This document shows positions 1 through 64,000 of a stretch of 64,000 nucleotides of DNA, piece by piece (the stretch's first letter is position 1; every line of letters starts with the position of its first letter). This stretch comes from Thiohalobacter sp. IOR34 (GTDB taxonomy: Bacteria > Pseudomonadota > Gammaproteobacteria > Thiohalobacterales > Thiohalobacteraceae): NCBI RefSeq assembly GCF_030406045.1, contig NZ_CP128988.1, forward strand, positions 1,337,438 to 1,401,437. Reading direction: 5' to 3'. A program made the position numbers and the translations under genes. The notes beneath the pieces were generated by a model. The model made no database searches. It had not been told where the DNA came from and saw nothing but the letters and a program-made list of their open reading frames with translations.

Positions 1-1
1 C

Positions 2-760
2 GAGGCTACTGGCAAGGAAGCCGGAGAGTTCCTGCCGGCCCTCAAGCCGTTGCTGCAACGCCTCACCAACTTGGCACGGGGACTCGAAGCCCCCTCGCTG
101 CACGGCCCCGATGCCGACCAGGCCCTGGTGACACTGGCAAAACGGTATCTTGCACAAAAACGCTACGCCGAGGCGGCCGTTGTGGTGCGTGAGGCTTGGG
201 TGTCACGTCATGCAACAAGTCCCGCCCAGACCAGTGCCGGCCGGGAAGGCTTCGACGAGGCCGGACGCAGGGCAGCGGAAGCCCGCTGGAACCGGGACTG
301 TGCCGAGGCCCGCGCCGTTGCCAACGTGCGCAACGACATCGAACACGGCGGCTACCGCAAGCGCCCCCTGCCGGGCGACAGCATCCGCGACCAGGTGCGA
401 ACACTGGTCGAAAACCTGGAGCAGACCGCCCGGGAACACCACACCCCGAAAAGCGCCGGGGATACCGTCGGCAAGACATGGTTCGTCAGCCGCCATCCCG
501 GCGCGGTGGAATGGGCGCAGCGCCAGGGTATCGCCGTGGACAACATGGTTGATCACCTCGATCCGGAACAGGTGGAAGCAGGCGATACCGTCATCGGCAC
601 CCTGCCGGTCCACTTGGCAGCCCGTATCTGCGAGCGAGGCGCCCGCTACTGGCACCTCACCCTGAACCTGACGGCAGACATGCGTGGCCGGGAACTGAGC
701 GCCGACGATCTGGACGCCGCCGGCGCCCGGCTGGAAGCCTTCAATATCCGCAAGGACTAA
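2..760 (+). CDS. csx16: HEPN-domain ribonuclease fused to Csx16 (5'-truncated)
   Basis: The reading frame is open from base 2, so the N-terminus lies outside the window; 252 residues are visible. The first half ends in a HEPN-type domain with the ribonuclease motif RNDIEH (R-x4-H, bases 329-346) followed by HGGYRKRPLPG, as in the C-terminal part of Csx1/TM1812-type CARF-HEPN proteins. From about base 476 to the end the protein is Csx16 (VVA1548 family): TWFVSRHPGAVEW, a DHLDP segment, GDTVIGTLPVHLAA and RGRELS. CARF-HEPN proteins are cyclic-oligoadenylate-activated ribonucleases of type III CRISPR systems; Csx16 has been linked to ring-nuclease-like activity. An upstream CARF domain is inferred, not seen. 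It ends 2 bases before the Card1 gene, so the two are co-transcribed. The fusion is unusual because Csx16 is normally a separate protein of about 100 residues. Confidence 0.82.
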   Translation, partial: EATGKEAGEFLPALKPLLQRLTNLARGLEAPSLHGPDADQALVTLAKRYLAQKRYAEAAVVVREAWVSRHATSPAQTSAGREGFDEAGRRAAEARWNRDCAEARAVANVRNDIEHGGYRKRPLPGDSIRDQVRTLVENLEQTAREHHTPKSAGDTVGKTWFVSRHPGAVEWAQRQGIAVDNMVDHLDPEQVEAGDTVIGTLPVHLAARICERGARYWHLTLNLTADMRGRELSADDLDAAGARLEAFNIRKD

Positions 761-762
761 AC

Positions 763-1890
763 ATGCACACCCACCTCTGCCTCGTCTCTGCCCAGCCGCT
801 GCCCAACCTCGTGCCCCTGATCGATCCCACCCTTGACGTGAAACGGGCCGTGCTCGCCGTGACTACGGACATGACCGAGCGCGCCGACTGGTTGGAGGCG
901 GTGCTGCGCCCGCGCGGCATTCGTGTCGAACGTCTGGAGCTGGGGGATGCCTGGGACTACGATCAGACCCAGAGCCGCATCCTTGAATGGCTCGAGCGGG
1001 AAGGGGGGGAAGGCATTGCCCTCAATGTCACCGGCGGCACCAAGCTCATGAGTATCGCCGCCTATGAAAGTTTCCGTGCCTATGACCTGCCGATATTCTA
1101 CGTCCACCCCGAACAGGACAGATTGATATGGATGAATCCGGATGATCGGGGATCCATTGATCTTGCCGACCGTGTGAAGCTCGAACCCTTTCTCCAGGCT
1201 CATGGCGCAGCGCTGCAATTGGAACCTAAACGCAACGTTCCCGAACCCGGGCGACTGGACCTGGCCGAAGAGATCGTACTTGGTCTGGACAAGTTCACCA
1301 GGATCCTGCCCAGGTTCAACTGGCTTGCCGTCGGAGCCGAGAAAACCCTGGTATCCAAGCCCCTGGAAAACGACCGGGGCGAACTGGCGGAGCTGATAGA
1401 TCTGTTCGAGGCGGCGGGTTGCCTCCGCCGCGCGAACGGCCGGCTGCGGTTCCCTGGTGAGAAGGAGCGATTCTTCGCAGCCGGCGGATGGTTGGAAATC
1501 CTCGTGTTCGATGCGGTACGGCGATTGCGCAAAGCTCGTCCGGGTATCCAGGATGTCGCTTATTCCATTCCGGTGGTGCGGGAGCAGCGGGGAAAACGCG
1601 TGCCCAACGAACTCGATGTGGCTTTTCTGTGCAACAACCGCTTGCATATCATCGAATGCAAGACACGCCAGTTCAAGGGAGAAGGCGAGGACAATGATAG
1701 CGCTCAGGCCCTGTACAAGCTGGATACGCTGCGCGACCTCATGGGTGGGCTACAGGCGCGAGCCATGCTGGTAAGCTACCAGGACTTGGAGCCGCATGAC
1801 CGGACCCGTGCCGCCGACCTCAATATTGCGGTATGTGCAGGCGCGCAGCTTCGAAACCTGCGCGCAAGTATCGGGGATTTCATGTCGTGA
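763..1890 (+). CDS. card1: Card1/Can2-like CARF nuclease of type III CRISPR
   Basis: A 375-residue protein, the same size as characterised Card1. The N-terminal CARF domain carries the nucleotide-binding loop NVTGGTKLMS (about residues 88-97). The C-terminal domain is a PD-(D/E)xK nuclease: E283 and D285 in NELDVAFL, then E298 and K300 in IIECKTRQF. Card1/Can2 enzymes are switched on by cyclic tetra-adenylate made by Cas10 and degrade single-stranded RNA and DNA or nick supercoiled DNA, slowing growth during phage infection; that activity is inferred from the family. It starts with ATG 2 bases after the HEPN-Csx16 gene and ends 208 bases before the first CRISPR repeat. The producing Cas10 is not in the window. 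Confidence 0.9.
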   Translation: MHTHLCLVSAQPLPNLVPLIDPTLDVKRAVLAVTTDMTERADWLEAVLRPRGIRVERLELGDAWDYDQTQSRILEWLEREGGEGIALNVTGGTKLMSIAAYESFRAYDLPIFYVHPEQDRLIWMNPDDRGSIDLADRVKLEPFLQAHGAALQLEPKRNVPEPGRLDLAEEIVLGLDKFTRILPRFNWLAVGAEKTLVSKPLENDRGELAELIDLFEAAGCLRRANGRLRFPGEKERFFAAGGWLEILVFDAVRRLRKARPGIQDVAYSIPVVREQRGKRVPNELDVAFLCNNRLHIIECKTRQFKGEGEDNDSAQALYKLDTLRDLMGGLQARAMLVSYQDLEPHDRTRAADLNIAVCAGAQLRNLRASIGDFMS

Positions 1891-2098
1891 ATAACTCTCG
1901 CATGAAAAAAATCCTGGTTGACACAGAGCGGTATGCTGGCATCCCTTTTACGGGAATGGGGTGTTTCACTCGCTGGAGGAATGTTGCTGATCTAGGCCCC
2001 GGAGTTCGTGTAATGATCGTGTCAACTTGTTGGCATGTCATGATTTCCATAAACCCGCATGTAACTGATTGGACAAAGGAGGAAAACAGCATTGAGCG
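1891..2098 (+). promoter_or_regulatory. CRISPR leader (putative)
   Basis: A 208-base non-coding stretch between the Card1 stop codon and the first repeat, more AT-rich than the flanking cas genes. It contains TTGACA at 1918-1923 as a possible -35 box, without a convincing -10 box at the right distance, and a strong Shine-Dalgarno-like AAAGGAGG at 2076-2083 just before the array. The position upstream of repeats whose 3' end (ATTAAGAC) looks like a crRNA 5' handle supports leader function. The alternative is that the array is read the other way, from the 78 bases before cas2; this is judged less likely. Confidence 0.6.
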
Positions 2099-3216
2099 GT
2101 TCGAGATAGAGACCTTATGAAGAAGGGATTAAGACTTCACAAGGGGCGGCCGGAGCGCGCACCATTCCTTGTTCGAGATAGAGACCTTATGAAGAAGGGA
2201 TTAAGACGCCGGAGCGCGCACCATTCCTTGTAGGAAATCGGTTCGAGATAGAGACCTTATGAAGAAGGGATTAAGACTCGGCCTCGGCCTTGGGCTTGTC
2301 GGCCGCGCGCGTTCGAGATAGAGACCTTATGAAGAAGGGATTAAGACCTTTTGCGCTGCGCTTCTTTCGATGCGCTCTTTTGTTCGAGATAGAGACCTTA
2401 TGAAGAAGGGATTAAGACCCAGCGCTGCCGCTGGCGTTCACCACCGGCGGAGTTCGAGATAGAGACCTTATGAAGAAGGGATTAAGACCCGTAGAGCCCC
2501 CGTTACCAAAGGCACCCCACAGTTCGAGATAGAGACCTTATGAAGAAGGGATTAAGACAGGCCGATCTCTCGCCATTCGGCGAGGGCTGCGTTCGAGATA
2601 GAGACCTTATGAAGAAGGGATTAAGACTCAGCGGCCGAGGCGGTGTCTACATCGAATGGTGTTCGAGATAGAGACCTTATGAAGAAGGGATTAAGACCGA
2701 GTCCACCATTGCTGGTGAACTCGTTCCACGCGTTCGAGATAGAGACCTTATGAAGAAGGGATTAAGACTGTCGGCCTTGTCGGCCTTGTCGGCCGCCCGC
2801 CGGTTCGAGATAGAGACCTTATGAAGAAGGGATTAAGACGCAGCTACGCGCCTCGATGTACCCCTCAACGAATGTTCGAGATAGAGACCTTATGAAGAAG
2901 GGATTAAGACGTCAAGGGTAAGGACCTCGCCAGCGGCTGAGGTTCGAGATAGAGACCTTATGAAGAAGGGATTAAGACGAGACCGCCCAAGAGATAACCC
3001 CTTCCACCGCATAGTTCGAGATAGAGACCTTATGAAGAAGGGATTAAGACCTTGGCCCATACGCTAAAAGCGTTTTGGGCCGTTTGTTCGAGATAGAGAC
3101 CTTATGAAGAAGGGATTAAGACGCGTAGCCTGCGGCGAACTCGCCGCGAAATTTCTGTTCGAGATAGAGACCTTATGAAGAAGGGATTATTGAGCCTTGC
3201 ATAAATGATGAACACA

Positions 3217-3789
3217 TCACAAAGGAAGCTCGGCCTGTTTCCAGAACGCGGTCACCAGTGTCTTCTGGCGTCGCTGCATGGAACGGAGCCTGCGCCGGGC
3301 ATAGTCACTCAATTCACCGATGTCCCTGGGACAGAAGTTACCCAGCTCATGCGGTTTGAGATGCCCGAACAGATATTCAACCGGGTTGAGCTCCGGCGAA
3401 TAGGCCGGCAGGAACTCGATCTGAATCTGCCCATTGCAATCCTCGACATACTGACGGACCAGGCGGCTCTTGTGGACCTGCAGGCCATCCCAGATGATCA
3501 GCAGCTTCCTGCCGATCTGGCGCTTGAGTGCCTTGAGGAACTCGATGCACTGGGGGGCACGGATCGTACCGGGGAACAGACGAAAGTAGAAACGCCAGAA
3601 GCTGACCCCGGCGATCACCGACAGCTGCTTCCAGGTGAAGCTGTACTGGATGACAGGCGTCTGTCCCTTCGGTGCCCAGGTGCGCACCAGTGTGGGCCGT
3701 TCCGACAGACCCGATTCATCGACAAACACGATCACACGCCCCTCTTTTGCAGCGTTTTTTTTAGTGCCGGCCAGCGCTTGGTCTTCCAC
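3217..3789 (-). CDS. IS630 transposase, catalytic DDE frame (OrfB)
   Basis: Carries the full DDE catalytic triad of IS630 transposases: D in VFVDESGLS, D in IIWDGLQVHKS, and E in YSPELNPVEYLF. It overlaps OrfA by 58 bases and is in the -1 frame relative to it, so a fused OrfAB of about 341 residues, the usual IS630 transposase length, would be made by -1 frameshifting. Independent initiation at ATG 3789 is possible but unlikely to give a functional DNA-binding enzyme. It is read toward the leader, opposite to the array. Confidence 0.9.
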   Translation of the reverse strand: MEDQALAGTKKNAAKEGRVIVFVDESGLSERPTLVRTWAPKGQTPVIQYSFTWKQLSVIAGVSFWRFYFRLFPGTIRAPQCIEFLKALKRQIGRKLLIIWDGLQVHKSRLVRQYVEDCNGQIQIEFLPAYSPELNPVEYLFGHLKPHELGNFCPRDIGELSDYARRRLRSMQRRQKTLVTAFWKQAELPL

Positions 3790-4220
3790 TCCCGCACCGC
3801 ACGCTCATCGCGCTGCAAGGCGCGCCGGGCCGGCCGCTGGCAGCTGAACCCCATGCGCCCCAGCACGCGGGAGACCTGCGACTCTGACAGCTGCACCCCG
3901 AACTGCTCGTCCAGCACCTTCCGCACACGCCCCAGGGTCCAGACCTCGGTGGCAAACCCGCTGGCCAGCGCGCCTTTCAACAGGATCCGCTTCAGCTCAC
4001 GCAGGTCGGCCTTGTCCAGCGAACCCGGACGGCCGCGCAGACCTGTCGACCGCAGCGCATCCAATCCGCCTTGTTCCAGGCGCCGGGCCCACCCGCAGAC
4101 CGTTGATCGGGCTACTCCCACGCGTCGCGCCACTTCCGCCTGGGGGACGCCTTTCAAGAGAAGGCGGCCGGCCCGCAGTCGCCGCTTCTCCAGCTCTTTG
4201 CATTGCGTCTTGCTGTCCAT
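3732..4220 (-). CDS. IS630 transposase, N-terminal frame (OrfA)
   Basis: A 162-residue protein with a helix-turn-helix region near the N-terminus (PQAEVARRVGVARSTVCGW, about residues 26-44) and a second winged-helix-like part containing LSESQVSRVLGRMGF. These are the DNA-binding modules that recognise IS630 inverted repeats. It lacks the catalytic domain, which is in the overlapping -1 frame. The stop codon is shortly after a run of eight A residues on the coding strand, a classical slippery site. It starts at ATG 4220 on the minus strand, 57 bases inside the inverted repeat. Confidence 0.88.
   Translation of the reverse strand: MDSKTQCKELEKRRLRAGRLLLKGVPQAEVARRVGVARSTVCGWARRLEQGGLDALRSTGLRGRPGSLDKADLRELKRILLKGALASGFATEVWTLGRVRKVLDEQFGVQLSESQVSRVLGRMGFSCQRPARRALQRDERAVREWKTKRWPALKKTLQKRGV
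3755..3762 (-). other. A8 slippery site for -1 frameshifting
   Basis: Eight T residues on the given strand read as A8 on the transposase strand, inside the OrfA/OrfB overlap. OrfA is read CTA AAA AAA ACG; slipping back one base gives AAC GCT and continues in OrfB. Such A-runs drive programmed frameshifting in several IS630-family elements; function here is inferred from position. Confidence 0.65.
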
Positions 4221-7060
4221 GGAATCCTCCCAACATACCCGATTCCATAGACAACGAAAACAGAATAATGTTCACTATTTATGCAAGGCTCAATAAGACG
4301 CGCCCTTGCAATCCCAAGGCCCAAGACGTCAGAGTTCGAGATAGAGACCTTATGAAGAAGGGATTAAGACAGTCATTATTGACCTAACTCGCCCTAAATT
4401 GGTTCGAGATAGAGACCTTATGAAGAAGGGATTAAGACTTCGGGTCGACTGGGCTATCCGGCACCAGATAGTTCGAGATAGAGACCTTATGAAGAAGGGA
4501 TTAAGACATATTGGATTTTTTTCATGTTTTTCTCCTCTGTTAGTTCGAGATAGAGACCTTATGAAGAAGGGATTAAGACTCATGAGGTGTGGCCGGAGAG
4601 ACATCCATTCTCTGTTCGAGATAGAGACCTTATGAAGAAGGGATTAAGACGCCGATCTTGCGGCCGACTGCTACGGCCGCGTGTTCGAGATAGAGACCTT
4701 ATGAAGAAGGGATTAAGACGCGCTCCATATCAGGCTCTGGTTCAGACAAGCGTTCGAGATAGAGACCTTATGAAGAAGGGATTAAGACGCGTCCGGCGAC
4801 GCCGACTTTTGGATCTCGACTACGTTCGAGATAGAGACCTTATGAAGAAGGGATTAAGACTCTTATTGACCAATCTACAAGCTGCTCTTGGAAGGTTCGA
4901 GATAGAGACCTTATGAAGAAGGGATTAAGACCCAGCGCGCGCGTTGCGCTTGCGCTGCGCCTCTGTTCGAGATAGAGACCTTATGAAGAAGGGATTAAGA
5001 CCAAGGCCGATCTCGCGCCATTCGGCGAGGGCTGTTCGAGATAGAGACCTTATGAAGAAGGGATTAAGACCGGCCTTGTCGGCCTTGTTGCCGTCGCCGG
5101 GCTTGTTCGAGATAGAGACCTTATGAAGAAGGGATTAAGACTCATTGAAGGTTATGACGTGGCCGGCCTTTGTGTTCGAGATAGAGACCTTATGAAGAAG
5201 GGATTAAGACGCGAATTCGCCGCGCAATTCCTTTGCGCGCTCCCGTTCGAGATAGAGACCTTATGAAGAAGGGATTAAGACCGATTCCTCAGCCTCTCGA
5301 AGAAGCTCATACGCGATGGGTTCGAGATAGAGACCTTATGAAGAAGGGATTAAGACACCACCGGCGGAGGCGCCTTGTCGGCCTTGTCGGGTTCGAGATA
5401 GAGACCTTATGAAGAAGGGATTAAGACCTCGGGCTGATCTCGGTATACCCTTTCATGAGGGTTCGAGATAGAGACCTTATGAAGAAGGGATTAAGACGGC
5501 CTTGAGGGCCGCCTTCTTGCTGTGATATACGGTTCGAGATAGAGACCTTATGAAGAAGGGATTAAGACCGCTATACATGGTTCTTTCTCCTGTGGTTTGT
5601 GTTCGAGATAGAGACCTTATGAAGAAGGGATTAAGACGCAGCATCAGGCCAGTTTTCCATCAGTCTTCGTTCGAGATAGAGACCTTATGAAGAAGGGATT
5701 AAGACGTCCATGTCGGACGCAGCCGAGAGGCCGGAGTGTTCGAGATAGAGACCTTATGAAGAAGGGATTAAGACCCACCAGGGGCATGTCCATGCACCCC
5801 TTGATGGCGTTCGAGATAGAGACCTTATGAAGAAGGGATTAAGACCGCTGCGTCCATGTCGGACGCAGCCGAGAGGCCGGAGTTCGAGATAGAGACCTTA
5901 TGAAGAAGGGATTAAGACCCTCGGATGCCCACCGAGCCCCGGCCATGGCCAGGGTTCGAGATAGAGACCTTATGAAGAAGGGATTAAGACGGCAGCGGGC
6001 TTCATAGCTCGATGATCTCTGCCGTGTTCGAGATAGAGACCTTATGAAGAAGGGATTAAGACGTGTATTCGCGGCCGTCTTCAATGGCGGCCGCGGGTTC
6101 GAGATAGAGACCTTATGAAGAAGGGATTAAGACTCAGCGGTCTCCAGGTACTCCCCAACGCCCCAGTTCGAGATAGAGACCTTATGAAGAAGGGATTAAG
6201 ACCCCATGGGCCGCCTCGGATGCCCACCGAGCCCCGGTTCGAGATAGAGACCTTATGAAGAAGGGATTAAGACGTTAGCATGTTATATGGGATTTTCATG
6301 GTCTTTTTGTTCGAGATAGAGACCTTATGAAGAAGGGATTAAGACCGCGGCTCCAGATGTAGTACACGGTCATGATGTGTTCGAGATAGAGACCTTATGA
6401 AGAAGGGATTAAGACGCGGGCGGGGGTCAGTGTCGATCATTCCTGCGTGTTCGAGATAGAGACCTTATGAAGAAGGGATTAAGACTCGGTGTTCATGATC
6501 TTACCCCTCTTGGTCTGTTGTTCGAGATAGAGACCTTATGAAGAAGGGATTAAGACCCCTTCCAGTCGACCGTCTTGCGGCAGCTCTCGAGTTCGAGATA
6601 GAGACCTTATGAAGAAGGGATTAAGACCACACACGGCCCGTCATTTCGTCGCTGACCTCGGTTCGAGATAGAGACCTTATGAAGAAGGGATTAAGACACA
6701 TCTTTGATGTCTCGTTCATCTACATCTCCTGTTCGAGATAGAGACCTTATGAAGAAGGGATTAAGACCAGGGCCAGGGAGATGCCCAACCAGACCGGTGG
6801 GTTCGAGATAGAGACCTTATGAAGAAGGGATTAAGACCCAGCGTCCACCGTCGCGGATGGCGTAGGTGTATTGTTCGAGATAGAGACCTTATGAAGAAGG
6901 GATTAAGACACCTCTTTGATGGTCATATTGCGCACCGTCACCTCTGTTCGAGATAGAGACCTTATGAAGAAGGGATTAAGACGGTTCACTCTCCTATTTG
7001 AATGGCATGGCAAGCTTGCCGTTTTCTCATCTTGCCTGACCTTGGTGTCAAGCTGTTCAC

Positions 7061-7345
7061 ATGCCGAAGCGGCAACTCTATCTGGTGGCTTATGATGTTT
7101 CCGATGCTAGGCGGCTGCGATGCATGCTCGGCGCGGTGAAGGCGCATGCTACCGGCGGGCAGAAATCGGTATTTGAGTGCTACCTCTCAGAAGTTGAACG
7201 GACAGGGTTGTTGCGAGAGGTCGGAGATATCCTGGATTTGGAGGAAGACCGTTTTTTCCTGATCCGCCTCGACCCCAGGTCGCGTGTGAGAACGCTTGGT
7301 CGGGCAGTGCCGGTGGCGGATCCAGACTTTTTCTATGTGGGTTGA
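7061..7345 (+). CDS. cas2: CRISPR-associated endoribonuclease/adaptation protein Cas2 (first copy)
   Basis: A 94-residue Cas2. The ferredoxin-like first strand and metal-binding Asp are in YLVAYDVSD (D12); the family motif KAHATGGQKSVFECYL and the C-terminal RLDPRSRVRTLG complete the fold. Cas2 forms the central dimer of the Cas1-Cas2 integrase. It starts 78 bases after the last repeat and no clear Shine-Dalgarno sequence is visible, so it may be translated from a transcript that reads through the array. The stop overlaps a possible TTG start of cas1. It belongs to a clearly different Cas2 subgroup from the second copy at 9112. Confidence 0.93.
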   Translation: MPKRQLYLVAYDVSDARRLRCMLGAVKAHATGGQKSVFECYLSEVERTGLLREVGDILDLEEDRFFLIRLDPRSRVRTLGRAVPVADPDFFYVG

Positions 7346-7368
7346 CGCGGCCGTTGGAGAAACGTGTC

Positions 7369-8316
7369 ATGGGCATGCTGTATGTGGATAGGAAAAATGT
7401 GGAACTGCGCCATGAGGGTGGCCGCATTCTGGTCTATGAGCAAGGCCGGTGTAGCGGTTCGGTACCCTTGGCGCAGTTGGAGGCTGTAGTGGTACAGGGC
7501 CATGCGCTGCTTGATACCGGCTTGCTTCGGGCACTTGCTGGAGCTGGGGTGGGTTTGCTGGTTCTTGATTCACGTCGACCGGAATTCACGTCAAGGTTAG
7601 AAGGGCGATCCCACAATCAGTCCAGCCGCCGGCTGGAACAGTATCGTCGTTCACTGGATGAAACATGGAGGGCGCGCTTCTCCAAGCTGTTAGTCAGGCG
7701 AAAGGTTCGCGAACAGCGGCGTCTGTTGGCCGAGGCGTTGTCGCGCCGCCCCGATTTGCGGAGATCTTTGCTATCGGCTGTGCGGGATCTGGATGCGAGG
7801 CTTTGTGAATTGGGTGAAGGCATGCCGTCACGCGAGCGTTTGCGTGGCCTGGAAGGGGTGGCAGCGCGCGACTATTTTCAGGGCTATTGTCGCCTTTTTC
7901 CACGTTCGGTCAATTTTACTGGACGCAATCGTCGGCCGCCTCGCGACCCGGTGAATGCGTGTCTGTCGCTTGCTTATACCCTTCTGCAGGCAGAGGCAGT
8001 GCGGGCGGTACAGGTTGCTGGTCTCGATCCCATGCTTGGCTTCTTTCATGATGTGGCATTTGGACGTGATTCATTGGCGTGCGATCTCGTTGAGCCTCTG
8101 AGGCCGAGTGTGGACCGCCTGGTCTGGGAGTTGTTCAGGATGAGGTCTCTGACCGCGGAACATTTCTCGTCGAGCGAAGGGGGGTGCCTCTTAGGGAAGG
8201 GAGGGCGGAGAATCTTCTATTCAGCATTCGAATCACAGATGCCGCCCATTCGCCGGAAGTTACGTAAATATGCACTGTTGCTGGCGCGTTCCCTCGAGGG
8301 GCGGGAGGATGCATGA
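7369..8316 (+). CDS. cas1: CRISPR integrase Cas1 (catalytically complete)
   Basis: 315 residues from ATG 7369, which has GGAGA ten bases upstream; a TTG at 7342 overlapping the cas2 stop is the alternative start. The N-terminal beta domain begins MLYVDRKNVELR. The C-terminal helical domain has the metal-binding triad E162 (LRGLEGVAARDYF), H227 (GFFHDVAFGR) and D239 (LACDLVEPLRP). Cas1 integrates new spacers at the leader end of the array together with Cas2. The stop overlaps the start of the Cas1-like gene by 4 bases, indicating translational coupling. Confidence 0.95.
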   Translation: MGMLYVDRKNVELRHEGGRILVYEQGRCSGSVPLAQLEAVVVQGHALLDTGLLRALAGAGVGLLVLDSRRPEFTSRLEGRSHNQSSRRLEQYRRSLDETWRARFSKLLVRRKVREQRRLLAEALSRRPDLRRSLLSAVRDLDARLCELGEGMPSRERLRGLEGVAARDYFQGYCRLFPRSVNFTGRNRRPPRDPVNACLSLAYTLLQAEAVRAVQVAGLDPMLGFFHDVAFGRDSLACDLVEPLRPSVDRLVWELFRMRSLTAEHFSSSEGGCLLGKGGRRIFYSAFESQMPPIRRKLRKYALLLARSLEGREDA

Positions 8317-9125
8317 GCAGGGTACTCTATCTCGATGGTGTCCGTTCCCTTCGGGTATTGCGGGATGGTCCTGCCTTGCGGGTATGCTGCCTTGGTGAGG
8401 CGGACCGGCTCTTTCCACTCGGGCGGTTGTCGCGGGTGGTAGTTCTGGGTCGCGTCGACTGGACGACGGATGCTTTGATGGCTTGCGCAGAAGAACATGT
8501 GGCGGTTGAGTTCCTGAGGCGTAATGGCACACCCAAGGCGCGCTTTTCATGTGTCTCCGATGAAGGCAAGCCGCTGGTGGAAATGGGTGTGCTGTTGGAC
8601 GAGTTGCTGGATGCTTCTGACGGCGACGAGCGTTATCACGCCTGGGTTGCAGGACAGGAGACGGCAGCTCGGCTGGCATTGAGGAATAGCAGTGACTGGT
8701 CTTCATGTCCGGTAGAGGCAGGAGCACTGCGCCGGATGCTTCGTCGGCGGGTTCTTCCATATGTACATGGTGTCGACCTGGATTGTTTCGACAGCCGTTT
8801 GAGGGGGTTGATCGTTGCTCTGTTGGACGGGTTGTTGCGGCGTTATGGTATTGATCCGGGGGCACCTTCGCTGACTGTTTCGGGGATCAATATAGCAGGT
8901 GATCTTGCAACGATTATTTTGTGGGAACTTGAACCCGGCAAGTTGACCTTCATCCGGCGTTTTGGCCGTTCAGCGCGCCGGCATACAGGTGGGAAGGCCA
9001 GGCTCCCGCTGTATTCCGCAGTGCGATTCTTCGAGGCACAGTCAGATGATATCTCGGAGAAATCGCAGAGATTACTGCGGCGCTTGCATTTGTTTCTCTT
9101 GGAGGCGCCGGGTGGCCGTTCGTGA
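8313..9125 (+). CDS. Degenerate Cas1 paralogue lacking catalytic residues
   Basis: 270 residues. The N-terminal domain is Cas1-like: VLYLDGVRSLRVL, then PLGRLSRVVVLGRVDWTTDALMACAEE and VAVEFLRRNG parallel the same positions in the upstream Cas1. The C-terminal part keeps a recognisable frame (GIDPGAPSLTVSGINIAGD, then LATIILWELEP aligning with LACDLVEPLRP) but has no counterpart of the catalytic Glu motif GLEG and no His in the FHD position; only the final Asp may remain. It should therefore be inactive as an integrase and could be a structural subunit, for example half of a Cas1-Cas1' heterodimer. It is coupled to cas1 by a 4-base overlap and overlaps cas2' by 14 bases. A divergent, unrelated fold is not fully excluded. 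Confidence 0.75.
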   Translation: MSRVLYLDGVRSLRVLRDGPALRVCCLGEADRLFPLGRLSRVVVLGRVDWTTDALMACAEEHVAVEFLRRNGTPKARFSCVSDEGKPLVEMGVLLDELLDASDGDERYHAWVAGQETAARLALRNSSDWSSCPVEAGALRRMLRRRVLPYVHGVDLDCFDSRLRGLIVALLDGLLRRYGIDPGAPSLTVSGINIAGDLATIILWELEPGKLTFIRRFGRSARRHTGGKARLPLYSAVRFFEAQSDDISEKSQRLLRRLHLFLLEAPGGRS

Positions 9126-9429
9126 GTCCCGTTTCTATCTTGTGTGCTACGACATCAGCGATCCGAGGCGCCTTGCTCGCCTGCATCGATACCTGTCGGC
9201 AAGGGCCGTTCCGGTGCAATATTCCGTGTTCATCCTTTGGGCAGATAGCGTAAAGGTCGATGCGTTGGTGAGGGAAATCCTCGAAATTATAAATCCCAGA
9301 GAGGACGACGTGCGTGTTTACCCGCTACCTAGGCAGATCGAGCTGGAAACCTTGGGACGCCGCGGACTACCAGAGGGTTTATTGCTGACTGGTGTCTCCG
9401 GTGCGCCGCTGCCCTTGCTGGAGGCATAA
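9112..9429 (+). CDS. cas2: Second CRISPR-associated Cas2
   Basis: 105 residues starting at GTG 9112, inside the end of the Cas1-like gene. The Cas2 fold is evident from FYLVCYDISDPRRLARLHRYL (metal-binding D14), VPVQYSVFIL, and REDDVRVYPLP with a late TLGRRGLPEG segment. It resembles the Cas2 subgroup found in other type I/III loci rather than the first copy (YSVF versus QKSVFECYL). A short tail after the usual end, SGAPLPLLEA, is of unknown role. It is the last gene of the adaptation operon. Two Cas2 lineages in one operon suggest either heteromeric or alternative integrase complexes. Confidence 0.92.
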   Translation: MAVRESRFYLVCYDISDPRRLARLHRYLSARAVPVQYSVFILWADSVKVDALVREILEIINPREDDVRVYPLPRQIELETLGRRGLPEGLLLTGVSGAPLPLLEA

Positions 9430-9514
9430 TCGGGATATTATTTAAAAACATACTGTTAAGGACGCTATCCGGGTCCTCCTCTCAGGGGGTTATCGAGCGA
9501 CTGGCCTGCCGGCC

Positions 9515-9546
9515 TTGACTCCGTACCCCGGTACGGCGGCTAGTCT
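9515..9546 (+). promoter_or_regulatory. MerR-type mer promoter/operator
   Basis: TTGACT (-35, 9515-9520) is followed by the dyad CCGTAC-CCCG-GTACGG (9521-9536) and a -10-like TAGTCT at 9541-9546, a 19-20 bp spacing. This overlong spacer with a centred CCGTAC/GTACGG dyad is the hallmark of the MerR-regulated merT promoter. No merR gene lies nearby in the window. Confidence 0.85.
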
Positions 9547-9577
9547 TTGCCTGACCCCGAAAAGGCGCCTCAGGGGG

Positions 9578-9599
9578 CCGAATGCGGTTCGGCATTCGG
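9578..9599 (+). promoter_or_regulatory. Hairpin in the mer leader
   Basis: Perfect 8-bp stem CCGAATGC/GCATTCGG around the loop GGTTCG, between the mer promoter and the merT start. No T-run follows, so it is not an intrinsic terminator; an mRNA-stability role is possible. Confidence 0.45.
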
Positions 9600-9626
9600 T
9601 GTTCCGAGGTGAGCAGGAGATGTGCC

Positions 9627-9986
9627 ATGGCCGACGACTTGTCCCCCGGTCCCAACCGCCCGCTGATTGCCGCTGCGCTGGCCGCTGTCGGTGCCTCGCT
9701 GTGCTGTGTTGCGCCCCTGTTGCTGGTGGCGTTGGGGGTCGGCGGCGCCTGGCTTGGAAGCCTCACCGCGCTGGAGCCCTACCGGCCGATCTTTATCGGC
9801 GGGGTTCTGCTGTTCCTGGGACTGGCCTTCCGACGGCTGTACCTGCTGCCTGCTGCCTGTTCGCCGGGCGAGGCCTGTGCGCTTCCGCGCGTGCGGCGTA
9901 ACCAGCGCCGTGTCTTCTGGCTGGCAAGCCTGCTGTTGCTGGCGCTGCTCGCCTTTCCCTATTACGCCTCGCTGCTTTTTGGTTGA
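9627..9986 (+). CDS. merT: Mercuric ion transporter MerT
   Basis: 119 residues from ATG 9627, with GCAGGAGA just upstream; an in-frame ATG further upstream gives an extension without support. Three hydrophobic segments are visible. The first carries the Hg(II)-binding pair C26-C27 (GASLCCVAPLLL); a second pair, C78 and C84 (ACSPGEACA), lies in the cytoplasmic loop as in classical MerT. It moves Hg(II) from periplasmic MerP through the inner membrane to MerA. It is the first gene of merT-merP-merA, directly behind the MerR-type promoter. Confidence 0.95.
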   Translation: MADDLSPGPNRPLIAAALAAVGASLCCVAPLLLVALGVGGAWLGSLTALEPYRPIFIGGVLLFLGLAFRRLYLLPAACSPGEACALPRVRRNQRRVFWLASLLLLALLAFPYYASLLFG

Positions 9987-9997
9987 GGCGCGAGTGA

Positions 9998-11764
<1,767 letters not shown>

Positions 11765-11864
11765 GGGTTCGCCCGCCTCATGCGCCAAGGCGGCCCACAT
11801 GATCGGCATTCAGGCTGTTATGCAAGGCCGGTGCGGGCAAGAGAGGGTGGTTGCCTTGCGCCTC

Positions 11865-11937
11865 GATCGCGGCCTGGAGGGCGCTCCTGCAATATTGCGC
11901 CGCCATACCCCGTAGGAGCGGCCTCCAGGCCGCGATT
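11865..11937. repeat. REP-type inverted pair
   Basis: Two copies of the 26-base palindromic element with core GTAGGAGCGGCCTCCAGG in opposite orientation (11865-11890 and 11912-11937), separated by 21 bases. This convergent pair lies between merA and mscS, whose 3' ends face each other, and could form a long hairpin acting on both transcripts. The same element recurs through the window. Confidence 0.85.
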
Positions 11938-11970
11938 GAACAGGATCCCCGGAGGCCGGTTGATCGTGCC

Positions 11971-12792
11971 TTAGGCCTGATAGAGGTGCACATCGGTCTG
12001 CGGGTAGGGGATGCTGATGCCGCTTTCATCGAAGCGCAACTTGATGGTCTCCAGCAGGTCGCAGCGCACGGCCCAGTAGTCGCCGCTGTTGACCCAGGGG
12101 CGGATGCCGAGGTTGACGCTGCTGTCGGCCAGATCGGCGACCACGACCGTGGGGGCGGGGTCTTCGAGGATGCGTGCGTCGGCCGCCATGATCTCCTCCA
12201 GCAGACCCTTCGCCTTGCGGATGTCGTCCTCGTAGCCGATGCCGATCAGCAGGTCGATACGCCTTGTGGGGCGGGCCGAGACATTGGTGATGGTGCCACC
12301 GTAGATCTGGCTGTTGGGAACGATGATCTCGCGGTTGTCACCGGTGCGCAGGGTGGTGTTGAAGATGCCCACGGTCTCCACCACGCCGCTGACCCCGGCC
12401 GCCTCGATGAAGTCGCCCTGCTTGAAAGGACGGAAGATGATCAGCATCACCCCCGCGGAGAAATTGGACAGCGAGTCCTTCAGGGCCAGGCCCACGGCCA
12501 GGCCGGCGGCACCGAGCAGCGCCAGCAGGGAGGTGGTCTGGACGCCGAGTTCGTCCAGCGCGGCGATCAGGATCACCGCCAGCAGCAGGGCATTGAGCAC
12601 GTTGCTCAGGAACTTGACGAGTATGGCATCCATGCCGCTGCGGTTCATGAGCCGTTCGCTGAGACGTACCACCCAGCGGGCGAGAATGCGCCCCAGGACG
12701 TAGATGGCCAGGGCCAGGGCGATGCGAATCCCCCAGGGGATGAGGTAGTCGTTGATCAGTGCGCTATGGTCGAAGGCGGCTAGGCTGTCCAT
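11971..12792 (-). CDS. mscS: Small-conductance mechanosensitive channel MscS
   Basis: 273 residues. Three N-terminal transmembrane segments end in the pore-lining helix with the alternating Gly/Ala pattern GAAGLAVGLALKDSL (about residues 93-107), followed by the MscS beta domain (FKQGDFIEAAGVSGVVE, REIIVPNSQIYG) and an alpha/beta C-terminal domain ending PYPQTDVHLYQ. It gates open on hypo-osmotic stress in the inner membrane. The size matches E. coli MscS (286). GGGGGAGA precedes the ATG. It lies 73 bases downstream of the OmpA-like gene on the same strand but after a terminator, so it is probably a separate unit. Confidence 0.95.
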   Translation of the reverse strand: MDSLAAFDHSALINDYLIPWGIRIALALAIYVLGRILARWVVRLSERLMNRSGMDAILVKFLSNVLNALLLAVILIAALDELGVQTTSLLALLGAAGLAVGLALKDSLSNFSAGVMLIIFRPFKQGDFIEAAGVSGVVETVGIFNTTLRTGDNREIIVPNSQIYGGTITNVSARPTRRIDLLIGIGYEDDIRKAKGLLEEIMAADARILEDPAPTVVVADLADSSVNLGIRPWVNSGDYWAVRCDLLETIKLRFDESGISIPYPQTDVHLYQA

Positions 12793-12818
12793 GGTGTTTC
12801 TCCCCCGGTTTTTTGCAC

Positions 12819-12850
12819 AAAAAAGGCCGCCCGCCGGACAGCGGGCGGCC
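12819..12850 (-). terminator. Rho-independent terminator after the OmpA-like gene
   Basis: Read on the minus strand: a GC-only 10-bp stem (12841-12850 pairing with 12825-12834), a 6-base loop, then six T residues (12819-12824). It begins 16 bases past the OmpA-like stop codon. Confidence 0.9.
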
Positions 12851-12865
12851 CTTCACGGCAGGATT

Positions 12866-13513
12866 CTACTTGTTGACTTGTTCGGCGCCACGCAGGGTGA
12901 TCTCGACGCGGCGGTTGCGGGCCCGGCCCTCGGCGGTGGCATTGCTGGCAACCGGCTTCTCCTCACCCCAGCCGATGGTGGTCATGATGCGCGGGTCGAG
13001 GCCCTTGTCGATCAGGTAATTCTTGACTGCATTGGCTCGGCGCATAGACAGCTGCTTGTTGTATTCGGCGCTGCCGCTGCTGTCGGTGTGGCCGGCGATC
13101 TCGATGCGTTCGATGCTGTCCAGTGACTTGACGTGCGCGACCAGGGCGTCGAGTTCGGCATAGGCCTGCGGCTTGATGACGTCACTGTCGACATCGAACA
13201 GGGCGCCCGCGCTCAGAGTGACCATCTTGAAGACCGGCTTGGGGGCAGGCGCCGGTGCGGGGGTCGCCACCGGTTCCGGTTCGGTGACAGGCTCTTCCTT
13301 CTTGAACATCTCCGGCTCGCATTCCTCGATGGCCTTGGCCGGGGTCCAGAAGCCGCTGCGCACGCAGCGACCTGCACTGTCGCGCACCACGTTACCGGCG
13401 GTGTCATAGGCGTAGCCGCAGGTTCTCTCCGAGGCGGCGCCGGCGGCGAGCGGCAGGCCGGTCAGCATGGCCAGAAGGGCAGCCGTGGAGAGGGTAGTGA
13501 GGTTCTTGTTCAT
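12866..13513 (-). CDS. OmpA-family peptidoglycan-associated protein
   Basis: 215 residues from the ATG at 13513, preceded by AAGGAG on the minus strand; longer in-frame starts run into a REP region. The signal peptide is about residues 1-26 (ending AAGAAS, no lipobox). A short Cys-containing region (CGYAYDTAGN, GRCVRSG, EECEPE) and a Pro/Ala/Glu-rich linker lead to a C-terminal OmpA domain with NKQLSMRRANAVKNYL, preceded by GHTDSSGS, the peptidoglycan (diaminopimelate) binding motif. It probably tethers the outer membrane or periplasm to the cell wall. No beta-barrel is present, unlike true OmpA. It has its own promoter region to the right and a strong terminator to the left. Confidence 0.88.
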   Translation of the reverse strand: MNKNLTTLSTAALLAMLTGLPLAAGAASERTCGYAYDTAGNVVRDSAGRCVRSGFWTPAKAIEECEPEMFKKEEPVTEPEPVATPAPAPAPKPVFKMVTLSAGALFDVDSDVIKPQAYAELDALVAHVKSLDSIERIEIAGHTDSSGSAEYNKQLSMRRANAVKNYLIDKGLDPRIMTTIGWGEEKPVASNATAEGRARNRRVEITLRGAEQVNK

Positions 13514-13740
13514 GTTTCTGCTCCTTGAGATGTTTCCTGGTTCGGCAGGCTGACGGGAAACAGGACGAGAGGGCTGCAAGCGCGTGTTCCCCGATGCGCG
13601 AAGGCGGTACGGGTGGATTATGACAGATTGGTGAAGACGGATGCCAACGTTGCCGCATCTTTGTCTTGTCAAGTCAGACTCTGACAGAATAGCCAGCCCG
13701 GTTAATAGTGCGCCACGGCTTCGCCCTGAGCATCGAATCC

Positions 13741-13889
13741 TTGGTGCAATATCCGGGCTAGCCAATCGCGGCCTGGAGGCCGCTCCTACCACATAGTGCC
13801 ACCATGCCCCGTAGGAGCGGCCTCCAGGCCGCGATCCCCGGCGGGCCCAGCCAGCCATCATCCGGGGGCTGATGCAATATCCGGGCTAT
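13741..13889. repeat. REP pair framed by direct copies of a MITE-end sequence
   Basis: Within the 450-base gap between the OmpA-like gene and mtnA. The sequence TGCAATATCCGGGCTA occurs at 13745-13760 and again, same orientation, at 13873-13888; it is the terminal repeat of the MITE-like element at 62065. Between them is a convergent REP pair (13764-13789 and 13811-13835). The rest of the gap (13514-13740) should hold the OmpA-like promoter, but no clear boxes were recognised. Confidence 0.75.
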
Positions 13890-13963
13890 AGGGGGCTGCC
13901 TTTTATCCCGAGCCTTCTGTATGGTTTATGCGCCGTGATGCCTCGTATCTGGAGAAAGTTGCA

Positions 13964-15010
13964 ATGACACCTCATCAGGATTCCGTATCTGCCATCGAAT
14001 GGAAGAACGAGCGGCTCTTTCTGCTCGACCAGCGCCGCCTGCCCCGTGAAGAGGTCTGGCTCGAACTGCGCGATGCACCGGCGGCGGCCGATGCCATCCG
14101 TGACATGGTGGTGCGAGGAGCGCCGGCCATAGGTATCACCGCGGCCTATGCTGTGGTGCTGGCCGCCCAGCGGCAGCTCGCCGCATCGCCCGGCGATTGG
14201 CGCAAGGGCATGGACGAGGATCTGCAGCGCCTGGCACAGTCCCGGCCGACTGCGGTCAACCTGTTCTGGGCCCTGGATCGCATGCGCCGCTGCCTGGCGC
14301 AGGTGACGGACAACCCTCTCGGCAGCCTGCTCGATGAGGCGCGCGCCATTCATCAGGAGGACATCGCCGCCAATCGGCGCATGGGCGAGCTGGGGGCCGC
14401 CCTGTTGCCCGAGCGTTGTGGCGTACTCACCCACTGCAATGCCGGCGCGCTGGCCACTGGTGGTTATGGCACGGCGCTGGGAGTCATCCGCAGTGGCTGG
14501 ACGGCGGGGCGCATCGACAAGGTCTTTGCCGACGAGACGCGGCCCTGGCTGCAGGGGGCGCGGCTCACTGCCTGGGAGCTGATCCACGATGGAATCCCGA
14601 CCACGCTGCTCGCCGAGGGGGCGGCGGCGCATCTGATGAAGAGCGGCCGGGTACAGTGGGTGATCGTCGGCTCGGACCGCATCGCCGCCAACGGTGACGT
14701 GGCCAACAAGATCGGCACCTACAGCCTGGCCGTGAACGCACGCCACCATGGCGTGAAGTTCATGGTTGTGGCGCCGACCTCGACCATAGACATGGCGACC
14801 CCGGATGGCAGCGGCATCCCCATCGAGAACCGGGACCCTAACGAGCTGCTGAGTTTCGACGGCCGGCCCATCGCCGCCGCCGGCGCCGACGCCTGGAATC
14901 CGGTGTTCGATGTCACACCGGCGGAACTGATCGATGCCATCGTCACCGAGAAGGGCGTGGTGGAGCGGCCGACGACGGAGAAGCTGGCAAGGCTGGGCGT
15001 TGGGCAGTAG
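13964..15010 (+). CDS. mtnA: Methylthioribose-1-phosphate isomerase
   Basis: 348 residues from ATG 13964 (GGAGA upstream); an in-frame ATG at 13928 is less supported. Typical MtnA/eIF2B-alpha-like fold: [16 protein letters not shown] near the N-terminus, catalytic C158 in [16 protein letters not shown], catalytic D238 in [17 protein letters not shown], and the late motif [10 protein letters not shown]. It converts 5-methylthioribose-1-phosphate to methylthioribulose-1-phosphate in methionine salvage. Linkage to gyrA, now interrupted by about 1.1 kb of repeats, is conserved in Pseudomonas and relatives. Confidence 0.96.
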
Positions 15011-15014
15011 TTGG

Positions 15015-15070
15015 AATCCAGAATCCAGAATCCAGAATCCAGAATTCAGAATTCAGAATTCAGAATTCAG
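15015..15070. repeat. 7-bp tandem repeat, eight copies
   Basis: Four copies of AATCCAG (15015-15042) followed directly by four copies of AATTCAG (15043-15070), starting 4 bases after the mtnA stop. The clean switch of one base halfway shows two rounds of slippage amplification. Confidence 0.95.
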
Positions 15071-15947
15071 GTGCCAGCGGGCTTTGCCCGCGACGCCGCT
15101 CAAGGCGCGCGTATCCACTAACTCTGTAGGAGCGGCCACCAGGCCGCGATGCGGGCTCACCGCCGAATCGCGTCAAGGCGCGCGTATCCACTAACTCTGT
15201 AGGAGCGGCCACCAGGCCGCGATGCGGGCTCACCGCCGAATCGCGGCGTGGACGCCGCTCCTACACGGGCAGCCCGGTCACGCTGGTGGAGGCAGCCATG
15301 TTGACGCGACCCCGCTCAGGGCGCGGGTACCCGCTGACTGTAGGAGCGGCCACCAGGCCGCGATGGGATCTCACCGCCGAATCGCGGCGTGGACGCCGCT
15401 CCTGCACGTGTAGCCCGGCCAGGGTGGAGGCAGCCATGTTGACGCGACCCCGCTCAGGGTACGGGTACCCGCTGACTGTAGGAGCGGCCACCAGGCCGCG
15501 ATGGGAGCTCACCGCCGAATCGCGGCGTGGACGCCGCTCCTACACGGGCAGCCCGGTCACGCTGGTGGAGGCAGCCATGTTGACGCGACCCCGTTCAGGG
15601 TACGGGTACCCGCTGACTGTAGGAGCGGCCACCAGGCCGCGATGCGGGCTCACCGCCGAATCGCGGCGTGGACGCCGCTCCTACACGGGCAGCCCGGTCA
15701 CGCTGGTGGAGGCAGTCATGTTGACGCGACCCCGCTCAGGGTACGGGTAGCCGCTGACTGTAGGAGCGGCCACCAGGCCGCGATGGGAGCTCACCGCCGA
15801 ATCGCGGCGTGGACGCCGCTCCTACACGGGCAGCCTTGCCAGGCTGGAGGCAGCCATGTTGACGCGACGCCGCTCAGGGCACGCGTAGCCGCTGACTCTG
15901 TAGGAGCGGCCACCAGGCCGCGATGCGGGCTCACCGCCGAATCCCGG
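15071..15947. repeat. REP tandem array with a period near 140 bp
   Basis: About four full and two partial units. Each contains a forward REP (GTAGGAGCGGCCACCAGG...) and an inverted partner (CGCGGCGTGGACGCCGC...) followed by a linker with TTGACGCGACCCCGCTCAGG. Linker copies begin at 15301, 15439, 15580, 15721 and 15859, spacings 138-141. The array fills the mtnA-gyrA gap. Open frames through it repeat the same peptides and are not genes. Confidence 0.92.
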
Positions 15948-16059
15948 TATGGCCGATGTTCTCCACGGCATGCGTCCTCTCGCCGCCTCAGAACCCATTT
16001 CCGGGTCGTTTTCGGGCATGCAGTAGGTAACCCGCTATGGTAAGATGGGTGGAATTTAG

Positions 16060-16089
16060 CGCCTGTCCGGCCGTTTCGCGGAACAGGCG
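16060..16089 (+). promoter_or_regulatory. gyrA upstream region: hairpin in the 5' leader
   Basis: A stem CGCCTGT/ACAGGCG (16060-16066, 16083-16089), extended by CCG/CGG with a one-base bulge, lies 39 bases before gyrA. Upstream, TATGGTAAGAT (16035-16045) is a candidate -10 region without a good -35 box. Promoter placement is tentative. Confidence 0.4.
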
Positions 16090-16127
16090 GCGTCGGAGGA
16101 ATATTATAAAAGGTTGCTGAGCGCACG

Positions 16128-18659
<2,532 letters not shown>

Positions 18660-18768
18660 TAGCCACGAAAACCACGGAACCCACGAAAGGATTCAATGTG
18701 GCGCAGGCGTTTCGCGCGGCGCCATGAACACAAGAACCTTTTCGTGGGTCTCGTGGTTTTCGTGGCCG
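18660..18768. repeat. CCACGAAA-type intergenic palindrome 1
   Basis: Imperfect hairpin of about 109 bases filling most of the gyrA-serC gap. The left arm starts TAGCCACGAAAACCACGG, the right arm ends CTCGTGGTTTTCGTGGCC. The centre holds a second GC-rich stem around TTCGCGC. Same family as the entries at 19885, 21180, 24467 and 25915. Confidence 0.88.
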
Positions 18769-18788
18769 GTCTCCAAGAGGTAATAAAG

Positions 18789-19871
18789 ATGACACGTGTA
18801 TACAACTTCAGCGCCGGGCCGGCCATGCTGCCGGAAGAGGTCTTGCGGCAGGCGCGCGAGGAGATGCTCGACTGGCAGGGCTCCGGTATGTCGGTGATGG
18901 AGATGAGCCATCGCGGCAAGGAATTCATGTCCATCGCGGAACAGGCCGAGGCCGATCTGCGCGAGCTGATGGCGATCCCGGACGACTACAAGGTGCTGTT
19001 CCTGCAGGGCGGCGCCAGCAGCCAGTTCGCCATGGTGCCGATGAACCTGTTGCGCGGCCGGTCGAAGGCCGACTATATCAACACCGGCGCCTGGTCGAAG
19101 AAGGCCATCGCCGAGGCCGGGCGTTATTGCGAGGTGAACGTCGCCGGGACCTCGGAGGCAGAGAACTTCAGCACCGTGCCGGCACAGGAGGCGTTGCAGT
19201 TGTCGGCCGATGCGGCCTATGTCCACTACACGCCGAACGAGACCATCGGCGGCGTGGAATTCCCCTATGTCCCCGAGACCGGCGACAAGCCGCTGGTGGC
19301 CGACATGTCATCCACCATCCTGTCGCGGCCCATCGATGTCTCGAAATACGGCGTCATCTATGCCGGTGCGCAGAAGAACGTCGGTCCGGCCGGCCTGACC
19401 CTGGTCATCGTGCGTGACGACCTGATCGGAGAACCGCTCGAAGGCACGCCGACCATGTTCGACTACCAGACCCACGCCAAGTCGGGTTCCATGTACAACA
19501 CCCCGCCGACCTACAGCTGGTATCTGGCTGGCCTGGTGTTCCAGTGGCTGAAGCGCAACGGCGGCCTGGCGGCCATGGCCGAGATCAACAAGCGCAAGTC
19601 CGGCAAGCTGTATGCCGCCATCGACGGCTCGGACTTCTACGCCAACCCGGTCGATCCGGCCTGCCGCTCCTGGATGAACGTCCCCTTCACCCTGGCCAAC
19701 CCCGACCTCGATGCCACCTTCCTGGACGAGGCCAAGGCCCGGGGCCTTACCACCCTCAAGGGGCACCGTTCGGTCGGCGGCATGCGCGCCAGCATCTACA
19801 ATGCCATGCCCGAAGCGGGCGTGGACGCCCTGGTCGAGTTCATGGCCGACTTCGAAAAACGCCACGGTTAG
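18789..19871 (+). CDS. serC: Phosphoserine aminotransferase
   Basis: 360 residues from ATG 18789; an AGAGG lies upstream. Class V PLP aminotransferase: [13 protein letters not shown] at the N-terminus, the PLP-lysine K196 in [13 protein letters not shown], and the C-terminal [17 protein letters not shown]. It converts 3-phosphohydroxypyruvate to phosphoserine in serine synthesis and also serves pyridoxine synthesis. It sits between gyrA and serA; gyrA-serC-pheA is the order in Pseudomonas, here with serA inserted, which places the two consecutive serine enzymes side by side. Confidence 0.97.
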
Positions 19872-19884
19872 GAAACTTGGGGGA

Positions 19885-19993
19885 ATAGCCACGAAATCCA
19901 CGAAACCCACGAAAAGATTCGATGCGGCGCACGTGCTTCGCGTGGTGCCGTGAACCTTGAAACCCTTTCGTGGATTTCGTGGGTTTCGTGGCC
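19885..19993. repeat. CCACGAAA-type intergenic palindrome 2
   Basis: About 109 bases between serC and serA. Arms TAGCCACGAAATCCACGAAA... and ...ATTTCGTGGGTTTCGTGGCC pair nearly perfectly. The apex contains GCGGCGCACGTGCTTCGCGT, similar to the centres of copies 1 and 4. Confidence 0.9.
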
Positions 19994-20013
19994 TGAAAAA
20001 GACAAGGTTCAAC

Positions 20014-21177
20014 ATGTACAAGATACTTACGCTGAACAACATCTCGGTAGCGGGGCTGGAAAAGCTGCCGCGCGACCGTTACGAAATCGCTTCCGAGATC
20101 CAGCATCCGGACGCCATTCTGCTGCGTTCCTTCAAGATGCACGACATGGAGATTCCGCCGTCGCTGAAGGCGGTGGGACGCGCCGGGGCCGGGGTCAACA
20201 ACATCCCGGTCGACAAGTTGAGCAAGCTGGGCATTCCGGTGTTCAACGCGCCAGGGGCCAATTCCAACGCGGTCAAGGAGCTGGTGCTGGCCGGCATGCT
20301 GCTGGCGGCGCGCAACATCTGCCCGGCCTGGGACTTCACCCGCAACCTGGAGGGCGACGATGCGGAGATCGGCAAGCAGACCGAGGCCGGCAAGAAGAAC
20401 TTCGTCGGCTTCGAGCTGCCCGGTCGCACCCTGGGCGTGATCGGCCTCGGCGCCATCGGCGTTCGGGTCTGCAACGCCGCCCTGGCCCTGGGCATGAAGG
20501 TGCTCGGCTACGATCCGGAGATCACCGTGCAGCGCGCCTGGCAGCTCTCCTCCGATGTGGAGCAGGCGACCAGCGTCGACGACCTGCTGAGCCGCGTCGA
20601 TTTCGTCAGCTTCCATGTGCCACTGGTGGAGGGCACCCGCAACATGGTCAATGCCGAGCGCCTGAAGAACATGAAGGAGGGCGCGGTGCTGCTCAACTTC
20701 GCCCGTAACGGCATCATCGACGACGAGGCGGCGGTGGCGGCACTGGATGCCGGCAAACTGGGCGGCTACGTCTGTGACTTCCCCAGCAACCTGCTGAAGA
20801 AGCATCCCAAGGTCGTCACCCTGCCGCATCTCGGCGCATCCACCCGCGAGGCCGAGGAGAACTGCGCCATCATGGTGGCGGAGGAGGTGAGGGACTACCT
20901 GGAGAACGGCAATATCAAGAACTCGGTGAATTTCCCCGAGGTGTTCATGCCGCGCACCGAAGGTTATCGCCTGGCGGTGGTCAACGAGAACGTGCCCAAC
21001 ATGCTCGGCCAGATCTCCACCGTACTGGCCGATGCCGGCCTGAACATCGTCGACATGCTGAACAAGTCGCGCGGCGATCTCGCCTATACCCTGGTGGACG
21101 TGGAGAAGGCGGTCGACGAGGCGGTCATCGACAGGATGGCGGCCATCGACGGCGTGCTGGCGGTGCGGGCGCTGTAG
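20014..21177 (+). CDS. serA: D-3-phosphoglycerate dehydrogenase
   Basis: 387 residues from ATG 20014. NAD-dependent 2-hydroxyacid dehydrogenase: Rossmann motif GVIGLGAIGVRVCNAA, the conserved VSFHVPLVEGTRNMV, NFARNGIIDDEA, and LPHLGASTREAEEN with the catalytic His. A C-terminal ACT domain (about residues 318-387, LAVVNENVPNMLGQISTVL) suggests feedback control by serine. It oxidises 3-phosphoglycerate to phosphohydroxypyruvate, the substrate of SerC next door. The short-type architecture has no intervening domain, unlike long SerA. Confidence 0.97.
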   Translation: MYKILTLNNISVAGLEKLPRDRYEIASEIQHPDAILLRSFKMHDMEIPPSLKAVGRAGAGVNNIPVDKLSKLGIPVFNAPGANSNAVKELVLAGMLLAARNICPAWDFTRNLEGDDAEIGKQTEAGKKNFVGFELPGRTLGVIGLGAIGVRVCNAALALGMKVLGYDPEITVQRAWQLSSDVEQATSVDDLLSRVDFVSFHVPLVEGTRNMVNAERLKNMKEGAVLLNFARNGIIDDEAAVAALDAGKLGGYVCDFPSNLLKKHPKVVTLPHLGASTREAEENCAIMVAEEVRDYLENGNIKNSVNFPEVFMPRTEGYRLAVVNENVPNMLGQISTVLADAGLNIVDMLNKSRGDLAYTLVDVEKAVDEAVIDRMAAIDGVLAVRAL

Positions 21178-21179
21178 GA

Positions 21180-21390
21180 TTGATGGCCACGGAAGGCGCC
21201 GAGGACACGGATTGCCTTATAGCCACGAAACCCGCGAAATCCACAAACATATTCATTGTCCATGAAAGGCAGGGAAGTTGCCTTGGCCTCTCCGAGGCTG
21301 CACATTGCGCAGTCGCAACAGGGAATTTTCACGGGTGTCGTGGATTTCGTGGTCGCAGGAATCATCCGTGGATTCCGTGGCCATCAAAGA
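21180..21390. repeat. CCACGAAA-type intergenic palindrome 3 (nested, diverged)
   Basis: The serA-pheA gap of about 235 bases is almost wholly an imperfect palindrome. Outer arms GGCCACGGA... and ...GGATTCCGTGGCC, inner arms AGCCACGAAACCCGCGAAAT and GTCGTGGATTTCGTGG. The centre differs from copies 1, 2 and 4. The nested layout suggests insertion of one copy in another. Confidence 0.75.
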
Positions 21391-21412
21391 TTCCCCTGGC
21401 TATAGTGAAACC

Positions 21413-22498
21413 ATGAACGAAAGCGACAAACTGGCCGCCATCCGGGCACGCATCGACGAACTGGACCAGCAGATCCTGGACGCGATCAGCGAGCGGGCGC
21501 GTTGCGCGCAGCAGGTCGCCGAGATCAAGCAGGCGGCCGGTGAATCGACCGATTTCTATCGCCCGGAACGCGAGGCGCAGGTGTTGCAGCGCATCCAGCA
21601 GGCCAACCCCGGGCCGCTGCCGGATGGCGAGGTGGCGCGCCTGTTCCGCGAGATCATGTCGGCCTGCCTGGCCCTGGAGAAGCCGCTGAACATCGCCTAT
21701 CTGGGGCCGGAGGGCACCTTCACCCAGGCCGCGGCGCTGAAACACTTCGGCCATTCGGTCAACACCCTGGCGCTCGGTGCCATCGACGAGGTGTTCCGCG
21801 AGGTGGAGGCGGGTTCGGCCCACTATGGCGTGGTGCCGGTGGAGAATTCGACGGAGGGGGTGGTCAGCCATACGCTGGACATGTTCGTCCGTTCGCCGCT
21901 GAAGATCTGCGGCGAAGTGACGCTGCGTGTCGAGCTGCACATCCTCAGCAGGGAGCCGGGCATCGACGCCATCCAGCGGATCTACGCCCACCGCCAGGCA
22001 CTGGCCCAGTGCCGCGAGTGGCTGGATGCCAACCTGCCGCAGGCGGAACGCATCGCGGTTGCCAGCAACGCCGAGGCGGCGCGCATCGCCAGGGACGAGG
22101 CCGGGGCCGCCGCGGTGGCCAGCGCCACCGCGGCCGAACTCTACGGTCTGGCCATACTGGCGCGCAATGTGGAAGACGAGCCCGGCAACACCACCCGCTT
22201 CCTGGTCATCGGCACCCAGACGGTGGCCCCCAGCGGCCAGGACAAGACCTCGCTGCTGGTTGCGGTGCGCAACCAGCCGGGCGCGCTCTACGAATTGCTC
22301 AGACCCTTCTCGGAACATGGCATCAGCATGACCCGCATCGAGTCGCGCCCCTCGCGTCAGGGGATGTGGGACTATGTGTTTTTTGTCGACATCGAGGGTC
22401 ATGTGGCGGATCCGCCGGTGGCCCGCGCCCTGGAGGAGCTCGGCGAGCGCGCCACGCTGCTGAAGATCCTCGGTTCCTATCCGAAGGCCGTGCTCTGA
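21413..22498 (+). CDS. pheA: Chorismate mutase/prephenate dehydratase (P-protein)
   Basis: 361 residues from ATG 21413. Residues 1-90 form the AroQ chorismate mutase (IRARIDELDQQILDAISERA, VAEIKQ). The central prephenate dehydratase starts IAYLGPEGTFTQAAALKHFG and carries VPVENSTEGVVSHTLDM and NTTRFLVIG. The C-terminal ACT domain has GALYELLRPF and the phenylalanine-sensing ESRPSRQGMWDYVFFVD. It makes phenylpyruvate from chorismate. The stop overlaps the hisC start by one base (TGATG). Confidence 0.97.
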   Translation: MNESDKLAAIRARIDELDQQILDAISERARCAQQVAEIKQAAGESTDFYRPEREAQVLQRIQQANPGPLPDGEVARLFREIMSACLALEKPLNIAYLGPEGTFTQAAALKHFGHSVNTLALGAIDEVFREVEAGSAHYGVVPVENSTEGVVSHTLDMFVRSPLKICGEVTLRVELHILSREPGIDAIQRIYAHRQALAQCREWLDANLPQAERIAVASNAEAARIARDEAGAAAVASATAAELYGLAILARNVEDEPGNTTRFLVIGTQTVAPSGQDKTSLLVAVRNQPGALYELLRPFSEHGISMTRIESRPSRQGMWDYVFFVDIEGHVADPPVARALEELGERATLLKILGSYPKAVL

Positions 22499-23595
22499 TG
22501 ACAGGCTTTCTCGACAGGGCCACGCCCGGCGTGCGCGGACTCCACCCCTATGAACCTGGCAAACCGCTGGAGGAACTGGAGCGCGAGTATGGCATCCGTG
22601 ATGCCGTCAAGCTGGCCTCCAACGAGAATCCGCTGGGCCCCAGCCCACGGGTCGCGCCGCTCCTGGCCGAGGCCATGGGCGAACTGGCCCGCTACCCGGA
22701 TGGCAACGGCTTCGCCCTGAAGCAGGCGCTCGCCGGTCACCACGGCGTCGATACCGCGCAGATCACCCTGGGCAACGGTTCCAACGACGTCCTGGAGCTC
22801 GTCGCCCGGGTGTTTCTCGCCCCTGGCCGCGAGGCCGTGTTCTCGGAACACGCCTTTGCCGTCTATCCCATCGTCACCCAGGCGACCGGCGCCACGGCGC
22901 GCATCGCCCCGGCGCGTGACTATGGCCATGACCTCGATGCCATGGCGGCCCTGATCGGCGGGCGGACCTCGGTGGTGTTCATCGCCAACCCCAACAATCC
23001 GACCGGCACCTGGCTGGGCCGACAGGCACTGCTGCAGTTCCTCGAAGGGGTGCCGCCGGAGGTGGTGGTGGTGCTGGACGAGGCCTATGTCGAATACGTC
23101 GAGGCAGCGGATTATCCCGACAGCCTGCCCTGGCTGGCGCGCTTCCCCAACCTGGTGATCACCCGCACCTTCTCCAAGGCCTACGGCCTGGCCGGACTGC
23201 GCGTGGGCTATGCCCTGTCCCATCCCGAACTGGCCGAGCTGTTCAACCGGGTGCGCCAACCGTTCAACGTGAACAGTCTGGCGCTGGCCGCCGCGGAGGT
23301 GGCCCTTGGCGACCAGGAACACATCCGCCGTGCCCTGGAGCTGAACCGCTCCGGCATGCAGTTCTGGGAGACGAGCTGCCGCCGTCTGGGGTTGGATTTC
23401 ATCCCCTCGGTTGGCAATTTCCTCTGCATCGACGTCGGCCGGTCCGGCCCCGAGGTCTACCAGGCGCTGTTGCCCGAGGGGGTGATCGTGCGCCCGGTGG
23501 CCAACTACGGCCTGCCCCGCCACCTGCGCATTACCATCGGTCTGGAGGATGAGAACCGCCGCGCCGTCGCTGCCCTGGAGCGGGTGCTGGCATGA
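22498..23595 (+). CDS. hisC: Histidinol-phosphate/aromatic aminotransferase
   Basis: 365 residues. Fold-type I PLP aminotransferase with KLASNENPLGPSP, NPNNPTGTW, the DEAYVEY motif, and the PLP-lysine K227 in TRTFSKAYGLAGLRVGY. HisC enzymes act on histidinol phosphate; located between pheA and tyrA, this copy may also transaminate phenylpyruvate or 4-hydroxyphenylpyruvate (hisC2 in Pseudomonas occupies this position). The start overlaps the pheA stop and the end overlaps tyrA by 4 bases, a tightly coupled trio. Confidence 0.95.
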   Translation: MTGFLDRATPGVRGLHPYEPGKPLEELEREYGIRDAVKLASNENPLGPSPRVAPLLAEAMGELARYPDGNGFALKQALAGHHGVDTAQITLGNGSNDVLELVARVFLAPGREAVFSEHAFAVYPIVTQATGATARIAPARDYGHDLDAMAALIGGRTSVVFIANPNNPTGTWLGRQALLQFLEGVPPEVVVVLDEAYVEYVEAADYPDSLPWLARFPNLVITRTFSKAYGLAGLRVGYALSHPELAELFNRVRQPFNVNSLALAAAEVALGDQEHIRRALELNRSGMQFWETSCRRLGLDFIPSVGNFLCIDVGRSGPEVYQALLPEGVIVRPVANYGLPRHLRITIGLEDENRRAVAALERVLA

Positions 23596-24461
23596 TCCGG
23601 CGTCTGGCCATCATCGGCGTCGGCCTGATCGGCGGTTCCCTGGCCCGCGCCCTGCGTGCCGCCGGTGCGGTTGGCGAGGTGGTCGGCAGTGGCCGCCGGG
23701 CGGAGCACCTGCAGCAGGCGGTCGATCTCGGGGTCATCGATCGTTTCAGCACCGATCCGGCCGCGGCCGTGACCGGCGCCGATCTGATCGTGGTGGCGGT
23801 CCCGCTTGGCGCCATGGGGGAGGTGTTCCGCGCCATCGTGCCGCACCTGGCAGCCGATGCCGTGGTCACCGATGTCGGCAGCGCCAAGGCGGCGGTGGTC
23901 ACCGCCTTGCGTGAGGCGCTGGGTGAGGTGCCGGACTGGTTCGTGCCCGGGCATCCCATCGCCGGTACCGAGCGCAGCGGCGTCGCGGCGTCCTTTGCCG
24001 AGCTGTTCCAGGGCCGGCGGGTGATCCTCACGCCGCTGGCGCATACCGATCCGCAGGCCGTGGCGCGGGTGCGGGCGATGTGGCAGCATGCCGGCGCCGA
24101 GGTGGTGGAGATGGGCGTCGAGCTGCACGACGAGGTGCTGGCTGCGACCAGTCACCTGCCGCATGTGCTGGCCTTCGCCCTGGTCGACAGCCTGGCGCGG
24201 ATGCACGAGCACAACGAGATCTTCACCTATGCCGCCGGTGGCTTCCGCGACTTCACCCGTATCGCCTCCAGCGATCCGGTGATGTGGCGTGACATTTGTC
24301 TGGCCAACCGGGCCGCCCTGCTCGACATGATTGAGCGCTTCAATCGCGATCTCGGCGAAATGACCCGCGCCATCGAGGACGGTGACGGCGATGCCCTGCT
24401 GGAGATCTTCAGTCGCGCCAAGCAGGCGCGGGACGAGCACGTCCTTCGGGGTGAGGAGTGA
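23592..24461 (+). CDS. tyrA: Prephenate dehydrogenase
   Basis: 289 residues. The N-terminal Rossmann fold begins LAIIGVGLIGGSLARALR; catalytic and binding motifs VTDVGSAKAAVV and PGHPIAGTERSGV (His) follow, then a helical dimerisation domain with SHLPHVLAFAL and GGFRDFTRIASSDP. It oxidatively decarboxylates prephenate (or arogenate) to the tyrosine precursor. It is a stand-alone TyrA, not fused to AroA as in some Pseudomonas. It overlaps hisC by 4 bases. Confidence 0.96.
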   Translation: MIRRLAIIGVGLIGGSLARALRAAGAVGEVVGSGRRAEHLQQAVDLGVIDRFSTDPAAAVTGADLIVVAVPLGAMGEVFRAIVPHLAADAVVTDVGSAKAAVVTALREALGEVPDWFVPGHPIAGTERSGVAASFAELFQGRRVILTPLAHTDPQAVARVRAMWQHAGAEVVEMGVELHDEVLAATSHLPHVLAFALVDSLARMHEHNEIFTYAAGGFRDFTRIASSDPVMWRDICLANRAALLDMIERFNRDLGEMTRAIEDGDGDALLEIFSRAKQARDEHVLRGEE

Positions 24462-24466
24462 GGAGA

Positions 24467-24569
24467 ATGGCCACGAAATCCACGAAATCTACGAAAATGT
24501 GCTTGGGGGGTTGCTGCGCCGCGCGAAGCGCGTGCGCCGCAATTATCCTTTTCGTGGGTTTCGTGGCTG
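24467..24569. repeat. CCACGAAA-type intergenic palindrome 4
   Basis: About 103 bases between tyrA and aroA. Arms ATGGCCACGAAATCCACGAA and TTTTCGTGGGTTTCGTGGCT; the centre GCGCCGCGCGAAGCGCGTGC forms an inner hairpin as in copies 1 and 2. Confidence 0.9.
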
Positions 24570-24597
24570 AATCGAATGACGAGGAAGTGGTTGGACG

Positions 24598-25908
24598 ATG
24601 ACTGAGGTGCGTTTTCATGTGGAAGCCGGTGGCCGTCTGGGCGGCCGCGTGCGGGTGCCGGGCGACAAGTCGATTTCGCACCGTTCGATCATGCTGGGCT
24701 CGCTGGCCGATGGCGTGACCGAGGTGAGCGGCTTTCTCGAGGGCGAGGACAGCCTGGCGACGCTTGCGGCCTTCCGTGCCATGGGGGTCGCCATCGAGGG
24801 GCCGGACGAGGGGCAGCTCAGCATCCATGGGGTCGGCCTGCATGGTCTGCGCCGGCCCGCTGAGCCCTTGTACCTGGGCAATTCCGGCACCTCCATGCGC
24901 CTGCTGGCCGGCCTGCTGGCCGGTCAGGGCTTCGATACGGTGCTCACCGGTGACGCCTCGCTCTCCAGCCGGCCGATGAAGCGGGTGATCGATCCGCTGA
25001 CCGAGATGGGGGCCCGCATCGACAGCGAGCCGGGCGGCACCGCGCCGCTCCGGATCCATGGTGGCCAGCGACTGCACGGTATCCACTACCGGCTGCCGAT
25101 GGCCAGCGCCCAGGTCAAGTCCTGCGTCCTGCTCGCCGGCCTCTATGCCGAAGGCGAGACCTGCACCATCGAGCCCGCCCCCACCCGCGACCACACCGAA
25201 CGCATGCTCGCGGGCATGGGCTATCCGGTCGAGGTCGAGGGGCGCACCGCCTGCCTCAGCGGCGGTGGCCGGCTGCGGGCGACACGCATCGACGTGCCTT
25301 CCGACATCTCCTCGGCAGCCTTTTTCCTGGTCGGCGCCAGCATCGCAGCCGGTTCGGACCTGACCCTGGAGCACGTCGGCATGAACCCGACCCGCACCGG
25401 GGTGATCGACATCCTGCGCCTGATGGGCGCGGACATCGAGGTTTCCAACGCGCGTGAGGTGGGCGGTGAACCGGTCGCCGATCTGCGGGTGCGCAGTGCG
25501 CCGCTCAAGGGCATCGCCATTCCCGAGGCGCTGGTACCGCTGGCCATCGACGAGTTTCCCGCCCTGTTCGTCGCTGCCGCCTGCGCTGAAGGCGAGACGC
25601 TGCTCACCGGGGCCGAGGAACTGCGGGTCAAGGAGAGCGACCGTATCCAGGTGATGGCCGACGGCCTGCAGGCGCTCGGCATCCAGGCCGATCCGACACC
25701 GGACGGCATCCGCATCCAGGGCGGGGTGCTGCGCGGCGGACGGGTGGCCAGTCACGGCGACCACCGCATCGCCATGGCCTTCGCCATGGCCGCGTTGCGC
25801 GCCGACGGTCCCATCGACATCGAGGACTGCGCCAACGTCAACACCTCCTTCCCCGGCTTCGTCGAGCTGGCCGCCGGGGCGGGGCTGAAGATTTCCACTC
25901 TGGGCTGA
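24598..25908 (+). CDS. aroA: 3-phosphoshikimate 1-carboxyvinyltransferase (EPSP synthase)
   Basis: 436 residues. Substrate-binding motif PGDKSISHRSIMLG (K24) at the N-terminus, LGNSGTSMRLLAGLL, LSSRPMKRVIDPL, and the late ELRVKESDRI and DHRIAMAFAMAALR typical of AroA. It transfers enolpyruvate from PEP to shikimate-3-phosphate, supplying chorismate for the upstream pheA/tyrA products. The NSGTSMR form resembles variants described as class II-like, so glyphosate tolerance is conceivable but untested. Confidence 0.97.
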   Translation: MTEVRFHVEAGGRLGGRVRVPGDKSISHRSIMLGSLADGVTEVSGFLEGEDSLATLAAFRAMGVAIEGPDEGQLSIHGVGLHGLRRPAEPLYLGNSGTSMRLLAGLLAGQGFDTVLTGDASLSSRPMKRVIDPLTEMGARIDSEPGGTAPLRIHGGQRLHGIHYRLPMASAQVKSCVLLAGLYAEGETCTIEPAPTRDHTERMLAGMGYPVEVEGRTACLSGGGRLRATRIDVPSDISSAAFFLVGASIAAGSDLTLEHVGMNPTRTGVIDILRLMGADIEVSNAREVGGEPVADLRVRSAPLKGIAIPEALVPLAIDEFPALFVAAACAEGETLLTGAEELRVKESDRIQVMADGLQALGIQADPTPDGIRIQGGVLRGGRVASHGDHRIAMAFAMAALRADGPIDIEDCANVNTSFPGFVELAAGAGLKISTLG

Positions 25909-25914
25909 TAACCT

Positions 25915-26061
25915 AATAGCCACGGAAAACACGGCATTGACGATAGCCACGAAACCCACTAAACCCACTAAACCCACGAAAGACGATGAAGCAAAAATTG
26001 TCCGTGGGTTTAGCGGGTTTCGTGGCCATTCTTTATGAAAGTCCGTGTCTTCCGTGGCCAT
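25915..26061. repeat. CCACGAAA-type intergenic palindrome 5 (nested)
   Basis: About 147 bases between aroA and cmk. Outer arms AGCCACGGAAAACACGG and CCGTGTCTTCCGTGGC enclose an inner palindrome AGCCACGAAACCCACTAAAC / GTTTAGCGGGTTTCGTGGC. The inner left arm has the decamer CACTAAACCC duplicated in tandem. Confidence 0.85.
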
Positions 26062-26081
26062 GACAACAGAAGACGACCACC

Positions 26082-26765
26082 ATGAACAATGAAACCATTC
26101 CCGTGATCACCATCGACGGCCCGAGCGGCTCCGGCAAGGGCACCATCGGCCGCGCCCTGGCCCGCGAGCTGGGCTGGCATTTCCTCGACAGCGGGGCGCT
26201 CTACCGGGTGCTGGCCCTGGCCGCCTTGCGGCGCGGCCTGGCGCTGGACGACGAGTCGGCCCTGGCCGAGCTGGCGGCGCGGCTGGATGTGCGCTTCCCG
26301 GCCGAGGGCGATGGGGTGATTCTCGACGGCGAGGCGGTCGACCGCGAGATCCGCTCCGAGAAGGCGGGTGATGCGGCCTCCCGGGTGGCGACCCTGCCGG
26401 CAGTACGCGCCGCGCTGCTGGAACGCCAGCGTGCCTTCCGCACGGCACCCGGCCTGGTGGCCGACGGGCGGGACATGGGCAGCGTGGTGTTTCCGGATGC
26501 ACCGCTGAAGATCTATCTGACGGCGAGCGCCGAGGAGCGGGCCCGGCGCCGCTACCAGCAGTTGCGGGAGAAGGGCATCGAGGCCGACATGGCGGCGCTG
26601 GTGGAGGAGATCGCGGCGCGCGACGCCCGGGACATGAACCGGCCGGTGGCCCCGCTCAAGCCGGCGGAGGATGCGGTGATCATCGATACCTCGGCGCTGG
26701 ATATCGACGCCACCCTGGACCAGGTGCGGCAGCTGGTGGCGGAGCGCCTCGGCAGGGCAGGCTGA
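26082..26765 (+). CDS. cmk: Cytidylate kinase
   Basis: 227 residues. P-loop [18 protein letters not shown] at residues 8-25, the CMP-binding [31 protein letters not shown] and the lid [15 protein letters not shown]. It phosphorylates CMP and dCMP. The order cmk-rpsA-ihfB is conserved across gammaproteobacteria. It starts right after palindrome 5; a strong -10 element for rpsA follows its stop. Confidence 0.97.
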
Positions 26766-26847
26766 GGCCGGAGGAGGGCGGCGGCCCCCAGGCGCCGGAC
26801 CTGTCGATACCCTTGTCCAAGGGTATGAATTTCTCGAAAAAAGGGCG

Positions 26848-26853
26848 TATAAT
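26848..26853 (+). promoter_or_regulatory. rpsA: rpsA promoter -10 element
   Basis: Perfect TATAAT at 26848-26853 in the cmk-rpsA gap, 144 bases before the rpsA start. A matching -35 box at 17 bp is weak, so the promoter may depend on an extended or AT-rich upstream region. Confidence 0.65.
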
Positions 26854-26871
26854 ACCGCCCCTTTCAGGGTG

Positions 26872-26895
26872 CCCGGGCAGCAATCCCGGGTTTTT
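26872..26895 (+). terminator. Terminator-like hairpin in the rpsA leader
   Basis: CCCGGG (26872-26877), a 7-base loop, CCCGGG (26885-26890), then TTTTT. It lies between the TATAAT box and the rpsA start, so it is either a weak terminator for read-through from cmk or an attenuator for rpsA. Confidence 0.5.
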
Positions 26896-26996
26896 GTCGT
26901 TAAACAACCCGTGAGGTGGCTAACGGTCCAGGCCGGCCGCCGCGCGGTCAACAGCTAGAGAATCGCCAAGTCCGCGATTCAAGGATTGAATTCATC

Positions 26997-28670
26997 ATGA
27001 GCGAAAGCTTTGCCGAACTGTTCGAAGAGAGTCTTGCCCAGCAGCAGATGCGTCCCGGTTCCATCGTCACCGGCCAGGTGGTCGACGTGCGCCCGGACGT
27101 GGTGGTCGTCAATGCCGGCCTGAAATCGGAGGGTGTCATCCCCATCGAGCAGTTCACCAACGAGCAGGGTGAGGTCGAGGTGCAGGTCGGCGACGAGGTC
27201 GAGGTGGCCCTGGACGCCGTCGAGGATGGCTTCGGCGAGACCCGCCTGTCGCGCGAGAAGGCCAAGCGTGCCCGTGCCTGGACCGAGCTGGAGAAGGCCT
27301 TCGAGAACGACGAGACCGTGACCGGCATGATCAGCGGCAAGGTCAAGGGTGGCTTCACGGTCGATATCAAGAACATCCGCGCCTTCCTCCCGGGTTCCCT
27401 GGTCGATGTGCGCCCGGTGCGCGATACCGCCTACCTGGAAGGCAAGGAGCTGGAGTTCAAGGTCATCAAGCTGGACCAGAAGCGCAACAACGTGGTCGTC
27501 TCCCGCCGCGCCGTGGTCGAGTCCGAGTACAGCGCCGAGCGCGAGACCCTGCTCAAGAACCTGCAGGAAGGGATGATCATCAAGGGCGTGGTCAAGAACC
27601 TCACCGACTACGGCGTGTTCGTGGACCTGGGCGGCATCGACGGCCTGCTGCACATCACCGACATGGCCTGGAAGCGGGTCAAGCATCCTTCCGAGATCGT
27701 CAACGTCGGCGACGAGATCGAGGTCAAGGTGCTCAAGTTCGACCGCGAGCGCAACCGCGTCTCCCTCGGCCTCAAGCAGCTCGGCCAGGACCCCTGGGCC
27801 GATCTGGCGCGCCGCTATCCGGAGGGCACCCGGCTGTTCGGCAAGGTTACCAACATCGCCGACTACGGCTGCTTCGTGGAGATCGAGGAGGGCGTGGAAG
27901 GCCTGGTGCACGTCTCCGAGATGGACTGGACCAACAAGAACGTCAATCCGGCCAAGGTGGTGCACGTCGGCCAGGAGGTCGAAGTCATGGTGCTGGACAT
28001 CGACGAGGAGCGGCGCCGCATCTCGCTGGGCATGAAGCAGTGCCATGCCAACCCGTGGGAGGAGTTTGCCGCCCTGCATAACAAGGGCGACAAGGTCACG
28101 GGTACCATCAAGTCGATCACCGACTTCGGCATCTTCGTCGGCCTGGAAGGCGGCATCGATGGCCTGGTGCACCTGTCCGACATCTCCTGGCACGAGCCGG
28201 GCGAGGAGGCGGTGCATCACTACAAGAAGGGTGACGAGGTCGAGGCCGTGGTGCTGGCCGTGGATCCCGAGCGCGAGCGCATCTCGCTGGGCATCAAGCA
28301 GCTGGACAAGGACCCCTTCTCCAACTTCGTGGCCGAGCATCCCAAGGGCAGCATCGTCAAGGGCGTGGTCAAGGAGGTGGACGCGAAGGCGGCCGTGGTC
28401 GATCTGGGCGACGGCATCGAGGGTACCCTGCGTGCCTCCGAGCTGGCTCGCGACCGGGTCGAGGATGCCCGCACCGTGCTCAAGGAGGGTGACGAGGTCG
28501 AGGCCAAGTTCATGGGCGTCGATCGCAAGAACCGCACCATCAGCCTGTCGATCAAGGCCAAGGAGATGGGTGAGGAAGCCGAGGCCGTGCAGGATTACTC
28601 GCGGCAGGCCGGCAGCGCCACCACAACCCTCGGCGACTTGCTGAAGGAACAGATGGAGTCCAAGGACTAA
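26997..28670 (+). CDS. rpsA: 30S ribosomal protein S1
   Basis: 557 residues from ATG 26997 (AAGGA upstream), the same length as E. coli S1. Six S1 RNA-binding domains follow each other: two degenerate N-terminal ones that dock to the ribosome, then four with the typical [51 protein letters not shown] and [15 protein letters not shown] openings. S1 unfolds mRNA at the 30S platform for translation initiation. It is known to be autoregulated at its leader; the hairpin at 26872 may contribute. Confidence 0.98.
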
Positions 28671-28729
28671 GTTGTTGCTTCTCAATCCTTTTCGGGTTAT
28701 AAATCTGAATCGAGATTAGGTGTGGGTCC

Positions 28730-28752
28730 GGGCAGCCGCCTTGCGGCTGCCC
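28730..28752 (+). promoter_or_regulatory. Stable hairpin between rpsA and ihfB
   Basis: Perfect 10-bp stem GGGCAGCCGC/GCGGCTGCCC with a CTT loop, 60 bases after the rpsA stop and 21 bases before ihfB. No T-run follows, so it more likely protects the rpsA 3' end or modulates ihfB expression than terminates. Confidence 0.55.
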
Positions 28753-28773
28753 GCTTCAACCGGGAAGAAGCCA

Positions 28774-29091
28774 ATGACGAAGTCTGAACTGATCGAAATT
28801 CTCGCCAGCAAGAACAGCCATCTGAACTACAAGGATGTCGAGCTTGCGGTGAAGAGCCTCCTCGAGCAGATGAGCCAGTCGCTGGCCACCGGGCAGCGGA
28901 TCGAGATCCGTGGTTTCGGCAGCTTCTCCCTGCATTATCGTCCGCCGCGGGTGGGCCGGAATCCCAAGACCGGCGAGGCCGTGGCCCTGTCCTCCAAGTA
29001 TGTTCCCCACTTCAAGCCGGGCAAGGAGCTCCGCGAGCGGGTCAATGCCGGCCGCGACAACGCCATCAAGCCCAGCGAACCCGGACATTAG
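28774..29091 (+). CDS. ihfB: Integration host factor subunit beta
   Basis: 105 residues from ATG 28774 (GGGAAG upstream). HU/IHF fold: [14 protein letters not shown] at the start, [20 protein letters not shown], and the beta-ribbon arm [27 protein letters not shown], split here by function: the Pro at the arm tip intercalates DNA. With IhfA it bends DNA sharply at specific sites. Its position after rpsA, and upstream of an O-antigen-type locus, is the same as himD in Pseudomonas aeruginosa. Confidence 0.97.
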
Positions 29092-29176
29092 TCCGCTCCG
29101 CCGGTTTCCTTCCGCGTTCCTTGCGCTTGTGCCGGCGCCTCTTGGTAAACCAGCCGTCTGAACCTGCGGAGGGTCC

Positions 29177-29470
29177 ATGGCACGATTCATTTCCTTTCTG
29201 GCACTGCTGCTGCTGGTGCTGCTGGGGCTCGCCTTCTCGGTCCTCAATGCCCACCCCGTGCAGCTCGACTACTTCTTCGGTAGCCGCCAGGTTCCCCTGG
29301 CACTGACCCTGGTGCTGACCCTGGCCGTTGGCGCACTGCTCGGTATCCTGTTCAGTCTCGGGCTGGTGATCCGGCTGAAACGGGAAAACCTGCGCCTGCG
29401 CCGCAAGGCCCAGGTGGCCGAGCAGGAGATCAGCAACCTGCGCGCCATTCCGATCAAAGACCCGCATTGA
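29177..29470 (+). CDS. lapA: Lipopolysaccharide assembly protein LapA
   Basis: 97 residues from ATG 29177 with GGAGGG upstream. Two transmembrane helices (about residues 5-22 and 42-65) with the LapA-domain signature VQLDYFFGSRQVPLAL between them, then a basic coiled-coil tail. LapA works with LapB in the inner membrane to control LpxC turnover and LPS assembly. It is immediately followed by lapB. Confidence 0.93.
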   Translation: MARFISFLALLLLVLLGLAFSVLNAHPVQLDYFFGSRQVPLALTLVLTLAVGALLGILFSLGLVIRLKRENLRLRRKAQVAEQEISNLRAIPIKDPH

Positions 29471-29472
29471 AC

Positions 29473-30639
29473 ATGCTGGATCTTCTCTGGTTGCTGTTGC
29501 CGGTCGCCGCCGCATCCGGGTGGCTGATGGCTCGCCGCAGCCAGGGCGATCCCTGCGCCGATCAGCGCGCCGAGCTCAACTCGGATTACTTCCGGGGGCT
29601 GAACTTCCTGCTCAATGAGCAACCGGACAAGGCCATCGAGGTGTTCATCCAGATGCTGGAGGTGGACAGCGACACGGCCGAGACCCATCTGGCGCTCGGC
29701 AATCTGTTCCGCCGTCGCGGCGAGGTGGACCGCGCCATCCGTATCCACCAGAATCTGATCGCCCGTCCGACGCTGAACCGCGAGCAGCGCGGCGCGGCCC
29801 TGCTGGAGCTGGGACAGGACTACATGCGGGCCGGCCTGCTTGATCGGGCCGAGAGCCTGCTGCGCGAGTTGCTGGAGATCGGCAGCCAGACGCGCCCCGC
29901 ACTCAAGCATCTGCTCGATATCTATCAGCAGGAAAAGGAATGGGACCAGGCGATCGAGATCGCACGTCGCCTGCAGGCGGAGCAGGACCAGGACATGCGC
30001 CCGGTGATTGCCCAGTTCTACTGCGAACTGGCCGAGGCCGCGCTGCGCAATGGCGATCCGGCCGAGGCCGGCAATCTGGCCAAGCGCGCCCTGGGCTTCG
30101 ACCGCGCCTGTGTCCGTGCCAGCCTGATCCAGGGGCGGATCGCGCGCGAGGCCGGGCAGTTCAGGCAGGCGATTCGTGCCTTCCGGCGTATCGAGGAGCA
30201 GGACATCGAGTTCCTCCCCGAGGTGCTGCCGGAATTGCAGGCCTGCTTCCGGGCCGCCGGCAACCCGCGGGGCATGCTCGACTACCTCCGCCAGGTGGGC
30301 GAGGGCTACAAGGGCATTTCCACCGTGCTGCTGCAGTCCGAACTGCTGCAGCAGATGGAAGGCGATCAGGCAGCGATCGACTACATGGAGGCCCAGCTGC
30401 GGCGGCGGCCCTCGGTGCGCGGGCTGGGCCGGCTGATCCAGCTCAAGCTGGGGCGCAGCGAGGGGGAGGGCCGCGAGGATCTGCAGGTGCTCGACGATCT
30501 GGTCGACAAGCTGCTCGAGAACCGGCCACGCTATCAGTGCAAGCACTGTGGCTTCGAGGGCAAGTCGCTGCATTGGCAGTGTCCGGGCTGCAAGGAGTGG
30601 AACACGGTGAAGCCGATGCGTGGCGTGGTGGACGAATAG
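29473..30639 (+). CDS. lapB: Lipopolysaccharide assembly protein LapB (YciM)
   Basis: 388 residues from ATG 29473, two bases after the lapA stop; a TTG two codons upstream overlaps it. One N-terminal membrane anchor (LLWLLLPVAAASGWLM) is followed by TPR repeats (DYFRGLNFLLNEQPDKAIEV, THLALGNLFRRRGEVDRAIR and later) and a C-terminal rubredoxin-type metal site CKHCGF ... CPGCKEW. LapB guides LpxC to FtsH and so sets the LPS/phospholipid balance. All four Cys are present. Confidence 0.96.
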   Translation: MLDLLWLLLPVAAASGWLMARRSQGDPCADQRAELNSDYFRGLNFLLNEQPDKAIEVFIQMLEVDSDTAETHLALGNLFRRRGEVDRAIRIHQNLIARPTLNREQRGAALLELGQDYMRAGLLDRAESLLRELLEIGSQTRPALKHLLDIYQQEKEWDQAIEIARRLQAEQDQDMRPVIAQFYCELAEAALRNGDPAEAGNLAKRALGFDRACVRASLIQGRIAREAGQFRQAIRAFRRIEEQDIEFLPEVLPELQACFRAAGNPRGMLDYLRQVGEGYKGISTVLLQSELLQQMEGDQAAIDYMEAQLRRRPSVRGLGRLIQLKLGRSEGEGREDLQVLDDLVDKLLENRPRYQCKHCGFEGKSLHWQCPGCKEWNTVKPMRGVVDE

Positions 30640-30663
30640 GGGCATCCCCAAAGGCGGAAGACG

Positions 30664-31392
30664 ATGGTGAACAACGACCCGAAGGTGATAGTGGCGCTGG
30701 ATTTTGCGACGGCCCGGGAGGCTGAGGCGCTGGTCGAACGGCTGGACCCCGCGCTGTGCCGGCTGAAGGTCGGCAAGGAGCTGTTCACACGCAGCGGGCC
30801 GGCGCTGGTCGAGTCGCTGGCCGGGCGTGGCTTCGATGTCTTTCTCGATCTGAAGTTTCACGACATCCCCAATACCGTGGCCCGCGCCTGTGCCGCCGCG
30901 GCCGATCTCGGGGTGTGGATGGTCAATGTGCACTGCCTCGGCGGGCGGCGGATGATGGCCGCGGCGCGGGAGGCGCTCGATCAGGCTGCGGGGCGTCGGC
31001 CGCTGCTGATCGGGGTGACCATCCTCACCAGCATGGGGCCGGAGGATCTCGCCGAGATCGGTCTGAGCGACGATCCTGCGGCCCAAGTGCGCCGCCTGGC
31101 TGAACTGGCCCGACAGGCCGGCCTGGACGGTGTGGTCTGCTCGCCGCAGGAGGCCGGCATGCTGCGCGAGGCGCTGGGCGATGATTTCCTGCTGGTGACG
31201 CCCGGGGTACGGCCAGCCGGGAGCGAGAAGGGCGACCAGCGCCGGGTGATGACCCCGGCCGATGCCTTGGCGGCCGGCTCCGACTACCTGGTGATCGGCC
31301 GACCTGTGACCCGCGCAACGGATCCGATTGCCGCCCTGGAGACGATCAACCGTGAACTGGCGGACGCCACCCGCCCTGTACCCCATCCGTAG
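30664..31392 (+). CDS. pyrF: Orotidine 5'-phosphate decarboxylase
   Basis: 242 residues. [14 protein letters not shown] near the N-terminus, the catalytic [16 protein letters not shown] (Lys and Asp), [13 protein letters not shown] and the phosphate-gripping [13 protein letters not shown] and [15 protein letters not shown] complete an OMP decarboxylase barrel. It makes UMP. The last codons run into a REP element and the stop codon TAG (31390-31392) is part of GTAGGAGCGG, so the natural C-terminus may have been altered by repeat insertion. Confidence 0.97.
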
Positions 31393-31784
31393 GAGCGGCC
31401 TCCAGGCCGCGATCAGACAACGAGCCCCCGCCAGCCCCGTCGTAGGAGCGGCCTCCAGGCCGCGATCAGACAACCCAGCCCCCGCCGCGCCCCCCCGTAG
31501 GAGCGGCCTCCAGGCCGCGATCAGACACGCAGCCCCGCCGCGCCCCCTCGTAGGAGCGGCCTCCAGGCCGCGATCAGACACGCAGCCCCCGCGCCCCCTC
31601 GTAGGAGCGGCCTCCAGGCCGCGATCAGACCGCAGCCCCCGCATCCCTTCGTAGGAGCGGCCTCCAGGCCGCGATCAAGACAACCCAGCCCCGCCGCGTC
31701 CCCTCGTAGGAGCGGCCTCCAGGCCGCGATCAGACACGCAGCCCCCGCCAGCCCCCTCGTAGGACCGGCCTCCAGGCCGCGATC
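31389..31784. repeat. REP tandem array, eight copies, period 50-55 bp
   Basis: Eight direct copies of the 26-base element (core GTAGGAGCGGCCTCCAGG) beginning at 31389, 31442, 31497, 31550, 31601, 31651, 31706 and 31759, separated by C-rich linkers such as CAGACACGCAGCCCC. All are in the same orientation, unlike the paired copies elsewhere. The last has one substitution (GGACCGG). The first overlaps the pyrF stop codon. Nothing else is seen in this 500-base gap apart from the upstream region of the next gene. Confidence 0.95.
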
Positions 31785-31910
31785 GACCGGCACGCCGTTC
31801 ACCGCCCCGGATGGTTTGAACCGACGCCAATCCTTGCTAAGCTCTTTCTGCCTGGGTCATGGAAGCCCGGACGATCGTCTTTCATCATCCACCACACAAG
31901 GAGGTGTGTC

Positions 31911-32195
31911 ATGTTGCGTCATTTGCTCGTTACTCTCCTGCTGCTGACCAGCACACTGGTGCTGCCTGTCGCCCGTGCGGAGATCGACATCAATCAGGCA
32001 TCGGCCGAACAGCTGGCAGGCAACCTGCAGGGCATCGGTCTCCAGAAGGCCGCTGCCATCGTTGCCTACCGGGAGCAGAACGGCCCTTTCCGCCGGGTCG
32101 AGGATCTGGCCCGGGTGAAGGGGATCGGCCCGGCCACGGTGGAAGCCAATCGTGAACGGATTCGGGTTGCCGAACCGGGCTCCGAAGAAAAATAA
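31911..32195 (+). CDS. ComEA-like helix-hairpin-helix protein
   Basis: 94 residues with a strong ribosome-binding site AAGGAGGTGTGTC directly before ATG 31911. A signal peptide (about residues 1-23, VLPVARA) precedes two helix-hairpin-helix motifs: INQASAEQLAGNLQGIG and DLARVKGIGPATVEANRERI. Such secreted HhH proteins bind double-stranded DNA in the periplasm and pull it in during natural transformation. A homologous small gene sits next to wbpM in Pseudomonas aeruginosa. Confidence 0.92.
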   Translation: MLRHLLVTLLLLTSTLVLPVARAEIDINQASAEQLAGNLQGIGLQKAAAIVAYREQNGPFRRVEDLARVKGIGPATVEANRERIRVAEPGSEEK

Positions 32196-32220
32196 CGGCT
32201 TCCGAGAGAGCGTGTAGACG

Positions 32221-32256
32221 AGGCGCCGCCGGCAGTCTGCCGAGCGGCGCCTTTTG
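32221..32256 (+). terminator. Rho-independent terminator after the ComEA-like gene
   Basis: Stem AGGCGCCGC/GCGGCGCCT with an inner CGGCAG/CTGCCG extension, followed by TTTTG, 25 bases past the stop codon. It separates the housekeeping row from the polysaccharide locus. Confidence 0.85.
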
Positions 32257-32374
32257 TGTGCCAATGGGCAGAAAAGCGGCTGCCAAAGCCGGGGGCATCC
32301 CGTATAATCACAACACGTTTTCAGGGACTTGAGCGTATTTTATTCCAATAAGATCGAGGGGCTAGGCATACCAA

Positions 32375-33793
32375 ATGAACATCTACCCAGTTATCCTCAC
32401 CGGCGGCGCCGGCAGCCGTCTCTGGCCGCTTTCCCGCGAATATTTCCCCAAGCCCTTATTGCCGCTGGTCGGTGACCGGACGCTGTTGCAGGAGTCGGCG
32501 CTCCGCCTGGAGGGGCTGGATGCCGTGCAGCCGCCCCTGTTCGTGTGCAACGAGGAACACCGTTTTCTGGTTGCCGAGCAGGTGCAGGAGATTGGCCAGA
32601 CCCCGACCGGGATCCTGCTCGAACCCGAGGGGCGCAACACGGCGCCGGCGCTGACCATTGCCGCACTGGCCCTGGTCGAGAAGTCGCCGGAAGCGGTGAT
32701 GGTGGTGATGCCGGCCGACCACGTCATTCCGGACCGCGAGCGCTTTCAGGGGACGGTGGCCGAGGGAATCGCTCTGGCGGAACAGGGCTTCCTGGTCACC
32801 TTCGGTATCGTCCCGGACCGGCCGGAGACCGGCTACGGCTACATCCGGCGTGGTCAGGCGATCGATGACAGCCCCGCATTTGCGGTCGCACAGTTTGTCG
32901 AGAAACCCGACCAGGCCACGGCCGAGGAATACCTGGCTTCGGGGGAGTTCCTCTGGAACAGCGGCATCTTCGTCATGCGGGCCGATCGCTGGCTGGAAGA
33001 GATCGGCCGCTTCCGGCCGGAGATCCTCGCCGCCTGCGAACAGGCCGTGGCTGGCGGCAGGAGTGACATCGATTTCTGTCGGGTGGGGAAAGAAGCCTTC
33101 CTTTCCAGTCCCAGTGATTCCATCGACTACGCAGTGATGGAGAAGACCGATCACGCAGCGGTGGTGCCGATGGCCACCGAATGGTCGGATGTCGGTGCCT
33201 GGTCGGCGATCTGGGACATCTCCCTGCGCGATGAACAGGACAATGTCACCCAGGGCGACGTTCTGACCCACGAGGTGCGAGGCTCGCTGATCCTCGCCCA
33301 GGACCGTTGCGTGGCCGCGGTTGGTCTGGAAGACATGGTCATCGTCGAAACCTCCGACGCCATCCTGGTGGCACCCAAGGACCGCGACCAGGACGTGAAG
33401 GCGATCGTCGCCCAGCTCAAGGCGGCCGACCGTGAGGAACATCGTTTCCACAGCCGCGTCTACCGGCCCTGGGGCGACTATGAAGGCATCGATCTTGGCG
33501 ATCGCTACCAGGTCAAACGTCTGACCGTGAAGCCAGGTGCTTCGCTGTCACTGCAACTCCATCACCACCGCGCCGAGCACTGGATCGTGGTGTCCGGTAC
33601 CGCCCGGGTCACCAAGGGTGATGAAGTCTTCATATTGACCGAGAACGAATCGACTTACATACCCCTGGGGACCACCCACCGCCTGGAGAATCCGGGCACC
33701 ATCCCGCTGGAGATCATCGAGGTGCAGTCAGGGAGTTATCTGGGAGAGGACGATATCGTGCGCTTCGAGGATGTATATGACAGAGTGCAGTGA
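32375..33793 (+). CDS. manC: Mannose-1-phosphate guanylyltransferase/mannose-6-phosphate isomerase
   Basis: 472 residues, the usual type II bifunctional length. The N-terminal nucleotidyltransferase has GGAGSRLWPLSREYFPKPLL and VMPADHVI; FVEKPD lies near the middle of this domain. The C-terminal cupin (from about residue 350) has VKRLTVKPGASLSLQLHHHR and EHWIVVSGTARVT, the zinc-binding isomerase core. It provides GDP-mannose for polysaccharide synthesis. It opens the surface-polysaccharide locus and keeps the GC-rich composition of the backbone, in contrast to the next genes. Confidence 0.97.
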   Translation: MNIYPVILTGGAGSRLWPLSREYFPKPLLPLVGDRTLLQESALRLEGLDAVQPPLFVCNEEHRFLVAEQVQEIGQTPTGILLEPEGRNTAPALTIAALALVEKSPEAVMVVMPADHVIPDRERFQGTVAEGIALAEQGFLVTFGIVPDRPETGYGYIRRGQAIDDSPAFAVAQFVEKPDQATAEEYLASGEFLWNSGIFVMRADRWLEEIGRFRPEILAACEQAVAGGRSDIDFCRVGKEAFLSSPSDSIDYAVMEKTDHAAVVPMATEWSDVGAWSAIWDISLRDEQDNVTQGDVLTHEVRGSLILAQDRCVAAVGLEDMVIVETSDAILVAPKDRDQDVKAIVAQLKAADREEHRFHSRVYRPWGDYEGIDLGDRYQVKRLTVKPGASLSLQLHHHRAEHWIVVSGTARVTKGDEVFILTENESTYIPLGTTHRLENPGTIPLEIIEVQSGSYLGEDDIVRFEDVYDRVQ

Positions 33794-33846
33794 TATGGAC
33801 TTTTTGTCACATTGACGAGTGATTATGGAGAATGGGTGTTTTCTAG

Positions 33847-34896
33847 ATGAATAATACATATGACCCGGACTGGGAAAATAAGAATGTACTGATAACTGGG
33901 GTATGCGGTACGGTGGGAAAGGAACTCCTTCGACAGGTAGTCGCTCGGCAACCGGCAAGGGTGGTTGGGATCGATAACAACGAAAGCGAGGTGTTCTTTC
34001 TTTCCCAGGAGTATACGGATAACCCAAATGTAAGGCTTTTCATCGGCGATATCAGAGACAAGGATAAGCTCATCCGTAAGATGCGCGGTATCGATATTGT
34101 GCTGCATGCCGCGGCCCTGAAGCATGTGATACTTTGCGAGGAGTCGCCACGAGACGCTATCCAGAGCAATATCATTGGCACGCAGAATATCATTGATGCA
34201 GCACAGCTCAATAATGTTGAACGTGTATTGTTCACCTCGTCTGACAAGGCCGTAAATCCCACTAATGTGATGGGCACATCAAAGCTGATGGGTGAACGGC
34301 TTATGACCGCAGCCAATGCACTGCGTCACCATGATCGTGACCCTGTCTTTGCATCAAGCCGATTTGGTAATGTGCTGGGTTCACGCGGTTCCGTCATTCC
34401 GCTGTTCAAGCGCCAGATTGCGTCTGGTGGGCCAGTGACGCTGACAAGTCGAGAAATGACGCGTTTCATCATGACGCTGGAGCAGGCGGTGTCGTTGGTG
34501 ATTCAATCCGTGTTCTTTGCCCGTGGAGGGGAGGTATTTGTAACGAAAATGCCGGTGGTCAGGATTGAAGATCTTGCGCAGGTCATGATTGAAGAACTGG
34601 CGCCAAAATATGGTTATGACGCCCAGCAGATTGAAATCAATGTCATCGGTCCAAAATCAGGTGAGAAACTATTTGAAGAATTGATGAATGAGGAAGAAAC
34701 ACGTCGCACGGTCGAGCTGCAAGACTTCTTCGTTGTATTGCCTGCATTTAAATGCATCTATGAGGAAATTGAATATAAATACCCGAACATGACCTCTACC
34801 GGAATCGAAAATCCATATAACTCGTCTGTGGAAGATTCCATGCCAAAAGAGGAATTGAGGGAATATCTGATTAGCAACAAGTTGCTGGAAGGATAA
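33847..34896 (+). CDS. FlaA1/CapD-family UDP-sugar 4,6-dehydratase
   Basis: 349 residues, short-type member without membrane helices. NAD-binding LITGVCGTVGKELLRQV, the HAAALKHV motif, SSDKAVNPTNVMGTSKLMGE with Met in place of the usual catalytic Tyr (M-x3-K, as in WbpM-type dehydratases), and a C-terminal GPKSGEKLFEELM. It probably converts UDP-GlcNAc to a 4-keto-6-deoxy intermediate, the first step to bacillosamine, legionaminic-type or related sugars. The neighbours neuB/neuC/neuA suggest a nonulosonic acid route, but no PLP aminotransferase is seen in the locus. Confidence 0.88.
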   Translation: MNNTYDPDWENKNVLITGVCGTVGKELLRQVVARQPARVVGIDNNESEVFFLSQEYTDNPNVRLFIGDIRDKDKLIRKMRGIDIVLHAAALKHVILCEESPRDAIQSNIIGTQNIIDAAQLNNVERVLFTSSDKAVNPTNVMGTSKLMGERLMTAANALRHHDRDPVFASSRFGNVLGSRGSVIPLFKRQIASGGPVTLTSREMTRFIMTLEQAVSLVIQSVFFARGGEVFVTKMPVVRIEDLAQVMIEELAPKYGYDAQQIEINVIGPKSGEKLFEELMNEEETRRTVELQDFFVVLPAFKCIYEEIEYKYPNMTSTGIENPYNSSVEDSMPKEELREYLISNKLLEG

Positions 34897-34903
34897 AATT
34901 ATT

Positions 34904-36052
34904 ATGCGGGTACTGATTCTGGGCGGCGATGGCTATCTTGGCTGGCCGACGGCAATGTATCTTTCCTCGCAGGGGAATGAGGTATGCGTAGTAGACAATT
35001 ATTTTCGGCGCTTTGCCTGTGTGGAGAAGGATGTTCCCTCCCTTTTTGATACCCCAAATCTTTTCGAGCGTGCCAGGCATTGGCAGGAGGTCTCTGGAAA
35101 GGAAATCATGGTTCGCATCGGCAGTGTCGCGGATTATCCATTCCTGCTTGATGTGTTCCATGAATTCAAGCCCGATGCGGTCGTGCATTATGCAGAGCAG
35201 CCTTCTGCTCCATATTCGATGCTGGGTCACTCCGAGGCGCGTTTTACGCTGGAGAACAATCTCCTCAGCACCCTGAATGTCGCCTATGCAGTCAAGGAAA
35301 CCGATCCATCGATTCATATCGTCAAATTGGGGACAATGGGGGAATATGGGACTCCGAATATCGATATCGAAGAGGGTTTCATCGATATCGAGCATAAAGG
35401 GCGTAAAGACCGCTTGTTGTTCCCGCGTCAGGCCGGTTCGTTGTATCACACGACAAAAATCCAGGACACGGATCTGCTGTATTTCTATGTCCGTGTGTGG
35501 GGATTGCGGGTCACCGATCTTATGCAAGGTCCTGTATATGGGATATTCACTGAGGAGATGGGGGGCGACGAAGATCTGTTTACAGTGTTCAATTACGATG
35601 AAATATTTGGCACCGTATTAAACCGCTTCATCGTGCAAGCGGTCGCCGGTGTCCCACTGACAGTTTATGGCAAAGGTGGGCAGACGCGCGGTTATCTGAA
35701 TATCAAGGACACCTTGCAGTGTGTTGGTCTGGCAATTGCCCATCCTGCCCGGAAGGGTGAGATGAAGATCTATAACCAATTCACTGAGACTTTCAGCGTG
35801 AACGATCTTGCCAATGCTGTCCAGAGGGCCGGGAAGGATGTCGGTATTGATGTAGAGATCAAGAGTGTGCCCAACCCCAGAGTAGAACTGGAAGATCATT
35901 ACTACAATCCAGTGCATACCGGATTGCTCGATCTGGGTCTTGAACCCACCTTGCTGACGAACAACATCGTGGCAAAGATGCTTGAAAGCGTGATTCGTCG
36001 CAAGGATGAAATCAGACGGGATATTATCCAACCAAAGACCCAGTGGAATTAG
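34904..36052 (+). CDS. UDP-sulfoquinovose synthase-like protein (SQD1/SqdB family)
   Basis: 382 residues. N-terminal LILGGDGYLGWPTAMYLS, then VKLGTMGEYGTPNIDIEEGF, the catalytic Y-x3-K in GSLYHTTKIQDTD, VTDLMQGPVYG, ALTVYGKGGQTRGYLNI-like LTVYGKGGQTRGYLN, QFTETFSVNDLA and VPNPRVELEDHYYN: the full set of SQD1 signatures, very close to the plant enzyme. SQD1 makes UDP-sulfoquinovose from UDP-glucose and sulfite. Here it lies 7 bases after the dehydratase gene in a nonulosonate/polysaccharide cluster, not beside sulfolipid genes, so it may supply a sulfonated or related sugar to the surface glycan. Confidence 0.9.
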   Translation: MRVLILGGDGYLGWPTAMYLSSQGNEVCVVDNYFRRFACVEKDVPSLFDTPNLFERARHWQEVSGKEIMVRIGSVADYPFLLDVFHEFKPDAVVHYAEQPSAPYSMLGHSEARFTLENNLLSTLNVAYAVKETDPSIHIVKLGTMGEYGTPNIDIEEGFIDIEHKGRKDRLLFPRQAGSLYHTTKIQDTDLLYFYVRVWGLRVTDLMQGPVYGIFTEEMGGDEDLFTVFNYDEIFGTVLNRFIVQAVAGVPLTVYGKGGQTRGYLNIKDTLQCVGLAIAHPARKGEMKIYNQFTETFSVNDLANAVQRAGKDVGIDVEIKSVPNPRVELEDHYYNPVHTGLLDLGLEPTLLTNNIVAKMLESVIRRKDEIRRDIIQPKTQWN

Positions 36053-36068
36053 CAGGCAGGGCCATTCA

Positions 36069-37097
36069 ATGGACATTGAACTATCAAAAGAATTTGAGAT
36101 CGCAGGACGTCGTGTTGGTATTAATGAACCCTGCTATATCATTGCTGAGGCTGGAGTGGCCCACTTTGGGAATTATGACAAGGCTCTTCGGTTGGTTGAT
36201 CTTGCGATTGAGTCTGAAGCGGACTCAGTAAAGTTCCAGGTGTTCGATATTGACGCCATGATCGCCGATTCCGCATCAGACTGGAAGGAACGATTGGCTT
36301 CACGCTGTTTGCCATATAGCGATTTCGAGAGGCTTAAAAAATACTGTGATGATCAGGGCATTACCTTCCTGGCGACTGCGCATGACGAGCCGAGCCTGGA
36401 CTTTTTGTCTGATCTCGATGTTCCCGCCTACAAGATTGGTTCGGGGGAATTGAGGAACTGGCCGTACCTGAAAAAGACCGCTGGATATGGAAAGCCGGTG
36501 ATTTTCTCAACAGGTATGTATACAAGCAATGAGGTGCAAATGGCGCTGGATGTAATGACTCAGACCGGTAACAAGGATATATCGGTGCTTCATTGCGTAA
36601 CCAGCTATCCTACTCCGCCAAATGATATAAACCTGAGGGTCATGGATCTTTATCGCGAACGATTCGGTGGCATTATCGGTTTTTCCGATCATACCGAGGG
36701 ATTCCATATTCCGCTTGCTGCGGTTGCCCGTGGCGCGAAGGTGATCGAGAAACATATTAGCCTGGATTTTAATGTGCCGAATGCCCAGGACTGGAAAGTC
36801 TCATGTGGCCCGCATGACTTGGCGAGATTTATCAGGGAATTAAGGGACATTGAGGTCGCATTGGGTCATGCGAGTAAACATCCATCCGAAATGGAAAAGG
36901 AGAATATGGGATGGGCAAGGAAGAGTCTGGTTGCCAGGCGCGCGCTCAAGGCAGGTGAAAGGCTGAGTGAGGATATGTTGACATCAAAACGCCCTGGAAA
37001 TGGGATCAGTCCAGACCAGATTGATAAGGTGCTGGGTAAAGTGACAAACAGGGATTTGCCTGTGGATTCGGTTATACAATGGGAGGATCTGGTATGA
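36069..37097 (+). CDS. neuB: Nonulosonic acid (sialic/legionaminic-type) synthase
   Basis: 342 residues from ATG 36069. TIM barrel with YIIAEAGVAHFGNYDKAL, KFQVFD, AYKIGSGELRNWPYL, FSTGMYT, LHCVTSYPTP and GFSDHTEG, then a C-terminal SAF (antifreeze-like) domain from about residue 280 (KSLVARRALKAGERLSEDML). It condenses PEP with an N-acylated hexosamine to a nine-carbon acid. The substrate (ManNAc or a diamino sugar) cannot be read from sequence alone. It ends overlapping neuC by 4 bases. Confidence 0.95.
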   Translation: MDIELSKEFEIAGRRVGINEPCYIIAEAGVAHFGNYDKALRLVDLAIESEADSVKFQVFDIDAMIADSASDWKERLASRCLPYSDFERLKKYCDDQGITFLATAHDEPSLDFLSDLDVPAYKIGSGELRNWPYLKKTAGYGKPVIFSTGMYTSNEVQMALDVMTQTGNKDISVLHCVTSYPTPPNDINLRVMDLYRERFGGIIGFSDHTEGFHIPLAAVARGAKVIEKHISLDFNVPNAQDWKVSCGPHDLARFIRELRDIEVALGHASKHPSEMEKENMGWARKSLVARRALKAGERLSEDMLTSKRPGNGISPDQIDKVLGKVTNRDLPVDSVIQWEDLV

Positions 37098-38254
37098 GGC
37101 CGCGGCGCATTTGTGTGGTATTAACGGCCAGAGGCAACTATGCCAAGATGAAGTCTGTCATGGCTGAAATCCAGCGTCGTCCAGATCTGGAACTGCAGGT
37201 TGTTCTGGGTGGCAGTGTCGTGCTCGAAAAGTACGGAAAAATACTGGAGACCGATGTGGTTGACAATTTCCATGTCAATCACATTATTCATTTCCTGGTC
37301 GAGGGCGAGACTCCTTTGACCATGGCCAAGTCAGCAGGGCTTGCTGTAACTGAATTTGCCAATGCATTTGAAAATCTCAAGCCCGATGTTGTCATCGTTA
37401 TCGCAGACAGGTTTGAGTGTCTTGCCATTGCCATGGCAGCGACCTATATGAATATCCCGGTAGCGCATATCGAAGGCGGTGAGAAGTCGGGTTCGATCGA
37501 TGAATCTATTCGGCATGCCATCACGAAAATGGCTCACATGCATTTTCCGGCCTCAAAGGAGGCGGCTGAGCGTATCTCCCGTATGGGGGAACTGGAAACT
37601 GCGATCCATGAGGTGGGGGCTACCAGTTTTGATGTGTTGGCAAATATGGATACCGATAATCTGGAGCCAGTCAAGGATTTTCAGCTCAGTCATGGCGTTG
37701 GCAGAACAGTGCCGATTGAAAAGGGCAAGTATCTGATTGTCATTCAGCATCCTGTTACCACGGAATATGAGAAAAATCTTGTTCATGTAAATGAAACGAT
37801 CAAGGCGATCCATGAGCTTAAAATGCCGACATTCTGGATTTGGCCGAACATGGATGCTGGTTCAGATGGTATCAGTAAGGGCATCAGGATGTATCGTGAA
37901 GCGCACGATTCGGAACATGTGCATTTTTTCAAGAGTCTGCCAATCGAATTGTTTGCGCCACTGCTGAAGAATGCGGCCTGTATCGTCGGTAATTCTTCCT
38001 GTGGTATCCGTGAGGCGGCTTTCCTGGGAACGCCTGCTGTGAATATCGGTACAAGGCAGCAAGGCAGGGACCGCGGCAGGAACGTCATCGATGTTGATTA
38101 TAATCATGTTGTGATAATCGAAGCGGTGAAAAAACAGATTGATCATGGACCCTATGAGCCTGACCACCTGTATGGAGATGGCAATGCCGCTGAAAAGATC
38201 GTAAATATTTTAAGTAATTGTGAGTTTACCCAGCAGAAACAAAATACGTTCTAG
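37094..38254 (+). CDS. neuC: UDP-GlcNAc 2-epimerase (hydrolysing), NeuC type
   Basis: 386 residues from ATG 37094 (GGGAGG upstream), overlapping the neuB stop. GT-B epimerase fold: VLTARGNYAKMKSVM, VIVIADRFECLAIA, HIEGGEKSGSIDESIRHAITK with the catalytic-site residues, and the C-terminal GNSSCGIREAAFLGTPAVNIGTRQ. It releases ManNAc-type sugar for NeuB. The stop codon TAG is the first triplet of a dispersed repeat (TAGCCCGGATATTGCACC), so the extreme C-terminus may have been replaced. Confidence 0.95.
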   Translation: MRPRRICVVLTARGNYAKMKSVMAEIQRRPDLELQVVLGGSVVLEKYGKILETDVVDNFHVNHIIHFLVEGETPLTMAKSAGLAVTEFANAFENLKPDVVIVIADRFECLAIAMAATYMNIPVAHIEGGEKSGSIDESIRHAITKMAHMHFPASKEAAERISRMGELETAIHEVGATSFDVLANMDTDNLEPVKDFQLSHGVGRTVPIEKGKYLIVIQHPVTTEYEKNLVHVNETIKAIHELKMPTFWIWPNMDAGSDGISKGIRMYREAHDSEHVHFFKSLPIELFAPLLKNAACIVGNSSCGIREAAFLGTPAVNIGTRQQGRDRGRNVIDVDYNHVVIIEAVKKQIDHGPYEPDHLYGDGNAAEKIVNILSNCEFTQQKQNTF

Positions 38255-38272
38255 CCCGGATATTGCACCAAG
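38252..38272. repeat. Solo copy of the MITE terminal repeat
   Basis: TAGCCCGGATATTGCACC followed by AAG, identical to the terminal repeat of the element at 62065-62317. It overlaps the neuC stop. No right-hand partner was found before the next gene. Confidence 0.8.
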
Positions 38273-38389
38273 GCGGCCTGGATGAGGGGGGTGGCGCAAT
38301 AGCCAGCTACAAAGCCAAGCCGAGTAGCATCCTGCTGCCCAGCCTTGTATCTGCTGCGTGGCGACCAATGAGGTGGAAATCAGGGTCTC

Positions 38390-39460
38390 ATGGTAAAAAT
38401 AGAAAATTATATACCTGAGAAGCATGCAGGAATGCTGGATGTATTCCTGCGTGAGGTATATCCCAATCCGGACTATGTTATGCATTCGCCACGTTTTTTG
38501 CGTTGGCAGTATTTGGAGAATCCATTTAACGAAACCGGTGAATACACGCTGAAACTGGTTATTTCCGGAAACGAGATAATCGGACAAATGGGTATTATTC
38601 CGGTCAGGGTACGGTTGCCCGATGGCGGTATTGTGACAGGCGCGTATCCGGTCAATCTGATCGTTCGCAAGCAGGCTGCCCCGGGATTTGGTGCTTTACT
38701 GATGCGCGATCTGCTTAGAACCTGTGACCTGGTTGTTAATCCAGGATCGAGTCTTGCGGGTCTGAAAATCTGTGTCGGCCTTGGGATGCGTGATGCGGGA
38801 TTCTTGCATCGCTACCTGCGTTTGGTCAATCCAGAGCTCGCAGCCCGGCTTTGTTCAGGCGATAGCCTGCCTCCTGGCCTGGTGTTCAATGCTGATACCG
38901 ATGTAGGTGATGCGACGGATTCAGATCGTTTGCCCGATCGGATCCCGGCAGCGGAGAATATCCCCTTCCATGCCGCATCCATAATGCGGAATAGGGATTA
39001 TCTGCTATGGCGTTATCAGAATCATCCGGCTTTTGACTATCGTTTTCTGACCGCTGGAGCCGGATCGGCGTTATTGGTCTATCGTCTGGAAGCGGTTCTC
39101 TCTCATGAGGTTTCGGTATGCCGGATCGTCGATTACATGGGTAATCTGGATGCATTGCCGGGATTAATAAATGCATTGACATCCTCTCTCAACGACCAGG
39201 AGATTGCTCTCGTTGATTTTTTCAGCAGTGTTGAGATTCCGCAGGCAGTGTTGGAAAATGCGGGCCTCGTCTGCGAGACTCCGGATGCAGAGAACCGCTT
39301 TGCAAGCCTGTTTCAGCCGCTCGATTTTCGTAAGCTGGCGATTCGTCTGCTTGTTGGAGGAAAACATGCGGATTCTTGCAATCTGGATGTCTACGTTACC
39401 AAGGGGGATTCTGATCAGGATCGCCCGAATAGTGCCCGCCTAGTAGAAAATCGTGCTTGA
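38390..39460 (+). CDS. GNAT-family acyltransferase of polysaccharide loci
   Basis: 356 residues. The start IENYIPEKHAGMLDVFLRE, FLRWQYLENPFN and the acyl-CoA loop region VRKQAAPGFGALLMRDLL fit a GNAT-type N-acyltransferase; the C-terminal YVTKGDSDQDRPN is typical of a subfamily found in surface-glycan clusters. The acceptor is unknown; transfer of an acyl group onto an amino sugar or nonulosonic acid is plausible given the acyl-ACP genes in the same locus. It overlaps the next gene by 8 bases. Confidence 0.78.
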   Translation: MVKIENYIPEKHAGMLDVFLREVYPNPDYVMHSPRFLRWQYLENPFNETGEYTLKLVISGNEIIGQMGIIPVRVRLPDGGIVTGAYPVNLIVRKQAAPGFGALLMRDLLRTCDLVVNPGSSLAGLKICVGLGMRDAGFLHRYLRLVNPELAARLCSGDSLPPGLVFNADTDVGDATDSDRLPDRIPAAENIPFHAASIMRNRDYLLWRYQNHPAFDYRFLTAGAGSALLVYRLEAVLSHEVSVCRIVDYMGNLDALPGLINALTSSLNDQEIALVDFFSSVEIPQAVLENAGLVCETPDAENRFASLFQPLDFRKLAIRLLVGGKHADSCNLDVYVTKGDSDQDRPNSARLVENRA

Positions 39461-40859
39461 ACCCAATCAGGCCTTGTTCGGTCGAACGATCGTACTGACT
39501 GCGATCGATGGCTATCATCTTCGGTCATTTTTCAATACTGGCATCATTGACCGGTTGCTGGCAGCAGGGGTACAGGTCCGCTGTGTCTGCACCCATGCCG
39601 GGGAAGAGCTGGTATCCATGTATGAACAGCGGGGCGTGAGCTTTTATTTTATCGAGCCACGGCGCCCTGGGATACTGGAGTGGCTGTTGCTTGCGGTAGC
39701 CGGCGGAATTTTCAGACGACTGGTTCCTGATCAGACGCTTATCTGTTACCGGGTCAATTCCCGCTGGATCCGGCGTCTGGTTGCCAGCACAGCCGGGCTG
39801 CTGCTGCCGTTCCGCAGCGTGTATCGTATCCTCGATCGGCGTATCCGTTGTTTGCGTAACGACCGTGCTGTACGTCAATTTTTTGATGAGGCGCCCTGTG
39901 ATTTGCTGGTAGCCGGCACTCCGGGTTGGAAATATCCCGAACTCCCCTTTATACGGGAGGCGATACAGCGGGGAATTCCGACACTCTGCCAAATCCTGTC
40001 GTGGGACAATCTGTCCATGAAGGGGCCATTTGGTATCACCCCGGATCGGATCATGGTCTGGAACAGGCACATGAAGCGGCTGGCGGTGGAGCATTTCTAC
40101 CTGCGACCGGAACAGGTGTTTGTGACCGGGGCTCCCCAGTTTGATATCTACCATCGGAGCTTGCCTAACAAGCCTGCGGCCAAGTATGATATCTCGGTAA
40201 AATGCGGTATAAATCCTGAGAAATATCAAAGAGTTTTAATGATCGCCGGGATACCGACGGTGTTGGCTCCATTTCAGGGGGCCTTGGTCCGTGAAATTAC
40301 CACTCTGGCGCGCGCGGGGACCTGGGGGAAGGGGGTGGCCGTGGTTTTCAGGCCCCATCCCCAGAGTACACTGGAAGAGTATGACTTGCCCGATACGGAA
40401 GCATTGTTTGTCAATGACCCTCATGAGTACATCGAGGATAGCAAGGCGGACATCGCTTCACGCTGGCGATTCTCCAGCAGCGCATTATCCGAATTGGCGC
40501 AATCCCTGAGGGGGGCCGATGTCGTAATTACCGTGGCTTCTTCAATGACACTGGATTCTGCCGCCGTTGGTACACCCGTGGTCAATGTGGCCTACGATCC
40601 CGGTGGCCAGTTTCCTGGTGAGCTGCTGGAGAGTTATTATCGAAGCAGCCACTATCGGTTTATCACGGATAGTGGTGTCGTTCCGATTGCCCGCTCAACA
40701 CCAGAGTTGATCGAGGCGATAACAACAGCCCTCGATGAGCCGGATGCTATGGCGAGCAGGCAGAAGTCGCTAACAGAAGAAATATGCGGGCCATTCACTG
40801 CGAATGCTGCTGAGAGGCAGGCGGACATCATTTTGGAAATGTTAAAGAGCAACCGCTAG
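39453..40859 (+). CDS. GT-B fold transferase, CDP-glycerol-transferase/epimerase-like (paralogue 1)
   Basis: 468 residues from GTG 39453. No transmembrane segment is convincing. Diagnostic pieces are ILSWDNLSMKGPF, ITPDRIMVWNRHMKRLA, VTGAPQFDIYHR, VVFRPHPQSTLEEY and ITVASSMTLDSAAVGTPVVNVAYDPG. These resemble the C-terminal nucleotide-binding half of glycerophosphotransferases and UDP-GlcNAc 2-epimerases. Two further paralogues (47953, 49660) share the SWDN, GxPQF and VAS(S/T)M motifs. It is probably a glycosyltransferase for the locus-specific sugar; the activity is not assignable. Confidence 0.72.
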   Translation: MLEPNQALFGRTIVLTAIDGYHLRSFFNTGIIDRLLAAGVQVRCVCTHAGEELVSMYEQRGVSFYFIEPRRPGILEWLLLAVAGGIFRRLVPDQTLICYRVNSRWIRRLVASTAGLLLPFRSVYRILDRRIRCLRNDRAVRQFFDEAPCDLLVAGTPGWKYPELPFIREAIQRGIPTLCQILSWDNLSMKGPFGITPDRIMVWNRHMKRLAVEHFYLRPEQVFVTGAPQFDIYHRSLPNKPAAKYDISVKCGINPEKYQRVLMIAGIPTVLAPFQGALVREITTLARAGTWGKGVAVVFRPHPQSTLEEYDLPDTEALFVNDPHEYIEDSKADIASRWRFSSSALSELAQSLRGADVVITVASSMTLDSAAVGTPVVNVAYDPGGQFPGELLESYYRSSHYRFITDSGVVPIARSTPELIEAITTALDEPDAMASRQKSLTEEICGPFTANAAERQADIILEMLKSNR

Positions 40860-40888
40860 ACGGGTTTCTCTAAGGGGATAGGTTGTTA

Positions 40889-41872
40889 ATGTCAAGCAAA
40901 CCCAAGCTCATATATTACCGTATGCTGAATTTTCAGCAAGACAATATGGATTTGCTCAAGGAGAATTTTGACGTAATTGTGCTGGATGATCCTACGCAGG
41001 ATGATGATATTGAACTATTGGATGTCGTCGTCTCATTCGCTCCGTTGGGTTTCTATTTCAACGCGGAAAAAATGGATCGCATGCCGGCGCTACGTATTAT
41101 TGCGAGCAATACAACCTCCGTGCCACATATTGATGAAGCGGCTGCCAAAGAGCGTGGCATCAAGGTGATTTCACTGCGTGAGGAGCTTGCTTTTCTGAGG
41201 ACCATCACACCTACCGCAGAACTTACCTGGGGCTTGATGTTGACAATGATGCGCAATATACCGGGTGCTTTCCGTTCTGTCCTGGATGGGCAATGGTCGC
41301 GTTGGCCGTTCGGCGCGCCGAGAATGTTGTCCCGGATGACGCTGGGCTTGGTGGGTATTGGTCGAATTGGGGAAATTGTTGCGCGTTATGGCGTCGCCTT
41401 TGGTATGCCGGTGTACTATTACGATCCCTATGTAGAAATTCCACCTGTTGAAGGTGTTAGCAAGGTGGATTCACTGGAGGAGCTGGTTTCACTTAGTGAT
41501 GTGGTCAGCCTGCATCTCCACTTAACTGATGAAACCAGAAACCTGTTCAATGCTGCATTGTTTGACAAGTTCAGGGAGGGATCATATCTGATCAATACAT
41601 CTCGGGGGGCGATTGTCGAAACTGCCGCCATGCTGGCTGCGCTCGAATCCGGTCGACTGGCGGGCGCCGCAATCGACGTGCTCGACGATGAATTCGAGCA
41701 GGGTTTCAACAAATCAGTGAAGGAACATCCGCTGGTACGCTATGCCGCCACCCATGACAACCTGGTGATCACGCCGCATATTGCCGGTTCCACGGTCGAT
41801 GCCTGGCACTTGACACAGAAGCATACAATCAAACGTGCTCTGGAAGAGCTGGCAAAAATGGAGGTGGCCTGA
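40889..41872 (+). CDS. D-2-hydroxyacid dehydrogenase
   Basis: 327 residues from ATG 40889 (AAGGGG upstream). Rossmann motif LGLVGIGRIGEIVARYG, LHLHLTDETRNLFN, NTSRGAIVETAAMLAALESG and the catalytic His in ITPHIAGSTVDAW. The family reduces 2-keto acids or oxidises D-2-hydroxyacids. Lying between the transferase and neuA, and near fkbH and an ACP, it may make a hydroxyacid (for example lactate or glycerate derived) used as an acyl decoration; this is inference. It overlaps neuA by 1 base. Confidence 0.85.
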   Translation: MSSKPKLIYYRMLNFQQDNMDLLKENFDVIVLDDPTQDDDIELLDVVVSFAPLGFYFNAEKMDRMPALRIIASNTTSVPHIDEAAAKERGIKVISLREELAFLRTITPTAELTWGLMLTMMRNIPGAFRSVLDGQWSRWPFGAPRMLSRMTLGLVGIGRIGEIVARYGVAFGMPVYYYDPYVEIPPVEGVSKVDSLEELVSLSDVVSLHLHLTDETRNLFNAALFDKFREGSYLINTSRGAIVETAAMLAALESGRLAGAAIDVLDDEFEQGFNKSVKEHPLVRYAATHDNLVITPHIAGSTVDAWHLTQKHTIKRALEELAKMEVA

Positions 41873-42579
41873 TGGCGGGTAAAACGCTTGGAGTGATTCC
41901 TGCCCGTGGCGGTTCAAAGAGTATTCCTCACAAGAACATTACTGAATTTTGCGGGCGACCGTTGATTGAACATGTTATTGAGGCGGGACTACGTTGCAGT
42001 CTTATCGATGAACTGGTCTGCTCTACTGATGATGACAAGATCGCGGCGGTAGTTGAGAGCATGGGGGTGAGGGTCATACCGAGACCGGCAGAACTTGCCC
42101 AGGACGATACGCCGGTACTGGATGTATTGAAGGATCTGATGCTGAGGCATGGCGACCGGATAGATATTGTTCCACTGCTGCAACCAACCTCGCCATTCCT
42201 GCTGCCAGAACATATCGATGCATGTGTTGCGGCAATGAAGAATGATCCGGAATGTGATTCTGCACAAACGGTATCCAGATTTCCGCATAACTACCATGCC
42301 TACAACCAGCGTGTTGTTGAAGATGGCTATGTATCTTTCCGTTTTCGAGATGAGCGCCTCGCCTGTTATAACAAGCAGAGCAAACCAAGATTCCATATTT
42401 TCGGCAATCTTGTAGTTACTCGAAAACGGACCCTGATGGAGAAGAATGAAATATTCGGAGAACGTTCGATTGCGATAGAGGTACCACAGCCGTATGCCTT
42501 TGATCTCGACACAAAGGAAGATATAGCTTATGGGCAATTTCTTCTGGAGCGGGGACAGGTATGCATCCCCTGGCTTTGA
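41872..42579 (+). CDS. neuA: CMP-nonulosonic acid cytidylyltransferase
   Basis: 235 residues starting in TGATG. N-terminal CTP-binding motif LGVIPARGGSKSIPHKNI, the conserved DELVCSTDDDKIA, LLQPTSPF and FDLDTKEDI. It activates the NeuB product with CTP for transfer. Length and motifs fit NeuA/LegF/PseF; substrate choice cannot be told. After it the operon is broken by a defective IS. Confidence 0.95.
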   Translation: MAGKTLGVIPARGGSKSIPHKNITEFCGRPLIEHVIEAGLRCSLIDELVCSTDDDKIAAVVESMGVRVIPRPAELAQDDTPVLDVLKDLMLRHGDRIDIVPLLQPTSPFLLPEHIDACVAAMKNDPECDSAQTVSRFPHNYHAYNQRVVEDGYVSFRFRDERLACYNKQSKPRFHIFGNLVVTRKRTLMEKNEIFGERSIAIEVPQPYAFDLDTKEDIAYGQFLLERGQVCIPWL

Positions 42580-42639
42580 ATGAATATTGACCGTCTCATA
42601 ATTGTTTAAACAGTGGTGGATATATTGTAGAATGCGCGG

Positions 42640-43691
42640 ATGAGCACGACAGATGCACGCGGTCTGAAACACGAAGAGCTCACGGAGCTTCGCAAGCGGG
42701 GCGTTATGGCGGTTCAGAACGGGGAGTCACCTGAGGACGTGGCGCGGATATTAGGGATTTCACGCGTTACGATCTATAACTGGCTGGCACTTTATCGCAG
42801 GGGTGGCCCGGATGCGCTGGATGCCCGCAAACGAGGGGGGCGAAAGCGGAAGCTGGATGCAAAGTCAATGGAATGGCTTTACGAGGCGATCACGCGGAAG
42901 ACGCCAGATCAGTACAGATTTCCATTTGTTCTCTGGACGAGCAGGCTTGTTGGCGAGCTGATCAAGGAACAGCTTGGGATCAGTTTGAGCAAGGCTTCGG
43001 TTTGCCGGTTGCTCAATCAGCTTGGACTGTCCGCACAAAGGCCACTGATGCGTGCCCACCAGCAAAGCCCCGAGCAGGTTGATCACTGGATGAATAATGA
43101 GTTTCCATCCATTCGCGCCAAGGCGAAGCGTGAGAAGGCAGAAATCTGGTTTGCCGATGAGGCCGGTATTCGAGTTGATGCTTATGCCGATGCCAACTGC
43201 TTGCCCAAAGGAGGGCGTTCGATTGTATCCAGCGTGGGGGCGCGCATTGAACTGAGCCACATCTCTGCAGTCAGCCCGCAAGGCGATTTTCGTTTCATGT
43301 GTGTCGGGAGGTGCGTGAGTTCCGGACTATTCATCGATTTCCTGAAGAGGATGATCCGAAGCACTGAACGCAAGGTGTTTCTGATCGTTGATAGCCACCC
43401 TACGCACAAGGCGAAGATGGTAGGGGAGTTTGTAGAATCCGTTGCGGATCGCCTGGAGTTGATTTTTTTACAGCCGTGCTCTCCCGAGCCCAATCCTGAC
43501 GAATTCTTATTGAATGATCGCAAGACAACCTGCCGGGGAGATATTCCATCGCCGGTATTGAGCAATTGAAGCAAGAAGTGATGTCGTATCTTCGTCTCAT
43601 CCAGAAATCACCCGAGAGAGTGCGATCCTATATCAAGCCCCAAACACCTGCATATGCGGCTGAACAGGGCCATATTCAGTTGCCGGGTTAA
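42640..43691 (+). pseudogene. IS630-family transposase, frameshifted
   Basis: The first 297 or so codons are intact: HTH region (VARILGISRVTIYNWLALYR), winged helix (LSKASVCRLLNQLGLSAQRP), and the DDE residues in WFADEAGIR, LIVDSHPTHK and CSPEPNPDEFL. After about 43533 the frame ends in DIPSPVLSN and stops at 43569, while the expected continuation RYSIAGIEQLKQEVMSYL is in another frame and runs to TAA 43689-43691. One indel near 43533-43537 explains this. It is a different lineage from the element in the CRISPR array. Terminal repeats were not clearly delimited. Confidence 0.85.
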
Positions 43692-43726
43692 TAACAACCG
43701 TCAGATTCTCTGAACAGGCTACACTG

Positions 43727-44935
43727 GTGGAAGACCCAATAACAAAATTGTTCGTAGGATATGAGGACAGTGTTCGTAAAACGATCACCCGGGAGGATGT
43801 TGATGCATTTGCCCGACTTTCCGGTGATTACAACGAACTCCACATGGATGATGAATTCGCTGCCAAGACTCAGTTCGAGCAGCGAGTTGTGCATGGATTT
43901 CTGCACGCCAGCCTGTTGTCTACGCTGGTTGGCATGAAGATTCCTGGACATGGTGCTCTCTATCTTTCTCAGGAAATTGATTTCACCGGGCCCGTTTTCA
44001 TTGGAGATACGGTGGTTGCAACCGGAACCATCACCGCAATAGACAAGGTTACGCGAGTCATTGAAATGGATACGCTGATTCGTAATCAGCATGGAGATGT
44101 GGTATTGCGTGGCAAAGCTCGCTCCAAGGTCCTCAGGTTGAGCGAATGGCGCGGAAAGGATGAAGAAAAAAGGGAGCTGGAAATGAGCAACCTGCTGGAA
44201 GGCAAGATCGCACTGGTCACCGGAAGTTCACGGGGTATTGGCAGTGAGATCGCGAAGACACTCGCCGCCAACGGCGCCATGGTCTGGATAAATTATGCTC
44301 GTAGCAAAGGCGCAGCAAATGATACCGTGGCCTGCATACAGGAAATGGGAGGCAAAGCCGAGATTGTCAAGGCAGACGTCTGCAGTGAGGAAGAAGTAGT
44401 CTCGATGATGGAAACCATCCAGGCTGCTGGTGGAATGGATATTCTTGTAAATAACGCCGGTCCGAAGATCGCTAGTGGAACCTTTGCGCAGTGGAGTTGG
44501 GAGGATATGGCCTCAAGCTTCGAAAGCATAGTTGGCAGTGCCTTTCGTGTTACTCAATTGGCGTTGCCACTGTTGAAAGAGCGTCAGGGGAAAATTATAA
44601 ACATGATAAGCTCGGCAGCGCTGGGGAGAACAGCCTATAACTGGCTGCCGTATGTTACCGCAAAGAGTGCACTGATTGGGATGAGTAAAAACCTTGCGCA
44701 GGAATTGGGGCCGTCTGGTATCAATGTCAATATGGTTTCACCTTCGATGGTCGATACCGATCTTGTTGCAGATGTTCCTGAAAGATTTCGGAAGATGATG
44801 GTTTCACAGACACCGCTTAGAAGAATGGCAACAACCAATGATGTGGCCGGGGCTGTGCTCTATTTAAGCTCACCACTATCAGATTTCGTTACCGGGGAAA
44901 ACATACTGGTGGCTGGTGGCCAGGTAATGGTCTGA
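43727..44935 (+). CDS. MaoC-type (R)-hydratase fused to a FabG-like reductase
   Basis: 402 residues from GTG 43727. Residues 1-145 are a hot-dog MaoC/PhaJ domain: ITREDVDAFARLSGDYNELH with the catalytic Asp and His, and VVHGFLHASLLSTL. After a charged linker, residues 160-402 form an SDR: LVTGSSRGIGSEIAKTLA, NNAGPKIASG, catalytic Ser and Y-x3-K in YVTAKSALIGMSKN, and a FabG-like end GENILVAGGQVMV. The fused enzyme could interconvert 3-keto-, 3-hydroxy- and enoyl-thioesters. Next to fkbH and an ACP it probably makes an acyl chain such as (R)-3-hydroxyacyl for sugar decoration. The fusion is uncommon. Confidence 0.87.
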   Translation: MEDPITKLFVGYEDSVRKTITREDVDAFARLSGDYNELHMDDEFAAKTQFEQRVVHGFLHASLLSTLVGMKIPGHGALYLSQEIDFTGPVFIGDTVVATGTITAIDKVTRVIEMDTLIRNQHGDVVLRGKARSKVLRLSEWRGKDEEKRELEMSNLLEGKIALVTGSSRGIGSEIAKTLAANGAMVWINYARSKGAANDTVACIQEMGGKAEIVKADVCSEEEVVSMMETIQAAGGMDILVNNAGPKIASGTFAQWSWEDMASSFESIVGSAFRVTQLALPLLKERQGKIINMISSAALGRTAYNWLPYVTAKSALIGMSKNLAQELGPSGINVNMVSPSMVDTDLVADVPERFRKMMVSQTPLRRMATTNDVAGAVLYLSSPLSDFVTGENILVAGGQVMV

Positions 44936-44975
44936 TTTCAGACACAACCCCTCATGCAAATCCTGTATTGGTTGA

Positions 44976-47192
44976 ATGGCCGTGAGTAACGCATCGTTAC
45001 ATTCCTCTATTCTTGATCAGCTTGCCGAACGAGAAGGCCTGGTTGGCCGTGATCTGCGCTTTCTGCGTTGTCTCTCCTGGGAGAAAATCGATATCGAAGT
45101 AGCACAGAGATTTTTCTCCAGAATAAATGAGACAGGGGTGAAGATTGATCCCGCTTCACTGGAGGCCGCAATTGTTGGTGGCCATGTGATAGACCATCAA
45201 ACAGGCGGTGCAGATCCGATGTGGGCTGTCAACGATCTGAATCGTCTACTTCGAGATGCGGCCGATGCCGAGGCTTATCGGGAACCCGTCAGCAACCTGC
45301 TGCAGGCATCTGGATTATCCCCGGCTCTGATAAAGCGTGCCGTAACTGTGCTGATCAATGCTGGTCAGAATGGGTTGGCATTACGCTTGGCACTTGCGCG
45401 CTGGTTGGACAGGCCAGAAGTTCTCAATTCGCTTGGCGCAGAGCTGAAAAAATATAAGGAAGACCTGGAGCCTGCTTCCTTCCTGGTAACAGGGTTTTCC
45501 ACCCTGAATATCTTTTCAGATGATTTTTCCAAGGCGTGTGCAGTACATGGGGTGAATGCGCAAATACAAACCACTGACTATGGTCAGGCCATTCAGTCAT
45601 TGCTGAACACGGCAGATTCCAGTTATAACGGAGTCCTGATTGTACTGGACCGTGATGGCCTGCTGCCCGTTGACTGGCGCCATTCGGGTGGCGACATAGA
45701 ACAATTGATACTGGAACGTGTCACGCAATTGGCCGAGGCAATTCATTCATTTTCAGACAAGACTGGTATCCCCATCCTTGTCAATACATTGCCCAGGCCA
45801 GTGTCTCCATCATTCGGCGTTATTGACAATACAGCGCCAGGTGGTGAAGGGAGGATTGTCAACCGGGTCAATTCGATCCTGTATGATCTGGCTGAGAGTT
45901 TAGCCAATGTATTATTGGTCGATTCGGATATGGCGCTGGCGGATATACCGGCATCAGCCAGGATCGATGATAAACTGTTTTATTATGGCAGGATTCCATT
46001 CTCTAACCAGGCCAGCAGGCTTCTTGCAAGTGCTTTTTCATCCACATTCGTGTCATTGAAGACAGGTCCGGCAAAGGTGCTGGCACTTGATCTCGACAAT
46101 ACCATGTGGGGTGGTATTTATGGAGAGGATGGTGTGGCGAACCTCCAATGTGACGAGGAGTTTCCCGGCAATGTTTTTCGCGCATTCCAGCAGGAGTGTT
46201 TGCGACTGAAAAATCAGGGCATGCTTTTGGTCGTGCTCAGCAAGAACAATCCAGATGCGATCAGTGTCTTTGATGAGCATCAGGGTATGATCCTGAAGAA
46301 GAAAGATTTTGTGGCCCACCGCATCAATTGGGATCTCAAGGCACAGAATATCCGCGAACTTGCTGAGGAACTCAATCTGGGGCTGCAGAGTTTCATATTC
46401 CTCGATGACAGCTCACATGAGCGATCGGCAATGCGTGCCATGTGCCCGGAGGTGATTGTACCCGAGTTGCCAGATGATCCGAGTCATTGGGTTCGATTTC
46501 TCAGAGGACTTCGGGAGACCTGGGTCTTGCGCATGACTGATGAAGACCGCAGGCGCAGTGAGATGTATATTGCTGATCGCCAGAGAAAGGATCTGAAAAA
46601 GGTCAGTCGCTCAATCGAAGAATATTTGCTCAGTTTGCATCAGTCACTGACGCTGATACGGGTAGATGATAATTGTCTGAAGCGCATTGCCCAACTGCAC
46701 CTTAGAACCAATCAATTCAATCTTACGACGGAGAGACTCGATGCTGCTGCAATCAGCAAGATGCGTCAGCAGGATGACAAATTTGTCATGCTGGCAGGCA
46801 GAGTGGTCGACAAGTTTGGTGATCATGGCATTGTGATTACCGGAATAGCGGAAGTTGATGGTGATGTTGCCACAATACGAACCTTTCTTATGAGTTGTCG
46901 TGTGATTGGTCGTAACGTCGAGGATGCTTTCCTGTGCGCCCTGATCGATGAATTGGTGGGAAGGGGTGTCAAGCGTATAATGGGAATCTTTCGGCCAACC
47001 AGCAAGAATCAGCAGGTTGCCGAGTTTTATCCCAAGCATGGATTTTCATCTGAGAAGGCTTTGGAAGACGGAAAGTGCTGGGAGCTGGGAATCGATAATG
47101 GTAGTGCAAAACCAGTCTGCCCGGCTGGTATCGAAATATTGAAGGAATGGGATGACGGAAATTCCACCTGTAAAGTACAAGTGTCTCATTGA
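44976..47192 (+). CDS. FkbH-like HAD-family protein (HAD-IIIC plus GNAT-like domain)
   Basis: 738 residues. A long N-terminal domain precedes the HAD catalytic motif VLALDLDNTMWGG (Asp pair near residues 372-374) with VVLSKNNPDAI and FIFLDDSSHERSAMRA. A C-terminal acetyltransferase-like domain follows (LHLRTNQFNLTTERL, RTFLMSCRVIGRNVEDAFL). FkbH-type enzymes move a glyceryl unit from 1,3-bisphosphoglycerate to an acyl carrier protein. The ACP gene follows within 12 bases, supporting glyceryl-ACP (or related hydroxyacyl-ACP) formation. Confidence 0.9.
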   Translation: MAVSNASLHSSILDQLAEREGLVGRDLRFLRCLSWEKIDIEVAQRFFSRINETGVKIDPASLEAAIVGGHVIDHQTGGADPMWAVNDLNRLLRDAADAEAYREPVSNLLQASGLSPALIKRAVTVLINAGQNGLALRLALARWLDRPEVLNSLGAELKKYKEDLEPASFLVTGFSTLNIFSDDFSKACAVHGVNAQIQTTDYGQAIQSLLNTADSSYNGVLIVLDRDGLLPVDWRHSGGDIEQLILERVTQLAEAIHSFSDKTGIPILVNTLPRPVSPSFGVIDNTAPGGEGRIVNRVNSILYDLAESLANVLLVDSDMALADIPASARIDDKLFYYGRIPFSNQASRLLASAFSSTFVSLKTGPAKVLALDLDNTMWGGIYGEDGVANLQCDEEFPGNVFRAFQQECLRLKNQGMLLVVLSKNNPDAISVFDEHQGMILKKKDFVAHRINWDLKAQNIRELAEELNLGLQSFIFLDDSSHERSAMRAMCPEVIVPELPDDPSHWVRFLRGLRETWVLRMTDEDRRRSEMYIADRQRKDLKKVSRSIEEYLLSLHQSLTLIRVDDNCLKRIAQLHLRTNQFNLTTERLDAAAISKMRQQDDKFVMLAGRVVDKFGDHGIVITGIAEVDGDVATIRTFLMSCRVIGRNVEDAFLCALIDELVGRGVKRIMGIFRPTSKNQQVAEFYPKHGFSSEKALEDGKCWELGIDNGSAKPVCPAGIEILKEWDDGNSTCKVQVSH

Positions 47193-47203
47193 GTGATCAG
47201 GTA

Positions 47204-47443
47204 ATGAATAAAGCTGAATATCAGGAAATTGTCGCGTTACTGAGCGACTTGCTGGAATACGAGGGAGAGCTACACGTAGGGCTGTCGCGGGATGATATTC
47301 CCAAATGGGACTCCCTCAAGCATGTACAGATCATCGAGGCACTGGAACAGGAATTCGATGTGCAGTTGTCCATGGATGAGATGATCGAAATTCAGGGTAT
47401 ACAAGATATTGTTAATGTTCTTGAAAGGCACTCGGCTATCTAA
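47204..47443 (+). CDS. Acyl carrier protein
   Basis: 79 residues from ATG 47204 (AGG upstream); a TTG at 47189 overlaps the fkbH stop. Four-helix ACP with the 4'-phosphopantetheine Ser in IPKWDSLKHVQIIEAL and an acidic helix III (LSMDEMIEIQGIQDIVNVLE). The DSL motif is standard. It is a dedicated carrier for the FkbH and MaoC-SDR products rather than the fatty-acid AcpP, judged by its context. Confidence 0.92.
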   Translation: MNKAEYQEIVALLSDLLEYEGELHVGLSRDDIPKWDSLKHVQIIEALEQEFDVQLSMDEMIEIQGIQDIVNVLERHSAI

Positions 47444-47537
47444 GGCTTGTTTGAATAAGCCATGAAAGACCTTATCCAAGGTCTGGTATTAACCCGGTAC
47501 TCGAAACAGAAGCTACATGTGAAATTACTGAGACAAT

Positions 47538-47559
47538 GCACCAATGGTGCGTTTTTTTT
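47538..47559 (+). terminator. Rho-independent terminator after the ACP gene
   Basis: GCACC-AAT-GGTGC followed by G and T8 (47552-47559), 94 bases after the ACP stop. The stem is short but the T-run is excellent. Confidence 0.75.
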
Positions 47560-47593
47560 GGGAGTCTGAAATCCAGATGGGTTTCAGACTCCC
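47560..47593. repeat. Perfect 12-bp hairpin next to the terminator
   Basis: GGGAGTCTGAAA (47560-47571) and TTTCAGACTCCC (47582-47593) around a 10-base loop, starting at the base after the T-run. It has no obvious role; a mobile-element end is possible. Confidence 0.7.
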
Positions 47594-47952
47594 AGGATTA
47601 CTTGACCTGATCGAGGCGAGATCTGAAATGGGTTGCTGACAGAGCCGTGTAATTCTGCTTATCGCAAGGTTTGTGACCTCATAACAATTACAGACAAGGA
47701 GATGCAAGAAGTCATGGAGAGGCCAGGATATCGACATGCAAGATTTTTCCGCCATGAAAAACACGGGGTCAAGTATATAAGCCATCCTCTGCGCCAGCAT
47801 GACGTAATCACGAACATGCCAAGACAAAGGACAAGCAAGCCTCATTCAGTGGCTTTGTTATCCTTTGTCCTGGTATTGCTGCATCAATGCCTTCTTGCTC
47901 CAGATGATACGCGCATTATCGCGAATCCCATGGTCTGAGAAGGGTTCTGGTC
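47594..47952 (+). other. Gap without a recognisable gene
   Basis: An open frame of 101 codons (47633-47938) begins at an alternative start and has no recognisable domain. Its middle part (KEMQEVMERPGYRHARFF) could be a decayed fragment of a transposase or toxin-antitoxin protein, but there is no solid support. No promoter boxes were identified for the following gene. Confidence 0.4.
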
Positions 47953-49563
47953 ATGTTTATCTATTCGAGCAAGATGTTGAAGCCATTGCTGACAATCGGA
48001 TTTGTCTTTAGCTCCGGATTATCCCGTATCAGAGATGCATTCCTGTTCATGAAGATGCTCGCAAAAGATGCGGCCAAGCTCAGGGAAAAGGCGGCAACAC
48101 TCAATGATGAACTCAGGGCGGCGTTGGAGTCGGATAGTGGTGGGGAGGCATTTGACCCAGGAAGGAAAACGATATTCTTGGTAGTTACTTGTGGGCAGGC
48201 GGTGCGAACCATCCTGGTTTCAGGCTTGCTGGGAAAGCTTAGAGAACGTTACAACATAGTCATCTTTTCTCCCTATTACAGATCCGAGCATTTTCTTAAC
48301 AGCTACAAGGCGGAAAATGTCAGGGTGCTTCCCTGGTTCGACAATTATACCCTGCGGCTTGAGTTTCTGGCTGCGTATTACCATATGCACTGTAGTTCTT
48401 CGGGGACGCTGAAGAGCATCATGGAGAATATAGAGGTCAATGCAAAACAGGGGTCCTCGAAAAAGATTCGTAACGCAGCCCGTCGTCAGTACAAGATGCT
48501 GAATTTCTCAGTTTTGGTCGGCAAGCTGTTCGGGCGCAAGACCCTGTCAGGTGTGCATCAGATATTTCTATGGGCTGTGCTGCCACATGGCATGTTCAGA
48601 ATGTTGTTTGATCGCTTCAGCCCGGAGCTTGTACTGTCTACTGCGGCACACCACAGCGCTAGCTGGCCTCTGACGCACTATGCTCAGGATCAAGGTGTCG
48701 TTACTGCGGCATATGTTATCTCCTGGGATAATTTGACCACCAAGACCCTGCTCGATGAACACGTGGATCACTATCTGGTATGGAGCGATGAAATGCTAAC
48801 GGAAATGCAAGAGCATTTTCCATTCATTGAGGCGCAAGCACATGTGGTTGGTTCGCCGCAGTTCGATATGTATTTCAATAAAGAAGGACTTGTACCAAGA
48901 GACGAATTTGTGCAGAGCATGGGTCTCAATCCTGATCTCCCTTATATTCTGTATGCTACCAATACACCGATTGCCATGCCAGAAGAACCGCAGATCATCA
49001 AGGAATATTGGGAGGCTATCCAGAAAACAGATCTTGCAGGCAAGGTCAGCCTTGTAGTCCGTCTACATCCCAAGGACATGATTTCAAGATATGAAGAGCT
49101 CGGAGAGCTGCCAGATATCGCAATCACTCTTGCGGGGCCACCTGAGTGGGAAGGTGCTGATAAGTGGCTTCCTGATCAGGAGATCATGGCATATATGCTC
49201 AATCAGATGGCGCATGCATCTGTAAGCATCAATGTGGCCTCAACGATGAGCCTCGAGGGCTTTTGTCTGGGGTTGCCAACATTGAATGTTGCCTATACCA
49301 CGGCCACGAATAAGAAGCGAGAAAATCTTTTGTGGAGTTTTGAAATGTACCATAGCAGTGACCATTACAAGGCATTGGTTGATGAGGGTGCGGTGCTTGT
49401 AGCGCATTCGAAGGAAGAATTGATAAATGCCACAAAAGAAAGTCTGAAGCATGGCGCTACAAGGAAGGAAGCGATGCAGAAAGTGTTGTCACAGAAGGTC
49501 TCATATTGTGATGGAAGCTCTTCCGAAAGGTTCTCTCAAGTAATTGGCGAGATAATCTCCTGA
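47953..49563 (+). CDS. GT-B fold transferase, CDP-glycerol-transferase/epimerase-like (paralogue 2)
   Basis: 536 residues from ATG 47953. An N-terminal hydrophobic stretch (LLTIGFVFSSGL) and a coiled-coil segment (AAKLREKAATLNDELRAALE) precede the catalytic part: VTAAYVISWDNLTTKTLLDE, HYLVWSDEMLTEM, VVGSPQFDMYF, LVVRLHPKDM and SINVASTMSLEGFCLGLPTL. It shares motif order with 39453 and 49660. The His in RLHPKD probably contacts the donor phosphate. The likely role is surface-sugar transfer at the inner membrane; the substrate is unknown. Confidence 0.72.
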   Translation: MFIYSSKMLKPLLTIGFVFSSGLSRIRDAFLFMKMLAKDAAKLREKAATLNDELRAALESDSGGEAFDPGRKTIFLVVTCGQAVRTILVSGLLGKLRERYNIVIFSPYYRSEHFLNSYKAENVRVLPWFDNYTLRLEFLAAYYHMHCSSSGTLKSIMENIEVNAKQGSSKKIRNAARRQYKMLNFSVLVGKLFGRKTLSGVHQIFLWAVLPHGMFRMLFDRFSPELVLSTAAHHSASWPLTHYAQDQGVVTAAYVISWDNLTTKTLLDEHVDHYLVWSDEMLTEMQEHFPFIEAQAHVVGSPQFDMYFNKEGLVPRDEFVQSMGLNPDLPYILYATNTPIAMPEEPQIIKEYWEAIQKTDLAGKVSLVVRLHPKDMISRYEELGELPDIAITLAGPPEWEGADKWLPDQEIMAYMLNQMAHASVSINVASTMSLEGFCLGLPTLNVAYTTATNKKRENLLWSFEMYHSSDHYKALVDEGAVLVAHSKEELINATKESLKHGATRKEAMQKVLSQKVSYCDGSSSERFSQVIGEIIS

Positions 49564-49659
49564 ACAGTTTGCTTGGCATAGCTCTGGAATATATTTGATA
49601 TTGGAATACAGGTAAGCGGTAGCTCCTGAATCCATCGTAGGGAAATAGCAGTTGCTGAC

Positions 49660-51315
49660 ATGTCGATATTCGAAACCAGATTGATCGATGCGCTTAAACT
49701 TGGTGTATCCATGTCCAGGCGCATGGATTCCAATGTATTCCAGAAATCGCTAAAGGTGGTTTGCTCTGCATACCCTCAGGACTTGCCGCTCGAATTTTCA
49801 GATGTAAAACGTCTGGTACGAAGAGGGATATATGTTGCGCAGCAGGATATGATTGCTGAATCATGCGCAGCATGGCCCGTCCGCAGTAGGTTTAATAGAC
49901 TTTTCAGAAGGGAATCGCGGCCGAGAATAGGCATGCTGGTTCCTGATGGTCAATCTGCAAGGACATTTTTGCTATCTGATGTCTACAGGAAGCTGAACAA
50001 ATGGGCTGAGGTAATCGTCCTGTCGCCATTTGATGAACTTTGGACTCTGGATGGAAACCTGCCACCTGAGAAGCTATACAGGATACCCTCGCCAAAACGT
50101 CAGCCACTGGAAACGCTGCTTCGGTATTCAGGTTATCGTGTCAGCAATAGCCCAACACATAAAATATATCAGAACAATCTGGATGAATCCTACGCCAGGG
50201 CTCTGCAACAAGGCAAACTGGACAAAAATCTACAGATCTGGAATTTATCGGAGAGATTCTCAACCATCGAATCGTACCAATCCTTGTATGCGTTTGTGAT
50301 GTATATCTATGGCGCGACGACACCTCTGGGTCAAGCAAGAAAGGAATTGTCACGGCTGAAGCTTTCACTGCTGCTGAATACCAACTGTATATCCTGGATT
50401 TCCAAAATCTGGACGAGGGCCGCAGCAATCGAGTCGTTGCCTGTGGTTTCGAATGTGGTTTCCTGGGATAACGTGTCCACCAAATGGCTTATCGATGAGT
50501 TCGCGGCACAATATCTGGTATGGAGCCAGGAGATGGATCAGGATTTCGATATGAGTCTTCCACATTTCCGTAACAAGCAGCGTCGCATCGTTGGTTCGCC
50601 TCAATTTGAAGCAATCACTCAGAAGAGAGGGCTTGTTCCAAAGGAGGAGTTTTTCAGGCATTTTGGTCTGGATGTTAATAAGCCATTGATTCTGTATACG
50701 ACGGGATCGAAGACGACATTCCCTGCAGAGCCACAGTTTCTTAATGATTTTCTTGCCCATTGGAAGGAGCATTATTCAGACAGGTTTCAATGCATGGTAA
50801 GAATGCATCCCAAGGATCGGTCTGAGCGGTATGATGAACTGCGTTCCAAATATAATAATGTTGCCTTTACCTATGCAGGCAAGAGCCTCCAGAACGATAA
50901 TCAATGGGTACCAAGTCCAAACGATATCGATCTGTTGGTAAATCAACTCCATCATTCTGATGTCATCGTAAATGTTGCATCAACAATGACGCTTGAAGGC
51001 TTTGCTGCGGGGAAACCATCGGTCAATATCGGTTTCGACCTGGGGCTAATCAATAGCCTGCACTACCCGCTAAGGGATTATTACAAATCTCGACATTATC
51101 GAGATCTTGTTGATATGGATGCGGTTTATCTTGCCAACAATTATGAGGAGTTCTATGCGATGCTGGAAAAGGCATTGGCCCACCCTGATGAAAAGCGCCA
51201 TAATCAGAAGCATGTTCTGAAAATGAAGTGTGATGATGTGACAGCGTCATCAGACAGGATAAATGCCAGCATCGCTGATTTCGTCGCTCATCGGTTGGGT
51301 GAGGGTAGGTTGTAG
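49660..51315 (+). CDS. GT-B fold transferase, CDP-glycerol-transferase/epimerase-like (paralogue 3)
   Basis: 551 residues from ATG 49660. Motifs parallel the previous gene: VVSNVVSWDNVSTKWLIDE, QYLVWSQEMDQDF, IVGSPQFEAI, CMVRMHPKDRSERYDEL and VIVNVASTMTLEGFAAGKPS. The N-terminal half differs, with MLVPDGQSARTFLLSDVYRKL at the start of the first Rossmann domain. It probably arose with 47953 by tandem duplication and divergence. An acceptor-specificity difference is expected from the variable N-terminal half. Confidence 0.72.
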   Translation: MSIFETRLIDALKLGVSMSRRMDSNVFQKSLKVVCSAYPQDLPLEFSDVKRLVRRGIYVAQQDMIAESCAAWPVRSRFNRLFRRESRPRIGMLVPDGQSARTFLLSDVYRKLNKWAEVIVLSPFDELWTLDGNLPPEKLYRIPSPKRQPLETLLRYSGYRVSNSPTHKIYQNNLDESYARALQQGKLDKNLQIWNLSERFSTIESYQSLYAFVMYIYGATTPLGQARKELSRLKLSLLLNTNCISWISKIWTRAAAIESLPVVSNVVSWDNVSTKWLIDEFAAQYLVWSQEMDQDFDMSLPHFRNKQRRIVGSPQFEAITQKRGLVPKEEFFRHFGLDVNKPLILYTTGSKTTFPAEPQFLNDFLAHWKEHYSDRFQCMVRMHPKDRSERYDELRSKYNNVAFTYAGKSLQNDNQWVPSPNDIDLLVNQLHHSDVIVNVASTMTLEGFAAGKPSVNIGFDLGLINSLHYPLRDYYKSRHYRDLVDMDAVYLANNYEEFYAMLEKALAHPDEKRHNQKHVLKMKCDDVTASSDRINASIADFVAHRLGEGRL

Positions 51316-51347
51316 AGGCTAGAATCCGCCGCTGCGATACCTATATT

Positions 51348-52343
51348 ATGAATCATTATATTATCACATATCATTATATTCGTGATGACAATCCATATAA
51401 TGTCAATGCATTGCGGATTTCTGATTTTGAAAAACAGTTGAACTATTTCATTGATAATTTTTCCCCGCTTTATCCCAATGATCTATTGAATGCTGTTGAG
51501 CAGAACAGCGAGCCGCCACCTGGTTTCCTGCTCACTTTCGATGACGGCCTTAAAGAACATTACAAGGTGGCATACAGGCTATTGAGAGAGCGGGGGCTTT
51601 CAGGGATATTTTTCCCTAACATTTCGCATCTGATTGGCGGCAATATTCCCTTGGTCAACAAGCTGCAGGTAGTGCTTGGAAAGCTTGGTATAAAGAAGTT
51701 GGAACAGTATCTTCTGGATAGATATAAGACGCATCCCCAAGGCCGCAGATTGAATGCTATTCCCTCCGCGCCAGTAAAAATCAAGAGACTGGACAACATG
51801 CGGGTTCAGAACATCAAGTATTTCATGAATTTTACTCTTGATGAGCATGTCAGTAATGATCTGATCAATGACATTTTTGAGGGAGTTGTCGGGGATGTTC
51901 GTCGCTATATAGCCGAGAACTTCCTCACCGAGCGCGAGATACTGGAAATGCATGATAATGGGATGGTCTTTGGCGGGCACAGTGTGACGCATCCATACTT
52001 GACTTCAGTAGATTATGCAAGAAAAGAGTATGAAATCCTTGAGTCAATAAATTATCTAAGCTCCATGCTGGGTGATACGGTCAAGTATTTCTGTTATCCC
52101 TACGGACATTTTGATACCGATTGTAAAAAAATATTGGGTAAGTCGGATGTGTCGCTTGCATTCACGACAACGCCAGAAATCCACTTTGGTGCGAGCCAAA
52201 GATACTCAATAGGCAGGTACGATACCATTCATTTCCCACCTGTTGGTTCACTAGGGCCTGTGAACACTACCCCAATGGGCTCTGTTGCGTCAGAAAAAGC
52301 GCCAATCAAGGCGCGGGGAGAGCGGTTTGGTGACGCCAAATGA
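51348..52343 (+). CDS. Polysaccharide deacetylase-family protein
   Basis: 331 residues. NodB-type carbohydrate esterase 4 motifs: LLTFDDGLKEHY (catalytic and metal Asp), GGHSVTHPYL (the H-S-x3-H metal site), and YPYGHFD. An insertion of about 100 residues separates the first two motifs. It probably removes acetyl groups from a glycan or its precursor. There is no signal peptide, so it would act in the cytoplasm. The last 20 or so codons lie within a palindromic element and look foreign to the family. Confidence 0.85.
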   Translation: MNHYIITYHYIRDDNPYNVNALRISDFEKQLNYFIDNFSPLYPNDLLNAVEQNSEPPPGFLLTFDDGLKEHYKVAYRLLRERGLSGIFFPNISHLIGGNIPLVNKLQVVLGKLGIKKLEQYLLDRYKTHPQGRRLNAIPSAPVKIKRLDNMRVQNIKYFMNFTLDEHVSNDLINDIFEGVVGDVRRYIAENFLTEREILEMHDNGMVFGGHSVTHPYLTSVDYARKEYEILESINYLSSMLGDTVKYFCYPYGHFDTDCKKILGKSDVSLAFTTTPEIHFGASQRYSIGRYDTIHFPPVGSLGPVNTTPMGSVASEKAPIKARGERFGDAK

Positions 52344-52372
52344 ACGACGAGCAACGCGGAGTGGTGCTTTTT
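52289..52372. repeat. Inverted-repeat element over the deacetylase 3' end
   Basis: GAAAAAGCGCC near 52290 and GGTGCTTTTTC ending near 52372 are imperfect inverted repeats enclosing about 60 bases that are much richer in GC than the gene. A second stem GCGCC/GGCGC is nested at the left end. The element covers the last codons and the stop of the deacetylase gene. Confidence 0.5.
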
Positions 52373-52597
52373 CAGGTGCAACCCGCAGGGCTGGGGCTCT
52401 TTTCCCGCCCAGCGGCGTTATCATTCGCACGGGTAGACTGATAACACCTCGCTCATTCTGCCTTGCTGGACGGAAAAACAGCCCCGGCAGAACCCATTGG
52501 GATCGTGTTAACAGGCCCTGGCAGCAAATCACAATTGACAACACCCCCTGAGCTTTATCTATTGCGGCCAGCAACTGGATTAAAGGGTAGGCAGAAG

Positions 52598-54565
52598 ATG
52601 AGTGAAATATCCAGTGATGTGCTGAATGACGAGGCATATACCAAATACCCGAAATATCACGTATACCGTGATTGTGCCAAGCTGATTTTTCATTTCAAGC
52701 CATTGGCATTGCAGCTTGTTGTGTTTGGTTTTCTCGGCGCTGGATTCCGTATGCTAATGATGTATGTGTTATCCGGTCTTGGTAGATATGCTGAGGGTGG
52801 CATTGATGCCGGCGAATTGCTGCTAATCGTTGCAGGTGTATTGCTTTCTGGTATTGGAATCTATGGTGCAGGATATCTTATTGCCGTCAAAAGCCAGGAT
52901 ATTATCAGGGATGTGCAAACCCACCTGATATTTTCTGCATCGAAGGAATTGTGCGAGTCGGACTGCAGGCCTATAGGTCGCAATGATCGGCTCGACCTGA
53001 TGCTGTTGCTTAGACAAGACGTCAGGGCGATACGGACAATTGCTCTAAATCTCATAAAAATGTTTGTCAATTCCATTTACGCCTTGTCTATTTACGCAAT
53101 GTTGGTATATCTGAACTGGCAGTTGGCAGTAATTCTTCCGCTGCTTATTTTGCCATTATTGTTGCTGATCATTCGGGTCAACAAGAAGATAATAAATGAA
53201 TCGATCAATGTCAGAGCGCATATTGTAAGGAATGCAGGAACTACCGGACGGTTCATCCGTTCATTGCCATATTTGCGCATGTTTGATAATCGTGGAATAG
53301 CTGCAAACATGATCACGAGCATGATGATCGAACGTTTTCAGCTAAGAAGGAGGCTGGCAGAGCTAAAGGCATTTAATGTTTTTCTGTTTGGTGTGGCAGG
53401 AACCATTGGATTGTCTGCAATTATCTGGCTCACACTCGATACTGATGATGTGGCGGAATTGACAGGGCAATATGCAGCTGCATTTATCGGATTCATCATG
53501 CTGCAACAAATAGTTTCAGTAATCCTGGCTACTGTCGGAAAAAATAATGAAATGCTGCCTATCGCCCGTCATTTCTTTAGCAGGCTCGGTGAGTGGTCCT
53601 CTGTGGGTACGAATGAAGGGGGGAAGCTGAAGATTCCTGACCAGTTGGATGAAGTACGATATTCAGGCTATCGGCCAAAAGATTCAGACAGGCAAATAAC
53701 AGGTTGGGATTTCAAATTGCATCCACAACACGTATATGCTGTGGTGTCGATTAGATCGCCTTCATTTGAGAGGATGGCAGAATCATTTACTGAGGGTGCA
53801 TTTCTGAGCGATGACCATGTCTATATCAATGATATACCCATAAACAAATTCCATCCTGATGAGCTTGTCAAACTGGTCGATATTTTTACAGAAGACTCGA
53901 CGACCTTTCCAATGACGATCAGGGAAAATATTTTGCTGGTCAATAGCAAAGTGTCTGATGACGAATTTAAGGAAATAAACAGCATATTGAAGCTTGATGA
54001 AGCTTTTAATGATCTGTCAAGTGGATTGGATACGAGGGTCTCTGTTTCTGATGATGATCTTTCAGGCGAGCAACTGGCCAAAATATCCTTGGCCAGGTTG
54101 ATGCTTTCACCAGCAAGAATCTTCTTTATAGATTTAAATCTGTTTCATGAGTTGCCTAAAGTAGAGATCGTTAAAATAATTGATTATATAAAGAAGAGGA
54201 AAAGGGCAGCTTTTATATTGGTCAAACCGGCATTGCTCAAGGATCTTGATATGTGTGACCGGTTGCTTTTTTTCAAGAAAGACGACCTCATGTTTGATGC
54301 TGATATAGGTGATCTGGAAGATAAAAAGCAAAAACACTATTTTTATATTAATCCGCATCCCGATGTCTGTCATGCCGTGCAGAAATTAAAGAACCCAGAC
54401 GACTGGCCAACCTTTATCAGGGCGGTTCTTGCTTATGAGGCTTTTGTTGATCGCGTTAATTACGAATTTGATGGTGTAATAAAGTACCTAGGTAAAAAGC
54501 CCAAGCAGCCTGGCGAAAATCTCGATATTGAGATTGAAGAAGACTCTGAGTTGGAAGGGTTATAG
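52598..54565 (+). CDS. ABC-exporter-like membrane protein with a degenerate nucleotide-binding domain
   Basis: 655 residues from ATG 52598. Residues 30-330 hold about six transmembrane helices in type I exporter arrangement. The C-terminal domain keeps a signature-like LSGEQLAKISLARLML and a Walker-B-like RIFFIDLN, but where the Walker A P-loop should be (after HPQHVYAVVSIRS) there is no GxxGxGK(S/T). An acidic tail of about 70 residues ends the protein. It cannot bind ATP in the usual way, so it may act as a scaffold, or partner with an intact subunit elsewhere. It is the only transporter-like gene of the locus. Confidence 0.8.
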   Translation: MSEISSDVLNDEAYTKYPKYHVYRDCAKLIFHFKPLALQLVVFGFLGAGFRMLMMYVLSGLGRYAEGGIDAGELLLIVAGVLLSGIGIYGAGYLIAVKSQDIIRDVQTHLIFSASKELCESDCRPIGRNDRLDLMLLLRQDVRAIRTIALNLIKMFVNSIYALSIYAMLVYLNWQLAVILPLLILPLLLLIIRVNKKIINESINVRAHIVRNAGTTGRFIRSLPYLRMFDNRGIAANMITSMMIERFQLRRRLAELKAFNVFLFGVAGTIGLSAIIWLTLDTDDVAELTGQYAAAFIGFIMLQQIVSVILATVGKNNEMLPIARHFFSRLGEWSSVGTNEGGKLKIPDQLDEVRYSGYRPKDSDRQITGWDFKLHPQHVYAVVSIRSPSFERMAESFTEGAFLSDDHVYINDIPINKFHPDELVKLVDIFTEDSTTFPMTIRENILLVNSKVSDDEFKEINSILKLDEAFNDLSSGLDTRVSVSDDDLSGEQLAKISLARLMLSPARIFFIDLNLFHELPKVEIVKIIDYIKKRKRAAFILVKPALLKDLDMCDRLLFFKKDDLMFDADIGDLEDKKQKHYFYINPHPDVCHAVQKLKNPDDWPTFIRAVLAYEAFVDRVNYEFDGVIKYLGKKPKQPGENLDIEIEEDSELEGL

Positions 54566-54813
54566 GTTGGGTTATGCAGATCGTTGCATACTGGATATGG
54601 GGTTAGGGTTGAAGATCGACCGTCAATGCCGTCGATAAGGCCCGCGATGGCTGTAATGTTGAATTGTTATCGTTGGATCTGCAAATGGATGCTGAGAGTA
54701 TAGAAAAAAGAATCCATCTTGGTCTCGTCATCAGGGCTGTCGGTTATGGAAGCCATTTCGGGTGAGCAGCGTAAAGGCTGCAGCTTGTTAAGACCTGGGC
54801 TGATATTGTCTCC

Positions 54814-55917
54814 ATGCCTTTGTGTGCGTTCAATCTGCTCTATATCCGCCCTGGTTATCAGGGCGGAACCGCGCGCTATGCAATAGAGTTACTTCATCAT
54901 CTATCTGATCTCGCGGCTCATGAGATTGTGGTCTATGCGCAGGAAGGCCTCTTTGGCGGTGGCGAGATTCCGTTCAGAAACGCCAGGCTTGTCGAAACAC
55001 CAGCGTTTCCGAGTCTTGTCCTGCGTGTTGCCTATGAGCAGATTTGTCTGCCCTTTCTGCTGAAAAGAGATCGTGTCGATCTGCTGCTTTCCCCTGGCTT
55101 TGTCACCCCCTTGTGGGGAAACTGCAAGAAGGTGATTACCGTCCATGATCTCTACTATATGAAATATCCGCACTATGTGCGTCCCTGGCAGCGGCGCTAC
55201 CTGCGGGTATTTGTTCCGCTGGGGCTCCGAGTGTGTGATGCAGTCGTTGCCGTTTCCGAAACAACCAGACGTGATCTCGCTGATGCCTATCCCTGGGCAA
55301 CAGCCAGGATGCACAGGATCTATCCCGGCATCGACAGGAAGAAATTCTCATGCAGCGGCATGGACAGGCACGATGAGGCGAGATATTTTCTGATGGTCGG
55401 CAATCTGACGCCGAACAAGAACGTTGAGCTGGTGATCGATGCAATGCGCTTGCTGGCGGTCTCCCATGGTGGCTGCAAGCTCAAGATCGTTGGTTCGGAT
55501 CCTTCCTCGCGTATCGATGCAGGGCAGCTGCGGGCCGAGGGTATCGATGTGGAACTCTTGACAGGAATCCCGGACGAGCAGCTCAGACTGCTGTATTGTA
55601 ATGCGACTTGCCTGATCCAGGCATCGAAATATGAAGGATTTGGCCTGCCGGTCCTGGAGGCAATGGCGGCCGGGCTGCCTGTCGTGGCGAGCACGGCTGA
55701 TTCACTAAGCGAAATAGCAGGTGACGCAGCATTGTATTTTCCGCCGGATTCCCCCAGCCAGCTTGCCAGCCAGCTCGACCGCTTGATGCAGGATGGCTCA
55801 CTGCGCAAGGAGCTGGTCGACAAGGGTTTCGAGAACCTGGAACGCTTCTCCTGGAGCGATAGCGCCAGCCAAACAGCCGGGCTTTTTTCCAGGATACTTG
55901 GCGGATGTGGTGCCTGA
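54814..55917 (+). CDS. Glycosyltransferase family 4
   Basis: 367 residues. GT-B fold: the N-terminal YQGGTARYAIELLHHLS acceptor region, ITVHDLYYMKYP, VSETTRRDLADAYPW, then FLMVGNLTPNKNVELVIDAM and the E-x7-E motif in ASKYEGFGLPVLEAMAAGLPVV. It probably transfers mannose or a related sugar from GDP- or UDP-donor to the growing repeat unit. The upstream gap (54566-54813) shows no gene. Confidence 0.9.
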   Translation: MPLCAFNLLYIRPGYQGGTARYAIELLHHLSDLAAHEIVVYAQEGLFGGGEIPFRNARLVETPAFPSLVLRVAYEQICLPFLLKRDRVDLLLSPGFVTPLWGNCKKVITVHDLYYMKYPHYVRPWQRRYLRVFVPLGLRVCDAVVAVSETTRRDLADAYPWATARMHRIYPGIDRKKFSCSGMDRHDEARYFLMVGNLTPNKNVELVIDAMRLLAVSHGGCKLKIVGSDPSSRIDAGQLRAEGIDVELLTGIPDEQLRLLYCNATCLIQASKYEGFGLPVLEAMAAGLPVVASTADSLSEIAGDAALYFPPDSPSQLASQLDRLMQDGSLRKELVDKGFENLERFSWSDSASQTAGLFSRILGGCGA

Positions 55918-55939
55918 AACGGCCTCGGATAAGCAGGAT

Positions 55940-57064
55940 ATGCGGATATTACACGTATACAGGACCTATTTTCCCGATACCCAGGGTGGCCTCGAGGAAT
56001 CGATTCGTCAGATCTGCAGAAGTACAGGAGATTATGGCGCAGAATGCCGTATCTTCACCCTGTCCCGTACCGCAAGACCCAGGGAGATTCTCAGAGAAGA
56101 GGCGAGAGTATTCAGAAGGCCGCTCAGTTTCGAGGTGGCTTCCTGCGGTTTTGGTCTGACATCCCTGCCGACGTTCAATCAATTGGTCACATGGTCGGAT
56201 CTGGTCCATTACCACTATCCATGGCCCTTCGCCGATATTCTTCATCTGCTCGGCAGGGTATCCAAGCCGTCTGTCGTGACTTATCACTCGGACATCGTTC
56301 GTCAGCGCTTCCTGGGAGCGTTGTACATGCCTCTCAGGGACAGGTTTCTTTCCTCCATGGACAGGATCGTGGCCACCTCACCCAACTATTTTGCCACCAG
56401 CAACACCCTGGGGCGTTTCTCGGAAAAGGTCGAGGTCATCCCCCTGGGGGTCGATGATGCGAGCTATCCATCACCGGATGAGGGTCTGGTCGACAGGATG
56501 CGACACGAGGTGGGCGAGGGATTTTTTCTGTTCATCGGTGTGCTCCGCTATTACAAGGGCCTGCATGTCCTGCTCGATGCCATGAAGGGCGCGGCCTTCA
56601 GGCTGATCATCGTGGGTGCCGGGCCTGTCAAGAAGGCGCTGTTGGAACAGGCGAAGCGCCTGGGTCTCGACAATGTCCGCTTCCTTGGCCGCATCACTGA
56701 CGAGGAGAAGGTCGCCTTGATCAAGCTGTCGAAGGCCATCGTGTTCCCTTCCCTGTTGCGCGCCGAGGCCTTCGGGATCACGCTGGTCGAGGGCGCAATG
56801 CTTGGCAAGCCGCTCATCTCGACAGAGATGGGCACAGGCACCAGCTATGTCAATGCGGATGGGGAATCTGGCATCGTCGTGCCGCCGGCCAACCCGGCGG
56901 CGCTGAGACAGGCCATGGAGAAACTGGCGTCGGATCCACCCTTGGCAGAGCGCATGGGCCAGGCGGCGAGATTGCGCTATGAATCCTATTTCACCGCCAG
57001 GCGGATGGGCCAGGCGTACATGGGGCTCTATGAGAATATCCTGAAGCAACGCCATGCCGGATAA
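55940..57064 (+). CDS. Glycosyltransferase family 4
   Basis: 374 residues from ATG 55940 (AGCAGG upstream), 22 bases after the previous gene. RILHVYRTYFPDTQGGLEESI is the acceptor-side start; VVTYHSDIVRQ, FFLFIGVLRYYKGLHVLLDAM and the E-x7-E motif RAEAFGITLVEGAMLGKPLI define GT4. It is mannosyltransferase-like in flavour. Its higher GC content marks the return toward backbone-type sequence. Confidence 0.9.
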   Translation: MRILHVYRTYFPDTQGGLEESIRQICRSTGDYGAECRIFTLSRTARPREILREEARVFRRPLSFEVASCGFGLTSLPTFNQLVTWSDLVHYHYPWPFADILHLLGRVSKPSVVTYHSDIVRQRFLGALYMPLRDRFLSSMDRIVATSPNYFATSNTLGRFSEKVEVIPLGVDDASYPSPDEGLVDRMRHEVGEGFFLFIGVLRYYKGLHVLLDAMKGAAFRLIIVGAGPVKKALLEQAKRLGLDNVRFLGRITDEEKVALIKLSKAIVFPSLLRAEAFGITLVEGAMLGKPLISTEMGTGTSYVNADGESGIVVPPANPAALRQAMEKLASDPPLAERMGQAARLRYESYFTARRMGQAYMGLYENILKQRHAG

Positions 57065-57146
57065 GTACGACAGGGCATCCTGATTCACGCCCGGTCCTGA
57101 ACCGGGGCACGGTTTCCATTCCCAGCCAGATCCATATGTCCTGACG

Positions 57147-58145
57147 ATGCACAGAATACTGGTCACTGGAGGCACGGGTTTCATCGGGCGGGCGCTTGCC
57201 GGACGTCTTCGTGACGAGGCCGGTACATTACGCATCCTCACCCGGAAGGCGACAGCGGCGCCGCCAGGCTGTGAAGCCGTTCTCGCAAGTCTGGATGATG
57301 AGGCATCATTGCGAGCTGCATGCTCAGGTGCCGACATCCTCTACCACTTGGCAGGCCATGCCCACGTGACCAACCGGCATGCTGCGGGTGAGGCGGAACT
57401 GCACCGCCGCATCAATTTCGAGGCCACCTGTCGTCTCTACAGGGTGGCGGCCCAGACGGGGCTGCGGCGCTTCGTCTTCGTCTCCAGCGTCAAGGCCGGT
57501 GGTGAATCGGCCATGCGCTGTCTTGATGAGAACAGCGATCTCCTGCCTGACGATCCATATGGTCAGGCCAAGCGTCGGGCCGAGGACTGGTTGCTCGAAC
57601 AGGCGCGTGCTGGCGGGCCGGAGGTCGTCATCATCCGACCGACCCTGGTCTACGGTCCCGGTGTGAAGGGCAACCTGGCTGCCATGCTGCGCTGGATCGA
57701 CCGGGGAATCTTTCCACCCGTCCCCGAGACCGGCAACCGGCGTTCCATGGTCGACGTCCGCGATCTGGTCGAGGCGCTGCTGGCTGCTGGCAGCCGACCC
57801 GAGGCGGTGGGACAGATCTACATCATCAGCGACAGCGAGGACTACAGCACGCGGCGCATCTACGAGGCGATGTGCCGGGCACTGGGGCGGCGGCCACTCC
57901 CGGGGCTGCCGGCCGCCCTGCTGCGCGGACTGGGGCGGATCGGGGACCTGCTGGAGGGCGTGTTGCGGCGGCCCCTCCCGTATAATGGCGCGACGGCCTC
58001 GCGGCTGCTCGATTCGGCCTGCTATCGATCAGTCCGGGCGGAGCGGCTGCTCGGGTTCCGGCCGCGGTATCGGTTGGAGGATGCGTTGCCGCAGATGGTT
58101 GCGACATATCGCGGGGCAACTTCTGCCTCAGCCGGGGTGGATTAG
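57147..58145 (+). CDS. NAD-dependent epimerase/dehydratase (WbpV/GnE-like)
   Basis: 332 residues. Extended SDR: ILVTGGTGFIGRALAGRL, HLAGHAHVT, the catalytic S and Y-x3-K in VFVSSVKAGGE and DPYGQAKRRAE, and RPTLVYGPGVKGNL. Homologues sit next to the initiating transferase in O-antigen loci and act as UDP-GlcNAc/GlcNAc-type C4 epimerases or ketoreductases. Here too the WbpL-like gene follows, so it probably makes the first sugar of the repeat unit. Confidence 0.9.
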   Translation: MHRILVTGGTGFIGRALAGRLRDEAGTLRILTRKATAAPPGCEAVLASLDDEASLRAACSGADILYHLAGHAHVTNRHAAGEAELHRRINFEATCRLYRVAAQTGLRRFVFVSSVKAGGESAMRCLDENSDLLPDDPYGQAKRRAEDWLLEQARAGGPEVVIIRPTLVYGPGVKGNLAAMLRWIDRGIFPPVPETGNRRSMVDVRDLVEALLAAGSRPEAVGQIYIISDSEDYSTRRIYEAMCRALGRRPLPGLPAALLRGLGRIGDLLEGVLRRPLPYNGATASRLLDSACYRSVRAERLLGFRPRYRLEDALPQMVATYRGATSASAGVD

Positions 58146-58222
58146 GCGGCGGCTCCGGCGAACCGCATGCCGCCGCCAAGCGCGGCCTGGCGGCCGCTTC
58201 TACATAGCAGGGAATCGGAATT

Positions 58223-59254
58223 TTGCTGGCATCGCTCCTCGCTTTCGTGATTTCGGCCGCACTGGCCTGGTGGCTGGCCCATCCGCGCGCCCCGCTGCGC
58301 ATCCTTGACGTGCCCAATGCCCGTTCCCTGCACAGCCGTCCCATCCCACGCACCGGTGGGCTGGCCATCGTTGCCGGCCTGCTGGCAGGGGGCGTGAGCC
58401 TGCTGGCAGGGGGCGTGAGCCTGCTGGGGATCGGTTTGCCCTGGGTGGCTGGCATCCACGCCCTGGATGTCGATGGCCACAGGGCGCTGCCTTCGCTTGC
58501 GGCACTCGCAGTCCTGGTAGTGCTGTCCTTCATCGACGACCGTCGCCACATTCCCGCACTCTGGCGGTTACCGGTACAGCTTGGCGTGGCCGCCGTTCTC
58601 GTCTGGCAGCTGCTGCCGGCCTCTGTCGGGCTGCTGGGGTTCGGACTGGCGGTGCTGTTCCTCGGCTGGATGATCAATCTCTACAATTTCATGGACGGCA
58701 TGGACGGTTTCGCAGGCGGCATGGCGGTGATCGGCTTCGGAACCCTGGCCACCCTGGCCTGGCAGCAGCAGGCCTGGTTGCCGGCCTTCGGTTGCAGCCT
58801 GGTGGTGGCGGCCAGCCTGGGCTTCCTGACCCAGAATCTGCCACCGGCGCGGCTGTTCATGGGGGATACCGGTTCGACACTGCTTGGGGCCCTGGCCGGT
58901 GTGGCCCTGCTCGGATTCGACCGCCTGGGGCTGCTCCCCCTGCCGCTCGGTCTGCTGCTGTTTTCGCCCTTCGTGGTGGATGCCAGTGTCACCCTGCTGC
59001 GCCGGCTGCTGCGCGGTGAGCGCGTCTGGGAGGCCCACCGCAGCCACTATTACCAGCGGCTGGTGCGCCTCGGCTGGGGGCACGGGCGGACCCTGGCGGC
59101 CGAGTACCTGCTGATGCTGGCGGCGGCGGCCAGTGTCCTCTGGGCGGCACGCTTGCCGGCGGCGGCGCAATGGTCGATCATTGGCGGCTGGGGATGGCTG
59201 TACTTGGGGCTGATGGCATGGATTTCGCGACTGGAAAGGGGCAGGGAGGGCTGA
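58223..59254 (+). CDS. wbpL: Undecaprenyl-phosphate sugar-1-phosphate transferase (WbpL/WecA-like)
   Basis: 343 residues from TTG 58223. MraY/WecA family with about ten transmembrane segments, the cytoplasmic motifs HSRPIPRTGGLAIV, the catalytic DD in FIDDRRHIP, NLYNFMDGMDGFAGG and FMGDTGSTLLG, plus the HRSHYYQRL loop. It links the first sugar phosphate to the lipid carrier and starts O-antigen assembly. A tandem duplication of LAGGVSL (58382-58423) lengthens the second transmembrane segment. Confidence 0.95.
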   Translation: MLASLLAFVISAALAWWLAHPRAPLRILDVPNARSLHSRPIPRTGGLAIVAGLLAGGVSLLAGGVSLLGIGLPWVAGIHALDVDGHRALPSLAALAVLVVLSFIDDRRHIPALWRLPVQLGVAAVLVWQLLPASVGLLGFGLAVLFLGWMINLYNFMDGMDGFAGGMAVIGFGTLATLAWQQQAWLPAFGCSLVVAASLGFLTQNLPPARLFMGDTGSTLLGALAGVALLGFDRLGLLPLPLGLLLFSPFVVDASVTLLRRLLRGERVWEAHRSHYYQRLVRLGWGHGRTLAAEYLLMLAAAASVLWAARLPAAAQWSIIGGWGWLYLGLMAWISRLERGREG

Positions 59255-59255
59255 G

Positions 59256-61139
59256 ATGAAGCTCCTGGAACGCCTGCGCAGTCCACTGATCGCCTTCGTC
59301 CACGATCTGCTGATGGTGCCGCTCGCCTGGTTCGGTGCCTATTGGCTGCGCTTCAACCTGGGCAGTATTCCCCAGGAACAGCTGGTCCCGGCCTGGACCT
59401 GGCTGCCGGCCGTGCTGCTCATCCAGGGACTGACCTTCGTCTATCTCGGTCTCTACCGCGGCCACTGGCGCTTCGCTTCCCTGCCTGACCTGCTGCGCAT
59501 CCTCAAGGCGGCCGGCATCGGCACCCTCGGCATCCTGGTGCTGCTGGTACTGGCCACCCGGCTGCAGGACATCCCGCGCTCGGTGTTTCCCCTCTACGCG
59601 GTGTTGCTCACCGCCATGCTGGCCGGGCCGCGGCTGTTCTACCGCTGGCTGAAGGACCGCAAGCTCTATCTGGGGCAGGGCCGGCGGGTGCTGATCGCCG
59701 GTGCCGGACGGGCCGGTGAGATGCTGGTCCGCGACCTGCTGCGCGATCCCGAGCGCAGCCTGGAGCCGGTCGGCTTCGTCGATGACGACCCCAAGAAACG
59801 GGGCATCGACATCCACGGCATCCGCGTGCTGGGGGCGAGCAAACGCCTGCCGGCGCTGGTCGAAACCCATGAGATCGACCTGGTCCTGCTGGCCATGCCC
59901 TCGGCCCGCTCGCCGCAGATCCGCAAGGTGGTCGAGTATTGCGAAGCCGCCGGCGTGCCCTTCCGCATGCTGCCGCGGATGGCGGATCTGGTGGCGGGGC
60001 GGGTCAGCGTCGAGGCGATGCGCGAGGTGTCGATCGAGGATCTGCTGGGGCGTGATCCGGTGGAACTGGACCAGCGCGCCATCCATGCGGGGCTGTCCGG
60101 GCGGCGGGTGCTGATCAGCGGTGGCGGCGGCTCCATCGGTTCGGAGCTGTGTCGCCAGGTCGCGCGGCTGGGTCCCCGCCAGCTGATCGTCTTCGAAAAG
60201 AGCGAATTCAACCTCTACCAGATCGAGATGGAGCTGCGGCGCCGCTTCCCGCAGCTGGAGATCATTGCCCGGCTCGGCGACGTCGCCGATGCCGCGGCGG
60301 TGGACAAGCTGTTCAGTGACCACCAGCCCCAGGTGGTGCTGCATGCCGCGGCCTACAAGCATGTGCCAATGCTGGAGAACCAGGCCCGGGAGGCGGTCAT
60401 GAACAACGTCTGCGGTACCCGCACCCTGGCCCTCGCTGCGGACCGCCACGGCAGCGAGATCTTCGTCCTGGTCTCGACCGACAAGGCGGTCAATCCGGCC
60501 AATGTCATGGGGGCCAGCAAGCGCATGGCGGAGATCTTCTGCCAGAACTTCGCCAGGCGCTCGCGGACGCGCTTCATCACCGTGCGTTTCGGCAATGTGC
60601 TGGGCTCGGCCGGCAGCGTGGTGCCGTTGTTCAAGCAGCAGATCGAGAACGGTGGTCCGGTGACCGTCACCGACCCGGAGATGATCCGCTATTTCATGAC
60701 CATCCCCGAGGCCTGCCAGTTGATCCTCCAGGCCGGGGTGATGGGGCAGGGGGGCGAGATCTATGTGCTGGACATGGGCGAACCGGTGAAGATCACCTAT
60801 CTGGCGGAACAGATGATCCGCCTTGCCGGCCGTGAGCCGGGCAAGGACATCGAGATCGTCTTTACCGGCCTGCGCCCCGGGGAGAAGCTCTACGAGGAGC
60901 TGTTCCACGAGCAGGAGGCACTGCAGCCCACCGGCCACGCCAAGATCCGCCTGGCGCGGCACCGCAGTCTCGACTGGGAGGCCCTGAACAGCCGCTTCGA
61001 GGCCCTGGAAGCGGCCTGCAGGCGCTTCGACGAGGCGGCGGTGCGCGAGGGTATCGAGCAACTGGTGCCGGAACTGCATTCAGAAAATTCGCCGGCGCCC
61101 GATAACGTGGTATCGCTGAACCAGAGGGAAAATGCATGA
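59256..61139 (+). CDS. wbpM: WbpM/CapD-type membrane UDP-sugar 4,6-dehydratase
   Basis: 627 residues. Four N-terminal transmembrane helices precede a first Rossmann-like domain (VLIAGAGRAGEMLVRDLL) and the catalytic SDR domain: VLISGGGGSIGSELCRQ, LHAAAYKHVPMLE, STDKAVNPANVMGASKRMAE (Met instead of Tyr, with Lys) and GLRPGEKLYEELF. It makes UDP-4-keto-6-deoxy-GlcNAc at the membrane for QuiNAc/FucNAc-type sugars. It starts one base after wbpL and overlaps galU by 4 bases. Confidence 0.96.
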   Translation: MKLLERLRSPLIAFVHDLLMVPLAWFGAYWLRFNLGSIPQEQLVPAWTWLPAVLLIQGLTFVYLGLYRGHWRFASLPDLLRILKAAGIGTLGILVLLVLATRLQDIPRSVFPLYAVLLTAMLAGPRLFYRWLKDRKLYLGQGRRVLIAGAGRAGEMLVRDLLRDPERSLEPVGFVDDDPKKRGIDIHGIRVLGASKRLPALVETHEIDLVLLAMPSARSPQIRKVVEYCEAAGVPFRMLPRMADLVAGRVSVEAMREVSIEDLLGRDPVELDQRAIHAGLSGRRVLISGGGGSIGSELCRQVARLGPRQLIVFEKSEFNLYQIEMELRRRFPQLEIIARLGDVADAAAVDKLFSDHQPQVVLHAAAYKHVPMLENQAREAVMNNVCGTRTLALAADRHGSEIFVLVSTDKAVNPANVMGASKRMAEIFCQNFARRSRTRFITVRFGNVLGSAGSVVPLFKQQIENGGPVTVTDPEMIRYFMTIPEACQLILQAGVMGQGGEIYVLDMGEPVKITYLAEQMIRLAGREPGKDIEIVFTGLRPGEKLYEELFHEQEALQPTGHAKIRLARHRSLDWEALNSRFEALEAACRRFDEAAVREGIEQLVPELHSENSPAPDNVVSLNQRENA

Positions 61140-62038
61140 AAATCAAAGTCAGAAAAGCCGTTTTTCCCGTGGCGGGGATGGGAACCCGCTTCCTCCCGGC
61201 GACCAAGGCCAATCCCAAGGAGATGTTGCCCATCGTCGACAAGCCACTGATCCAGTATGCGGCCGAAGAAGCGATCAGCGCCGGCATCGAGGAACTGGTG
61301 TTCGTCACCAGCAGCAGCAAGCGGGCCATCGAGGACCATTTCGACAAGAACTACGAGTTGGAGGCGGAACTGCAGCGGCGCGGCAAGGCGAAGCTGCTGG
61401 AGATCGTGCAGAACGTGGTGCCCCCGGGCGTGTCCTGCGTCTATGTGCGCCAGCCCGAGGCCCTGGGCCTGGGCCATGCCGTGCTCTGCGCAAAGCCGGT
61501 GATCGGCGACGAACCCTTTGCGGTGATCCTCGCCGACGACCTGATCGACGGCCATGGCTGTAGCTGCCTGACGCAGATGGTAGCGGCCTTCGAGTACAAC
61601 CGCTGCAGCCTGCTCGGGGTGGAGGAGGTGCCACCGGAGGAGACCGACAAGTACGGTGTGGTCAAGTCCGACCCCGTCAGCAGCAATCTTCACCGGATCA
61701 GCGGCATCGTCGAGAAACCGAGCCCGGCCGAGGCGCCGTCCAACCTGGCGGTGGTCGGCCGCTACATCCTCACGCCGCGCATCTTCCATCACCTGGAGAA
61801 CACCGAGCGCGGCGCGGGAGGCGAGATCCAGCTGACCGACGCCATTGCCGCGCTGCTGCAGGAGGAACAGGTCATGGCCTATCAGTTCGAGGGTACCCGC
61901 TACGACTGCGGCAGCAAGCTCGGCTACCTGATGGCCACCATCGAGTATGGCCTGCAGCACGAGGAGCTGGCCGAGGCCTTCGGCAGCTATCTGAATCAGC
62001 GCTTCTGCAAGACCTCGCGCGAGGCCAGCGAGAGCTGA
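61136..62038 (+). CDS. galU: UTP-glucose-1-phosphate uridylyltransferase
   Basis: 300 residues. AVFPVAGMGTRFLPATKANP (nucleotide-binding), KEMLPIVDKPLIQYA, VFVTSSSKRAIEDHFD, ILADDLIDG and RYDCGSKLGYL. It makes UDP-glucose, which can feed both the glycan and the SQD1-like enzyme upstream in the same locus. Translation is coupled to wbpM through ATGA. Confidence 0.97.
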   Translation: MKIKVRKAVFPVAGMGTRFLPATKANPKEMLPIVDKPLIQYAAEEAISAGIEELVFVTSSSKRAIEDHFDKNYELEAELQRRGKAKLLEIVQNVVPPGVSCVYVRQPEALGLGHAVLCAKPVIGDEPFAVILADDLIDGHGCSCLTQMVAAFEYNRCSLLGVEEVPPEETDKYGVVKSDPVSSNLHRISGIVEKPSPAEAPSNLAVVGRYILTPRIFHHLENTERGAGGEIQLTDAIAALLQEEQVMAYQFEGTRYDCGSKLGYLMATIEYGLQHEELAEAFGSYLNQRFCKTSREASES

Positions 62039-62064
62039 GGCGCCTGTCGCGGGGTCGTTTCGGC

Positions 62065-62317
62065 CTAGCGCAGATATTGCACCAAGGATTCGATTCTCAG
62101 GGCGGAGCTGGCAAAGCAGCTTGGCCGATCGTCCGCGAAAGCATAGCCGTAGCTATGGTTCAAGGGCGATCGGCCAGGATGCGCAGCCAGATGCGTCCTG
62201 AGATCGAATAGGCGCAAAGTGTATCCCGCCGTGAGGAGCCATTTGCGAGCCTCCCGGCCTTGTATGTCAGCCTGCACTCCGATCATGCGGGCCGTCTTGG
62301 TGCAATATCCGGGCTAG
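62065..62317. mobile_element. MITE-like element with 21-bp terminal inverted repeats
   Basis: About 250 bp bounded by TAGCGCAGATATTGCACC (left) and the complement of TAGCCCGGATATTGCACC (right), 19 of 21 matching, with CTAG at both outer edges as a possible target duplication. Inside is an imperfect palindrome (CGATTCTCAGGGCGG... against ...CGTCCTGAGATCG) around GCATAGCCGTAGCTATG. No open frame fits a transposase. Single ends occur at 13745, 13873 and 38252. Confidence 0.7.
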
Positions 62318-62330
62318 GGCAAAAGAAAGG

Positions 62331-62366
62331 AAAAAGGCCGGCAGGCTTCGACGCCTGCCGGCCTTT
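62331..62366 (-). terminator. Terminator after tRNA-Asn
   Basis: On the minus strand: AAAGGCCGGCAGGC/GCCTGCCGGCCTTT, a perfect 14-bp stem with a 6-base loop, ending in TTTTT. It starts 4 bases after the tRNA CCA end. It can also serve galU from the other strand. Confidence 0.9.
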
Positions 62367-62370
62367 CGTT

Positions 62371-62446
62371 TGGCTCCCCGGGACGGGCTCGAACCGCCGA
62401 CCTAGTGATTAACAGTCACCCGCTCTACCGACTGAGCTACCGGGGA
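62371..62446 (-). tRNA. tRNA-Asn (anticodon GTT)
   Basis: 76 nt with encoded CCA. The minus strand starts TCCCCGGTAGCTCAGTCGG, the anticodon loop reads CTGTTAAT (GTT), the T arm has GGTTCGAGCCC, and the acceptor stem TCCCCGG pairs with CCGGGGA before GCCA. All four arms fold without mismatch problems. It reads downstream of the aminotransferase gene. Confidence 0.97.
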
Positions 62447-62543
62447 ATGAACTGAGGGCGCACATCATACTCAAGCCCCCAGGGAGGGTCAATCGCGGAT
62501 TTGTGGCATGTGGCGGACAGTGCCCGCCATCCAGATCCATCTC

Positions 62544-62975
62544 GATCGCGGCCTGGAGGCCGCTCCTACACCAACCCTTGCCGCCATGCCCGTGGGCGCG
62601 GTTTCCAGGCCGCGATGACCGCGCCGCCATGCCCCGTAGGAGCGGTCTCCAAGCCGCGACGACCCGTGCCGCCATGCCCCGTAGGAGCGGTCTCCAGGCC
62701 GCGATGACCGCGCCGCCATGCCCCGTAGGAGCGGTCTCCAGGCCGCGACGACCCGTGCCGCCATGCCTCGTAGGAGCGGTCTCCAGGCCGCGACGATCCG
62801 TGCCGCCATGCCCCGTGGGCGCGGTCTCCAGGCCGCGATGACCCGTGCCGCCATGCCCCGTGGGCGCGGTCTCCAGGCCGCGATGACCCGTGCCGCCATG
62901 CCCCGTGGGCGCGGTCTCCAGGCCGCGATGACCCGTGCCGCCATGCCTCGTAGGAGCGGTCTCCAGGCCGCGATG
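62544..62975. repeat. REP tandem array, 45-bp period
   Basis: One inverted REP (62544-62569) followed by nine direct copies starting at 62591, 62636, 62681, 62725, 62770, 62815, 62860, 62905 and 62950. Unit: GTAGGAGCGGTCTCCAGG (or GTGGGCGCGG...) plus CCGCGATGACCCGTGCCGCC. Two subtypes, GTAGGAGC and GTGGGCGC, occur in blocks, showing recent amplification. It fills the tRNA-Asn to aminotransferase gap. Confidence 0.95.
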
Positions 62976-62988
62976 AGCGTCATCGCCT

Positions 62989-64000
62989 CTACGCGTCCGC
63001 CAGGAAGCCCCGAAGGCGTCCAACCGCCTCCTGCAGCACCTCCAGGGAGGTGGCGAAGGACAGCCGCATGTGCCCCGGGGCACCGAAGGCGGAGCCGGGT
63101 ACCAGGGCGACGTTGGCCTCCTCGATCAGCTTCTCGGCCAGGTCCAGATCGGTCTCCACGCCGGGCAGGCGTTCGATCACCGCCCCCATGTCCGGGAAGC
63201 AGTAGAAGGTGCCGTCACCCGGCAGGCAGCTCACCCCGGGCAGGGCATCGAGCGCGGCCACCAGGTAGTCATGGCGTTCGCGGAAAGCCCGCCCCATCTC
63301 GGCGATGCACGACTGATCACCGCTCAGCGCTGCGGTGGCAGCGGCCTGGGAGATGGAGGCCGGGTTGGAAGTGCTCTGCGACTGGATCTTCTTCATCGCC
63401 TGGATCAGTTCGAGCGGCCCGCCGGCATAGCCGATCCGCCAGCCGGTCATGGCGTAGGCCTTGGATACACCGTTCAGCACGATGGTGCGCTCCGCCAGGT
63501 CCGGGCAGGCGTTGAGGATGTTGCAGAAGGGCTCGTTCGACCAGCGGATGTGCTCGTACATGTCGTCGCTGGCGATCAGGACCTGCGGGTGGTCGCGCAG
63601 CACAGCCCCCAGCGCTTCCAGCTCGGCACGGCTGTAGGCCATGCCGGTGGGGTTGGAGGGGCTGTTGATGACGAACAGCCGGGTCCTTTCGGTGATCGCG
63701 GCGGCCAGCTGCTCCGGGGTGATCTTGAAGCGCTGCGCCATGTCGGCGGAGACGATCACCGGTACGCCGTCCGCCAGCAGCACCATATCCGGGTAGGACA
63801 CCCAGTAGGGTGCCGGGATGATCACCTCGTCGCCCGGATCGAGCAGCGCCTGGGCCAGGTTGAAGAAGCTCTGCTTGCCGCCGCAGGAGACGAGGATCTG
63901 CCCCGGCTCGAAGTCGAAGCCGTTCTCCCGCTGGAACTTGTCGATGATGGCCTGTTTCAGCGCCGCGGTGCCATCCACCGGCGTATACTTGGTCTCGCCG
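62989..64000 (-). CDS. aspC: Aspartate aminotransferase family protein (5'-truncated by the window)
   Basis: The visible 337 residues are the C-terminal part; the frame stays open to the right edge, with GETKYTPVDGTAAL just before it. Class I fold-type I PLP aminotransferase: SCGGKQSFFNLAQALLDPGD, NSPSNPTGMAYS, SDDMYEH (PLP-pyridine Asp) and the PLP-lysine in VSKAYAMTGWRIGYAGG, ending LSFATSLEVLQEAV. Type Ib-like aspartate (possibly also prephenate) aminotransferase. tRNA-Asn lies downstream on the same strand, separated by a REP array. Confidence 0.95.
   Translation of the reverse strand, partial: GETKYTPVDGTAALKQAIIDKFQRENGFDFEPGQILVSCGGKQSFFNLAQALLDPGDEVIIPAPYWVSYPDMVLLADGVPVIVSADMAQRFKITPEQLAAAITERTRLFVINSPSNPTGMAYSRAELEALGAVLRDHPQVLIASDDMYEHIRWSNEPFCNILNACPDLAERTIVLNGVSKAYAMTGWRIGYAGGPLELIQAMKKIQSQSTSNPASISQAAATAALSGDQSCIAEMGRAFRERHDYLVAALDALPGVSCLPGDGTFYCFPDMGAVIERLPGVETDLDLAEKLIEEANVALVPGSAFGAPGHMRLSFATSLEVLQEAVGRLRGFLADA

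Follow-up and report, generated by a model that had tools for sequence, protein, structure and literature searches.

The CRISPR array of Thiohalobacter sp. IOR34 raises the question of whether its crRNAs are antisense to the messages of invaders, as an earlier note on this DNA had claimed, and whether translation-initiation regions are a preferred target or simply a part of the targeted mRNA. The window, a stretch of 64,000 nucleotides from a complete 2.96 Mb genome, carries a type III-B (Cmr) CRISPR-Cas locus with csx16, Card1, cas2, cas1 and a diverged cas1, arranged as follows:

50 to 760, plus strand: csx16-type open reading frame (Pfam Cas_VVA1548, 4.9e-38; PADLOC CARF_HEPN_CSX16, 4e-87)
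763 to 1890, plus strand: Card1/Can2-like CARF nuclease gene (Pfam Card1_endonuc, 3.4e-34; CARF_Card1, 1.1e-14)
1891 to 2098, plus strand: leader, with a block at about 2019-2098, right before the first repeat, conserved across related loci
2099 to 6982, plus strand: CRISPR array in which 54 repeats of 37 nt alternate with 53 spacers of 31-38 nt, transcribed left to right
3190 to 4293, minus strand: IS630-like insertion with ends TTGAGCCTTGCATAAAT and its inverted form and a TA duplication, splitting one CRISPR repeat
7061 to 7345, plus strand: cas2 (Pfam CRISPR_Cas2, 2.2e-11)
7342 to 8316, plus strand: cas1, encoding 324 aa without a reverse-transcriptase domain (Pfam Cas_Cas1, 3.9e-72)
8313 to 9125, plus strand: second, diverged cas1, or cas1' (PADLOC 'Cas1, diverged variant, second in the loci', 1.2e-8)

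The assignment to type III-B follows the Cmr effector set, encoded left of the array in an operon with a CARF gene, a Cmr1-like gene (4e-7), Cas10b (Cmr2, 2e-90), Cmr3 (6e-65), Cmr4 (2e-59), Cmr5 (1e-22) and Cmr6 (7e-35), together with the linked array and the cyclic-oligoadenylate effectors Card1 and Csx16/CARF. Regarding the csx16-type frame, its C-terminal part corresponds to Csx16 and its N-terminal stretch is similar to the last part of CARF-HEPN proteins; its start is truncated by the choice of reading frame, and the gene may start left of the window. The IS630-like element holds two overlapping minus-strand reading frames (3217-3789 and 3732-4220) and has four other near-identical copies elsewhere in the genome. 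Cas1' looks catalytically degenerate, because the positions aligned to Glu171 and His236 of Cas1 are not kept in any of the 15 sequences compared.

The direction of the array was derived from related loci, gathered by repeat and by Cas1' similarity, most of which keep the gene order csx16, Card1, array, cas2, cas1 and cas1'. The repeats of these relatives vary at their 5' ends and share an invariant 3' end, AAGGGATTAAGAC; the repeat 3' end would supply the candidate crRNA 5' tag, ATTAAGAC. Upstream of the first repeats an alignable AACCC..TAAC..TTG..AAAGGAG motif is present, and a degenerate terminal repeat closes several related arrays on the right. With the conserved leader on the left, degenerate repeats on the right and the repeat 3' end invariant, the array reads left to right, the plus strand being the crRNA and its complement the predicted target RNA; leader and repeat conservation thus confirm the orientation proposed earlier.

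Read on that complement, the five spacers singled out in the earlier note, at the coordinates it gave, each carry a Shine-Dalgarno (SD) sequence, an ATG and a frame open to the spacer end, and a sixth, spacer 49, had escaped that list:

4508 to 4542, minus strand: spacer 19, complement GAGGAG-6-ATG (GAGGAG-6-ATGAAAAAAATC)
5569 to 5600, minus strand: spacer 34, complement AGGAG-8-ATG (AGGAG-8-ATGTATAGC)
6486 to 6519, minus strand: spacer 47, complement GAGGGG-7-ATG (GAGGGG-7-ATGAACACC)
6628 to 6660, minus strand: spacer 49, complement GAGG-11-ATG (GAGG-11-ATGACGGGC)
6698 to 6730, minus strand: spacer 50, complement AGGAG-6-ATG (AGGAG-6-ATGAACGAGACA)
6910 to 6945, minus strand: spacer 53, the last, complement GAGGTGA-11-ATG (GAGGTGA-11-ATGACCATCAAA), with a gap exceeding that of the fixed rule given below

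The spacer at 4371-4401, whose complement reads AGGT-5-ATG, had likewise not been listed. Three further spacers described as carrying plausible starts (spacers 44-46, within 6274 to 6448, minus strand) do have an ATG on the complement but lack a convincing, properly spaced SD, as those at 6274-6308 and 6346-6378 have an ATG without an SD and, at 6416-6448, AGGA abuts the ATG.

The observation was confirmed when SD and ATG were scored on both strands of all 53 spacers against shuffled controls, as had been proposed. Under a fixed rule (GGAG, GAGG or AGGA, a gap of 4-11 nt, ATG and an open frame), six spacers were found on the complement and none on the plus strand, where dinucleotide shuffles expect 1.9 and 1.2, respectively (complement P = 0.009); one of those caught, at 6203-6236, is probably no real start. 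With a wider SD set the counts were eight and zero (P = 0.001, dinucleotide shuffles). The equal frequency on the sense strand that would have spoken against the claim was thus not seen. These P values are post hoc, because the pattern was first noticed in the same array. The SD+ATG spacers are a minority (6-8 of 53) lying toward the leader-distal end (P = 0.0015-0.04 by definition), so start sites are not what this array targets as a rule.

The strand bias is very strong and was replicated in a pool of 1382 unique spacers from related arrays, mainly of Methylococcales, in which SD+ATG occurs 62 times on the complement and eight times on the crRNA strand (P = 2e-11), and ATGAAA 61 and nine times, respectively; many of these SD+ATG spacers resemble textbook start regions. 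Strand consistency can also be measured with no knowledge of the phages, from the relative direction of overlapping spacers. Among the overlapping or near-identical spacer pairs (E = 0.001), all 51 were parallel, and 30 of them are staggered by at least 3 nt and are therefore not array duplications. Random flipping of spacers leaves 40-60% of pairs opposite, while none of the 30 staggered pairs is, so that at least 95% of spacers would lie on one strand. A codon-usage classifier, saturated for the present array, called 85 ± 2% of the related pool antisense, probably an underestimate because untranslated targets are included. In addition, the purine content of the complement is above that of the phage sense strand in all GC bins. 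A transcript-antisense bias is therefore seen by sequence signatures rather than by mapped protospacers, and the crRNAs of this array and of dozens of relatives would base-pair nearly exclusively with the message strand of genes in invaders. The earlier proposal that the crRNAs are antisense to mRNA is borne out in this respect, and this strand part fits the known behaviour of type III systems.

Within the present array, spacers 36 and 38 behave in the same manner, as they share a 30-nt overlap on one strand and would be independent acquisitions from one target:

5706 to 5881, plus strand: spacers 36 and 38

Similar pairs are formed by spacers 1/2, 7/26 and 39/43. Spacers 7 and 26 have nearly the same target, with one base different and shifted ends, as if taken twice from related invaders. 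Spacers 3, 5, 10, 27 and 31 (2278-2310, 2419-2451, 2769-2802, 5071-5104 and 5357-5390) would repeatedly target a coding repeat of the ADKADKA/PPVVNASG kind, all in one direction.

Whether start sites are enriched beyond mRNA in general depends on a baseline in which every spacer is antisense and randomly placed, for which strand-annotated phage genomes and viral contigs totalling about 1 Mb were used, GC-matched and not taken from the true target phages. For this array, such placement in phage genomes expects 1.2-1.6 SD+ATG spacers against the six observed (P = 0.0005-0.005), and 1.8 when strand is ignored (P = 0.007). In the related arrays, whose spacers (MK-start clusters) are not fully independent, SD+ATG was found in 62 against 42.0 expected (1.48 fold, P = 0.0016), ATGAAA in 61 against 31.3 (P below 0.0001) and the wider SD set in 84 against 63.7; strict 5-mer SDs gave no excess in these arrays (22 against 21.8), and the strand-agnostic count was 70 against 57.4 (P = 0.057). 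The excess over the GC-matched viral expectation is then 1.0-1.95 fold by definition in the relatives and about fivefold here (6 against 1.2), the latter being post hoc.

It is quite possible, if somewhat short of an even chance, that chance and post hoc choice, added to a genuine antisense bias, account for most of the start-site excess seen in this array, since the pattern was first noticed in it, and the relatives show a small excess that vanishes with 5-mer SDs and narrows when strand is ignored. The size of the excess here and the probabilities obtained for SD+ATG and ATGAAA in the separate set speak against this. Start regions thus appear to be in modest excess across the family and in greater excess in this array, an effect that is probably real but modest. 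The idea of initiation regions as the preferred target holds as an excess but not as a rule, as most spacers, here and in the relatives, lie elsewhere. Start regions were called a sensible target for a type III system; a special translation-blocking role is not needed, because type III effectors cut whichever transcript they are paired with. A fixed, ribosome-footprint-like position of the start codon within spacers was ruled out, as the offsets are spread.

Strand bias together with an excess at 5' ends is also what the capture of RNA might give, if a reverse transcriptase copied the spacers as it does in RT-Cas1 systems. This is very improbable, as no RVT_1 match exists anywhere in the genome, no reverse transcriptase is fused to or lies beside Cas1 as in RT-associated type III adaptation, and the Cas1 of about 320 aa carries no fused one in any related locus examined; the copying would need a trans-acting enzyme of a family outside RVT_1. 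Moreover, RT-active systems are described, in a review, as having no strand bias at most genes (PMC9048733). The RT-Cas1 type III systems of Marinomonas and Fusicatenibacter share with this locus a type III effector with its own adaptation module, but differ by the reverse transcriptase, none being found here.

The targets were sought directly by protospacer searches. For this array, comparison with 50,697 phages gave only weak, low-complexity or chance matches (best E = 0.09), and among plasmids the sole match was a related array in Methylocaldum szegediense, carried on the 25.7 kb plasmid NZ_OX458334.1. Two Methylococcales arrays gave no protospacer in phages, and neither exact or wobble-pattern scans of IMG/VR with spacers 36/38, 47, 7/26 and 39/43 nor a pattern scan there with one start region common to related arrays gave a match. 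Among genomes of the class or family, the matches were arrays plus a single match of spacer 33 (5498-5531), over 25 of 26 nt, to a SulP sulfate permease gene in a different gammaproteobacterium (L402 1505-1530); this match is antisense, near the 3' end of the gene and not its start, and borderline across 369 genomes. No convincing phage protospacer was found, so that invader mRNA as the target is inferred from sequence signatures. That the system regulates genes of the host by binding their translation-start regions, suggested by the likeness of crRNAs antisense to an SD and start codon to sRNA regulation, is next to negligible in probability, as none of the spacers here has a match in the host genome, the best match outside arrays and insertion sequences having E = 0.08.

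Taken together, this is probably, with good confidence, an ordinary type III-B array that encodes crRNAs antisense to the mRNAs of invaders, that has lost wrong-orientation spacers and in which starts are modestly enriched. The Cas1/Cas1'/Cas2 machinery would take up spacers with no reverse transcriptase involved, and wrongly oriented ones would be lost because the Cmr complex cannot act on RNA to which it does not pair; base-pairing of the crRNA would then trigger cleavage of the target RNA and cyclic oligoadenylate signalling to Card1 and other CARF proteins. The modest start excess across the family could arise because every gene has a start and the 5' parts of early transcripts may be good targets or good acquisition substrates, and the larger excess here may reflect a few gene-dense invaders sampled within one period. 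Selection on top of some uptake bias is favoured, since every type III system needs spacers in the antisense direction to function. An uptake bias is consistent with three related spacers with a boxA core and with an excess of strong hairpins (z below -2), which make up 15% of spacers in this array and 10.1% of the related ones against 6.1% of viral segments. Spacers 9, 10, 14, 38 and 41 of this array have very strong hairpins (z below -3.5).

It is rather doubtful that the orientation and start-site biases arise at acquisition, with the coding strand, single-stranded during transcription near promoters and start codons, being preferred by an RT-free Cas1-Cas2 and integrated in a fixed direction. 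The hairpins and the uniformly parallel pairs would fit this explanation, but natural arrays cannot separate uptake from selection, and RT-free Cas1-Cas2 enzymes are not known to integrate in a fixed direction without a PAM. As described by Artamonova et al. (2020), the RT-free type III system of Thermus thermophilus acquired both strands when selection was absent, its bias being made by selection (PMC7515739). Like the present family, it combines the lack of a reverse transcriptase with a strong bias to transcript-targeting spacers, and its spacer hot spots in early genes were shown to come from selection; the difference is that infection experiments were used there, while natural arrays with a second, diverged Cas1 are considered here. 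In favour of acquisition, the naive uptake by the type III-A system of Streptococcus thermophilus (Zhang et al., 2021), according to a review, is enriched at hairpins and, on the encoding strand, within the 10-50 bp that follow start codons (PMC9048733). Both systems are RT-free with encoding-strand spacers near starts and at hairpins, although S. thermophilus acquired from its own genome and past the start, and the spacers of the present array contain the SD and start codon themselves.

Regarding natural arrays, Vink et al. (2021) reported a coding-strand bias of 65% on average for type III and 88% for Moraxella III-B (PMC8482600). Those III-B arrays also have spacers complementary to mRNA; in contrast, the present family appears to have at least 95% of its spacers on one strand by the pair test, which needs no protospacers, and 85% by coding potential. 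This near-total purity exceeds the type III average, and selection alone may not explain it. A more specific mechanism, improbable in our estimate, is that Cas1-Cas1'-Cas2 without a reverse transcriptase selects and orients transcript-matching spacers at acquisition, favouring transcript 5' regions (start codons and boxA leaders), with the degenerate Cas1' making the integrase asymmetric and fixing the direction. Should the purity be fixed during uptake, Cas1' would be an obvious candidate, and with its conserved locus, paired Cas1/Cas1' and hundreds of arrays this III-B family offers a clean case for weighing selection alone against biased uptake in RT-free type III systems. Published work already covers type III strand bias, its selective origin where no RT is present, and an enrichment of spacers immediately downstream of start codons; the near-total strand consistency in this family and the independently tested, modest start-site excess are new.

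In related arrays, spacer 59 of locus L071 and spacers 3 and 10 of L079 are antisense to the boxA core GCTCTTTAACAATTYGG, a transcript-leader (antitermination) element present in at least 120 viral contigs. Host rRNA leaders were ruled out as their source, as only the 17-nt boxA core is in common; since host rRNA operons share the core only and so many viral contigs carry it, phage antitermination leaders are suggested as the targets. Finally, in three Methylotuvimicrobium-type arrays, spacer 57 of L071, spacer 2 of L097 and the last spacer of L114 contain one start region, about AAACCGGAGAGARATCATGA, followed by differing coding sequence, and one SD context may have been reused by an invader for several genes.

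Follow-up and report, generated by a model that had tools for sequence, protein, structure and literature searches.

Do two Cas1-type and two Cas2 proteins encoded side by side build one CRISPR integrase, or does the second pair serve another end? We asked this question for a locus of Thiohalobacter sp. IOR34 in which four adaptation genes follow a CRISPR array. The window is the whole stretch of 64,000 nucleotides analysed here (contig NZ_CP128988.1, positions 1,337,438 to 1,401,437), and coordinates are those of the window unless a locus is named.

The four genes and their type III setting

The array and the genes around it are arranged as follows.

763..1890, plus strand: Card1/Can2-like CARF-PD-(D/E)XK effector, a type III accessory protein (Pfam Card1_endonuc 117.7 bits, CARF_Card1 55 bits)
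1891..2098, plus strand: probable CRISPR leader, 208 nt from the Card1 stop codon to the first repeat
2099..6982, plus strand: CRISPR array, 54 copies of the 37-nt repeat GTTCGAGATAGAGACCTTATGAAGAAGGGATTAAGAC and 52 spacers
7061..7345, plus strand: cas2a, Cas2 of the GGQKS subgroup, 94 aa (Pfam Cas2 44.2 bits)
7369..8316, plus strand: cas1, catalytically complete Cas1, 315 aa from ATG 7369 (Pfam Cas1 243 bits, full length)
8313..9125, plus strand: cas1', diverged Cas1 without the catalytic set, 270 aa (PADLOC PDLC01185)
9112..9429, plus strand: cas2', second Cas2, 105 aa, GTG start (Pfam Cas2 59.9 bits)

The Pfam and PADLOC matches bore out the initial annotation, which had read the four genes as a Cas2, an intact Cas1, a Cas1-like paralogue and a second Cas2. 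For Cas1' the match to Pfam Cas1 was 28.5 bits and covered residues 17-80 only; PDLC01185 matched residues 5-206 (33 bits, E 1.2e-8), with the gene directly downstream of cas1. Cas1 consisted of the Cas1 domain alone, with no RT or Cas6 fusion in its 315 aa (Pfam, NCBIfam). Searches of the complete 2.96-Mb genome found no additional cas1 or cas2 elsewhere.

The listed cas1 reading frame begins with TTG at 7342. Since the N-terminus of the Cas1 family reads M-[GS]-T-L-Y-L-D-R and its counterpart in the window, MGMLYVDR, begins at ATG 7369, we placed the start at this ATG, which leaves a gap of about 23 bases between cas2a and cas1. The gene overlaps described earlier thus held for cas1/cas1' (4 nt) and cas1'/cas2' (14 nt) and not for the first two genes.

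Directly upstream of the window lie cas6 and the genes for a CARF protein, Cas10b, Cmr3, Cmr4, Cmr5 and Cmr6, a type III-B set. PADLOC matched all five of Cas10b/Cmr2, Cmr3, Cmr4, Cmr5 and Cmr6 in the locus from the window genome (L003), and a 375-aa reading frame at the place of Cmr1 (L003 5960-7087) had no PADLOC match at 1e-8. The Card1-like protein matched PADLOC CARF_PDDEXK with 394.8 bits. The segment between it and the array is probably the leader, judged by the repeat orientation and its position. The 3' motif of the repeat occurs 53 times in the genome, every time within this array, and the spacers are 31-38 nt long, mostly 32-35 nt.

An insertion at 3194-4333, which contains transposase-like reading frames (3217-3789 and 3732-4220, minus strand, in two overlapping frames), splits the array, and the repeat just ahead of it, at 3157, has four mismatches. 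Among the spacers (2136-6945) are several with mutually overlapping sequences and many with inverted repeats. Unusually hairpin-rich spacers were considered as a trait of the module and dropped, the effect being weak against control arrays: the mean folding-energy excess over dinucleotide shuffles was -0.53 ± 0.08 kcal/mol in four-gene arrays and -0.22 ± 0.11 kcal/mol in other CRISPR loci, with an excess over shuffles of -1.26 kcal/mol in the window array. When 19 spacers of the window were compared with the host genome outside the array, no match was found. Approximately 40 of the 52 spacers gave no usable protospacer in phage records, nor did the array spacers of two relatives.

Directly downstream of cas2', at 9582-11764, follows a likely mercury-resistance set with MerT-, MerP- and MerA-like reading frames, recognised by eye from their translations. 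Further along, a palindromic unit around GTAGGAGCGGCC...GGCCGCGAT is repeated in tandem at 15100-15947, 31388-31784 and 62574-62976; the unit is also found in scattered copies (11866, 13765) and looks like a REP-type element.

Recurrence and ancestry of the four-gene order

A search with the PDLC01185 profile matched 24 of 369 genomes in a class sample and 8 of 398 in a phylum sample, some of the weak matches being ordinary Cas1. More than 20 of the regions around these matches showed the four genes in identical order, and other module members scored up to 252 bits against the profile. A single-protein search of the genome contig collection with Cas1' gave no match because the family is too diverged, a difficulty which a profile built from 24 Cas2a proteins overcame. 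Run on the GTDB genome collection, this profile found Cas2a relatives at 281 loci, from which the best 80 were fetched. The order cas2a-cas1-cas1'-cas2' on one strand was present in 69 of these best 80 of 281 loci, or in 69 of the 73 that were not cut by a contig end. Among the other 11, seven were cut by contig ends, L090 was without cas1', L117 contained a cas1' remnant, and L126 and L085 were truncated or deleted. The recurrence of one order in 69 of the 80 fetched loci is far beyond chance.

According to record and tree labels the hosts belong to Pseudomonadota, Acidobacteriota and Nitrospirota, so that the search for the gene order proposed with the initial annotation found it in three phyla. 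IMG/VR viral contigs yielded no relatives, and a search of plasmids with Cas1' yielded none either. On a plasmid of Sphaerotilus sulfidivorans (L153, NZ_CP035707.1) the order is cas2a-cas1-cas2', without cas1'. There the three-gene module adjoins the BREX genes pglW and pglX, and no effector genes are annotated within the 23 kb shown.

Many of the loci have type III-B genes as neighbours, three have III-A genes (L118, L119, L127) and one has III-D genes (L151). The repeats of 35 analysed arrays share a common 3' end, in which GGGATT is invariant and AAGAC nearly so. From these neighbours and the conserved repeat end we concluded that the module is an adaptation cassette which has been joined to type III effectors of several kinds. 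Its four genes are passed on together in a fixed order, accompanied by a characteristic repeat and by type III effectors. In Methylotuvimicrobium buryatense 5G (L141) a 721-aa CARF-ADA protein is encoded upstream of the module, at 828-2990 of that locus (PADLOC CARF_ADA, 845 bits).

In the trees, Cas2a formed a single clade with support of 100/100, and the Cas2' proteins grouped separately; L072, on a long branch, was placed with an outgroup sequence. Cas1' was likewise a single clade (100/100), the Cas1 proteins of the module formed a clade with 91/88 and 12 outside Cas1 proteins one with 99/98. These trees contain long branches and do not resolve the point at which Cas1' branches within the Cas1 tree. 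In them the Cas1, Cas1' and Cas2 lineages are old and separate, and the assignment of the two Cas2 proteins to different subgroups agrees with this, as they fall into separate, old groups.

The Cas1 proteins of the three loci L090, L117 and L153 nest within the four-gene Cas1 clade, which suggests that cas1' was most probably lost secondarily there. Both cas2 genes were kept. As these loci persist without cas1', Cas1 is probably able to pair with itself once Cas1' is gone.

Lost catalytic residues, constraint and predicted fold of Cas1'

Counted from ATG 7369, the catalytic residues E162, H227 and D239 are present in the first Cas1, which confirms its description as catalytically complete; together with E242 they were invariant in 69 aligned Cas1 proteins. 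In 89 loci with paired Cas1 and Cas1', the Cas1 carried E, H and D in all 89, and the position of E242 was E in 87 and D in 2. At the same 89 loci the Glu motif of Cas1' was missing throughout, the His aligned in 5 and an Asp in 68. Near-invariant in Cas1' are L5, Y6, L22, P35, R38, A54, C58, G72 and W111, all but W111 located in the N-terminal domain. In the loci L103 and L112, and by the same pattern in L150, cas1 contains an in-frame insertion of approximately 80-90 residues in mid-Cas1; in L103 and L112 it resembles a translated palindromic element with PPFSKGGWGG-type repeats.

The median dN/dS was 0.09 for Cas2a, 0.09 for Cas1, 0.18 for Cas1' and 0.14 for Cas2', calculated from close pairs which are not all independent. 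Cas2a was the most conserved of the four proteins, and Cas2' kept a strongly conserved core like that of an ordinary Cas2. Cas1' changes at about twice the rate of Cas1, but its median of 0.18 marks it as a fast-evolving and yet constrained protein, and thus not as a pseudogene. In a mirror-tree analysis the partial correlations of Cas1' were 0.26 with Cas2a, 0.17 with Cas1 and 0.16 with Cas2', and no single partner stands out.

An AlphaFold2 model of Cas1', built with 68 sequences, reached a mean pLDDT of 93.7 and a pTM of 0.89. In it a beta domain at the N-terminus is followed by a helical domain, and its best Foldseek matches in the PDB were Cas1 chains and a casposase. A sequence search of the PDB with Cas1', unlike this fold search, matched no Cas1. 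Cas1' is thus confidently predicted to retain the Cas1 fold, and the Cas1-like gene, whose kinship the initial annotation had left to be examined, is that of a true Cas1 homologue.

By Foldseek TM score the Cas1' model is closer to one of the two conformers found in asymmetric Cas1 dimers. For 5ds4 the scores were 0.63 and 0.54 with chains B and D against 0.45 and 0.42 with A and C; for 5vvl they were 0.62 and 0.58 with B and D against 0.42 with A; and for 2yzs 0.64 with A against 0.41 with B. In 5dqz the matching chains were B and C, resolved to 301 and 300 residues. Since the PAM-reading tail residues 287-291 belong to Cas1b (PMC6395717), the length of these chains suggests that the favoured conformer is probably the non-catalytic subunit. 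In a control, the model of the window Cas1 (pLDDT 92.1) gave a rigid fit to neither conformer, with an rmsd of at least 10 among the 50 best matches. The conformer argument for Cas1' is therefore suggestive and not decisive.

These results bear on the possibility that the second pair is a duplication relic, or that two loci were joined, without a present function. The high divergence of Cas1', whose family members share about 24% identity with the window protein, and its loss in a few loci would be in line with such a relic. Against it, the reading frames are open in the 89 paired loci of three phyla, the gene order is invariant, and both the median dN/dS of 0.18 and the predicted fold with its pLDDT of 93.7 point to a maintained protein. 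We consider a relic highly improbable. The initial annotation had named confinement to this strain with a decaying second pair as the outcome that would speak against it; the order was found across phyla, and the values of 0.18 for Cas1' and 0.14 for Cas2' argue that the second pair is not decaying.

A putative mixed integrase and related systems

In the integrase structures considered, the Cas2 dimer is made of identical chains, and the Cas1 chains around it, identical too, have two roles. Of each Cas1 dimer in E. coli just one subunit catalyses integration, and the Cas2 dimer is contacted by Cas1b and Cas1b' (PMC10011333, PMC6395717). A non-catalytic Cas1b has also been described in a Cas6-RT-Cas1-Cas2 complex (PMC8102632). 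Cas1' would fit such a non-catalytic place, as its fold is predicted to be kept, its N-terminal domain is the best conserved part and the catalytic set is gone. Most likely, in our analysis, Cas1' is a dedicated non-catalytic integrase subunit. The reading to which we incline, by a little, is that of a specialised type III adaptation cassette making one mixed integrase with Cas1' in the non-catalytic place.

In the most economical model Cas1 and Cas1' would pair as a heterodimer on a Cas2 core. Cas1' would permanently fill the Cas1b place, as the subunit that contacts Cas2, and Cas1 would perform both strand transfers. The likely gain is a division of labour, in which Cas1 could be optimised for chemistry and Cas1' for docking, handling of prespacer ends or choice of target. 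With less confidence we suggest that the central core is made up of Cas2a and Cas2' together, for an overall composition of (Cas1-Cas1')2 on Cas2a-Cas2'. Such a core is plausible and would make the integrase lose its twofold symmetry; an influence on the orientation of spacers is plausible too.

The same four genes could also make two complexes, a working Cas1-Cas2a integrase and a second, catalytically dead assembly of Cas1' and Cas2', which would bind prespacers or leader DNA and serve as a loader, chaperone or brake. The pair cas1'-cas2' shows the usual cas1-cas2 order with tight overlaps of its own, and Cas2a, the most conserved of the four proteins, adjoins cas1, as two complexes would have it. 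However, cas2' was kept when cas1' was lost (L090, L117, L153), which is unexpected if Cas2' works only with Cas1', and its core is strongly conserved, as in an ordinary Cas2. As both Cas2 proteins are retained after the loss of Cas1', Cas2' seems to work for the integrase rather than for Cas1' alone. Two complexes are possible in our view, though on the unlikely side.

Alternatively Cas1' could act from outside the integrase core, handling or orienting prespacers as an accessory in the place of Cas4 or a DnaQ-type trimmer. An extra trimming gene is absent from the module (cas4 and RT not having been sought by profile in every locus), and the roughly twofold faster evolution of Cas1' would suit such a task. 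Yet no nuclease motif is recognised in Cas1', which has lost the catalytic residues of the parent fold. What it keeps is the N-terminal domain of Cas1, the domain of Cas1B to which the C-terminal strand of Cas2 binds in a related complex (PMC6620040). We regard the accessory role as improbable, and return to the mixed integrase for comparison with known systems.

The module and the E. coli type I-E (Cas1)4(Cas2)2 integrase have in common a Cas1 with Glu, His and Asp, the Cas2 fold and an array alongside. In E. coli one Cas1 per dimer is non-catalytic by position (PMC10011333), whereas the module has a gene of its own for a Cas1 devoid of the catalytic set, and a pair of Cas2 paralogues in place of a single Cas2. 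RT-Cas1 and Cas6-RT-Cas1 modules are likewise tied to type III effectors and have non-catalytic Cas1b positions (PMC8102632), but they carry an RT or Cas6 fusion, and the Cas1 of the window is an unfused protein of 315 aa. Cas4-Cas1-Cas2 and Cas1:Cas2-DEDDh, like the module, are a basic integrase with an addition; there the additions are nucleases, here they are paralogues of integrase subunits. The Antarctic contig MtG-4_NODE_208 (cas2-cas1-cas1-RT-csm3gr7-csm3gr7-csm3gr7-cas10; PMC11742911) resembles the module in having cas2 and then two cas1 beside type III effectors, and differs in that an RT is present and a second cas2 is not listed, the comparison being one of gene lists and not of sequences.

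No description of the four-gene module was found in open-access papers, subscription papers and supplements being outside the search. In the 2025 CRISPR classification (PMC12669027) 'second cas1' was absent and the matches to 'diverged cas1' were of the Cas10 and Cas11 type. Cas1' matches PADLOC PDLC01185, however, which carries the label 'Cas1, diverged variant, second in the loci' and shows that profile curators had already noticed Cas1'. This one-line label is silent on the two Cas2 proteins, the fixed order, the lost catalytic set and the mechanism. The initial annotation was aware of no characterised example, a claim of novelty that has to be narrowed insofar as a public profile for a second, diverged Cas1 is available.

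Type III systems need a single spacer orientation, because the crRNA must be antisense to the transcript. It is conceivable, though we hold it rather unlikely, that the four proteins form a four-subunit integrase, Cas1-Cas1' on Cas2a-Cas2', which is intrinsically polar and fixes spacer orientation or picks the substrate strand without PAM, Cas4 or RT. If true, it would be a hard-wired answer to the type III orientation problem. That a symmetric integrase must still insert spacers in one direction has been stated as a problem (PMC12259127).

Evolution seems to have split the two roles of Cas1 into two genes and to have doubled Cas2. With one gene removed at a time, catalysis, docking and orientation could be taken apart in what would be a natural separation-of-function system, for which the three-gene relatives may serve as controls. 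In culturable hosts, for instance Methylotuvimicrobium buryatense, RT-free spacer acquisition by type III systems could be studied as well.

Follow-up and report, generated by a model that had tools for sequence, protein, structure and literature searches.

A Cas1 paralogue lacking the catalytic Glu and His, a candidate non-catalytic subunit of a mixed type III-B spacer integrase

In known CRISPR spacer integrases, a Cas2 dimer sits between four identical Cas1 chains. Of the two chains in each Cas1 dimer, one catalyses while the other mainly positions the DNA. One cas1 and one cas2 gene do all of this in the canonical systems (E. coli I-E, E. faecalis II-A). The adaptation locus of Thiohalobacter sp. 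IOR34 encodes proteins of the same folds but has two genes of each kind, and one of its two Cas1 proteins appears to have no working active site. What would such a protein be kept for? We addressed this question in a 64,000-nt window (the whole stretch of DNA analysed, positions 1,337,438-1,401,437) of the closed 2.96-Mb chromosome and in related loci.

The four-gene block and its surroundings

The window opens with type III accessory genes and a CRISPR array, followed by the adaptation genes:

50-760, + strand: HEPN-Csx16-like protein, type III accessory (profile match)
763-1890, + strand: Card1/Can2-like CARF-PDDEXK nuclease, type III accessory (profile match)
2099-6982, + strand: CRISPR array, 54 repeats found, 37-nt repeat GTTCGAGATAGAGACCTTATGAAGAAGGGATTAAGAC
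7061-7345, + strand: cas2a, 94 aa (profile match; a/b assignment by family)
7369-8316, + strand: cas1a, active Cas1 with Glu, His and Asp
8313-9125, + strand: cas1b, Cas1 paralogue read as catalytically dead, 270 aa
9112-9429, + strand: cas2b, second distinct Cas2, 105 aa, GTG start (profile match)

The genes of the block, in the order cas2a-cas1a-cas1b-cas2b, overlap or are closely spaced. The cas1a ORF opens at a TTG (7342), with the family start at the ATG in position 7369; the cas1b ATG shares 4 bp (ATGA) with the TGA of cas1a, and the cas2b GTG start falls within the 3′ end of cas1b, giving a 14-bp overlap. Directly upstream of the window lie type III-B genes for Cas6, a CARF protein, Cas10b, Cmr3, Cmr4, Cmr5 and Cmr6 (PADLOC profiles; locus L003), and the ORF at the Cmr1 position has no PADLOC match at 1e-8. 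Across the whole closed genome there are exactly two Cas1 and two Cas2 profile matches, all within the four-gene block, and no further cas1 or cas2 gene was detected elsewhere.

Most type III-B systems are missing cas1 and cas2 (PMC9048733). Like the type III-B adaptation modules, including the RT-Cas1 of Marinomonas, the window system has its own cas1 and cas2; unlike RT-Cas1, no reverse transcriptase fusion is seen in the window operon.

One repeat of the array is interrupted by an IS630-type element (~3190-4294). The element has inverted ends TTGAGCCTTGCATAAAT and a duplicated TA target, and its transposase is broken into two minus-strand ORFs that overlap (3217-3789 and 3732-4220). Elsewhere in the window, an intergenic tandem array with a period of ~140 bp (15089-15953) precedes an ORF at 16128-18659 that is gyrA by reading only.

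Pooling the window array with the arrays of related loci gave 898 spacers. In 58 of them a ribosome-binding site with an ATG lies opposite the crRNA strand; the crRNA strand itself has 14 such cases, where ~15 would be expected. All 13 pairs of overlapping spacers lie on the same strand. With spacers biased antisense to mRNA and enriched over translation starts, whether through selection or through biased uptake, the window and related arrays seem to be aimed at mRNA, which a type III system requires.

Fold and active site of Cas1b

The original prediction described 8313-9125 as a Cas1 paralogue with no stop codon or frameshift, and both points hold: the cas1b ORF is intact over 270 codons on the + strand, and Pfam Cas_Cas1 (PF01867) matches residues 17-80 (E 1.1e-6, 28.5 bits against a curated cut-off of 22.3). 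This match is confined to the N-terminal part of the protein. Comparing the profiles of 58 Cas1b and 81 Cas1a proteins (hhalign) aligned the two families over 257 columns, with a probability of 99% and an E value of 1.3e-18. Against TIGR00287, the equivalog of active Cas1, Cas1b scores 24 bits, below the cut-off of 71.7.

A single-chain structure model, built with 53 natural relatives alongside the window protein, reached a mean pLDDT of 94.4 and a pTM of 0.90. All matches listed by Foldseek are Cas1 or casposase chains. VIA-align superposes the model on Pyrococcus Cas1 (PH1245) with a Z score of 19.7 and 3.3 A over 249 residues, and Z scores against Cas1 structures are 15-20, spanning Cas1b residues 1-267. 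The predicted fold is that of a complete Cas1, with an N-terminal beta domain and a C-terminal helical domain.

The active site had been described as stripped, which holds for the Glu and the His and needs refining for the Asp. In the family alignment, all three catalytic residues are present in 81 of 81 Cas1a proteins (E171, H236 and D248 in the window protein, counting from the TTG at 7342). The window Cas1b has lost the Glu-bearing block GLEG...RPPRDP by deletion and has no His, but its D197 aligns with the catalytic Asp, which 41 of 58 family members retain. In the basal Cas1b proteins of loci L095 and L101, GLDPxxGxxH and the subsequent Asp are still present, motifs that anchor the C-terminal half of Cas1b as Cas1. 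In the alignment these two look like intermediates, and the Glu could be partly retained in L095. The original observation is thus confirmed at the level of sequence and model, and Cas1b reads as a pseudoenzyme that keeps the Cas1 shape and has lost a working active site.

The best PADLOC match of Cas1b is PDLC01185, 'Cas1, diverged variant, second in the loci' (E 1.2e-8, residues 5-206). In keeping with that name, the window cas1b directly follows another cas1, and all genome matches of the profile lie behind cas1a in the same block, except for one plain Cas1 (L037). The existence of the profile indicates that PADLOC curators had already noticed this kind of gene, which it records as a name only. 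The open-access literature, to which the search was limited, gave no account of a dead second Cas1 (its active-site loss, structure or function), of the second Cas2 or of the four-gene module, which is a weak negative. Four things go beyond the original prediction: a second, distinct cas2 (9112-9429), the Asp that Cas1b retains, the conservation of all four genes as a block, and a PADLOC profile that already covers such proteins.

Conservation, constraint and loss

A scan for close relatives with Cas1b alone as bait found nothing. Cas1a then served as bait, and 80 named loci were chosen by Cas1a similarity, 57 of which encode Cas1b. These dual loci have cas2a in 57 of 57 cases and cas2b in 56, the contig of the last one ending too early. 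The block is also carried by 15 other genomes, retrieved with Cas1b or PDLC01185 searches, and cas2b is out of reach only in L035, where the contig ends inside cas1b. The gene order is kept with few exceptions: L097 is reordered, and in L095 cas2b lies 2.4 kb further on. Hosts of Cas1b span at least five phyla, including Pseudomonadota, Nitrospirota, Acidobacteriota, Planctomycetota and Myxococcota, so that cas2a-cas1a-cas1b-cas2b is kept together across dozens of distant bacteria. When 369 genomes of the class were scanned with a Cas1b profile, 19 full-length matches emerged, its own genome among them (E 7e-85 to 6e-34); after a gap, ordinary Cas1 proteins followed at E 3.5e-11 and weaker. 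A homologue of a window type III gene lies within reach in 43 of the 57 dual loci; since L112 carries Csm4 and Csm5, the four-gene module is not confined to III-B.

Cas1b had also been proposed to be under selection, and the family bears this out, with signs of purifying selection. Neither outcome named beforehand as refuting the prediction occurred: the model has the Cas1 fold, and relatives show no relaxed selection with premature stops. Its frames are open in 57 of 57 named loci, the matches in the 369 genomes contain no stops, and dN/dS in five close pairs (simple pairwise Nei-Gojobori) is 0.17-0.28, compared with 0.10-0.39 for Cas1a. For Cas1b, values climb to ~0.6 in more distant pairs, and in most pairs it is the faster-evolving of the two proteins. 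The two proteins also differ in where they are conserved: over the same 58 loci, mean pairwise identity in Cas1b is 33% for the N-terminal and 19% for the C-terminal domain, compared to 40% and 51% in Cas1a. By these identities, constraint in Cas1b has shifted away from the catalytic domain and onto the N-terminal one, the reverse of Cas1a.

A close Cas1a without Cas1b is found in 22 loci, mostly arranged cas2a-cas1a-cas2b; 15 of them form one clade and 7 are scattered within the dual clade. Cas1b is evidently dispensable on the evolutionary scale, and Cas1a can manage without it. As these single loci mostly keep both Cas2 genes, the use of two Cas2 is here older or more general than that of two Cas1. 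The clade with two different Cas2 genes around one Cas1 comprises L075-L080, L082, L083, L091, L092, L096, L107, L108, L111 and L115. A more distant system, L139, has two Cas2-like ORFs side by side, beside one Cas1.

In the rooted tree, the dual group L095/L100/L101 branches first, although the outgroup is not clean and the rooting is weak. With a dual group at the base, one early gain of Cas1b followed by repeated loss is the simplest and likely reading, subject to that weak rooting. L098 is counted as dual in this tree only. Its apparent in-frame Cas1b-Cas2b fusion (L098:6948-7979), at first sight a strong sign of contact between the two proteins, was excluded from the evidence because another frame ends in a normal ATGA overlap with cas2b and a frameshift is as likely. 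A tblastn search of plasmids and phages with Cas1b gave no match.

No footprint of Cas1b was found in the arrays, as spacer orientation and lengths look alike in systems with and without it. The idea that Cas1b sets spacer orientation is not supported, since the same antisense bias occurs in both. Repeats are 37 nt long in most dual loci and 36 nt in the basal single clade; a link to Cas1b was rejected because nested loci without it (L061, L070, L071, L110) also have 37-nt repeats, and repeat length thus follows descent.

A mixed integrase and its alternatives

Since Cas1b and the second Cas2 are kept together in the block, such systems probably assemble their spacer integrase from two kinds each of Cas1 and Cas2. 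The original prediction left the choice between a structural and a regulatory role; such a role is supported, and we favour the structural one. Known integrases are hexameric, with four Cas1 and two Cas2 subunits (PMC9048733), and in a known complex the non-catalytic Cas1 chain contacts the repeat (PMC6895254). With its whole fold, conserved N-terminal domain and missing active site, Cas1b fits the non-catalytic Cas1 place, and the second Cas2 fits a mixed Cas2 pair.

We therefore consider it probable, with some reserve, that this type III-B system has a mixed Cas1a/Cas1b-Cas2a/Cas2b spacer integrase in which Cas1b is the dedicated non-catalytic subunit. Cas1a would carry out both transesterifications and Cas1b would pair with it as a structural chain. 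A Cas2a-Cas2b pair would form the centre, and the whole would be mixed and possibly asymmetric. The step served by Cas1b may be holding the prespacer or measuring the repeat. We infer the physical complex, its stoichiometry, the placement of the subunits and the step served from the gene content, fold and conservation described above. Against this reading stand the 22 loci that lack Cas1b, the dN/dS of ~0.6 in more distant pairs and the arrays, in which spacers with and without Cas1b look alike.

Partial correlations of evolutionary distances are 0.49 for Cas1a-Cas1b, 0.50 for Cas1a-Cas2a, 0.30 for Cas1b-Cas2b, 0.22 for Cas2a-Cas2b and 0.05 for Cas1a-Cas2b. They support neighbours in the order 2a-1a-1b-2b, a pattern that gene order or co-inheritance alone could also give. 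No more than five Cas1a columns tell dual and single systems apart, which is not enough to indicate an interface.

The same values bear on another arrangement, in which Cas1b and Cas2b would form a sub-complex of their own that captures or trims prespacers and passes them to an ordinary Cas1a-Cas2a integrase. The distances of Cas1b and Cas2b remain linked after controlling for the others while those of Cas1a and Cas2b do not, and a dead Cas1 with a positive net charge (median +6) could still bind DNA. However, the Cas1a-Cas1b link is the stronger one, and Cas2b is kept in most loci without Cas1b and hence is not tied to Cas1b alone. We consider this arrangement unlikely.

Dead paralogues are often dominant-negative partners, and Cas1b could in principle be a regulator that damps acquisition through inactive mixed dimers with Cas1a, at a dose fixed by the operon overlaps. 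Nonetheless, a permanent inhibitor with a 4-base overlap on its target gene leaves no obvious regulation, and arrays in systems with Cas1b are long, with 54 repeats in the window and up to 61 in L112, making this role rather improbable. That Cas1b is a decaying duplicate kept by linkage only would agree with its faster evolution and repeated loss, but is refuted for the family, and very improbable here, by the open frames, the genome matches free of stops, the close-pair dN/dS well below 1, the intact fold predicted at high confidence and the spread over phyla.

The mixed integrase thus remains our preferred reading. Whether it extends to a widespread class of type III systems, with an asymmetric integrase of two Cas1 and two Cas2 paralogues in which catalysis would reside only in Cas1a and DNA positioning in Cas1b, we judge to be an even bet.

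If true, this would be, as far as we have found, the first case of a CRISPR integrase whose catalytic and non-catalytic Cas1 roles are genetically separate. In ordinary complexes both roles belong to the same protein and are hard to mutate apart; here nature has apparently separated them. The module would make it possible to ask what the non-catalytic Cas1 gives to integration, be it prespacer length, repeat measuring or side selection, and to test the integrase for asymmetry. A family known to us only as the name of a profile would thereby gain a role.
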